Shown here: positions 1 to 33,774 of the stretch, one piece after another
Layout: every line of letters begins with the position of its first letter
How positions within the stretch are numbered: position 1 is the stretch's first letter
NCBI GenBank assembly: GCA_023250885.1
Contig: JAHEZV010000007.1
Location: 1 to 33,774 of the forward strand
Source of the DNA: Nitrososphaera sp.
Lineage (GTDB): Archaea; Thermoproteota; Nitrososphaeria; Nitrososphaerales; Nitrososphaeraceae
Reading direction: 5' to 3'
DNA length: 33,774 nt
Position numbers and translations under genes: made by a program
The notes under the pieces: model-generated
What the model saw: the letters and a program-made list of their open reading frames with translations, nothing else
What the model was told of the DNA's origin: nothing
Databases searched by the model: none

Positions 1-1
1 G

Positions 2-304
2 CAGTTACGACGCAGGTATGGCAGGAAACCCATATTCACAGATGGTGCTCAATGGTACAATGAGGCTTGCAAATGGTTGAGGCTTGACCATCAGGTATAC
101 GGTACTGAACTGAAGAACCTCATGGAAAGGTTCATCCAACAAATAAAGGATAGGACAGAATGTTTTGATGACCATTTCCCTTGTAGAAAGGAGAATTGTG
201 ACAGGCGGCATGTCTGGAACTGGCTGAAATTATTCGTACTGTATGTTCATATGGGAATGGAAAGGATACGTTTCACTAGTTTTCTGGTAAGAGATGGTGG
301 CTAA
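2..304 (+). CDS. IS6-like transposase, C-terminal part (runs off left edge)
   Basis: The reading frame is open from the left edge to the TAA at 302-304, so only about the last 100 residues of a DDE transposase are visible. The stretch FTDGAQWYNEACKWL would hold the second catalytic Asp, and NLMERFIQQIKDRTE holds the catalytic Glu. The following FDDHFPC and NWLKLFVLY are typical of IS6/IS240-like archaeal transposases. An in-frame TTG at 77 is only an internal codon. No terminal inverted repeat could be recognised after the stop, so the element boundary is unknown. Whether the copy is intact cannot be judged from this window. Confidence 0.75.
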   Translation, partial: QLRRRYGRKPIFTDGAQWYNEACKWLRLDHQVYGTELKNLMERFIQQIKDRTECFDDHFPCRKENCDRRHVWNWLKLFVLYVHMGMERIRFTSFLVRDGG

Positions 305-416
305 GTTAACAGAGCCTTCCTACAGTAATCAATAGATATCTAGCTCGGAGAGGGATAAATGAGCCATCATTAGGTTTTACAATTCTGACTTGCTACCAGC
401 TGCTACCTTGGCAAGA

Positions 417-602
417 ATGATAACAGTGGATCTTGCTATCATGCCAAAGGCAGAATCAGAAATAGAAAGGTTTGTTATAAGGGCCTTGGAAGATTATTAT
501 GCGCTTGACTTTGAACATCTGCTAAAGGTAACCCAAGTGTCTGAAAGTGAACTGGGACATACGTTAGAGGTTATGAAACATAATCAGATAGTTGACTGGT
601 GA
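417..602 (+). CDS. Small helical protein, possible partial winged-helix domain
   Basis: I do not recognise this short protein, which has 61 residues from the ATG at 417 or 53 from the ATG at 441. The visible pattern is a long amphipathic helix (EIERFVIRALEDYY), a short helix (DFEHLLKVT), a third helix (SESELGHTLEVMKHNQ) and the end IVDW. This is the helix-turn-helix part of a winged-helix domain without a clear wing. It stands alone between transposase remains and a gene on the other strand that ends 4 bp away. A DNA-binding role is only an inference. A TTG at 390 would lengthen it, but its extra residues look unlike a protein start. Confidence 0.45.
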   Translation: MITVDLAIMPKAESEIERFVIRALEDYYALDFEHLLKVTQVSESELGHTLEVMKHNQIVDW

Positions 603-605
603 CAA

Positions 606-1139
606 TCAGGCAGTAACGCGCATCAGTTCTACCTCGTTTGACCTGCCCTTGATCTCTGTCGGCTCTGTGTAGTCGTGCTTGCCCCATGATACGCGAATGT
701 CTGCATAAAGCTTCTGGGTGCCTGAATCGAGATCGCTTCCGCTCAGCTCAATGACCTTGTTGACGTCAAACATCAGTGATTTTGCTTCCTCTTCCGTCAG
801 CGGGTAGAACGGTGCGTCGTCCTTGACTATAGACACCCAGATCCTGTACGATATCCTGGGGTTGCGGGTCCAGAACAGCGCGGCCCTCCTTACGAATTTT
901 ATTGGCATGAGGGTCTTGCTCCCGGATTTCAGGTCGACTTCGATCGTCATCCGAAAGCCGTTGTCGTGCTTGTTGTAGGCGCGCTCCCAGTTTTTCTGGG
1001 AAAACACTTGCCTCATCGCGCCGTCCACCTTGAAGCTCAGGCTTAGAGTGAGCGGCTGACCGAACTTGACGCTGCCCTGCGACTTGGCAAGCAATGCGCC
1101 GGCAATGAAACTGTCCGCCATTTGTCCGGATGGTATCAT
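606..1139 (-). CDS. Conserved-looking hypothetical protein, 177 aa
   Basis: I do not recognise the family. The protein is soluble, with no signal peptide or membrane segment. It alternates beta-like stretches (PLTLSLSFKVDG, FRMTIEVDLKSG, ISYRIWVSIVKDD) with few helices, suggesting a beta-rich fold. The ATG at 1139 is chosen because a TATA-like box (1163-1171, minus strand) lies about 28 bp upstream; MADSF at 1121 is an alternative. It is divergent from the RNA polymerase gene rpo11, with only 34 bp between start codons. Codon usage matches the neighbouring core genes, so it is likely a real vertically inherited gene. Confidence 0.75.
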   Translation of the reverse strand: MIPSGQMADSFIAGALLAKSQGSVKFGQPLTLSLSFKVDGAMRQVFSQKNWERAYNKHDNGFRMTIEVDLKSGSKTLMPIKFVRRAALFWTRNPRISYRIWVSIVKDDAPFYPLTEEEAKSLMFDVNKVIELSGSDLDSGTQKLYADIRVSWGKHDYTEPTEIKGRSNEVELMRVTA

Positions 1140-1173
1140 TTATATCCTCAATAAGTAGTTGTCTGTATAACGC
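1137..1173. promoter_or_regulatory. Compact divergent promoter between a hypothetical gene and rpo11
   Basis: Only 34 bp separate the ATG at 1139 (minus strand) from the ATG at 1174 (plus strand). A TTTATATC box at 1139-1146 sits about 31 bp before the plus-strand start. The minus-strand box GTTATACA at 1164-1171 sits about 28 bp before its own start. Each box therefore touches the start region of the other gene, implying leaderless transcripts and likely mutual exclusion of TBP/TFB binding. The boxes are seen directly; their use is inferred. Confidence 0.5.
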
Positions 1174-1452
1174 ATGCTTGCAGAAATTGCCAACGTCAAG
1201 GACAACGAGATCGAGCTAAAAATACGTGAAGAGGATATTTCTGTTCTATACATCATCCAGCATGAGTTGCTGAAGGAAAAGAGCGTGGACTTTGCCGGCG
1301 TCATCCAAAAGCACCCGCTGACAAATGAATACCAGATGAGAGTGGCGACAAAGAGGAAGGACCCGATGGAAGTCGTTCAGGACGCCTCGGCTTCCGCGCA
1401 GGAGTATTCCAAGGACCTACTCACCATGATCAAGTCAGCCCTCAAAAAGTAA
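1174..1452 (+). CDS. rpo11: DNA-directed RNA polymerase subunit Rpo11 (subunit L)
   Basis: At 92 residues this is the size of archaeal Rpo11/RpoL, the partner of Rpo3 in the alpha-like assembly platform of RNA polymerase. The family core is visible: EDISVLYIIQHELLKEKSVDFAGVIQKHPL followed by an amphipathic C-terminal helix ending in KSALKK (the first stretch spans residues 20-50). The ATG at 1174 has a TATA-like box about 31 bp upstream. The gene is followed after 14 bp by the transcription factor TFS, so two parts of the transcription apparatus probably share a transcript. Confidence 0.9.
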   Translation: MLAEIANVKDNEIELKIREEDISVLYIIQHELLKEKSVDFAGVIQKHPLTNEYQMRVATKRKDPMEVVQDASASAQEYSKDLLTMIKSALKK

Positions 1453-1466
1453 CGGGGTTTTTCACC

Positions 1467-1796
1467 TTGCGTTTCTGTCCAAAGTGCGAAACACGCCTGA
1501 GGCCTGCGCCCGGCGGAGAATTAGTAGAATGCCCCAAGTGCGGCTTCAAGGCCAAGAGGGGCCAGCAAGAAAAGAGCGCAACAAAGCACGAAAGCAAGCG
1601 GACAGGCTCAGACGCTTCGCTCAAGGTCATGGAAGGGGAGAGCGTCGATGCGCTCCCAACCACCAGCATCGAATGCCCCCATTGCAAGAACGGCACAGCC
1701 TTCTGGTGGATGCTGCAGACAAGGTCGGCAGACGAAGCAACCACGCAATTCTACAGGTGCACAAAGTGCAACCACACGTGGCGCAACTATGCCTAG
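1467..1796 (+). CDS. tfs: Transcription elongation factor TFS (TFIIS-like)
   Basis: This 109-residue protein has an N-terminal zinc ribbon (CPKC near residue 4 and CPKC near residue 22). Its C-terminal ribbon has CPHC near residue 70 and CTKC near residue 98. The loop RSADEATTQFYRC contains the acidic DE pair that TFIIS-type factors insert into the polymerase active site to stimulate cleavage of backtracked RNA. The length and two-ribbon layout match archaeal TFS. The start is TTG at 1467, the only in-frame start just before the first Cys pair. It lies 14 bp after rpo11 and probably forms an operon with it. Confidence 0.92.
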   Translation: MRFCPKCETRLRPAPGGELVECPKCGFKAKRGQQEKSATKHESKRTGSDASLKVMEGESVDALPTTSIECPHCKNGTAFWWMLQTRSADEATTQFYRCTKCNHTWRNYA

Positions 1797-1816
1797 CAGG
1801 GTGAAATCGCCGATAT

Positions 1817-1825
1817 CTTTAAAAT
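1817..1825 (+). promoter_or_regulatory. TATA-like box for pcn
   Basis: CTTTAAAATC lies around 1817-1826, about 30 bp before the TTG start of the sliding-clamp gene. The spacing fits a leaderless archaeal transcript. This supports TTG at 1852 as the real start. Confidence 0.5.
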
Positions 1826-1851
1826 CCTATAGAGCTGCCAAATAGGATAAT

Positions 1852-2604
1852 TTGGTATTTGTAGCTAGGAGCAAGTCGCCTGAAGAGTGGAAGGCCGTGG
1901 CATCTGCAATCTCGACCCTTGTTGACGAGGCAACGTTTGAAGCGGCCGCCGAAGGAATCTCTTTCAGGGGCATGGATCCGTCGCACATCGCGCTTATCGA
2001 CATACACTGGCCCAACCACGCGTTTGAAAAGTACGAATGCGACAGCCTGGTCAAGTTCGGCATCAGGGTTGATGAGTTTTCAAAACTGATCAGGAGAGCA
2101 GACAAGAAGGACGCGATCGAAATATCGCTGGGCGACGACAGCATGCTGCACTTAAAGATGTCAAACGGCTACAAGCGGGAATACAAGATGCGCCTGATAG
2201 AAAGCTCGGCAAGCTCCACCCCGTTGCCAAAGCTCAACTTCAATTCAAAAGCAGTGCTCACGGCGATGGCGCTTGACAAGGTGCTGTCCGACGTCCAGGT
2301 GGTGTCTGAATACATCTCGATTGAAAGCAAGTCGGGCAAGATCAACTTTTCAGGCAGGGGCGACTCTGGCGAGGCCGACGTTGCGCTCGAAGCGGGCAAC
2401 GAGGGGCTGGAAGAGTTGGTAGTGAAGGAGGAGAGCAAGGCGACCTACAGCCTCGACTACCTGTCGAAAATAACCAAGGCCGTGATATCCATGGGCGGCT
2501 CGGTTACTGCAGAGTATTCAAGCAAGATGCCGCTGAGGCTCGAGTTCAAGATAGCAAACGTGGGCAGGATACATTTCTACTTGGCACCCCGGGTCCAGGA
2601 TTAG
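1852..2604 (+). CDS. pcn: DNA polymerase sliding clamp PCNA
   Basis: The 250-residue length and sequence match archaeal PCNA, the ring that tethers polymerases, FEN1, ligase and other factors to DNA. Family signatures include EGISFRGMDPSHIALIDI near residues 34-51, the inter-domain region around residues 115-130 with LPKLNF, and LDYLSKITKA near residue 202. The C-terminus reads RIHFYLAPRVQD. The start is TTG, supported by an upstream TATA-like box. The aspartokinase gene starts one base after the stop, so the two are probably cotranscribed. Confidence 0.95.
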   Translation: MVFVARSKSPEEWKAVASAISTLVDEATFEAAAEGISFRGMDPSHIALIDIHWPNHAFEKYECDSLVKFGIRVDEFSKLIRRADKKDAIEISLGDDSMLHLKMSNGYKREYKMRLIESSASSTPLPKLNFNSKAVLTAMALDKVLSDVQVVSEYISIESKSGKINFSGRGDSGEADVALEAGNEGLEELVVKEESKATYSLDYLSKITKAVISMGGSVTAEYSSKMPLRLEFKIANVGRIHFYLAPRVQD

Positions 2605-2605
2605 C

Positions 2606-4018
2606 ATGCGCCTTGTAATGAAATTTGGGGGAACGGCGGTGGATTCCCCAGACAAGGTTAGGCACGTCGCGCAGCTAGTAAAATCGCACAGGAAAGGCAA
2701 CGAGATCGTGTGCGTAATTTCCGCGGTGCGCGGCATGACAGACGGCCTGCTGTCGATAGCAGACAGTGTGAAGCGCGGCGACAAGAGATCGATAGACGAA
2801 TTCGTGAAAAAGTCGGCCAATATCCACACTACCATTGCCGAGGGCGCGATTTCTGACAAGAAACTGAAAGGCGAAACTGTTGCTGTCGTGAAAAAGATAA
2901 TCAGCGAGCTGGAAGACGTGCTTGGCGGGATCGTGCTATTGGGTGAAGTCACGCCCAAGTCGCTTGATTACCTAATGTCGTTTGGCGAGCGCCTCTCTAC
3001 TCCCATAGTGTCGTTTGCGCTGCAGGACATCGGGATCAAGTCTGACCATCTCACTGGCAAGGAGGCCGGTATCCTGACGGATGGCAACTTTGGCGAGGCT
3101 CGGCCCCTGATGGACACTACAAAGCTGCGGGTGAGCCACAGGCTGGAGCCGATGCTCAAGCAGGACTCCGTGCCGGTGGTCACCGGTTTTATCGGCGCGG
3201 ACCAGTACGGCAACATCACCACGATTGGCCGCGGCGGTTCAGATTACACTGCTACCATAATTGCTGCCAGCATCGGCGCGGAGGAAGTGTGGCTGTGGAG
3301 CGACGTCGACGGCTTGATGACCGCAGACCCGAAAATAGTAAACGACGCGCAGGTGCTCAGGGAAGTGTCGTTTGCAGAAGCGATGGAGATGGCGCTCTTT
3401 GGAGCAAAGTACATGCATCCGCGCGCGCTCGAGCCGGTGATCGACACCAAGATCCCGATCAGAATCAGAAACACGTTTAACATAAGGCATACCGGCACCG
3501 TCATCACCCAGAACCCGAGCAAAGAGTCGCAGAAAATAGTCAAGTCTGTAAGCGCGATACGCCACACAGCTCTGATTGACGTGAGCGGGGGTGGGATGGT
3601 CGGGGCTCCGGGCACCGCGGCAAAGATATTCGATACGCTGGCCAAGAACCGCGTCAACATCATGATGATATCGCAGAGTCCGTCAGAGTCGAGCATTTCG
3701 ATGGTCGTCAGAAAGAGCGACCTTGACAAGGCCACGACGACACTGGAGCTGAGCCTGCTTGGCAAGGTGATCAAGCAGATAAACGTCAACGACGACGTCG
3801 CTGTTATTGCGGTGGTGGGCTCTGGGATGCGCGGCATCAAGGGAGTCGCTGCCAAAGTTTTCGGGGCCGTGGCAAAGTTCGGCGTAAACGTCATAATGAT
3901 AGCTCAGGGCTCGTCAGAGCTCAACCTAGCGTTCGTAGTAAACGACAGCGACTGCGATCAGGCAGTCAGGGCGCTCCATGACGAGTTTGACCTTGCCCGG
4001 GCCGCTGGAAAAGGATAA
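2606..4018 (+). CDS. lysC: Aspartate kinase
   Basis: This enzyme phosphorylates aspartate, the first step towards lysine, threonine and methionine. The amino-acid-kinase domain begins with MKFGGTAVDSPDKV (usually KFGGTSV in the family). It contains the nucleotide-binding stretch GRGGSDYTATIIAA near residue 211 and WSDVDGLMTADPKIV near residue 232. Two ACT-type regulatory domains follow, visible at about residues 325-395 (MVGAPGTAAKIFDTLAKNRV) and 400-465 (MRGIKGVAAKVFGAVAKFGV), so feedback inhibition by an amino acid is likely. The ATG at 2606 lies one base after pcn. Confidence 0.93.
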   Translation: MRLVMKFGGTAVDSPDKVRHVAQLVKSHRKGNEIVCVISAVRGMTDGLLSIADSVKRGDKRSIDEFVKKSANIHTTIAEGAISDKKLKGETVAVVKKIISELEDVLGGIVLLGEVTPKSLDYLMSFGERLSTPIVSFALQDIGIKSDHLTGKEAGILTDGNFGEARPLMDTTKLRVSHRLEPMLKQDSVPVVTGFIGADQYGNITTIGRGGSDYTATIIAASIGAEEVWLWSDVDGLMTADPKIVNDAQVLREVSFAEAMEMALFGAKYMHPRALEPVIDTKIPIRIRNTFNIRHTGTVITQNPSKESQKIVKSVSAIRHTALIDVSGGGMVGAPGTAAKIFDTLAKNRVNIMMISQSPSESSISMVVRKSDLDKATTTLELSLLGKVIKQINVNDDVAVIAVVGSGMRGIKGVAAKVFGAVAKFGVNVIMIAQGSSELNLAFVVNDSDCDQAVRALHDEFDLARAAGKG

Positions 4019-4050
4019 ATGGCATCCAGTCAATTCCAACTTTTGCAAAT

Positions 4051-4833
4051 ATGAGCGCTAGAAAGGGCAAGCTATACGTAGTCGGCGTGGGGCCTGGCAG
4101 TCACGACCATATGACGTACCGGGCAAAGCAGGTCATTGACGAAAGCGAAGTTATTATCGGATACGACACGTACGTCAGCCTTGTTGAAGACCTGATAGCA
4201 AGCAAGGAGGTCTACCGCTATGCAATGACGCAGGAGGTCGACCGCGCCAACCAGGCAATCGACTTTGCGGAAAAAGGCAAGGTTGTTTCACTGGTGTCGT
4301 CAGGTGACCCTGGCATCTACGGCATGATAGGGCTTATCTATGAAATCCTGGCGGAAAAGGGCTGGGACAGGGAAAAAGGCGTTTATGTCGAGTGCGTCCC
4401 CGGCGTTTCTTCCCTCAATTCCTGCGCCGCTCTTGTGGGCTCGCCTCTCATGACGGACTTTGCAGTAGTCAGCATGAGCGATCTCTTGGTCCCGTGGGAC
4501 ATCATCGTAAAGCGAGTCGAGGCGGCGGCGATGGGCGACTATGTCACTGTCATTTACAACCCTGCAAGCAAAAAGAGGGTGCACCAGCTGCGCGACACAC
4601 GGGAGATATTCCTGAAGTACAGAAAGCCCGACACGCCAGTGACCATAGTCAAGGGCGCATACCGTGAGAGCCAGCAGGTAGTGATGACTACTTTGGATAA
4701 AATGCTTGAACACCAGGACATGCTTGGCATGATAACGACCGTCATCGTGGGCAACTCATCTACTTTCAATTACAAGGGAATGATGATAAACCCGCGCGGC
4801 TATACGTCAAAGTACGAGCTTGTAAAGAAGTAA
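4051..4833 (+). CDS. cobJ: Precorrin-3B C17-methyltransferase (CobJ/CbiH)
   Basis: This is a 260-residue SAM-dependent methyltransferase of corrin-ring synthesis that performs the ring-contracting C17 methylation. It begins with LYVVGVGPGSHDHMT, the glycine-rich signature of the tetrapyrrole methylase fold. It continues with SLVSSGDPGIYGM near residue 81 and the CobJ/CbiH-like ECVPGVSSLNSCAALVGSP near residues 112-130. It stands alone between lysC and amoB (convergent), away from any other cobalamin gene in the window. A weak TATA-like box overlaps the lysC stop about 34 bp upstream. Its product would supply the cofactor of the methylmalonyl-CoA mutase encoded further right. Confidence 0.92.
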   Translation: MSARKGKLYVVGVGPGSHDHMTYRAKQVIDESEVIIGYDTYVSLVEDLIASKEVYRYAMTQEVDRANQAIDFAEKGKVVSLVSSGDPGIYGMIGLIYEILAEKGWDREKGVYVECVPGVSSLNSCAALVGSPLMTDFAVVSMSDLLVPWDIIVKRVEAAAMGDYVTVIYNPASKKRVHQLRDTREIFLKYRKPDTPVTIVKGAYRESQQVVMTTLDKMLEHQDMLGMITTVIVGNSSTFNYKGMMINPRGYTSKYELVKK

Positions 4834-4861
4834 TTTTTCAATAGCGTCTGCTGAGCCTTTG

Positions 4862-4890
4862 CAAATCAAAAATCAAAAGGAAAAAGGGGT
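4862..4890 (-). terminator. Pyrimidine-rich terminator downstream of amoB
   Basis: Read on the minus strand, the sequence after the amoB stop has repeated T runs (CCCCTTTTTCCTTTTGATT continuing to GATTTGC) with no strong hairpin. U-rich tracts are the usual archaeal termination signal. On the plus strand a TTTTT run directly after the cobJ stop (4834-4838) could serve that gene. Confidence 0.45.
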
Positions 4891-4896
4891 TGTGGT

Positions 4897-5451
4897 TTAG
4901 ATTACTTGCCACGGTCTTGTTGCGAAAGTCACGCCAAGGCCTACGCCGATGATTACGCATTGGTAGACAATGTTGCTGTACGGAATTTGCTTGATTATAG
5001 GCTCTCCGGTTACGTTCACTGTCGCACCCCTGCCAAGACCTGGACCTATGTGCTCTATGTTAAGCTGTGTGTGTACATGGTATGTTGCTGGCTCTAGCGC
5101 CTTCACAGTGATCGAGTAGTGAATCGTCGCGCCTGGTGCAATGTCGAATATGTTGCCCGGTGGATCTCTTTCCAGGAACTCCCACCTGTTGCCTGCGTTT
5201 GCCGACTCGCTGAATAGCGACAGCCATGCTCTGAGCGGCTTGTTGACCAAGCTCTTCAGATCGCCCGTTACGGTCAGCTTCTCGCCTGTGTTCAGCGTCT
5301 GGTCAGAAAATTGTTCATTATCAATCCTTACGAATCTGCTCTGAAGCTGTGCCTGTACACCGTGCCCCTCCGCGCTTTGGAATACGACCGCGAATGCTGA
5401 CAGCACCATGACAGTCGCAAGAGCCGTCACGACCAACGTCTTGCTTTCCAT
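4897..5451 (-). CDS. amoB: Ammonia monooxygenase subunit B
   Basis: AmoB is the soluble-domain subunit of the membrane ammonia monooxygenase, which oxidises ammonia to hydroxylamine outside the cytoplasm. The protein has a signal peptide of about 29 residues ending in QSAEG, which would leave His30 as the mature N-terminus. His125 and His127 in YHVHTQ complete the three-histidine copper site known from the pMMO/AmoB family. The C-terminal membrane helix is at about residues 155-178 (NIVYQCVIIGVGLGVTFA). The length of 184 residues is normal for archaeal AmoB, which is shorter than the bacterial form. ATG at 5451 or the adjacent ATG at 5454 is chosen because the signal peptide starts there. amoA and amoX are absent from this window, and amoC is 6.4 kb away on the other strand. 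Confidence 0.96.
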   Translation of the reverse strand: MESKTLVVTALATVMVLSAFAVVFQSAEGHGVQAQLQSRFVRIDNEQFSDQTLNTGEKLTVTGDLKSLVNKPLRAWLSLFSESANAGNRWEFLERDPPGNIFDIAPGATIHYSITVKALEPATYHVHTQLNIEHIGPGLGRGATVNVTGEPIIKQIPYSNIVYQCVIIGVGLGVTFATRPWQVI

Positions 5452-5487
5452 CATATCCCTATATCTTAGGTAGACCAGAAAGAACAA

Positions 5488-5502
5488 AGATATATATTTT
5501 GC
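5488..5502 (-). promoter_or_regulatory. TATA box of amoB
   Basis: On the minus strand AAAATATATA (5491-5500) lies about 40 bp before the amoB ATG. Transcription would start near 5470 and leave a short leader of roughly 15-20 nt. It is one of the strongest A/T boxes in the left half of the window, consistent with very high amo expression. Confidence 0.55.
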
Positions 5503-5574
5503 TCCGGCGGCGCGTGTGCCGAATTTCGTCACTCCGTCAATGCTAATTAGTAGCATCCGCAAAGGTAGTAGCAT

Positions 5575-6558
5575 TTGGCTTCTTCAGAGGACGCATCGAG
5601 CAGGCTGGCGCTTTCAAACATTGAGGAGATTGGCCCGGCCACGGAAAAACGCCTCAAGGAGGCCGGCTTTCGGTCAATCCGGGATCTTCTGGTGAGGGGG
5701 CCGGTGGACATCGCAGAAGCCACCGGCATGGAGACGGGCGAGTCGGTCGAGATATGCAACAAGGCCCGGCTGATGCTCGAGGAGCTCGGGATAATAGACA
5801 AAAGTTTTGTCACGGCAACCAGCCTGTACAGCAGGCGCAGGGAACGCATATCGACGGGCTCGAAAAGCTTTGACGACCTGCTTGGCGGCGGCCTGGAGAC
5901 AAAGGCGGTGACCGAAGTTTATGGCGAGTTTGGGACGGGCAAGACGCAGCTCTGCCATACCCTGTGCGTGATTGTGCAGCAGAACAAGCTTGCAGGCGGG
6001 CTTGATGCAAGGGCGCTCTACATAGACACGGAAAACACCTTCCGGCCGGAAAGGATAGTTTCGATCGCAGAGGGGCGGGGCTTTGACCCGCGCAGGTCGC
6101 TTGAAAACGTGATCGTAGCCAAGGCGTACAACAGCGCGCACCAGGAGCTCATAATTGAAGAAGCCGGCCCTGTCATTGAAGACAACAACATCAGGCTGAT
6201 AATAGTCGACTCAGCAGTCGCGCACTACCGCGCCGAGTTCCTTGGCCGCGCGACGCTGTCGGAGAGGCAGCAGCGCCTGAACAAGTTCATGCACATCTTG
6301 GTAAGAATTGCGGAGACGTACGAAGTTGCGGTGTTAGTGACGAACCAGATACAGGCCTCGCCGGACGCTTATTTCGGCGACACGGTCAGGGCGACCGGGG
6401 GCAACGTCGTCGCGCACACCAGCACGTACAGGATACACCTGAAGCGCTCGGGCAAGAACAGGATAGCAAGGATGGTCGACAGCCCCTACCACGCAGAGCG
6501 GGAAATCCTGTTCACCCTGACAGAGCGCGGCATTTCAGACGCCAACGAAGGTAGATAA
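5575..6558 (+). CDS. radA: DNA repair and recombination protein RadA
   Basis: RadA is the archaeal Rad51/RecA-type recombinase that forms filaments on single-stranded DNA. An N-terminal helix-hairpin-helix domain spans about residues 12-75 (ALSNIEEIGPATEKRLKEAG). The ATPase core has Walker A GEFGTGKTQ at 117-125, Walker B LIIVDSAVAHYRAEFLGR near residue 205 and the L2 region GDTVRATGGNVVAHTSTYR. The length of 327 residues is usual. The TTG at 5575 is the in-frame start; a direct repeat TAGTAGCAT at 5548-5556 and 5566-5574 lies immediately before it. It is divergent from amoB with about 120 bp between. Confidence 0.94.
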   Translation: MASSEDASSRLALSNIEEIGPATEKRLKEAGFRSIRDLLVRGPVDIAEATGMETGESVEICNKARLMLEELGIIDKSFVTATSLYSRRRERISTGSKSFDDLLGGGLETKAVTEVYGEFGTGKTQLCHTLCVIVQQNKLAGGLDARALYIDTENTFRPERIVSIAEGRGFDPRRSLENVIVAKAYNSAHQELIIEEAGPVIEDNNIRLIIVDSAVAHYRAEFLGRATLSERQQRLNKFMHILVRIAETYEVAVLVTNQIQASPDAYFGDTVRATGGNVVAHTSTYRIHLKRSGKNRIARMVDSPYHAEREILFTLTERGISDANEGR

Positions 6559-6566
6559 TATTAAAT
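6557..6566 (+). promoter_or_regulatory. TATA box of the rpl21e-rpo4 operon
   Basis: AATATTAAAT overlaps the end of radA and is centred about 29 bp before the ATG at 6591. This is the spacing expected for a leaderless archaeal transcript. Confidence 0.55.
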
Positions 6567-6590
6567 TAAGGCTGATGGCACTGGCTTGCT

Positions 6591-6911
6591 ATGCCACGAT
6601 CGCACGGTACTCGAAGGAAGGCCCGCTCTATCCTGACAAAGGACAATGTCGTCAGGGGGATATCATATCTGCTTCACGATTACAAGGTTGGAGAGAAGGT
6701 CGTTGTCGACGTTGACCCGAGGGAGCACGACACCACGCCCCACAGAAGATTCCACGGCCGGATAGGTGTGGTGGAAGGGGTGGGAAGGCGCACCCTAAGG
6801 GTCGCGGTGATGTTTGGCGACAAGAAAAAGATACTGCAGACCCGGTTCAACCACATCAAGCCTCTTGCAGGCACTCCTGAAATGTCAGCGGCAGGTGCCA
6901 ATAGCAAATGA
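6591..6911 (+). CDS. rpl21e: 50S ribosomal protein L21e
   Basis: This 106-residue basic protein starts PRSHGTRRKARSILTK, the conserved L21e N-terminus. It contains KVGEKVVVDVDPREHDTTPHRRFHGRIG (residues about 33-60), the SH3-like core that binds large-subunit rRNA. Its stop overlaps the next start by four bases (ATGA at 6908-6911), so rpl21e and the polymerase subunit gene rpo4 are translationally coupled. The L21e-Rpo4-DUF655-KsgA order is a well-known archaeal gene neighbourhood. Confidence 0.95.
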   Translation: MPRSHGTRRKARSILTKDNVVRGISYLLHDYKVGEKVVVDVDPREHDTTPHRRFHGRIGVVEGVGRRTLRVAVMFGDKKKILQTRFNHIKPLAGTPEMSAAGANSK

Positions 6912-7240
6912 CGGAAATCATCAAGAGGGAAATAGTCACGCTTCCCCACGTAAAAGAGATCCTGGAGTCGACCAAGCCCGACGACATGGACCAGATCCAG
7001 AGGTGGACTGCTGACTATGTTACCAAGTTCTCAAAGGCGCACTCGAAAGAGGCCCAGAAAATGGTGCGCCAGTTGGTGGACCAGTGCGACCTGACAGAGG
7101 AAGAGGCCGTCGAGGTGGTAAACATCATGCCGGTGTCGCTTGAAGAGCTGAGAGCCTTTACCTTCGGTTGGAAGAAACTAATTCTCACCGAGACGCTGGA
7201 AAAGATATTGAACATCTTAAAGGCAGGCACCCAAAGTTAA
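6908..7240 (+). CDS. rpo4: DNA-directed RNA polymerase subunit Rpo4 (subunit F)
   Basis: This 110-residue all-helical protein resembles archaeal Rpo4/RpoF, which pairs with Rpo7 to form the polymerase stalk. Typical features are the middle helix with AQKMVRQLVDQCDLTEEEAVEVVNI (about residues 55-80) and the end NIMPVSLEELRAFT. Its start overlaps the end of rpl21e by four bases. The next gene, of the DUF655 family, has its own TATA-like box over this gene's stop codon. Confidence 0.92.
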   Translation: MTEIIKREIVTLPHVKEILESTKPDDMDQIQRWTADYVTKFSKAHSKEAQKMVRQLVDQCDLTEEEAVEVVNIMPVSLEELRAFTFGWKKLILTETLEKILNILKAGTQS

Positions 7241-7244
7241 ATAC
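7235..7244 (+). promoter_or_regulatory. TATA-like box of the DUF655-ksgA operon
   Basis: AGTTAAATAC overlaps the rpo4 stop and is centred about 32 bp before the TTG at 7272. It suggests an internal promoter within the conserved cluster. Confidence 0.45.
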
Positions 7245-7271
7245 CCACTCTCGTATTATAGGGATTGAACA

Positions 7272-7886
7272 TTGTCAGGACAGCCACCGTCAACTCCAGA
7301 CGTTGCAGCCGGGCATTACAGCCACGGCGAGCACGGCCAACCAAGGAAATATGAGGAGTACGCCTACGTACTCGACTTTACGCCAAGGGGCAAGTCGATA
7401 ACGGTAAGGGGCAGGGAAGGCGTAATCATCCAGGCCATAGGCGAGGAGCGGCTAACGCTCTTGGAGCTCTTGGGCGTCCAAAATGCAAATGTTGAGATTG
7501 GCGAGCGCCTGTACATCGGCCGTGAAGGCCGCGACAAGGTCGCAAGCGTGCTTGGCAGGCTGGAGTATAACGATGTTTCGCAGGCTGCCAAGAACGAGCT
7601 TCCAAACATCGTGGAAAAGATCGTGGTTGTCAATGAAAAGCGCTTTGTGGAATACATGAACATGTCGCAGCCGATAACCCCGAGGATACACGCGCTCGAG
7701 CTCATCCCCGGCATCGGCAAGACCTACATGATGACGATAATCAAGGAAAGGGACAAGAAAAAATTCGAGAACTTTGCGGACCTGCAGAGCAGGGTGGGCC
7801 TGAGGGACCCTGCCAAGCTCGTGGCAAAAAGGATAATCGAGGAAATAATGGGGCAGGCCAGAATGAACCTTTTCGTACGAAAGTAA
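7272..7886 (+). CDS. DUF655 family protein (putative RNA/DNA-binding)
   Basis: This 204-residue protein matches the archaeal DUF655 family that habitually precedes ksgA. It has an OB-like beta-rich N-terminal half (YAYVLDFTPRGKSITVRGREG near residue 30, YIGREGRDKV near residue 83). A helix-hairpin-helix element follows near residue 142 (HALELIPGIGKTYMMTIIKE), then VGLRDPAKLVAKRIIEEI. The layout suggests nucleic-acid binding, and the genomic context suggests a role in ribosome assembly or rRNA modification. No biochemical function is established to my knowledge. The start is TTG at 7272. The stop is immediately followed by the next gene's start. Confidence 0.88.
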   Translation: MSGQPPSTPDVAAGHYSHGEHGQPRKYEEYAYVLDFTPRGKSITVRGREGVIIQAIGEERLTLLELLGVQNANVEIGERLYIGREGRDKVASVLGRLEYNDVSQAAKNELPNIVEKIVVVNEKRFVEYMNMSQPITPRIHALELIPGIGKTYMMTIIKERDKKKFENFADLQSRVGLRDPAKLVAKRIIEEIMGQARMNLFVRK

Positions 7887-8615
7887 TTGCCGAGAGATAT
7901 TACACAGGCCCTCGGCCAGCACATGCTAGTTGATCGGCGGGTTCTTGGCAGGATAATCGACGCTGCCAGGATCGGCAAGGGCGAGACGGTCCTTGAGGCA
8001 GGCACGGGGCAAGGAACACTTACGGCAGAGCTGTGCAGAGTGGCCAAGCATGTGGTTTCGTACGAAGTCGACAAGAAACTATGCCAGCATGCACACGAAC
8101 ATCTACAGTTCCAGAACCTGGAGCTTGTAAACACTGACTTGTTCAAGGCAAATAACCTGCGCTTTGGCACTTTCATTTCAAACCTCCCATATTCACGGAG
8201 CAGGGACGCCTTTGAATGGCTGGCTGCGCAGAAATTTGACAGGGCAATAGTGATGGTGCAGGAAGAGTTTGCAGACAAGCTCGCAGCCAGGCAGGGGGAG
8301 AAGAACTACAGGGCAATATCCGCGCTGGCTGCTTATTGTTTTGCAATTGAAAGATTGTTCCGCGTTGGAAGGCAGTCGTTCGAGCCCCAGCCAAAAGTGG
8401 AGTCAGTGGTCATCAGGATAATTCCGGTCAACATCGTCGCAAAGGAGACGATAAAGGTGCTCAACCTGCTCTTCTCAAAAAGGAACAAGACAGCCTCAAC
8501 CGTGGCTTCCAAGGCTGGAGTGCAGGCTGACTTTGGCAGCAAGCGAATAGACCAGCTCGTCCCGGCTGACTTGATCAGGATGGCAGAGTCGATATCAAAT
8601 GTACGTCCCATCTGA
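7887..8615 (+). CDS. ksgA: 16S rRNA adenine dimethyltransferase KsgA/Dim1
   Basis: KsgA dimethylates two adjacent adenosines near the 3' end of 16S rRNA and acts as a late checkpoint of small-subunit assembly. The protein (242 aa) shows the SAM motif VLEAGTGQGTLTAELCR near residue 34, the acidic ribose-binding loop SYEVDKK, and the catalytic NLPYSRSRDAF near residue 98 (NLPY in the family). QPKVESVVIRI follows near residue 168. It starts with TTG directly after the DUF655 stop with no gap. Its last 17 bases overlap the next methyltransferase gene. Confidence 0.93.
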   Translation: MPRDITQALGQHMLVDRRVLGRIIDAARIGKGETVLEAGTGQGTLTAELCRVAKHVVSYEVDKKLCQHAHEHLQFQNLELVNTDLFKANNLRFGTFISNLPYSRSRDAFEWLAAQKFDRAIVMVQEEFADKLAARQGEKNYRAISALAAYCFAIERLFRVGRQSFEPQPKVESVVIRIIPVNIVAKETIKVLNLLFSKRNKTASTVASKAGVQADFGSKRIDQLVPADLIRMAESISNVRPI

Positions 8616-9108
8616 CGACACTTTTCTTCTGGCAGATTGCATCAGGGAGTACAGCGGCAGGTCGGCCCTTGAAATAGGGGTCGGCTCAGGCGTGCTGCTC
8701 AACCTGCTTGAAAAGAACTTTGCAAACGTGGCGGGATCTGACATTGACCTGCGGGCGCTTGAACACTGCAGGGGCAGGTCAGGCGCGATGCTTGCCTGTT
8801 GCGACGCGGCGTCGGCGTTTGCCGGCTGGTTCGACCTGATAGTGAGCAACCCGCCCTACCTGCCTGACGACGAGGTCACGGATGCGACGGTGCATGGTGG
8901 TCCCGCCGGAATAGAAACTACGATCCACTTCATACAGTCGGCGCTGCCACTCCTTGCCCGCGGCGGCACCATGCTGCTTGTCGTTTCATCGCTTGCAGAT
9001 TCTTCTGCGCTTGATCAGCTGGTCATTGAGAAAAAGATGCACAAGAAAGTGGTGAAGGAAAAAAGGTTGTTCTACGAGACGTTATCTGTTATCGAGCTGA
9101 GCGCTTGA
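8599..9108 (+). CDS. HemK2/Mtq2-like release-factor glutamine methyltransferase
   Basis: This 169-residue class I methyltransferase has the SAM motif ALEIGVGSGVLL near residue 23 and the catalytic NPPYLPDDE near residue 84. NPPY marks N-methylation of Gln, Asn or Ade. The short size without an N-terminal helical domain matches archaeal/eukaryotic HemK2 (Mtq2), which methylates the GGQ glutamine of the release factor. The target is inferred from family and the translation-related operon. The start ATG at 8599 overlaps ksgA. The stop TGA at 9106-9108 abuts the convergent gene's stop to form TGATCA. Confidence 0.85.
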   Translation: MYVPSDDTFLLADCIREYSGRSALEIGVGSGVLLNLLEKNFANVAGSDIDLRALEHCRGRSGAMLACCDAASAFAGWFDLIVSNPPYLPDDEVTDATVHGGPAGIETTIHFIQSALPLLARGGTMLLVVSSLADSSALDQLVIEKKMHKKVVKEKRLFYETLSVIELSA

Positions 9109-10134
9109 TCACTTTTTCAAGAGCTTGCCCGCCCTGGAAGCTATCAGGTCTGCCATCTGCGACAGGGTGGAGCTGCCTCCAAGGTCATAAGTCACGTACT
9201 TCCCTTCGTTAATGACGTCCTCTGTAGCCTTGAATATCGCGTCTGAGATCTGCTTTTCTCCAAGGTATTCCACCATCCACGCGCCTGACAGCACAGTTGC
9301 GACGGGGTTGACCTTGTTCTGTCCGGCGTATCTTGGCGCGCTGCCGTGGGCAGGCTCGAACATCGCATACTTGTCGCCATAGTTGCCCGAGTACACGCTG
9401 CCTATAGAGCCGACATGCCCCGAAGCGCATTCTGACACGATGTCCATGAAAAGGTTGGTGCTGAGCAGCACACTCTGGTTGAACCTTTCCGGGTTCTTTA
9501 CGAGCTGTTGCGTCATGTTGTCAATGTAGTATTCCTCGACCTGTATGTCCTTGAACTGCTTTTGCGCGTTTTCAACAGCGCCCCAGAAAATGCCGTCCGT
9601 CTCTTTGAGAATGTTTCGCTTTGTTATCGCATACACTTTGTCAAAGCCTCTCTTCTTTGCAACTTCAAATCCTGTCCTGGCCACGCGGTCGCAGCCCTTC
9701 CTCGTTGTCTTGCGTATTGCGATGGCCGAGTCGTCGCTCGTCTTGAACTCGATGCCCGCGTACAGCCCTTCTGTGGCTTCGCGCACGCACACAAAATCAA
9801 GCTGCTTTTCGGCGTTCTTGTACGTCTTGATAGGCCTGATGTTTGCGTACAGCTCGAATTTCTGGCGGATGCTTACCGCTACACTTCGCGGCGCGTTAGG
9901 AACCGGCACCGTGGTGGTCGGGCCCTTGAAGCATGCGTCCGACTCTTCGAGCAACTTCCACACCTCCGGCGAAATATAGGAACTGCCACCCTTCTTTTCC
10001 CACCACTCTGATCCTGCGTCGCATGGAACAAGTTCAACCTTGGAACTGCAAGCCTTCAAAACCTTGATCATTGCGTCGACGAGCTCGGGCCCCGTGCCGT
10101 CGCCCCTGATTACCGCTGCAGTCTTGGTAGCCAA
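9109..10134 (-). CDS. icd: Isocitrate/isopropylmalate dehydrogenase family protein, probable isocitrate dehydrogenase
   Basis: This is a 341-residue beta-decarboxylating dehydrogenase that probably converts isocitrate to 2-oxoglutarate. Signatures are RGDGTGPELVDAM near residue 10, YANIRPIKTY near 96, ITKRNILKETDG, and EPAHGSAPRYAGQNKVNP near 258-275. In the substrate loop PRSVAVSIRQK, Ser84 and Arg90 match isocitrate dehydrogenases. The position normally occupied by Asn (SxNxxxR) is Ala86, so substrate assignment is not certain. Isopropylmalate or homoisocitrate dehydrogenase are alternatives. The start is TTG at 10134. The gene is convergent with the methyltransferase and has no operon partner. 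Confidence 0.8.
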   Translation of the reverse strand: MATKTAAVIRGDGTGPELVDAMIKVLKACSSKVELVPCDAGSEWWEKKGGSSYISPEVWKLLEESDACFKGPTTTVPVPNAPRSVAVSIRQKFELYANIRPIKTYKNAEKQLDFVCVREATEGLYAGIEFKTSDDSAIAIRKTTRKGCDRVARTGFEVAKKRGFDKVYAITKRNILKETDGIFWGAVENAQKQFKDIQVEEYYIDNMTQQLVKNPERFNQSVLLSTNLFMDIVSECASGHVGSIGSVYSGNYGDKYAMFEPAHGSAPRYAGQNKVNPVATVLSGAWMVEYLGEKQISDAIFKATEDVINEGKYVTYDLGGSSTLSQMADLIASRAGKLLKK

Positions 10135-10167
10135 ATCAGAAAGGCGGCGCTTTTTTCGCTATTTATT

Positions 10168-10740
10168 CTATTGCTTCGATGTCAGTTCTATGCGCGCCAC
10201 CATCTTGTTGTCAGAAGGGAACGGCGGCGTGTCGTAGGCGCTGGCCACCTTCGTGAATTCGCCTGCTTCTGAAAAGTATGAATACTCTATGTTATAGTTG
10301 CTGAGGTTCAGCGTCTTTTCCACGTTTGTGCCAGTCGAGTTGTCGACCACGCTAATAGTGTTGGTGTTGTTGTAGACCTCCATAAAGTTGCCCAGCGTAA
10401 GCCTGACTGGCCTGATATATTCAATGTGGACAACGTCGCCAACTTCGTCCGTGCGGATGGGGCGCACGCATTCCTTGCCGTCCCTGGGCTGCTTGCCAAC
10501 GTCGTCTGGCAGCATCATATGTTTGCCGTCGACAACCACTTGAATTCTCGGATAAAGCTGGAAGGACTCTGTGTTCTCTGCTTTTAGGCAGACCTGTGTT
10601 GGGTTGGGTGGCGGCGCCAAGTTTGGTATAACGACGAGCGCGACAAGGGTGGCGGCGCCCATTGCAATTGGGGGTATCAGCATCTCCTTCTTGCCCAGCC
10701 TTTTCTTCGGCTTCTCCTCCTTTATCTTGCGCTTTGGCAA
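10168..10740 (-). CDS. Membrane-anchored hypothetical protein
   Basis: I do not recognise the family. The protein (190 aa) has a very basic N-terminus (PKRKIKEEKPKKRLGKKE) followed by one membrane segment at about residues 21-42 (LIPPIAMGAATLVALVVIPN). An extracytoplasmic domain of about 145 residues follows. The topology is Nin-Cout, and the domain contains two Cys (QVCLKAE and KECVRP) that could form a disulfide. The TTG at 10740 is chosen because a box GTTAATATTG-like element (10768-10777, minus strand: AATATTAACG) lies about 32 bp upstream. It is divergent from the metallophosphoesterase gene. Confidence 0.7.
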   Translation of the reverse strand: MPKRKIKEEKPKKRLGKKEMLIPPIAMGAATLVALVVIPNLAPPPNPTQVCLKAENTESFQLYPRIQVVVDGKHMMLPDDVGKQPRDGKECVRPIRTDEVGDVVHIEYIRPVRLTLGNFMEVYNNTNTISVVDNSTGTNVEKTLNLSNYNIEYSYFSEAGEFTKVASAYDTPPFPSDNKMVARIELTSKQ

Positions 10741-10767
10741 ACTGGTTGCTGTAAGGGCAGGCTGGGG

Positions 10768-10801
10768 CGTTAATATTGCTTTGCGCGCACATTGTTAAAT
10801 A
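10768..10801. promoter_or_regulatory. Back-to-back TATA boxes between membrane protein and phosphoesterase
   Basis: AATATTAACG on the minus strand (10768-10777) lies about 32 bp before the TTG at 10740. TTAAATAA on the plus strand (10795-10802) lies about 21 bp before the ATG at 10819. The two promoters are separated by under 20 bp. Confidence 0.5.
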
Positions 10802-10818
10802 ATGCCAAGTACGCATAC

Positions 10819-11580
10819 ATGTCGGCTTTGGAAATAGTCCAGCTATCAGACATACACATCGGCAGCCTTTTTGTCCAGAGCGCTTTTGATACCGTGGTCG
10901 ACGAAGTCAACAAACTCAAGCCCGACGCGATCATTGTGACCGGGGACCTGACAGACGAAGGGCTGCTTTTCCAGTTTGAAAAGGCAAGGAACGAGCTCAA
11001 GCGCTTTGCATGCCCAAATATCATTGTCGTTGCCGGCAACCACGACTACCGACACACCGGATATTTGCTGTTCAAAAAATTCTTCCCTTCCAAGCAAGTC
11101 TACGAGTTTGACGACGCGATCGTCCTCACGCTGGGCACGGCCCGGCCGGACAGGGACGAGGGCGAGGTCGGCTACCGGCAGAACCTGTGGATGGAAAAGA
11201 CGCTGACAAAGTTGCCGGAGACCAAGCCCAAGATAGTTGCGATGCACCACCACCTGATAGGCATACCCGATACCGGCACTGACAAGATCATTATCCTTGA
11301 CGCCGGCGACACGCTGCGGACGTGCCTGCACTCCAGAGTCGACCTGGTGTTGTGCGGACACAAGCACAGGCCGTGGGTGTGGAACCTAGGCCGGCTGGAA
11401 ATAGCATACGCCGGCACGGCGTCGTCGACAAGGTTCCGCGGCTTTTTTGAAAACTGCTACAACATAATTGAAATAGAAAAGGGGAAAAAGCCGCGCGTCG
11501 ACATCAAGATAGTGGGCAAGAAGCGCTTTACGCTAGCCGAGCTTGTCGAGCGCTACAAGCCATTTCTGGAGCAGGCGTAG
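10819..11580 (+). CDS. Calcineurin-like metallophosphoesterase
   Basis: This 253-residue enzyme has the full set of dimetal phosphoesterase motifs. They are LSDIHIGS near residue 9, VTGDLTDEG near 45, VAGNHDYR near 76, AMHHHLIG near 146 and LCGHKHRPW near 188. The family hydrolyses phosphomono- or diesters such as cyclic nucleotides; the substrate here cannot be told. The ATG at 10819 is preferred over an upstream in-frame TTG at 10792, because the TTG lies inside the TATA-like box TTAAATAA (10795-10802). There is no membrane segment, so it is cytoplasmic. Confidence 0.9.
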   Translation: MSALEIVQLSDIHIGSLFVQSAFDTVVDEVNKLKPDAIIVTGDLTDEGLLFQFEKARNELKRFACPNIIVVAGNHDYRHTGYLLFKKFFPSKQVYEFDDAIVLTLGTARPDRDEGEVGYRQNLWMEKTLTKLPETKPKIVAMHHHLIGIPDTGTDKIIILDAGDTLRTCLHSRVDLVLCGHKHRPWVWNLGRLEIAYAGTASSTRFRGFFENCYNIIEIEKGKKPRVDIKIVGKKRFTLAELVERYKPFLEQA

Positions 11581-11909
11581 ACATGCGAGCTTCTAAGTTG
11601 AAGCTTAAAAGAATTAATTAATGAGAGGCACCTACTATTATGCGGCAGCAGTGAAGATTCAGAGTTAATCCTGACACTATGAAGAAAAGGCATTTGACTG
11701 AGCTGCCTCGCATTTCTGCGAAAATCTATATGCTTATCATATATGATTATCATTGTTGCTTATCTTGCTGACATGTTTAGTTCCATACTTCACAACTATA
11801 TAGAATCAAAATATCCAGTAGTAGTTCATATTTAAACATAAATTTTACACTTTTTGTTGTATAGACCTCAACTGCAAGTTAATATATGTGCTAGTGTCCA
11901 AGGTAATTC
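11581..11909. promoter_or_regulatory. 329-bp A/T-rich spacer upstream of amoC
   Basis: No convincing gene lies in this stretch. It is much more A/T-rich than its surroundings. It holds a small inverted repeat AGCTTC/GAAGCT (11588-11605) just after the phosphoesterase stop and a perfect 12-bp palindrome ATCATATATGAT at 11736-11747. An A/T block is at about 11828-11848 (CATATTTAAACATAAATTTT). The box GTTAATATAT at 11878-11887 lies about 27 bp before the amoC ATG and is the best promoter. The upstream elements may regulate amoC, which is unproven. Confidence 0.5.
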
Positions 11910-12473
11910 ATGGCTCAGATGCCAGCACTGATACCAAAGGAAGTCGAAATCCAAAGACTGAAGAAGATCTACATCATGGTCATCATGCTGGGTTCAATTG
12001 CAGCCTCAGTAGAAGTCGACAACTTTGTTGACGGCTCGCTGCACCAGACATCAATTAGAGACAGTGCCTTTACGCCGGCTCACTGGTGGCTATACAGCCA
12101 CTTCGTAGCACTCCCACTGGGTTGGGGCTTTGTCGCAATGTACGACAGAAGGGTACCAATACTCAGGGGTCCAGGCAACTCGATGAACACCGGTCTGAAG
12201 CTGACCATCCTTGGCTATCTAGCCACGATGTTCACAATCGGTGTCAACGAGATGTGGCACTTCTGGTTCGTCGAAGAAATCTTCGCAGTTCCTAACCACT
12301 GGATGTTCAACATGGGTGTCGTCGTGGCATTCATGGGTGCTCTGGCCTACGTAGTCAGAGTATACGCCAGACTGGTGGAGCTGGGTGCAGAAACACCTGC
12401 AAAGAACCCATACGTGGCCGAGATGTACAAGCTCGCACTCGAAGGCAAGCTGTACAGCAGATCCATCCCGTAA
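11910..12473 (+). CDS. amoC: Ammonia monooxygenase subunit C
   Basis: AmoC is an integral-membrane subunit of ammonia monooxygenase. The 187-residue length and sequence are typical for archaeal AmoC. Several hydrophobic segments are visible at about residues 20-36, 58-78, 96-112 and 130-152. His117 and His130 in NEMWHFWFVEEIFAVPNHW are spaced like the copper-ligand histidines of PmoC. The ATG at 11910 follows a TATA box by about 27 bp, and a hairpin/poly-T terminator follows the gene, so amoC appears monocistronic. The codon choice is strongly biased (many GTC, CTG, ATC and AAC), in line with high expression. Nitrososphaera-type genomes often have extra amoC copies, so this may be one of several. 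Confidence 0.97.
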   Translation: MAQMPALIPKEVEIQRLKKIYIMVIMLGSIAASVEVDNFVDGSLHQTSIRDSAFTPAHWWLYSHFVALPLGWGFVAMYDRRVPILRGPGNSMNTGLKLTILGYLATMFTIGVNEMWHFWFVEEIFAVPNHWMFNMGVVVAFMGALAYVVRVYARLVELGAETPAKNPYVAEMYKLALEGKLYSRSIP

Positions 12474-12490
12474 AACGGGGTTTCGACGAA

Positions 12491-12528
12491 GCGTCTGGAA
12501 AACCCAGACGCACGCTTTTTCTCTTTTT
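12491..12528 (+). terminator. Hairpin plus poly-T terminator after amoC
   Basis: GCGTCTGG (12491-12498) and CCAGACGC (12504-12511) form a perfect 8-bp GC-rich stem with the loop AAAAC. It is followed by TTTTTCTCTTTTTATTTT (from 12516). It lies 18 bp after the amoC stop. It resembles a bacterial intrinsic terminator, unusual in archaea where U-tracts alone usually suffice. It may also protect the abundant mRNA from 3' exonucleases. Confidence 0.75.
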
Positions 12529-12601
12529 ATTTTGTCTAAGGCTAGTGTAAAATCTTAACAAGAATAGCTTAAAGTCAGCTTCTTGCTGATATGCAATTTT
12601 G

Positions 12602-13849
12602 TTACTCTCTTCTGAGCGCCACAATCGGCGGCAACCTAGATGCCTTCCACGCTGGGTAGCTTCCCGCAAGGATGGAAAGCCCTACCGAAAGCCCCCAAAC
12701 GTACGCCAGGTCTATCGGAAGGTACACGGGCGTGAGCCCTGAAGAGTCGGGGCCCTGCGAAGCAAAGCCGGCGACTAGCACGTACCCTCCTGCTATGCCA
12801 AGCGCGCTGCCCAATGTTGCGCCAAAGATGCCTATCGTCATGGCCTCTGCAAGAAACAGCGAAAGGATAAAGCTGTTCTGCGCCCCTATCGCCTTCATGG
12901 TCCCGATTTCCCTTATCCTCTCCATGACAGACGTGTAGAGCGTGGTGATTATTCCCACGCCTCCCACTAGCAGGGCGACAAGTGCGATGCTCAGGATAAA
13001 CGAGGTAAAGCCTGACGTGAACTTCTGTATGGTCTCAAGTATTGCCTCCGGTGTGGTGATCCCGATGTCGTTGCCATACAGTTTCCTTATCTCCTCCTCG
13101 ACGACTGCCACGTGATCGCCGTCTTCTGCCGCGACCAGAAGTGAGTCGTACTTGCCGGCCTTGTTCAATAGAGCGTCGCCCGACATCCTGTTGAACACGA
13201 CTGCGTTGTCGATCGTGGGGTTGCCGGTGGGTAGCATTATGCCGCTGACCACAAAGCTTTTCGATTCTTCTTCCTGCTTGCCGGTGTTGGGGTCTACAAA
13301 GGAGTAGGTCACGCGGAGCGACTGGCCAGTCGTCGCAAACGGCGCGTCGTCACCCGGCGGGTTTGCCACCCTGTCTGAAAGCAGTATTGCTGAAGGGTCG
13401 TTTTGCCTGATGCTCGAGCCTTCGACGAACTTGAGGGTGGGCGCAATGACATAGAGCTTTTGCGGATCAATCGAAAACACGGTGGTGTCGACAGACTTGC
13501 CCCTTGACTGGAGCGTGATCTGGCCCTGGTACGACTGTATGACATCATCCACGAACGGGAGAGACCTTATCCTGCTGACCACCGCCTCGTTGAGCGTTAT
13601 CTTGGGGGCAGGCGGCGGGCCTCCGCCGAGTGGCCCCTGGTTGCTCTCCTGCGCGCTCGTCACGAACAGTATGTTTGGCGCAAGCTGGGAAAACTGCTGG
13701 TCAACGAACGCGGCAAAGCCGGCGCCAAGTCCGTTGAGCGCGGTCATCAGGGCGCTACCGACGACCACCATGAGCACCGTTAGCGCCGACCTGACTTTCC
13801 TTTCCTTCAGCGCGTCAATTGACAGTGAAAAAATCTGGAAAATATTCAT
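12602..13849 (-). CDS. ABC transporter permease, MacB/FtsX-like
   Basis: This 415-residue permease has the MacB layout. A first membrane helix spans about residues 21-45 (RSALTVLMVVVGSALMTALNG). A large extracytoplasmic domain occupies about 46-275. Three C-terminal helices follow at about 280-305, 330-355 and 380-402, ending AWKASRLPPIVALRRE. Such permeases use ATP to drive extrusion or extracytoplasmic mechanical work rather than classical channel transport. The ATG at 13849 overlaps the stop of the upstream surface-protein gene by four bases (ATGA), so it is the third gene of a tight operon with that gene and the ATPase. The substrate is unknown. Confidence 0.9.
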   Translation of the reverse strand: MNIFQIFSLSIDALKERKVRSALTVLMVVVGSALMTALNGLGAGFAAFVDQQFSQLAPNILFVTSAQESNQGPLGGGPPPAPKITLNEAVVSRIRSLPFVDDVIQSYQGQITLQSRGKSVDTTVFSIDPQKLYVIAPTLKFVEGSSIRQNDPSAILLSDRVANPPGDDAPFATTGQSLRVTYSFVDPNTGKQEEESKSFVVSGIMLPTGNPTIDNAVVFNRMSGDALLNKAGKYDSLLVAAEDGDHVAVVEEEIRKLYGNDIGITTPEAILETIQKFTSGFTSFILSIALVALLVGGVGIITTLYTSVMERIREIGTMKAIGAQNSFILSLFLAEAMTIGIFGATLGSALGIAGGYVLVAGFASQGPDSSGLTPVYLPIDLAYVWGLSVGLSILAGSYPAWKASRLPPIVALRRE

Positions 13850-15240
13850 TTGCGATCTTGCTTGTTGTGGCTGTCAAGCACAGACTCGATGTCGTCGTCT
13901 TTGCCTGCCTGAAAAGTGCGCTTGAGGGCGGTTTTTTTCCTCCTCCTAAGTGCCACTGCCGCGCCTATGGCCGCAGCTATCGCCGCGCCAATGCCCACCG
14001 GCAACAGGCCCGCGCTCATTATGCCGCTGTTTTGGGTGGACTCGCCGGCGGGCTTTTCAGGCGCGAATTGCACTTTGGAATCGATGTCAAGCGTGTGAAT
14101 CTCTCTGAGGTCGTCCTTGTAGCTTACCTTGAGCGAAACGGGGTACGTGCCCGCGCCGGCCGTGGTGTCGACTTTCACAGGTATGCTGAAGGGCAGTGGC
14201 GAGTTCTCCTCTAGGTCGCCGATGTACTGCTGGGGCGGCAAGTTTGACACGAGGTTCTCCGCGCCCGTAACCTCGATCGTGGTAAAGAGCGCCACCGTGT
14301 TGCCCTCGTTCAGGAGGCTGCCGACTATGTTGGGCGCGCCTCCGATGTATTCGATCGCAATGTCATAAGCCCTTATGCTGATTTCGCCCGCGACGTAGGT
14401 TCCAAGCACAAAACTTTCAGTGCTTGACTCCCCGTTCGACGAATATTCGACCGTCACGTCCAGCGCGGCAGGGTCTCCGATCAATGAATTTGCCGCAAAG
14501 ACCTTTGTAGCCAAATCGACCTGCGAGTCCTCCTCGATTCTCTGGATCGTCCACTTTGAATCACCGAGGATCTTCAGCGATTCTGAAGGCGACGCTATGG
14601 TTACGACGACGTTTGTTATCGGAGTCGTTCCCTCGTTCGATACTTTGAATGCATAATCCTCGATCTTGCCGGCGGCGATCTGGCTGCTCGCCTTTCCGTC
14701 GCTGGCAGGAGTCCTGCTCACGGCCACGATGGCCTCGCCTGTAATCCTGAATGGGGCGTCCATCACTGTGTTCCTTGGCGTTCCTGTCTCAAAGTACTTC
14801 GAGTAATCCACAGACAATCGCGCAGTATATTCGCTGACGTTCGCACTGTCCAGCACGTCTACGTCAAAAAAGAGAGTAAACGTGGTCCCGACTGCTGCGA
14901 CTTGGTTGAAGGTGGCGACTGCGGGGGCTCCAGCCGCCTTGCCTGTCGCCTTGAAGCCCTCCGGGAGAGTCAGCCGACCGGTAATTCCTGAGATGTCTGA
15001 CGGACCCCTGTTTATCAGAACGACGGCAAGAGTGGAAGCGCCGTCGCCGGGGCCGACATCCACTTCCGTACCGTTCTGGCCACTGGAACCTGACGTCCAG
15101 TATGAGTCGAGGTATATCGGCCCACTGTAGTTGGTTGCGATGATCTCCTCTTTGGTTGGGCCGCGTTCCTGTGCGTACACGCCAACAGGAATCAAGAGCA
15201 TGCTCGACACTAGCACAAAAATAATTATTGTAATATTCAT
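13846..15240 (-). CDS. Secreted, membrane-anchored CARDB/S-layer-like domain protein
   Basis: This 464-residue protein has a signal peptide (about residues 1-23, ending VGVYAQ). Repeated beta-sandwich domains of the COG1361/CARDB type follow (for example VVLINRGPSDISGITGRLTLP near 73, VSNEGTTPITNVVVTIASP near 203 and LLNEGNTVALFTTIEV near 310). A C-terminal membrane helix lies at about 415-435, followed by a basic stop-transfer (ALRRRKKTALKR). The bulk is therefore outside the cell. It sits between the ATPase and permease genes with overlapping ends, so it probably works with this ABC system as an external partner or adaptor. That is inference from the operon. Confidence 0.85.
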   Translation of the reverse strand: MNITIIIFVLVSSMLLIPVGVYAQERGPTKEEIIATNYSGPIYLDSYWTSGSSGQNGTEVDVGPGDGASTLAVVLINRGPSDISGITGRLTLPEGFKATGKAAGAPAVATFNQVAAVGTTFTLFFDVDVLDSANVSEYTARLSVDYSKYFETGTPRNTVMDAPFRITGEAIVAVSRTPASDGKASSQIAAGKIEDYAFKVSNEGTTPITNVVVTIASPSESLKILGDSKWTIQRIEEDSQVDLATKVFAANSLIGDPAALDVTVEYSSNGESSTESFVLGTYVAGEISIRAYDIAIEYIGGAPNIVGSLLNEGNTVALFTTIEVTGAENLVSNLPPQQYIGDLEENSPLPFSIPVKVDTTAGAGTYPVSLKVSYKDDLREIHTLDIDSKVQFAPEKPAGESTQNSGIMSAGLLPVGIGAAIAAAIGAAVALRRRKKTALKRTFQAGKDDDIESVLDSHNKQDRK

Positions 15241-15953
15241 TAGTTGTATGCGACCTCCTTTTCCACCATGCCGTCGCGGATGTAGATCGCCCTGTCGGTG
15301 GCTTCTGCAAGCTCGTTGTTGTGCGTTACCATCACTATCGTGCGCCTGAACTTGCTTGACAGCATCTTGAGTAGCTCGAACACCTCCTGCCCTGTCTTTG
15401 TGTCGAGGTTGCCTGTCGGCTCGTCTGCTAGGATTATCGCGGGATCGTTCATGAGCGCCCTTGCTATCGCGACCCTCTGCTGCTGTCCCCCGCTCAGGGT
15501 GGTGGGCTTGTAGTTTGCCTTGTCGCTTATGCCGAGGACATCAAGAATTTTCATTGCGCGCTGATCCCTTTTGCTGCCTTCCATGTCGGACAGTATCGCC
15601 GGGAGCTCGACATTCTTGAGGACAGTCGTCCTGTTTATCAGGTTATACGACTGGAAGATAAAGCCGATAAGATGATTTCTCATGGTGGCAAGCTCGGAAT
15701 CGGAAAGCGAGAATACGTCAACTCCTCTTATGTAGACCTTGCCGGAGCTCGGCCGGTCGAGGGCGCCTATCAGGTTAAGTAGCGTCGACTTGCCGCTGCC
15801 GGAGGGTCCAATAATAGAGACAAACTCGCCCTTCCTTAAAGAAAGATTCACTCCGCGCAGAGCCGCTACCCTGCCGGCTGCAGACTCGAATACCTTGACA
15901 ATGTTTTCAACGCTTAGAACGATAGAGTCGTCGCTCTGGCTGCTTGTATTCAT
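15240..15953 (-). CDS. ABC transporter ATP-binding protein, MacB/LolD-like
   Basis: This 237-residue ATPase has Walker [10 protein letters not shown] near residue 46, the Q-loop in [15 protein letters not shown], the signature [15 protein letters not shown] and Walker [13 protein letters not shown]. The H-loop is [19 protein letters not shown] is typical of the LolD/MacB ATPase group. The ATG at 15953 is chosen because the conserved protein begins there; an open frame runs further upstream but is not conserved-looking. It is the first gene of the three-gene operon, and its stop abuts the start of the surface-protein gene. Confidence 0.92.
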
Positions 15954-15987
15954 GCCTGTCAAGCACCTTATAGAAATTGGTGTCCGC

Positions 15988-15999
15988 CTAATAAGTATA
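15988..15999 (-). promoter_or_regulatory. TATA-like box of the ABC operon
   Basis: On the minus strand TTATACTTATTAG lies about 40 bp before the ATG at 15953. A second A/T element (TTCTATAAGG, 15967-15976) lies closer. The box is directly adjacent to the inverted repeat at 15999-16018. Confidence 0.45.
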
Positions 16000-16018
16000 A
16001 CTGACTGGTCAGTCAGTT
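15999..16018. promoter_or_regulatory. Operator-like inverted repeat upstream of the ABC operon
   Basis: AACTGACT (15999-16006) and AGTCAGTT (16011-16018) are perfect inverted 8-bp arms around GGTC, giving a 20-bp palindrome. The shape and the core TGACTGGTCAGTCA resemble binding sites of TetR-family repressors. It touches the TATA-like box of the ABC operon, a place where a bound protein would block TBP/TFB. No TetR gene is present in the window, so the regulator is unknown. Confidence 0.6.
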
Positions 16019-16042
16019 TTTCCTTACTAGGATTTTCGGTAA

Positions 16043-16052
16043 ACAATAAATA
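16043..16052 (+). promoter_or_regulatory. TATA-like box of the YHS gene
   Basis: CAATAAATAC is centred about 28 bp before the GTG at 16076, supporting a leaderless transcript and that GTG as the start. Confidence 0.5.
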
Positions 16053-16075
16053 CGCAACCCCCAGCGTTGGAAGCT

Positions 16076-16216
16076 GTGCCTGTTGATCCTGTGTGCGGGA
16101 TTGAAATGGATCAGGAACTCGCAGTGAGCCACGAACACCGCGGCAAGACCTACTACTTTTGCTGCGAAGGCTGCAAGAGGATCTTTGTGAAAAAGCCCGG
16201 CAAGTATTCAAAGTGA
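16076..16216 (+). CDS. Stand-alone YHS-domain protein, 46 aa
   Basis: This small gene begins MPVDPVCGIEMD (GTG start). It continues to YYFCCEGCKRIFVKKPGKYSK and ends with TGA at 16214-16216. It is a complete YHS domain: the DPVCG motif, a central H-containing stretch and FCCEGCKRIF, with the Cys residues expected to bind metal. YHS domains occur in copper-transport and metal-handling proteins. The role of the isolated domain is unknown, and metal delivery is a guess prompted by the copper-rich physiology of ammonia oxidisers. The last 9 bases overlap the end of the convergent asparagine-synthase-like gene. Confidence 0.85.
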   Translation: MPVDPVCGIEMDQELAVSHEHRGKTYYFCCEGCKRIFVKKPGKYSK

Positions 16217-17158
16217 TTTTGGCGTAACTGGAAAGGCGCCGCAAGTCCTGCAGAACCTGCCGCCCTGCGCCATGCAGCCGCTGCATTCAGGGCAGCGTGA
16301 TTCGCAATCCTCTTCCTTTGGCGACGGAAAGTAACTTCTGAAAATGGCGTAATAGTGCAGCTGCTCCTTGCTCCTTATCATGACATCGTCGTGCTCTTTC
16401 GCCGTCCTCGCCTTGTTTGCAAAGGTCAGGTCGTCTATCCATTCTTCAATATAGTTCTGGTATTTGCCGGTGGCCGCTCCCTGCTCCTGCGCAAGCTTTT
16501 GCCTCCAAGCAAGGCCGCCAAGTGCGGGTTCAAAGCATTTTCTCAGGACGAACTTGCCCCACTTGCTGCCTCCATGTTCGCCAACCTTGTCGCTTATGCT
16601 GATTGATTTTGCAAACGACATAAACTCATCGTCGAGGAAAGGGGTCTTTACCTTGACCCCAGCGCGCTTGCCCAGTTTTCTCGACGAAAAATGCATGACC
16701 TGCCAGAGCCGGCGCAGCTCCGAATCGAGCTTTTGCAGATCAGAATAATATCGAGAAAGATAGTTGTAGCCGGCAAAAAGCTCATCGCCGCCATCACCTG
16801 TCATTATCGCAGAATGGCCGTCATTTTTCGCCTGCTCTATGCCGGCAAGTGCGACTGCCGAATTCCTGATCTCTATCGGGTCAAACGTCCTGAAGACCTG
16901 TATGACCTGCTCGATCAGCTCTGCCATCCTGTTCTGGTCAAATATAACTTCGGCATGTCTCTCGCTATATTTTCCTGCAACCTGCCTTGCATAGGCAAGA
17001 TCCGGCGCGTCGGCGCCAAATCCTGCAGCCACCGAATATTTTGGATGCAGAATGCTGGCCAGTATGCTGCTGTCAAGCCCGCCTGAGAGCAGCAATGCGT
17101 CGGCGTGGTTTCGCTCCACACTCTCTGTCAGCAACCTGACAAGCTGTTCGCAATGCAA
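16208..17158 (-). CDS. Asparagine-synthase-like ATP-pyrophosphatase with C-terminal Cys cluster
   Basis: The protein has the synthetase half of asparagine synthase. The PP-loop LLSGGLDSSILASIL is near residue 22, GDGGDELFAGYNYL near 120, and KTPFLDDEFMSFAKSI near 178. It lacks the N-terminal glutaminase domain, so any amidotransfer would need ammonia or another donor. The C-terminus carries seven Cys-rich positions (CESRCPECSGCMAQGGRFC, then RTCG) that look like a small zinc ribbon, which is unusual for AsnB. The start is uncertain: TTG at 17158 falls 24 bp after the epimerase stop, while a longer frame reaches 17218 and overlaps it. True product is unknown. Confidence 0.75.
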   Translation of the reverse strand: MHCEQLVRLLTESVERNHADALLLSGGLDSSILASILHPKYSVAAGFGADAPDLAYARQVAGKYSERHAEVIFDQNRMAELIEQVIQVFRTFDPIEIRNSAVALAGIEQAKNDGHSAIMTGDGGDELFAGYNYLSRYYSDLQKLDSELRRLWQVMHFSSRKLGKRAGVKVKTPFLDDEFMSFAKSISISDKVGEHGGSKWGKFVLRKCFEPALGGLAWRQKLAQEQGAATGKYQNYIEEWIDDLTFANKARTAKEHDDVMIRSKEQLHYYAIFRSYFPSPKEEDCESRCPECSGCMAQGGRFCRTCGAFPVTPKSL

Positions 17159-17181
17159 TACAGAACAAAATCCGATGGTGC

Positions 17182-17595
17182 TTATTCTTCTTTGCCGTTC
17201 TCTGGCGGCGCTTCGCAAAACTCCGTCAGGACGCCGTGGAGCGACTTGGGGTGTATAAACGTGATCCTGCGGCCGTACGAGCCTGTGCGCAGGCCGCCCA
17301 GCATCTTCATGCCGTTGGCAGACGCCCTTGCAACGTCCTTCTCGATGTCGTCTGCCGTGATTGCAATGTGGTGTATCCCCTCGCCGCGCTCTTGGAGAAA
17401 CTTTGATATCGGGCTGTCCGGGGACGTTGGCTCCATCAATTCAATTCTTGTGTCTTCCAGCATCAGCATCGCGACCTTGACCTTTTCGTTTGGCACTTCC
17501 TCTATTTCAAGTTGGTCAACGTTCAGTATCTTCTGGTAATTCTTGAGCGCCTCTTCCACGTTTTTTACGGCTATGGCGATGTGGTCGACTCTCAT
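17182..17595 (-). CDS. mce: Methylmalonyl-CoA epimerase
   Basis: This 137-residue VOC-fold protein interconverts the (S) and (R) forms of methylmalonyl-CoA. It starts MRVDHIAIAVKNVEEAL, with a metal-ligand His in DHIAIAV and another in GIHHIAITADDIEKD near residue 75. The C-terminal FIHPKSLHGVLTEFCE carries the ligand Glu. It directly follows the mutase large subunit on the same strand with about 40 bp between. It also has its own TATA-like stretch CTTAAATAAACC (17621-17632, minus strand) about 31 bp upstream. It serves the 3-hydroxypropionate/4-hydroxybutyrate cycle together with the mutase. Confidence 0.92.
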   Translation of the reverse strand: MRVDHIAIAVKNVEEALKNYQKILNVDQLEIEEVPNEKVKVAMLMLEDTRIELMEPTSPDSPISKFLQERGEGIHHIAITADDIEKDVARASANGMKMLGGLRTGSYGRRITFIHPKSLHGVLTEFCEAPPENGKEE

Positions 17596-17637
17596 TCCCG
17601 CATCATATTTTGCTTGTTCTGGTTTATTTAAGATATC

Positions 17638-19230
17638 TTAAAACGATATCTTGGGCTCGTATCTGCCAAAGACTGTCCTGAGCGTGCCACTTATTTCGCC
17701 AAGCGCGCTGTAGCTTTTGACCGCGTTGATGATGTGCGGCATCAGGTTCTCGTCCTTTTCAGCGGCCTTTTGCAGCTGCGACAGAGCCTGATCTATTCTG
17801 GACTTGTCGCGATTACTCTTCAGTTCCTTGAGTCTTGCAACCTGCCTGTTCTCTATCTCCTGATCTATCCTGTTGAGCTTGGGCTCGACATCGTGCGCGT
17901 CCTGGTACTTGTTGACGCCCACAATGACGCGCTTGTTTTCGTCGATCTCTTTCTTTAGCTGGTATGCGTTGGTCCTGATCTCTTCCTGAAAGAACCCCTT
18001 CTCGACCGCGACAAGCGTGCCGCCCATCCTGTCTATTTTTTTGAGATACTTGTTTACCTCGTCCTCTATCTTGCTTGTCAAATATTCGACGTAGTACGAA
18101 CCGGCCATCGGGTCGGCTGTCTTGACGACGCCAGTCTCGCTTGCTATCATCTGCTGGGTTCTGAGCGCCACCTTGACAGATTCCTCGGTCGGGAGCGCAA
18201 GCGCTTCATCGCGCGAGTTGGTATGCAATGACTGGCATCCGCCAAGCACCGCGGCCAGCGCTTCAGTCGTTACCCTGACAATGTTGTTGTCGACCTGCTG
18301 CGCAGTCAGCGACTCGCCGGACGTCTGGACGTGGAAGCGCAGGTGCATCGACTTGGGGTCCTTTGCGTGGAACCTTTCCTTCATTATCTTTGCGTAGATG
18401 CGCCGAGCAGCCCTGAACTTGGCAATTTCTTCAAAGAACTCCATCGTGCAGCAGAAAAAGAACGAAAGCCGGGGTGCAAAGTCGTCAACCTTCATGCCCC
18501 TTGCGGTGCAGGTCTCGATGTATTCAATCGCGTTAGCAAAAGTGAAAGCCAGCTCCTGCACGGCGTTGCAGCCGGCCTCTCTCATGTGGTAGCCGGATAT
18601 GCTGATCGGGTACCATTGGGGCACCTTCTTTGAGCAGTATTCGATCATGTCGCCGATAAGCCGCATCGACGGCTTGGGCGGGTAGATGTAGGTATTGCGT
18701 GCAATGTACTCCTTCAGGATGTCGTTCTGGGTGGTTCCGCGTAGCTGGACTGGAGACACGCCCTGCGACTCGGCAACTGTGATGTAAAGCGACAATAATG
18801 TTGACGCGGTAGAGTTGATAGTCATGGACGTGCTTACCTTGTCAAGCGGTATGCCATTAAAGCATGTCATCATGTCTTTTATCGAGCTGATGGCAACGCC
18901 GGTCCTACCGACTTCGCCTTCCGACTGTGGGTCGTCCGAGTCCCTGCCGGTCTGGGTTGGCAGGTCAAACGCAAGCGACAGCCCAGTCTGGCCGTGGTCT
19001 AGAAGGAACTTGAAGCGCTTGTTGGTCTCCTCCGCGCTGCCAAAGCCGCTATACTGGCGCATTGTCCAGACGCGCTTGCGATACATGTTTGGATACAGGC
19101 CGCGCGTGAATGGATATTTCCCGAGCTCTTCGTCGTGGCGGCCGTCGTATTTCGCCAGGTCTTTTTTGTTGTAAACGCGCTTGACCGGTATGTTGGAGTC
19201 GGTCTTGAAGTTCTCGTTTGGTTTTGCCAT
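17638..19230 (-). CDS. mcmA: Methylmalonyl-CoA mutase, large (catalytic) subunit
   Basis: This is the substrate-binding TIM-barrel subunit of B12-dependent methylmalonyl-CoA mutase, which converts methylmalonyl-CoA to succinyl-CoA. It is about 530 residues. Hallmarks include [19 protein letters not shown] near residue 58, [19 protein letters not shown] near 82, [19 protein letters not shown] near 165 and [18 protein letters not shown] near 336. The B12-binding domain is missing because it is encoded separately at 20481-20903, the two-subunit arrangement usual in archaea. ATG at 19230 is chosen; a GTG at 19239 overlapping the MeaB stop is also possible. It probably shares a transcript with meaB. 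Confidence 0.94.
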
Positions 19231-19235
19231 AATGA

Positions 19236-20159
19236 TCACCTAAAGAGGCCGGCGGCCAGCTCTTCTGCAGCCGCATAGGGGTCGATCTCTTTCCTTGCCA
19301 ACTTGTCGACAAACTCTGAATATTTCTTGTTCCCTGCAAGCATCAAGAAAGCCTTTTTCTCGACCGCATTTAAAACCATGTCTCTCAACTCGTCCTCCAG
19401 CATCTTTCTCTCGCGTTCTTTATTATTAATGCTTTTTTCCTTTAGTAATTTACCAATATTCTTGGCTAGTTCGCGGACGCCCTTGCCAGTTTTGGCAGAA
19501 GCCTTGAGCACAGCCGGTTTGCGCTCCGTATCTCCTATCAGGTCGACTATGGTGTTGTACAATACAGCGGCGCCTTCGAGGTCCGCCTTATTGACGACGT
19601 AAAGGTCGCCAATTTCCGTCAGGCCGGCCTTGACTGCTTGCACGTTGTCGCCCGTGTGGGGCGTAAACACCACCGCCGTAAGGTCGACCACTTTAGATAT
19701 CTCGATTTCTAGCTGCCCCGCGCCGACGCTTTCAACCAGCACCAAGTTGTAGCCTGCCGCGTCCAGAATCCTGATGGCATTTCGCAATGATTTTGATACG
19801 CCCCCCACAGCCCCCCTCGACGCCATGCTCCTCATGAACACCTTTTCGTCGTCGAGGTTGCCTTGCATCCTGACCCTGTCGCCCAGCATCGCGCCGCCTG
19901 TGACCGGGCTTGTGGGATCTACCGCAAGGACCGCGACTCTGTATCCAAGAGCTTGACATTCAGGTATCAGCTTGCCAACAAGCGAGCTCTTGCCGGCGCC
20001 CCCCGGCCCGGTGAATCCCACAGTCCTTGCGCCGCCGGTTTTGCTGAAAATCTGTTTTATTATTTCGCGGGACTCGGGCTCGTCGTTGTCGATAATGGAA
20101 ATAGCCCTTGCAAGGGCGCGCCGCTCGCCTGCCAGCAACCCCTTTACTATTGGAAGCAC
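19236..20159 (-). CDS. meaB: MeaB/ArgK-type GTPase, methylmalonyl-CoA mutase chaperone
   Basis: This G3E-family GTPase protects and loads the B12 cofactor of methylmalonyl-CoA mutase. In 307 residues it shows the P-loop FTGPGGAGKSSLVGKL near residue 49, the Mg-binding AVDPTSPVTGGAMLGDRVRM near 79, and the switch ESVGAGQLEIEIS near 143. The last is more often ETVGVGQ in the family. NKADLEG near 190 gives base specificity. The start is GTG at 20159, with a TATA-like box about 28 bp upstream. Its stop overlaps or touches the mutase large-subunit start, so the two are translationally coupled. Confidence 0.93.
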   Translation of the reverse strand: MLPIVKGLLAGERRALARAISIIDNDEPESREIIKQIFSKTGGARTVGFTGPGGAGKSSLVGKLIPECQALGYRVAVLAVDPTSPVTGGAMLGDRVRMQGNLDDEKVFMRSMASRGAVGGVSKSLRNAIRILDAAGYNLVLVESVGAGQLEIEISKVVDLTAVVFTPHTGDNVQAVKAGLTEIGDLYVVNKADLEGAAVLYNTIVDLIGDTERKPAVLKASAKTGKGVRELAKNIGKLLKEKSINNKERERKMLEDELRDMVLNAVEKKAFLMLAGNKKYSEFVDKLARKEIDPYAAAEELAAGLFR

Positions 20160-20181
20160 GTTCCATTGTTTGTAGGGTGGA

Positions 20182-20191
20182 CAATATTAAC
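20182..20191 (-). promoter_or_regulatory. TATA-like box of meaB-mcmA
   Basis: On the minus strand GTTAATATTG is centred about 28 bp before the GTG at 20159, implying a leaderless transcript that starts with meaB. Confidence 0.5.
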
Positions 20192-20201
20192 GAATTCTTG
20201 C

Positions 20202-20369
20202 CTACTCTTTGAGCGATTCAGAAATAATGTCGGCGAGCCTGTCGTTGCCCTCGCTGCGGTACCTCTCAATCTCGCGGACCAGTTGCTCCCTCAGCTGCCT
20301 GTAGAGGTTAACCTGCTCTCTAACGGTCCTTTCCCTGAGCTCCTCGACTTCTTCAGATGGTGAGGCCAT
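20202..20369 (-). CDS. Small coiled-coil-like protein, 55 aa
   Basis: This unannotated-looking small gene starts with ATG at 20369 and ends with TAG at 20202-20204. The product begins MASPSEEVEELRERTVREQV and continues as an almost unbroken charged amphipathic helix (LYRQLREQLVREIERYRSEG). It has no Cys, membrane segment or known motif. A very good TATA box (GTTATAAATA, 20391-20400 minus strand) lies 27 bp before the ATG. It precedes meaB on the same strand with a 42-bp gap, so a link to the mutase system is possible but unproven. I do not recognise a family. Confidence 0.65.
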   Translation of the reverse strand: MASPSEEVEELRERTVREQVNLYRQLREQLVREIERYRSEGNDRLADIISESLKE

Positions 20370-20390
20370 GTATTAGTGTCGCAGCTTTTG

Positions 20391-20400
20391 TATTTATAAC
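20391..20400 (-). promoter_or_regulatory. TATA box of the 55-residue helical protein
   Basis: GTTATAAATA on the minus strand is centred about 27 bp before the ATG at 20369. It is among the best matches to an archaeal box A in the window. Confidence 0.55.
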
Positions 20401-20441
20401 TTCAGACTACACGCCGGGCTTGACAAGTCACATCCGAATTG

Positions 20442-20455
20442 AATAAATATTTTAA
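20442..20455 (+). promoter_or_regulatory. TATA box of the mutase small subunit
   Basis: AATAAATATTTTAA is centred about 31 bp before the ATG at 20481. It supports that ATG over an in-frame TTG at 20439, which would lie within or before the box. Confidence 0.55.
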
Positions 20456-20480
20456 GCGGAAAAGCCACCCTCCAAGCATA

Positions 20481-20903
20481 ATGTCGGCGCAACAACCACA
20501 GGCAAGGCCAATACGCGTCTTGGTAAGCAAGCTCGGGCTAGACGGCCACGACAGGGGGGCTCTAGTGATATGCAGGGCATTCCGCGACGCCGGCATGGAG
20601 GTCATTTATTCTGGGCTGTTCTGCACGCCAGAGCAGGTCGCCGGCATGTCGATAGACGAGGACGTCGATGTGGTGGCAATGAGCCTGCTAAACGGCGCAC
20701 ATCTGACATTGTTCCCAAAGGTCGCGCGCCTGCTCAAGGAAAAGGGCGCCGGCGACATCCTTATCGTGGGGGGCGGCATCATCCCTGAAAGCGACAGGAA
20801 GGAACTTGAAAAGCAGGGCGTGACTGGCAACTTTGGCCCCGGCACCCCGCTTCCAGTCATAATCAAGCACATCTTGGAAAACATACAGCAGAAGCGCACA
20901 TAG
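20481..20903 (+). CDS. mcmB: Methylmalonyl-CoA mutase, small (B12-binding) subunit
   Basis: This 140-residue cobalamin-binding subunit carries the base-off/His-on motif LDGHDRGALVICRAF (DxHxxG) near residue 19. It also has GLFCTPEQVAG near 47, SLLNGAHLTLFPKV near 70 and VGGGIIPESD near 98, all typical of mutase C-terminal domains. It pairs with the large subunit encoded at 17638-19230. It is divergent from the meaB-mcmA operon with its own promoter, and its end is convergent with a damaged flavin-reductase-like gene. Start ATG 20481 is supported by promoter spacing. Confidence 0.94.
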   Translation: MSAQQPQARPIRVLVSKLGLDGHDRGALVICRAFRDAGMEVIYSGLFCTPEQVAGMSIDEDVDVVAMSLLNGAHLTLFPKVARLLKEKGAGDILIVGGGIIPESDRKELEKQGVTGNFGPGTPLPVIIKHILENIQQKRT

Positions 20904-21352
20904 CTACTGCGCCTTTGCAAAATTCCACGTAGAGAAGAACTTTGGCGTCAGCTCGAGCAGGATCGAAGTGCCGTTCCTTGCATTCTCTATCAGCATCTGG
21001 GCAAGCGGGTGATCCAGCGTGCCAAGATATTTCAGGTTTATCTTCTCTACTATCGGCATGTTTCTCCCGACGTCTTCAGAGATGCTCGCAGTCCTTTGCC
21101 CTTGACCCCCTTGTATGGAAAGCTCTCGTCGTCGATCGAAAAGTAAACGCTCGGGTTGTTGTGGATGTTCTCAACCTTTTTTGTTGACTTGCCCGCCATG
21201 ACGAAGAGCCTTTTGCTCCCCTTGTCGTACAGGAACCACAGGGGCTGGATGTTGGGGTCACCGGCTTCGTCAACAGTGGCCAGCTGGATGTTAAGTTTGC
21301 TTTCAAGGAAGCCGTCAATTTCTGGCTGGGTCATAGCGCCCATGCCGGGCAT
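20904..21352 (-). pseudogene. Pyridoxamine-phosphate-oxidase-like protein, frameshifted
   Basis: Two frames together encode one FMN/F420-binding split-barrel protein of about 149 residues. The first frame starts MPGMGAMTQPEIDGFLESK (ATG 21352). It runs through VDEAGDPNIQPLWFLYD and YFSIDDESFPYKGVKGKG, then derails near 21090-21095. The second frame resumes with TASISEDVGRNMPIVEKINL and ends STWNFAKAQ at the TAG 20904-20906. One extra base near 21093 would restore a continuous gene. Both halves keep good protein character, so this is either a very recent mutation or a sequence error. Translational frameshifting is less likely. Confidence 0.8.
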
Positions 21353-21414
21353 CGCGTTTATGATCTTAATTCTGCCTACTAGACATCAATTTTTGATATA
21401 AAGTTTGAGGAGCC

Positions 21415-22092
21415 CTAACCTTTTGGTTGTTCCTGGCAGCCTGGCGAAACAGGCAGGATGAATGAAAAAGTCGCCCCCTTGCCGTCTGCAAACTGATTGA
21501 CCAGCAACTCTATGACTGCCAGCAGCGGCTGTATCGGAGTCCGAAGCTCGTGCGCAGCGATATTGATAAATTCCTTCTGTATCACGTCATGCGCCTCCAG
21601 TTTTTCATTCGCCTTTGTGAGGGATTCGTTGACGCGCCTCAGCTCTTCCGTCTTTCTGTCAACCGACGTCTGCAGGCATCTGTTCCATGACAGGATGACA
21701 ATTGCTGTGCCTACTGCCTCGCTGCCAATGGCCAGAATTATTGCAGAAACAAAATAGTTGTGCTTCTGAAGAAGTGGGCATATCTCGGCTGAAACCTGGT
21801 GGGGGATAATTACATGCAACGTAAGGAAGCGCTCTCCTCTGGTCTCTACCGGCGCGAATGCTACGGTGCTTGACACTCCTGGAGAACTGGGAAAGTCATA
21901 GGAGCCCATTCTTCCTTCACGGTATTTTCGCAGCATGCGGTCGAATAGCTTATTGTTGCTGTCATCCAACGATGAAGACGTTGAAATTGCAACTATGTAC
22001 ATCTGGCTCCCGATAAACGCCAAAATGACAATCTGTTTTGCTGGCGTAATGCCTATCCGATGGCCAGACACTAAGCACAAGACTTGGCACAT
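21415..22092 (-). pseudogene. Membrane histidine kinase lacking its ATPase core
   Basis: The 225-residue product has a first hydrophobic segment (about 19-38), an extracytoplasmic sensor region of about 70 residues, and a second membrane segment (about 114-136). A coiled coil (KTEELRRVNESLTKANEKLE) and the H-box IAAHELRTPIQPLLAVIELL with His181 follow. It then jumps at about residue 198 directly to VNQFADGKGATFSFILPVS, which is the last strand of a HATPase domain. About 150 residues holding the N, G1 and G2 boxes are missing without loss of frame. It cannot autophosphorylate. It may be a pseudogene or a protein that is phosphorylated or dimerises with another kinase. A promoter-like AATATAATTTA lies about 15-20 bp upstream. 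Confidence 0.75.
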
Positions 22093-22168
22093 GTAGATAA
22101 ATTATATTGAGAGAATATTATGTAGAAATAGTACTACGCCAACTTGTCACGCAAGCTGGCAGCGGGAT

Positions 22169-23173
22169 TTAGACTTCGGGCGCGTCGGGCCACATCATCC
22201 TGCGCATCTCCTTGCCTACCTTTTCCACCTGGTGGTTCTCCAACTCCTTCATGTAGCGCGCAAACGAGTTCTTGCCCTCCTTCTTGTACTTGCTGACCCA
22301 CTCTTCTGCAAACTCGCCAGACTGGATCTCCCTGAGCGCTTCTTTCATCTTTTTCTTGGATTCCGTGTTGATTACGCGAGGCCCGCGGGTGAGCCCGCCG
22401 TACCTTGCCGTTTCGCTAACGCGGTTGTACATGCCGGTGATGCCGTACTTCTGGATCAGATCAACTATCAGCTTCAATTCGTGCAGGCACTCGAAATACG
22501 CGACCTCTGGCTGGTAGCCGGCCTCGATGAGCGTCTCAAAGGCGTTCATTACCATCGCGTGGGCTCCGCCGCACAGGTCGACCTGCTCGCCGAACCAGTC
22601 AGTCTCCACCTCTTCCTTGAACGTGGTTTGCAATACTCCCGGCCTTGTGCTGCCTATCCCCCTTGCCATCGCAAGGACGCGATCCCACGCCTTGCCAGAA
22701 TAGTCCTGGTAGACTGCGACAAGCGACGGCGTCCCAAAGCCTTCCAGGTATAATTCGCGGACGCGCTGGCCGGGGCCCTTCGGCGCAATCATAATGACGT
22801 CGACGCTCTTGGGGGGTACTATCCACTTCCAGTGGATCGCCGCGCCGTGCGAAAATGAAAGTGCCTTGCCTTCTGTCACATGTTTTGCAATTTCTTTTTT
22901 GTAAGCATCAGCCTGTTCCATGTCCGGAATCAAAACGTGGATAATGTCGGCTGCCTTGGCCGCCTCTGCAACTTCCATCACCTTGTGGCCTTCTGCCTCG
23001 GCCTCCTTCCACGTCTTGCCTCCCTTCCTGAGGCCGATTATTACCTTGAGGCCGGAATCCTTCATGTTGGATGCCTGGGCGCGCCCCTGTATACCGTAAC
23101 CGATAACTGCAATCGTCTGGTTCATTACTGGAGCTAACGATACTTGCTTGTCAAGCCATTTCTTGGCGGGCAT
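22169..23173 (-). CDS. ilvC: Ketol-acid reductoisomerase
   Basis: IlvC rearranges and reduces acetolactate in valine and isoleucine synthesis. The 334-residue class I enzyme has the nucleotide-binding IAVIGYGIQGRAQASNMKDSG near residue 21. It has the catalytic-domain motifs FSHGAAIHWK and MIAPKGPGQRVRELYLEGFG, DLCGGAHAMVMNAFETL near 196, and ECLHELKLIVDLI. ATG at 23173 is chosen because the box AATAATATAATG (minus strand, 23194-23205) lies about 27 bp upstream; a GTG at 23191 would be too close to that box. No other branched-chain amino-acid gene is nearby. Confidence 0.95.
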   Translation of the reverse strand: MPAKKWLDKQVSLAPVMNQTIAVIGYGIQGRAQASNMKDSGLKVIIGLRKGGKTWKEAEAEGHKVMEVAEAAKAADIIHVLIPDMEQADAYKKEIAKHVTEGKALSFSHGAAIHWKWIVPPKSVDVIMIAPKGPGQRVRELYLEGFGTPSLVAVYQDYSGKAWDRVLAMARGIGSTRPGVLQTTFKEEVETDWFGEQVDLCGGAHAMVMNAFETLIEAGYQPEVAYFECLHELKLIVDLIQKYGITGMYNRVSETARYGGLTRGPRVINTESKKKMKEALREIQSGEFAEEWVSKYKKEGKNSFARYMKELENHQVEKVGKEMRRMMWPDAPEV

Positions 23174-23193
23174 GAGTTCTGTCGCTTGCACGC

Positions 23194-23205
23194 ATTATAT
23201 TATTC
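23194..23205 (-). promoter_or_regulatory. TATA box of ilvC
   Basis: AATAATATAATG on the minus strand is centred about 27 bp before the ATG at 23173. It decides between that ATG and the GTG at 23191. Confidence 0.55.
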
Positions 23206-23325
23206 TACTGATGGTTATGCCAATTTGCAATCACAGGCTGGCATTCCGCGCGATGCGCGGACCACCATCTGTCAAGCTCTGTCAACATGGCTGCAAGTTC
23301 CTTGGCGCTGCCAGTCAATCTATAA

Positions 23326-23606
23326 TCAACCTTTGAGCCATGGATCTTTTTTTGCCGCAAGCCCCTCTCGCCCCAGCTCTAGGAGCCTTTCCATCAGCAC
23401 GTCCGCGCCCCTGCCAAACAGGGCAGAAAATGCCGACTCGATCTTTTTCTTTGACAGGTTGGCAGGATCATAGACAGAGACGCGTGTTCCGTGTAGAGGT
23501 AGAATAGTAAAAGGACCTTCGCGTAGCCGTCGAACAAATTCAGGGTCTTTTTAAGGGCCATTTGCATCTGGATCGCTTCAACCCTGTCGACGGACTTTCT
23601 TTTCAT
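23326..23606 (-). pseudogene. Small helical signalling-type protein, frameshifted
   Basis: The gene starts MKRKSVDRVEAIQMQMALKK (ATG 23606) and goes on to YAKVLLLFYLY. It then loses frame near 23487-23500. The other frame continues GTRVSVYDPANLSKKKIESA, FSALFGRGADVLMERLLELG and ends KKDPWLKG with TGA at 23326-23328. The total of 281 nt is one base short of a 93-residue gene. The G-x-G-A motif and helix pattern match the protein at 25513-25845 (LKELVGPGAEMIIEETWEHL), so the two are paralogues. It is divergent from the response regulator. Small helical output-type domains near two-component genes are known in ammonia-oxidising archaea (NitrOD families); membership is unverified. Confidence 0.7.
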
Positions 23607-23671
23607 CAACCCGCTCTCGGTATGGTGAGAATCCCCTGAAGCACTTGTATGTAACAATTCTAACAGGCACC

Positions 23672-23681
23672 ATCCTATATA
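23672..23681 (+). promoter_or_regulatory. TATA box of the response-regulator gene
   Basis: ATCCTATATA is centred about 31 bp before the ATG at 23708. It argues for that ATG and against longer in-frame starts. Confidence 0.5.
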
Positions 23682-23707
23682 CGCTGGAACGGCTACATTT
23701 TGAGCAC

Positions 23708-24229
23708 ATGAAGATACTGATAGCCGAGGATGAGCCTGACATAGCAATACAGTACGAGCTCGCACTAAAAGATCGAAATCATGATGTGACAGTCACAAAC
23801 GATGGCGAGCAGTGCCTTGAGGCATTTTATCAAGAGCTAGAAAAGCACGAACCGGCCCGCAATCCCAAGATGATGAAGCCGCCCTTTGACGCGGTGATCC
23901 TGGATTACCGGATGCCGAAAAAGGACGGGATGGAAGTTGCCAAGGAAATCCTGGCGATAGAACCAAAGCAGAGGATCCTCTTTGCGTCGGCCTATGTGCT
24001 TGAAACCTTGGTGGATTCGGTCAAGAACCTGCAGCAGGTGGTCGAACTTATCCAAAAGCCCTTCGAGCTCGATCCATTCGTAGACCTCATAGAGGACAAG
24101 GGCATCTATTCAGAACTCGAAAAGCTGAACGTGAACGCCAAGGAAATCAAGGACCTGAACCCGACGCACCAGCAGGTGCAAGATCTGCTTGAAGGGCTGA
24201 AAAAACTCCAGAAAGGCCGAGTACTTTAG
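23708..24229 (+). CDS. Response regulator, receiver domain with helical C-terminal extension
   Basis: This 173-residue CheY-like protein begins MKILIAEDEPDIAIQYELAL. The acidic pocket is at residues 7-9, the phosphoacceptor Asp66 is in VILDYRMPKKDG, a conserved Ser is in FASAY and Lys in IQKPFE. There is an insertion of about ten residues before the third strand (EKHEPARNPKMMKPP). No DNA-binding domain is present. The C-terminal tail of about 45 residues is helical (LNPTHQQVQDLLEGLKKLQK). It is likely phosphorylated by a kinase, perhaps the PAS kinase encoded convergently, whose stop codon overlaps its own by two bases. ATG 23708 is supported by promoter spacing. Confidence 0.9.
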   Translation: MKILIAEDEPDIAIQYELALKDRNHDVTVTNDGEQCLEAFYQELEKHEPARNPKMMKPPFDAVILDYRMPKKDGMEVAKEILAIEPKQRILFASAYVLETLVDSVKNLQQVVELIQKPFELDPFVDLIEDKGIYSELEKLNVNAKEIKDLNPTHQQVQDLLEGLKKLQKGRVL

Positions 24230-25407
24230 TCAGAGATAATTTTTGACTGGTCTATTGGTAGAACTATAGTAAACGTCGCTCCTCCCTCAACCCTGTTATA
24301 TGCATAGATCTTGCCCTTGTGGGCAGTCACTATCGCCTTGCTTATGAACAGACCCAGGCCAGTGCCTCCGTGGCCGTCTGTTTCTCCGACACTATTCGTG
24401 ATGAACTTACCGAACAGGTTCGGAAGAACTTGCTTTGGTATACCGGTGCCGGTGTCGCTCACCTTGATCTCGATCTTGTTCTCGTTTACAAACGCACAGC
24501 ACTCTACTTTAATGCTACCTTTCTGCGTAAACTTTATCGCATTGCCGATAACGTTGGAAAACACCTGAGTTATCCGTGACCTGTCGAGGTCGACATGCAA
24601 TTGCTTGCTTGCCTCATCAACCACAACCTCCATTGACACGTCCCTTGGTAGGTTAGCCTTCGCAGAATCTGCAACGCTTATGAACATGTCATTTATTGAA
24701 GCCTTTTCCATTTGATACGGGAGAGTATCGCTCTCAATCCTGCTAACGTCAAGGATGTCGTTTGCAAGCTGCTGGAGGCGGCGTGCTTCTTTGAGTACGC
24801 CATCCCATGCCTCCTCTTGGCCTATCTTGCCCTTCTTGGCAAGGACTGCATAACCGAGAAGAGGTTGGATTGGAGTGCGGAGTTCGTGAGAAGCAATGGC
24901 TATAAACTCGTTCTTTAGCTTCTCCTTTAGCCTCAGCTCTTCATTGGTCTTTTCGATATCTTTCTTAGTCTTGTAAATATCCGTCTGATCAATAAACTCT
25001 ATATTGCAGGCGATTACATTTCCATACTCATCATGCACCGAGACAGCGCTTAGTAGCGCCGGGAAAATCTTACCGTCCTTCCTCCTGAGCCAAATCTCAT
25101 AATTCACGACATTCCCTTCCTTCTGCCACATCTCAAGGTATTCATGCATGACGACCAGACTATTGGGATCTAACTGGTCAAATATTGACATACCAATTGA
25201 CTCTGCTCTCAAGAATCCCATACGCCTTAGGTAGGTGTCGTTGCAGTCAAGGATTATGCCTTTTCCGCTCACCGTGCAGTGGAGCGTTGGAGACTTGTCA
25301 TAAAGATCCTCAAGGATCCTGTAGGTCCTGGTGTATGGGCTTGAGCACGTGTCATCTTTTTGGGGCCTGTCCACTTTCTGCTTCAATATGGAAGTGAACG
25401 ATGACAT
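24226..25407 (-). CDS. Soluble PAS-domain sensor histidine kinase
   Basis: This 393-residue kinase has no membrane segment. A PAS domain spans about residues 30-145 (GKGIILDCNDTYLRRMGF, WLRRKDGKIFPALLSAVSV). A short coiled coil precedes the HisKA H-box FIAIASHELRTPIQPLLGY with His174. The HATPase domain has the N box VFSNVIGNAIKF, G1 SDTGTGIP and G2 GGTGLGLFISKAI. All catalytic boxes look intact. ATG 25407 or 25416 could be the start. Its end overlaps the response-regulator end, so the two genes are convergent neighbours and plausible partners. It senses a cytoplasmic signal through PAS; the ligand is unknown. Confidence 0.92.
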   Translation of the reverse strand: MSSFTSILKQKVDRPQKDDTCSSPYTRTYRILEDLYDKSPTLHCTVSGKGIILDCNDTYLRRMGFLRAESIGMSIFDQLDPNSLVVMHEYLEMWQKEGNVVNYEIWLRRKDGKIFPALLSAVSVHDEYGNVIACNIEFIDQTDIYKTKKDIEKTNEELRLKEKLKNEFIAIASHELRTPIQPLLGYAVLAKKGKIGQEEAWDGVLKEARRLQQLANDILDVSRIESDTLPYQMEKASINDMFISVADSAKANLPRDVSMEVVVDEASKQLHVDLDRSRITQVFSNVIGNAIKFTQKGSIKVECCAFVNENKIEIKVSDTGTGIPKQVLPNLFGKFITNSVGETDGHGGTGLGLFISKAIVTAHKGKIYAYNRVEGGATFTIVLPIDQSKIISD

Positions 25408-25512
25408 AATAATCATTAGCTCTTGTGTGTAAATCTTATGACATCACTAGCGTTATTGGGATTTGGCAGAGTCTGTTCTAGATACAGGTTTCGTTAATGG
25501 ACGGTGGATATT

Positions 25513-25845
25513 ATGCGGCAAGATAACAACGATCCTAGTAGTAATAACGCCCAGACTATCTTACGCCAAGCGATAGATGCCGCCATACAATCCCTAGGTG
25601 GACCGATCCACAAGACCATAATGTGGCATATGAATAACAGAGGCGTATTTTCCGATCCAAATAAAGTCGATGTTAATACCTTCTACTCTAACTTGAAGGA
25701 ACTGGTGGGGCCTGGCGCTGAAATGATAATAGAAGAAACCTGGGAGCATCTACAAAAGCACTTCGGGACAAAGGCTGGCGGTGACTTGATCAGGTCTTCA
25801 CCTCTTGAAAGAATCCAGAAAATAATGGAGATTGGTGAGGCCTGA
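25513..25845 (+). CDS. Small helical protein with G-x-G-A motif, signalling-type
   Basis: This 110-residue protein is predicted all-helical from its pattern. Notable stretches are AIDAAIQSLGGPIHKTIMWH (about 18-37), FSDPNKVDVNTFYSNLKELV and GPGAEMIIEETWEHLQKHFG (about 70-89). It is a paralogue of the frameshifted gene at 23326-23606. It overlaps or abuts the following 8-TM gene (TGA then ATG within a few bases), so the two are one operon. The family resembles small output-type modules of archaeal two-component systems (possibly NitrOD type, not verified). Start is ATG 25513; a GTG at 25504 is possible. There is no DNA-binding motif. Confidence 0.75.
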   Translation: MRQDNNDPSSNNAQTILRQAIDAAIQSLGGPIHKTIMWHMNNRGVFSDPNKVDVNTFYSNLKELVGPGAEMIIEETWEHLQKHFGTKAGGDLIRSSPLERIQKIMEIGEA

Positions 25846-25846
25846 A

Positions 25847-26656
25847 ATGGAACAGCAAGCATATCTCGAAATCAAAAGGCAGCGCAGGAACCTTGTACTT
25901 GGGCTGATAGCCGCAATAGTTGTGATAGATGCTGCAGTCTTATTTACCACGGGCTCAGAGATGGAAACATTCGTCAGCGACATTTCCAGAATTGGTACAA
26001 TATCGGCCGCAGCAATGGTGTCGTTAATAGTAGTCGGCAGGCAGAAAGTAAGCGGGCTCTTTGGAAGGGCCTACGTGTCGCTTGCTGCAGCGTTGATACT
26101 TTGGGTTGCTGCTGAGTCGATTTGGGGATACTACGAGCTTGGACTAGGAGTAGAGACTCCATTCCCGTCAATCGCAGACGCATTCTGGCTTGCAGCATAT
26201 GGTCCTTTAGGGTACCACCTGTTTACCACTGGCAAGTTTTTCGGCAAGGGAGTTAAGAAATCTGCAATAATTATAGTATCGCTAGCAGCCGCGATGTTCT
26301 TAGCATTTTACGTTCAGGCCATCATCGGCGTGTCTGACCTTGAAGGACCTGAAGCCCTTGCGGGCGTGGCGATAAGCATCGCGTACCCCGTGCTCGACGC
26401 TATCCTCATAGTCCCGGCGGTCCTCATGGTCACGAACGCTGGAAAGGGCCAGCTCACGTCCATACCTTGGATATTTGTAGGGTGGATACTCCTAGTCATA
26501 GCCGACAGCTTGCTCGGAATCACAGCTGTCACGAACTTCACTGGAGAGCTTTTCCATATCACAATGATGTACAACGCGGCATACCTGTGCTTTGCGGCGG
26601 GGCTTGTATGGTACAATAGACAGTTTATTCCCGATGAGAAAAAGCTAGCAAGATGA
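25847..26656 (+). CDS. 8-TM membrane sensor-like protein without output domain
   Basis: The 269-residue protein has about eight membrane helices, at roughly residues 15-37, 45-65, 75-95, 108-128, 136-158, 172-198, 206-228 and 234-256. The motif AESIWGYYELGLGVETPFPS followed by IADAFWLAAYGPLGYHL resembles the N-terminal membrane module of bacterial GGDEF/EAL or kinase receptors (W-x-YE ... P-S-x-AD-x-F-x-L-x-x-Y). Here the protein ends shortly after the last helix (RQFIPDEKKLAR), with no output domain. It follows the G-x-G-A helical protein with no gap, so a two-component membrane sensor split over two genes is a reasonable guess. ATG 25847 is preferred over GTG 25832, which overlaps the previous gene. 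Confidence 0.8.
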   Translation: MEQQAYLEIKRQRRNLVLGLIAAIVVIDAAVLFTTGSEMETFVSDISRIGTISAAAMVSLIVVGRQKVSGLFGRAYVSLAAALILWVAAESIWGYYELGLGVETPFPSIADAFWLAAYGPLGYHLFTTGKFFGKGVKKSAIIIVSLAAAMFLAFYVQAIIGVSDLEGPEALAGVAISIAYPVLDAILIVPAVLMVTNAGKGQLTSIPWIFVGWILLVIADSLLGITAVTNFTGELFHITMMYNAAYLCFAAGLVWYNRQFIPDEKKLAR

Positions 26657-26724
26657 TTGTAGCAAGCCTGCACATACAAGCTCTTTTAGATACACCATGC
26701 AAAAGATGTATCGATTCCCAAAAG

Positions 26725-26994
26725 ATGCCTACTATAACCACTGAACTTACACAGAGAGAACTGGAAGCACTAACGGAATACGCCAACCTGTGCGGGGAGA
26801 CAATATCCGACCTTGCCAGGAAGGCGTTGTTACGCGAGATTACCTTAGCCGATGGGTACGGGGCTGATGACCCTCAGTACGAATTCCACATGATCGTTCC
26901 GGCCAAAGCCGCGAGAAGCGAGGAACACAAGATCATTCAAGAAAATTACAATAAGATCAGAAGAATTTTAGGTTGGAAGGAAATAGAGCTATAA
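26725..26994 (+). CDS. Ribbon-helix-helix-like small protein
   Basis: This 89-residue protein begins MPTITTELTQRELEALTEYA and continues NLCGETISDLARKALLREI. That is a short beta strand followed by two helices, the layout of ribbon-helix-helix (CopG/Arc-type) DNA-binding proteins. A charged C-terminal half of about 45 residues may hold a partner-binding part. It lies 68 bp downstream of the 8-TM gene on the same strand. In-frame starts further upstream add a Cys-containing stretch that looks unlike the family. It could regulate its neighbours, but no operator was identified. Confidence 0.65.
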   Translation: MPTITTELTQRELEALTEYANLCGETISDLARKALLREITLADGYGADDPQYEFHMIVPAKAARSEEHKIIQENYNKIRRILGWKEIEL

Positions 26995-27587
26995 CTCTTT
27001 AGCATGTTTCATCCGGCCATCCCTTACTGAGGCGTTTTACATCAAATTTTCAGTCAGTTAATCTAATTATGTTTCACGCAGCTATTATTCAGAAGATGAA
27101 ACTCAAAGTAGATAGCTAACAGCTTGAATCCAGATTTGGTGATTATCCCCTGATCAATTCGGAACATATCCTTGCCTAAGACCCGAAGCTGATCTTTTCC
27201 AAGTCATTGGCGCTAGTCAAGTGAAATCAGGGTTCCGCCAGGTCGGGATGAGATCAGGGGACTCTGCACAATTCAACCAAACAATAGAGAATGTATAGGA
27301 CGCCTTAGACGATCGGGAAGATCTGCAGAAAAAGATGCCAAATGCATCCTTATCCTTTTTGCAACGAACATGCACGGCCTTCAGAGATACTGGAAAACCC
27401 AAACCATGCAAGTAAAACATATCTGCGGCGAAGTTGGAGACTCGATCCTCTCAATAGTAGAGCAGTGCAATAAGCCAATAAAGGACATGCAGGTTCAACA
27501 GAGCTACATGTTGTTCCTGAAGCAGCCCTCAAGGATTGTACCGACAGGTTGTTAAGGACGCTTGGCTTTCTAAGGTAGGGTACGTCC
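26995..27587. other. 593-bp stretch without a recognisable gene
   Basis: No gene is supported here. Short open frames exist, such as 27370-27555 on the plus strand and 27217-27420 on the minus strand. Neither has a promoter-plus-start arrangement, a recognisable domain or a neighbour-like codon pattern. Two similar pieces, GATTATCCCCTGATCAATTC near 27140 and GAGATCAGGGGACTCTG near 27249, carry CCCCTGATC/GATCAGGGG in opposite orientation about 105 bp apart. The base composition is more A/T-rich than the core genes. It may be the remains of lost genes. Confidence 0.4.
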
Positions 27588-28085
27588 ATGGCCCGCGACA
27601 CAATAAGGAAATACTTCAAATTCGTCAACAGGAACAGGCCAGTGTATTTCCATTTCAATAAGCAACTGATGATAAGCGAGCTCGCCGGCTTTGGCGCCGG
27701 CGTTGGCTTGGCAGAAGCCGCGGCGGCAGTTACACGCGACGAATTTACAATTTCTGTCTCTTCTGGCATTGCCGATTATACCGGCTCTTTACTCGGCTTT
27801 CTGGGAATCTTCTATAGCGACAACAAAATGCAGTACCGCGAGCTGGGCAGAAAAGAGCGCTTTAAAAGAATAATGAAGAACGCTTTTTCGCTCTGGCCGT
27901 CAGTCGCAGCAGCCGATGTTGCCTACATTCTTGCGCGGCCATCCATCCACTACATCCTGTTGGTGTCTGGCTTGGAGGCTGGAATTGCGGCAACGATAGC
28001 ACACTTTGCCGCTTTTGGTGTCTTTAACGGCGTCGCGATGCTGTCGAGAAGCATAGTCGACTACCTTAGAAGCAATAGGCAATAG
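27588..28085 (+). CDS. Hypothetical membrane protein, 165 aa
   Basis: I do not recognise the family. The basic N-terminus (RDTIRKYFKFVNRNRPVYFH) precedes about four hydrophobic segments. They lie near residues 28-48 (MISELAGFGAGVGLAEAAAA), 57-78, 103-123 (AAADVAYILARPSIHYILLV) and 128-152. GAGVGLAEAAAAV and GVFNGVAML are Gly/Ala-rich, suggesting tightly packed helices. It begins with a clear ATG and stands alone. Its codon usage is like that of the core genes, unlike the A/T-rich stretch before it. Confidence 0.75.
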   Translation: MARDTIRKYFKFVNRNRPVYFHFNKQLMISELAGFGAGVGLAEAAAAVTRDEFTISVSSGIADYTGSLLGFLGIFYSDNKMQYRELGRKERFKRIMKNAFSLWPSVAAADVAYILARPSIHYILLVSGLEAGIAATIAHFAAFGVFNGVAMLSRSIVDYLRSNRQ

Positions 28086-28128
28086 AAGACTTTTAATCCA
28101 TTCTGCCATAAAAGCCTCTTGTATCTGC

Positions 28129-28548
28129 TTGGTTCAGATGGACGAGGATGTCATCCGGCTCATAATAAAACAGGAACACATTGTTCTTGTCGGGAGCGTC
28201 AGCGCAGACGGCATTCCGAACATTTCTCCCAGATACGTCCTTGGCATACTGCAGAACGAAAAGCTGCTCTTTGCAGACGCGTTTACGAACAAGACATTTC
28301 ATAACATCAACGCATGGCCCCGGGTGACAGTCGCAATATTTGACAGGGACACGCTAGGTGGCTACCAGCTGAAAGGGAGCGCAGAGGAAGTGACCGATCC
28401 GAAATTGATCTCTCAGGCAGAGACCCGGCTCAAGGAGTTCGGCATCCTCGAAAAGCCGAAAAAGGTGTGGACTCTGGCGGTGAAAGAGATGTTTTCGCTC
28501 GAGCCAAGCGCAAAATCGCGGAACCCCTTTTCACCGTACTACAGGTAA
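28129..28548 (+). CDS. Pyridoxamine 5'-phosphate oxidase family protein
   Basis: This 139-residue split-barrel flavoprotein-like protein contains IVLVGSVSADGIPNISPRYV near residue 18. It also has FADAFTNKTFHNINAWPRVTVAIFD near residues 48-72 and GYQLKGSAEEVTDP near 78, the usual pattern of FMN or F420-binding PPOX proteins. The substrate is unknown. The start is TTG 28129 or ATG 28138. It is intact, unlike the related gene at 20904-21352. Its end overlaps the longest open frame of the following kinase, though that kinase probably starts later. Confidence 0.85.
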   Translation: MVQMDEDVIRLIIKQEHIVLVGSVSADGIPNISPRYVLGILQNEKLLFADAFTNKTFHNINAWPRVTVAIFDRDTLGGYQLKGSAEEVTDPKLISQAETRLKEFGILEKPKKVWTLAVKEMFSLEPSAKSRNPFSPYYR

Positions 28549-29891
28549 CCCTGTCTGTTGTACCGTTTACATGCACACAGTTTAACGTTAAAGAACCCTC
28601 TCAAACAATCAGGCCTATCTGTTTCGCGGGGAGAAGAATTACGAAAATAGTAACTAAAATCATTATCAGCTTTTTGGCGGTCGCCGCGCTAAGTTCCGGC
28701 GCTGTAGCCTACTACCTGCAGCCGGCTAATGGTGAGAGCAGGGCGGCAGATTTGCTCCAGATGGTCATGATGATTGTCGTAGCGGTGATGGGTGTCCTCG
28801 GATCTCTTCTGGCAGTGTTCGTCCTAATGCCTCTAAAGAAAATCGGGCAGAACGCAGAACAAATAGCAAGAGGCAACTTTGAAGTGCATGTCTACGACGG
28901 CAAGCTCACCAAGGGAAAATTCAAAAACTCTGACGAGCTGTCACGGCTTATCATGGCGTTTGAGGTCATGAGGAGGAAGGTGATAGAAGTTGACGCCAAC
29001 CTCAACAAGCAGATAAAGATGAAGACCTTTGATCTCCAGCGGGTCAACGATGAGCTGGTGGAGAAGGAAAAAGTCCTACAGCGCACAAATGCCAAGTTGA
29101 TAAACCAGAGCGAAGAGATGAAAAAAGTGAACGAACAGCTGTCATCAAAGAATGAAGAGCTGCTAGACGCCAACGCAAAGATGCAAAAGCTGGACAAGAT
29201 GAAGACCGACTTTATCCTGATTGCCGCGCACGAACTTCGAACGCCTATCCAGCCAATAATGGGCTCTGTGAGACTGGCGGAGAAGGGCCTTATCAGCAAC
29301 GAGCAGGCATGGAAGACCATCGTGACTGAAGCCAAGAGGCTGTCCACCGTGGCGACCTACATACTGGACGTGGGCAAGATCGAGAGCGGGAACATCTCGT
29401 ACGACATGAAGCCGCTCAGCGTGGCGCAGCTGGTGGAGCGGATATCGTCTTCTTCGACAAAGTTCGCCACCCAGGACGGCGTAATAAGCATCAAGATGGA
29501 CCTGGATGAGAACGTCAAGATAATGGGCGACAAGGAGCGCCTAGTGCAGGCGTTTGCAAATATCATCGACAACGCCGCGAAATTTGCCAGCGGAACCATC
29601 ACGATACAGACTGTCAACAACTACGATGAAGGGCGGGTGGAGGTCAAGATAGAAGACGATGGCCCAGGCATCCCTGAGGAAATCCTGCCGCTGCTGTTCA
29701 ACAAGTTTGTCACAAAGACGAAGGAAAATGAAAGGGGCACAGGCCTTGGGCTGTTCATATCAAAGGCCATAGTCGAGGCGCACAGCGGCAAGATATCGGG
29801 AGGGAACAACGCCGGCGGCAAGGGCGCGACATTCACTGTGTCATTTCCCATCCACGAAAAAGAAGCCCCTTCGATGTCGGTGATTGAATAA
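28467..29891 (+). CDS. Membrane histidine kinase with HAMP domain (start uncertain)
   Basis: The kinase has two membrane segments close together (TKIIISFLAVAALSSGAVAY and MVMMIVVAVMGVLGSLLAVF) with only a tiny external loop. A HAMP linker (MPLKKIGQNAEQIARGNFEV) and a long coiled coil of about 90 residues follow. The H-box is FILIAAHELRTPIQPIMGS. An intact HATPase domain follows (N box ANIIDNAAKF, G1 EDDGPGIPEE, G2 GTGLGLFISKAIVEAHSG). The only usual in-frame starts before the first helix are a GTG at 28467 inside the previous gene. Translation more likely begins near 28638, where an ATT follows GGGGAGAAGA; a TTG in the first helix is also possible. The signal may be sensed in the membrane, as there is almost no external domain. 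Confidence 0.85.
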   Translation: MDSGGERDVFARAKRKIAEPLFTVLQVTLSVVPFTCTQFNVKEPSQTIRPICFAGRRITKIVTKIIISFLAVAALSSGAVAYYLQPANGESRAADLLQMVMMIVVAVMGVLGSLLAVFVLMPLKKIGQNAEQIARGNFEVHVYDGKLTKGKFKNSDELSRLIMAFEVMRRKVIEVDANLNKQIKMKTFDLQRVNDELVEKEKVLQRTNAKLINQSEEMKKVNEQLSSKNEELLDANAKMQKLDKMKTDFILIAAHELRTPIQPIMGSVRLAEKGLISNEQAWKTIVTEAKRLSTVATYILDVGKIESGNISYDMKPLSVAQLVERISSSSTKFATQDGVISIKMDLDENVKIMGDKERLVQAFANIIDNAAKFASGTITIQTVNNYDEGRVEVKIEDDGPGIPEEILPLLFNKFVTKTKENERGTGLGLFISKAIVEAHSGKISGGNNAGGKGATFTVSFPIHEKEAPSMSVIE

Positions 29892-29946
29892 ATTTCAGTA
29901 AGATTCATCGCGCAAACAATATGAACTTCGCCACTTGCCTACTGTC

Positions 29947-30359
29947 ATGGCAAGACAGGTGAGCAAGACCGGAATGAAATCGGGCATTCTGATAAAAACC
30001 AACGTCAAATCTTCAAGGATTCTGGAAATAAGGCAGGACGGCATCAAGACTGAACTATCTGACACGGGCACGAGAAGCGCCAGGTACCGCGGGACTCACT
30101 GGGACACCGTCGAAGTGCAGATGAACCCGGATGACACGTCGAGCTGACAGGTCAAGTTCACGCAAATGACTGACAAGGGGGCATGCTTGTTGGGACCGGA
30201 GGCTGGACAGGAGATGCGCCCAATCCAAGGGGCATCGCGAAAATGAGGGGCAAAGGCACCATCGCGACGGCGTTTGAGCGGCTGTCTGATCTGAACGGGA
30301 AGGGGTGGACCTGCGAAGCGGACAACAACGTGTTCGCCGACAGGTTTAAGTGGCAGTGA
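29947..30359 (+). pseudogene. Small beta-rich protein, broken by a stop and a frameshift
   Basis: The first part begins MARQVSKTGMKSGILIKTNV (ATG 29947) and reaches VQMNPDDTSS, where TGA interrupts at 30145-30147. The same frame continues QVKFTQMTDKG. Near 30177-30183 it must shift to a second frame that reads MLVGTGGWTGDAPNPRGIAK, then MRGKGTIATAFERLSDLNGK and ends VFADRFKWQ with TGA at 30357-30359. Together these make one protein of about 135 residues rich in beta strands. It vaguely recalls small thaumarchaeal proteins with GTG-W and RL-x-x-LNG motifs, but no family could be named. A single intact gene has to be assumed as ancestor. Confidence 0.55.
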
Positions 30360-30376
30360 ATTTCGAATTGATTGAG

Positions 30377-30466
30377 CGGGCCCGTCGGGATTCGAACCCG
30401 AGACAGCCGGATTTCTTTCTATGAAAGTTAAAAGTCCGGTACTCTACCTGGCTGAGCTACGGGCCC
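30377..30466 (-). tRNA. tRNA-Lys (UUU) with a 16-nt intron
   Basis: On the minus strand the cloverleaf is complete. The acceptor stem is GGGCCCG/CGGGCCC with discriminator G. The D-arm is GCTC-AGCCAGGTA-GAGT, the anticodon stem CCGGA/TCCGG, and the T-arm TCGGG-TTCGAAT-CCCGA. The anticodon loop reads C-T-TTT-A then an intron (30413-30428) then A. The anticodon TTT is at 30430-30432. The intron ACTTTCATAGAAAGAA is at the canonical 37/38 position and folds into a CTTTC-ATA-GAAAG hairpin, as expected for a bulge-helix-bulge splicing site. No CCA is encoded. Confidence 0.93.
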
Positions 30467-30510
30467 AGAGCAACTTACGCTCCTACGTAGCATAATTTAA
30501 TGGTATATCA

Positions 30511-31349
30511 ATGCTTTACCATAAAAAGCGCGGATTCTATCGTTGTAGGTGCAATCTACGCAGAAGAGATCTTATCTCGCAATAATCATCATTGCTTCAG
30601 TAGCCTTTGCCGGCTGGGGCGGCTTCACCCATGCTGCCGTTTGCAAAGGTGGCATATGCAAAGCCGGAGAACCTTTACGTCATTTACTACGGACATTTAG
30701 TTGATCAAAACGGCGAAGCGACCGATCAGGCGGTAAGGATACTGGCTGCCACTCCCGAGCTAGTGTTAGTGCCGTACTCTTTTCCTGACGGCAAGCTGAA
30801 CCTGACGTGCACCAGCAGTTCGGCGACGCCGGCATCAAGGTGCTGACGTACACGTGGACTAACTACGGCGCGCGGGATCTGAATTCGGTCAAGGCAGATT
30901 TCAATAGCCAGATGGCTTCGGAAGTCGACGGGGTCCTTGTAGACGAAGTGATCAACATACAGACGGAATCCGAGTGCAGCTACTATGCCGCAAACTATAA
31001 GCAGGTCAAAAGTTACGGGCAGGACAAGCTCGTCGTAATGAACCCCGGTCACTAGAAAGTAACTGAAAGAATAATGCAGGTCTCTGACATCGTAAGCCTC
31101 GAGGAAGACCGGGTGTACCACGACCAGATACCGGGGATGGACAAGTACCCTTCCTCGCGCTTCATGGTAGTATCAAGCAATGAGTACTGCACAGGCTGCA
31201 TCAGCGAATCAAACGCCGGGAGCAAGACTGCAGAGGCGTGGAGCGCCGGCATAGGTTACCAATTTGCCACAGACAAGTGCGTTGACCTGCCATCATGGTT
31301 TGGCAGCTTTACTTCGCAGGTGGAAGAGGAAAAAACTACACGGTTATAG
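30511..31349 (+). pseudogene. Spherulin-4-like secreted glycosidase-type protein, degraded
   Basis: The fragments, in order, read like one spherulation-specific family 4 protein. A basic start MLYHKKRGFYRCRCNLRRRD (ATG 30511) and a hydrophobic signal AIIIIASVAFAGWGGFTHAA come first, in different frames. Then comes ENLYVIYYGHLVDQNGEATD up to VPYSFPDGKLNLT, a frameshift near 30800-30810, and QQFGDAGIKVLTYTWTNYGA with RDLNSVKADFN and VDGVLVDEV. LVVMNPGH is followed by an in-frame TAG at 31053-31055. The frame then continues KVTERIMQVSDIVSLEEDRV to SSNEYCTGC and WFGSF. At least three frameshifts and one stop are needed. The family includes polysaccharide-cleaving glycosidases (GH135-like). The last codons near 31349 are uncertain. 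Confidence 0.7.
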
Positions 31350-31575
31350 GCGGGGCGGTCGCGTGCCTCGCTGCCTGCCGCAAAAAGATCGTCAGCAGCT
31401 TGTCACAGATGGTCGGCGCGTTTATCCTGATGTCGGCCGCGGCCACCTTGTTCGACCCGAACAGAAAGACGACCTCGCCTAGGGTCATGGAAATTTCCCT
31501 CATGAGCCTGATCGGCTCTGACTTGGCCGTGTGCAGGAGCTCCAGTTTTCGTGGGCGTTCCAACTCCATACGCAT
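31336..31575 (-). CDS. Hypothetical protein, 79 aa
   Basis: I do not recognise it. The sequence begins MRMELERPRKLELLHTAKSE and includes MREISMTLGEVVFLFGSNKV and INAPTICDKLLTIFLRQAAR, a mix of two or three helices and a short strand with no membrane segment. An A/T stretch (TTTTTAGAGC, minus strand) lies about 20-30 bp before the ATG at 31575. It lies between a degraded gene and a cyclase-family gene, and the first part overlaps the degraded gene's tail by about 14 bp. A real small gene is plausible, but a chance open frame or fragment cannot be excluded. Confidence 0.4.
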   Translation of the reverse strand: MRMELERPRKLELLHTAKSEPIRLMREISMTLGEVVFLFGSNKVAAADIRINAPTICDKLLTIFLRQAARHATAPPITV

Positions 31576-31660
31576 GAATTTAGCGCTTGCTCTAAAAAGG
31601 TTGTTGCAATGTGGTTCTTGATGTTGTCCCTATAGGACTGGATAGTAGTACCACACCTTT

Positions 31661-32290
31661 TTACATTAGCGCAAGCGCGCGTACTGGCGATCCTGTCGCG
31701 CCTCCAAGCTTGAGCGGGCTGATTACCAGGGTGAACCGGTTTGTTGATATCTTGCTTACATTGCAGAGGTTCTCGACAACCAGAATGTTGCGCAGCAGCA
31801 GAATGTTGTGCGCGGCAAATTTGCTGTCAGTGCCTGCGTCGATGCTGGGGCCGTCGATCGCAACCGCGTTGACCTTCTTCCTTGCCAGATATTTTGCAGC
31901 TTGGTCTGACAGTCCCGGGTTTTCAGTCATGTAGTTGCTGCTGGCCACGCGCTTTTCCCAGCCCGTCGCGATCACAACCGCGTCGCCTTCCCTTACCTGA
32001 TCGTTTGCAAGGTCTTCGCGCTCTATCAGCTGGTTTGCCCTCTTAGGCGCCTTTATCAGGACCGCATTGCAGACGAGCCTGCTTGCAGGGATCATGTCGA
32101 TGCTTGCAAGGCCGGGAGCAAAGTGGGAGGGGGCGTCGACGTGCGTGCCCGTGTGGGTGCTCATGAACATCGCTTCGGAGTCGTAACCGTGGGAGTCGAA
32201 CCTGGACCACGGGATAAAGGACGGCTGGGGTGAGCCTGGGAATACCCTGATGGACGGCGTGATCCGCATCGTGAGGTCGATCACTCTCAT
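31661..32290 (-). CDS. Cyclase family protein (kynurenine-formamidase-like metal hydrolase)
   Basis: This 209-residue protein carries the family signature MSTHTGTHVDAPSHFAPG near residue 43, whose His and Asp residues bind the metal ions. DLTMRITPSIRVFPGSPQP is near the start, AIDGPSIDAGTDSKFAAHNILL near 143-164, and the end has PLKLGGATGSPVRALA. Members hydrolyse amides, such as N-formylkynurenine, or lactone-like bonds; the substrate here is unknown. ATG 32290 begins MRVIDLTM, the usual N-terminus. It is divergent from the RAM-domain gene with 91 bp between. Confidence 0.9.
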   Translation of the reverse strand: MRVIDLTMRITPSIRVFPGSPQPSFIPWSRFDSHGYDSEAMFMSTHTGTHVDAPSHFAPGLASIDMIPASRLVCNAVLIKAPKRANQLIEREDLANDQVREGDAVVIATGWEKRVASSNYMTENPGLSDQAAKYLARKKVNAVAIDGPSIDAGTDSKFAAHNILLLRNILVVENLCNVSKISTNRFTLVISPLKLGGATGSPVRALALM

Positions 32291-32381
32291 ATGCCGATTT
32301 TTGAACCCAGAATGTTATTAATAACTCTGCTTGAGAGAGATTATGCGATCTGTTTAATTACTCACAGGACCATAATTTCAT

Positions 32382-32636
32382 ATGCCAACAGCATACGTTC
32401 TTATCAACTGCGACCTTGGTTCTGAAGAAGAAATTATCCGCGAAATCAAAAAGCTGTCAGAAGCTGTTGAAGTTTCTGGAGTCTATGGGGTGTACGACAT
32501 CATTGCCAAAATCAGATCAGATACCATGGACAAGTTAAGGGAGACAATAACATGGCATGTCAGGCGCATTGACAAAGTAAGGTCAACGCTGACAATGATC
32601 GTGATTGAAGGACAGGGCGAGCAGAAAAAGAAATAG
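32382..32636 (+). CDS. Stand-alone RAM (Lrp/AsnC ligand-binding) domain protein
   Basis: This 84-residue protein consists only of the alpha-beta RAM domain of Lrp/AsnC regulators. It begins MPTAYVLINCDLGSEEEIIR and then has VSGVYGVYDIIAKIRSDT and VRSTLTMIVIEG. The helix-turn-helix domain is missing. Such proteins form ring or dimer assemblies that bind amino acids or similar effectors, and may modulate full-length Lrp proteins. A TTTAATTACT box lies about 27 bp before the ATG at 32382. Its stop abuts the stop of the convergent aminotransferase gene. Confidence 0.9.
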   Translation: MPTAYVLINCDLGSEEEIIREIKKLSEAVEVSGVYGVYDIIAKIRSDTMDKLRETITWHVRRIDKVRSTLTMIVIEGQGEQKKK

Positions 32637-33774
32637 TCATCGAAGTAGGCTCTTGACACAGCTTGCAGCAGTCGCCGCTTCCTGTTCGCTGTTGAAAAAG
32701 TGTGGCGCTGCCCTCACCGCTTTCTTTCCGCCGCCGATGTCCCTTGCGGCAAATATTATGCTGTCCTGCTCCAGCTTTTTTACCAGAGTCGCTGAATCGG
32801 CCGGCGCCATGAAAGTGACCATTGACGTCCGCTTGCTTTCATCTTCAGGCCCGTACAATTTGACGCAGGGGATCCTGCCTATTTCGTTGCGCAGGATGCC
32901 GGCCACCTTCATGTTCTTTTTCCTGACGCTCTCAAGGCCTATTCTGAGGACGTACCTCAGTGAGGCTTCAAGGCCGGCAGCCCCGGGAAAGTTGCGGAAG
33001 CCCGCCTGGAATCTGGCCGGCATGTCAAAGTACGCGATTACGTTCTGATCCGACAGCGCGGCCGACTCGCCTCCAATGGCAGGGGGCGACAGCATTTCAG
33101 ATGCTTTCTTGCTGCAGTAGAACGCGCCAATGCCGGTCGGGCCGCAGAGCCACTTGAAGCCGGGGAACGCCATAAAGTGGCAGCCGATCTTTTTCACGTC
33201 AACCGGGATCGTGCCGGCGCTCTGGGCCGCGTCGACGCAAAACAGCGCGTCGTTTTCTTGTGCAATCCTGCCGACCTCTTCAAGAGGCATTATCGCGCCG
33301 GTGTTGTAAAGCGCGTGGCTCATGGTGACAAGCTGCGCGCCCTTGACCGATTTTTCAAGTTCTCCAAGGTCAAAGTAGCCGGCTTCGTCTATGGCAAGCT
33401 CCCTCAGCTGAACCCCTTTTCTCTGCGACACCGAGACCCACGGCAGATAGTTGGCAATGTGCTCGTGCCTGCCGCCCCTAACCACTATCGCGTCGCCTGC
33501 TTTCCAGGCAATCGCGTTTGCCACGATGTTGAGCCCTTCGGTCGTGCTCTGGACAAGCACAACTTCGTCGCACTTGCAGTTTATCAGGTGCGCCACCCTT
33601 GTGCGCAGCTCGTCAAGCAAGGACGTGATATAGTCAGAAGTCTGGGGCGCGTCGGGGCCGGCCTCCGTACATTTCAGCATGAAATCTGTCATGGCCTTGA
33701 TCGTCGACAGGGGCGTCGGAGCGATAGCGCCGTTGTTCATGTAGATGATCTTTTTTGTTACGGCAAAGTCGCGC
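32637..33774 (-). CDS. Class V aminotransferase / cysteine-desulfurase-like protein (N-terminus beyond window)
   Basis: The frame stays open to the right edge (RDFAVTKKIIYMNNGAIAPTP), so the true start lies outside the window and the ATG at 33740 is internal. It is a PLP enzyme. ESTTEGLNI-like VQSTTEGLNIVANAI, RGGRHEHIANYLPW and VTMSHALYNTGAIMPLEEVG are visible. CVDAAQSAG holds the PLP-ring Asp, and AFPGFKWLCGPTGIGAFYC contains the PLP-binding Lys. The family includes cysteine desulfurases and isopenicillin-N-epimerase-like enzymes. The catalytic Cys loop of true desulfurases could not be identified, so the reaction is left open. Confidence 0.88.
   Translation of the reverse strand, partial: RDFAVTKKIIYMNNGAIAPTPLSTIKAMTDFMLKCTEAGPDAPQTSDYITSLLDELRTRVAHLINCKCDEVVLVQSTTEGLNIVANAIAWKAGDAIVVRGGRHEHIANYLPWVSVSQRKGVQLRELAIDEAGYFDLGELEKSVKGAQLVTMSHALYNTGAIMPLEEVGRIAQENDALFCVDAAQSAGTIPVDVKKIGCHFMAFPGFKWLCGPTGIGAFYCSKKASEMLSPPAIGGESAALSDQNVIAYFDMPARFQAGFRNFPGAAGLEASLRYVLRIGLESVRKKNMKVAGILRNEIGRIPCVKLYGPEDESKRTSMVTFMAPADSATLVKKLEQDSIIFAARDIGGGKKAVRAAPHFFNSEQEAATAASCVKSLLR

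Follow-up and report, generated by a model that had tools for sequence, protein, structure and literature searches.

Thaumarchaeal histidine kinases are often soluble, and most response regulators of these organisms lack a recognizable output domain, which raises the question of how such abundant ammonia oxidizers link the outside to their signaling proteins. A two-gene unit encoding a small helical protein and a protein with eight transmembrane (8-TM) helices bears on this question. The unit lies in a 33,774-nucleotide stretch of Nitrososphaera sp. DNA (hereafter the window) from an archaeal metagenome-assembled genome (MAG) of 1.49 Mb and 95% completeness. An ORF elsewhere in the window (11910-12473, plus strand) resembles the ammonia monooxygenase subunit AmoC (NCBIfam, 3.9e-14, below the bacterial cut-off), which fits an ammonia-oxidizing archaeon; a search for signs of plasmid carriage returned none.

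The helical protein (110 aa; 25513-25845, plus strand) and the 8-TM protein (269 aa; 25847-26656, plus strand) are both intact ORFs, with the ATG of the second located one base past the TGA of the first and a Shine-Dalgarno-like GGTGAG within the helical gene, a few bases 5' of that ATG. Divergent from the pair lies a gene for a soluble PAS-HisKA-HATPase histidine kinase (24226-25416, minus strand; Pfam), in which no TM-like segment was found, and beside it one for a response regulator consisting of a REC domain and a C-terminal tail of about 45 aa (23711-24229, plus strand; Pfam Response_reg, 3.4e-13). A small DUF6290/RHH-like protein (26725-26994, plus strand; Pfam DUF6290, 2.4e-6; start placed by aligning relatives) is encoded downstream. 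It is usually retained with the two-gene unit, being present in L129, L130, L189 and L192 and absent from L190 and L191. The back-to-back arrangement and the flanking kinase and regulator described in the earlier note are thus borne out, while its claim of a helical paralog beside the response regulator (23326-23606, minus strand) holds as to homology and fails as to an uninterrupted gene. The C-terminal half of that copy matches an intact ortholog (L130:657-917; tblastn, 69% over 32 aa, E 6e-12), but only one frame is matched, the N-terminal half lying in another. This second NitrOD5-like gene is a frameshifted remnant (a pseudogene) or a copy mis-sequenced in the MAG, yet it derives from a real gene; the intact ortholog adjoins the same regulator in L130, and an equivalent gene is found beside the regulator in G121. 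The L130 record (LDIY01000028.1) bears the name candidate division TM6 bacterium SOIL31. With its synteny to Nitrososphaera, an 8-TM protein 63% identical to that of the window and the same regulator and kinase, it is mislabeled or contaminated.

To the helical protein, AlphaFold2 assigned an all-alpha model on its family alignment (pLDDT 80.8), and the G-x-G-A motif originally reported for it was found as G-P-G-A, with G66 conserved in at least 90% of 45 family members. The protein has no match in Pfam (none at E ≤ 1) or NCBIfam and does not reach the gathering score of NitrOD5 (PF11537), which 10 of its 45 aligned relatives do match (best, 1.7e-7). Profile-profile comparison restricted to the Nitrososphaera copies and the 10 proteins fetched by the PF11537 model yielded a probability of 95.9 (E 5.3e-9, 68 columns), in agreement with the earlier guess of a NitrOD family. 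Judged by these profile matches, the helical protein is a distant member of the NitrOD5 superfamily, sharing the conserved F/L-G-x-(G/A) core but itself falling below Pfam detection. Galperin et al. (2018, PMC5847659) describe NitrOD5 as an output domain of archaeal REC proteins that is stand-alone or REC-fused in thaumarchaea and assign it to a "Death domain-like" family; the family considered here is likewise a small all-helical domain, stand-alone or REC-fused and multicopy in thaumarchaea. Foldseek comparison of the model with the PDB retrieved nothing significant, only chance globin-like matches, and at the sequence level the helical profile matches PDB 2p9x (PH0832; E 4.5e-5). A profile iterated from the genus copies converged on a large archaeal family. 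Of 200 genomes sampled from the class, 117 contain it, with up to 19 copies per genome, both stand-alone and as REC fusions (e.g. L026, L086, L118-L122).

For the membrane protein, AlphaFold2 modeling on the family alignment produced exactly eight long helices (mean pLDDT 90.8, pTM 0.89), matching the number first proposed. The loops on one side carry 1.3-3.6 Lys+Arg each, against 0.1-0.6 on the other, and this asymmetry places both termini in the cytoplasm (N-in/C-in). Five residues are invariant (D111, Y118, Y180, D184, D220) and four nearly so (W86, E90, W93, Y246), all of them located in the middle-to-outer half of helices 3, 4, 6, 7 and 8. No Pfam family covers the module in any of 41 members, NCBIfam holds no entry for it, and comparison with PDB chains returned no solved structure even at E 10. 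Among the candidate identities considered, DUF3188, TcpE and MRH scored far below their Pfam cut-offs. A seven-helix receptor of the GPCR/rhodopsin kind was rejected as well (best Foldseek E 0.057, TM-score ≤0.48, rmsd ~8 Å), the model suggesting a loose helical-bundle resemblance only. MASE1 (PF05231) matched none of the 41 members in Pfam and reached a probability of 0.1 in a profile comparison for which the MASE1 alignment comprised just 3 rows.

Relatives of the 8-TM protein are encoded by 91 of the 200 genomes sampled from the class. In bacteria, the first matches were GGDEF or GGDEF-HD proteins, and direct comparison of the archaeal and bacterial profiles (hhalign probability 99.7, E 1.6e-25, 213 columns), together with the A-D, Y and D invariants common to the archaeal and actinobacterial copies, makes the homology secure. 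The actinobacterial module is fused N-terminally to GGDEF, GGDEF-EAL and GGDEF-HD; Actinoplanes harbors 19 copies, and all ten proteins scanned (nine from Actinoplanes, one from Phytohabitans) contain GGDEF, some of them also EAL or PAS. Within the archaea, some Nitrosopumilaceae modules are fused N-terminally to HisKA-HATPase. This N-terminal place ahead of several output enzymes identifies the 8-TM domain as a sensor (input) module, and the window protein comprises nothing beyond it: whereas the Actinoplanes and Phytohabitans proteins continue into a cyclase or phosphodiesterase, it stops after helix 8, upholding the proposal that it resembles the N-terminal sensing module of receptors and ends after its last helix. 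E. coli DgcE offers a working precedent for the adaptor idea, as a membrane input module that reads a soluble partner: the soluble GTPase RdcA docks on its MASE1 domain (PMC6510439), likewise a multi-TM N-terminal input module but without sequence relation to the 8-TM domain. Nitrososphaeraceae outside the genus often carry an extracytoplasmic ligand-binding domain (Peripla_BP_6/ANF_receptor) after the 8-TM module, and fusions of this type were noted in L011, L014, L016-L020, L022, L023 and L025.

Pairing of the two genes was assessed in loci fetched solely for their 8-TM gene. A helical gene lies directly upstream of 9 of the 12 solo 8-TM genes in the genus and of 27 of the 43 in Nitrosopumilaceae (28 if L101 is included), while a single one of 27 fused 8-TM genes has one in that position. 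The intergenic gap is between -14 and +12 bp in 49 of 55 pairs. The adjacency that was to be checked in other ammonia-oxidizing archaea is conserved and deep: it is kept in the genus and in Nitrosopumilaceae/Nitrosotalea, and in Bathyarchaeota and one further archaeon (L141, L143, L145, L147) the order is reversed, with the helical gene directly downstream. Distance matrices of the two families correlate over the 55 pairs (r = 0.84). Swapping partners within genomes, a test limited to those holding several paralogous pairs, gave a mean r of 0.70 and a maximum of 0.826, with 0 of 5000 swaps reaching the observed value, and orthology was concordant in 22 of 23 clear quartets. The two genes hence co-diverge as units. 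On the tree of the 8-TM module, in which bacterial placement is uncertain due to long branches, the paired state changes about 10 times. Nitrososphaera and Nitrosopumilaceae each contain large clades of paired genes, and Bathyarchaeota form the group with reversed order. Together, these data establish a strong genetic link between the helical and 8-TM genes.

The genes surrounding the pairs connect them to two-component signaling. Synteny of the genes for regulator, PAS kinase, helical protein and 8-TM protein extends over all seven Nitrososphaera loci of the window's subtype (the window, G109, G132, G136, G121, L129 and L130), with the kinase divergent from the pair in each; the six relatives retain the kinase at 45-71% and the regulator at 56-94% identity. 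A conserved association of the pair with kinase and regulator was found in these seven loci; 29 of 53 pairs have no kinase or regulator within 2.5 kb. In six Nitrosopumilaceae loci (L026, L067, L070, L082, L086, L091) a response regulator encoded directly upstream of the 8-TM gene carries the helical domain at its C-terminus. In L124 (1492-2796; Pfam) that position is taken by an AAA ATPase of the CbbQ/NorQ type that ends in a NitrOD5-like domain, an architecture also assigned by matching layout to L194-L196, the four genomes belonging to one Nitrosopumilaceae genus; pilin/archaellin-like genes follow the AAA/8-TM unit in L194-L196. Another Nitrosopumilaceae genus has seven loci in which the gene transcribed divergently from the pair encodes a HisKA/HATPase kinase whose N-terminus is composed entirely of tandem near-identical 11-residue repeats (NAQEDAARMLK type), variable in number and coiled-coil in nature (L068:5625-6485, L073:1254-2129, L074:1393-2256, L075:4692-5561, L076:5404-6399, L105:5751-6599, L165:1909-2916). 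No PAS or TM segments were found in these kinases, which are apparently devoid of a sensor. The arrangement resembles canonical two-component membrane kinases in that the pair has a conserved kinase and regulator as neighbors and some relatives are themselves 8-TM histidine kinases, but differs from them in that sensor, adaptor and kinase are here separate polypeptides. The conserved pairing and the seven-locus context thus lend support to the initial suggestion of a membrane signaling system with sensor and output on separate proteins.

We propose, with a probability of roughly 0.6, that the unit encodes a split membrane receptor in which an 8-TM sensor and a NitrOD5-like adaptor feed a two-component circuit. 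The 8-TM protein would act as the membrane sensor, its conserved acidic and aromatic outer-half residues binding a small ligand or an ion located outside the cytoplasm or in the membrane, and its state would be relayed via the cytoplasmic face to the co-encoded NitrOD5-like protein. Through direct contact with the sensor, the latter would serve as a docking adaptor controlling a soluble two-component pair, which at the window locus would be the neighboring PAS kinase and REC regulator; the signal would run from membrane to kinase, with the helical protein probably coupling the two. Gene pairing, co-divergence, the N-terminal position of the module, the REC and AAA fusions, the kinase/regulator synteny and the sensor-less kinases count in favor of the split receptor. 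Counting against it, many solo 8-TM genes have no helical neighbor (none was seen in the Nitrosocosmicus-like and Nitrosocaldus-like genomes sampled), the helical domain is multicopy and mostly occurs without an 8-TM gene next to it, and the counts are not independent because the genomes are related.

NitrOD5-like domains have been on record since 2018, and input modules with several TM helices are likewise an established class; pairing of stand-alone NitrOD5 copies with an 8-TM protein was not found in the open-license part of the full-text literature, and the available portion of PMC5847659 makes no mention of it. With this pairing, a candidate receptor and adaptor become available for signaling in ammonia oxidizers, and NitrOD5-like proteins of the stand-alone kind acquire a partner. 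It also delineates a sensor domain that neither Pfam nor NCBIfam covers and that stands at the N-terminus of many actinobacterial c-di-GMP enzymes as well; the 55 natural pairs constitute material for testing the split-receptor hypothesis. Covalent fusion, to a kinase or GGDEF domain, and the adaptor appear to be largely alternative ways of connecting the module. At somewhat less than even odds, we tentatively extend the proposal to an archaeal class of split receptors not described before, in which a module shared with bacterial c-di-GMP enzymes would have been freed from its output and interchangeable NitrOD5-like adaptors (free, REC-fused or AAA-fused) would re-wire it to soluble kinases, some of them sensor-less.

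Signal flow toward the 8-TM protein is also conceivable, since NitrOD5 is named as an output domain and REC fusions exist, and this too counts against the split receptor. The 8-TM protein would then be a target on which a phosphorylated regulator docks, directly or via the NitrOD5-like domain, to tune transport, a channel or receptor sensitivity. The definition in PMC5847659, by which NitrOD5 serves REC proteins as an output domain, and the position of REC-helical fusion genes directly upstream of 8-TM genes agree with a target role, which we nevertheless regard as unlikely, though the most credible of the alternatives: an input role is the natural one for a module that stands N-terminally in GGDEF, EAL and histidine kinase proteins, kinases without a sensor adjoin the pairs, and the conserved outer-half pocket suits sensing.

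Less probable still is that the helical protein is a chaperone or subunit required for assembly or stability of the 8-TM protein, without signaling and with coincidental kinase and regulator neighbors. One-to-one operon pairing of overlapping or abutting genes would equally suit a structural subunit, as would the 29 pairs lacking a nearby kinase or regulator, but the REC and AAA fusions of the helical domain point to signaling, the regulator-kinase context is conserved in seven loci, and a pure stability factor leaves unexplained why fused 8-TM proteins have no helical partner. Conserved gene order between functionally unrelated genes, conceivable insofar as related genomes inherit order and helical-family genes are widespread among these archaea, is largely refuted by the reversed order in Bathyarchaeota, the within-genome swap test, the recurrence of pairing in separate 8-TM clades and the missing helical gene beside fused 8-TM genes, and we consider it very improbable.

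Three further observations concern NitrOD5-like genes and the window at large. In families of the class other than that of the window, stand-alone NitrOD5-like genes (L040:1483-1794, L042:1474-1788) lie directly 3' of genes identified by eye as encoding KaiC-like ATPases, a possible other partner type for stand-alone NitrOD5-like proteins. The window also contains a histidine kinase remnant (21415-22092, minus strand) in which HisKA is directly joined to the end of HATPase with the middle absent, as in what looks like an internal deletion. Finally, an ARAGORN tRNA call with a "stop" anticodon, tta (30376-30466, minus strand), is probably a mis-read tRNA (intron or pseudogene).
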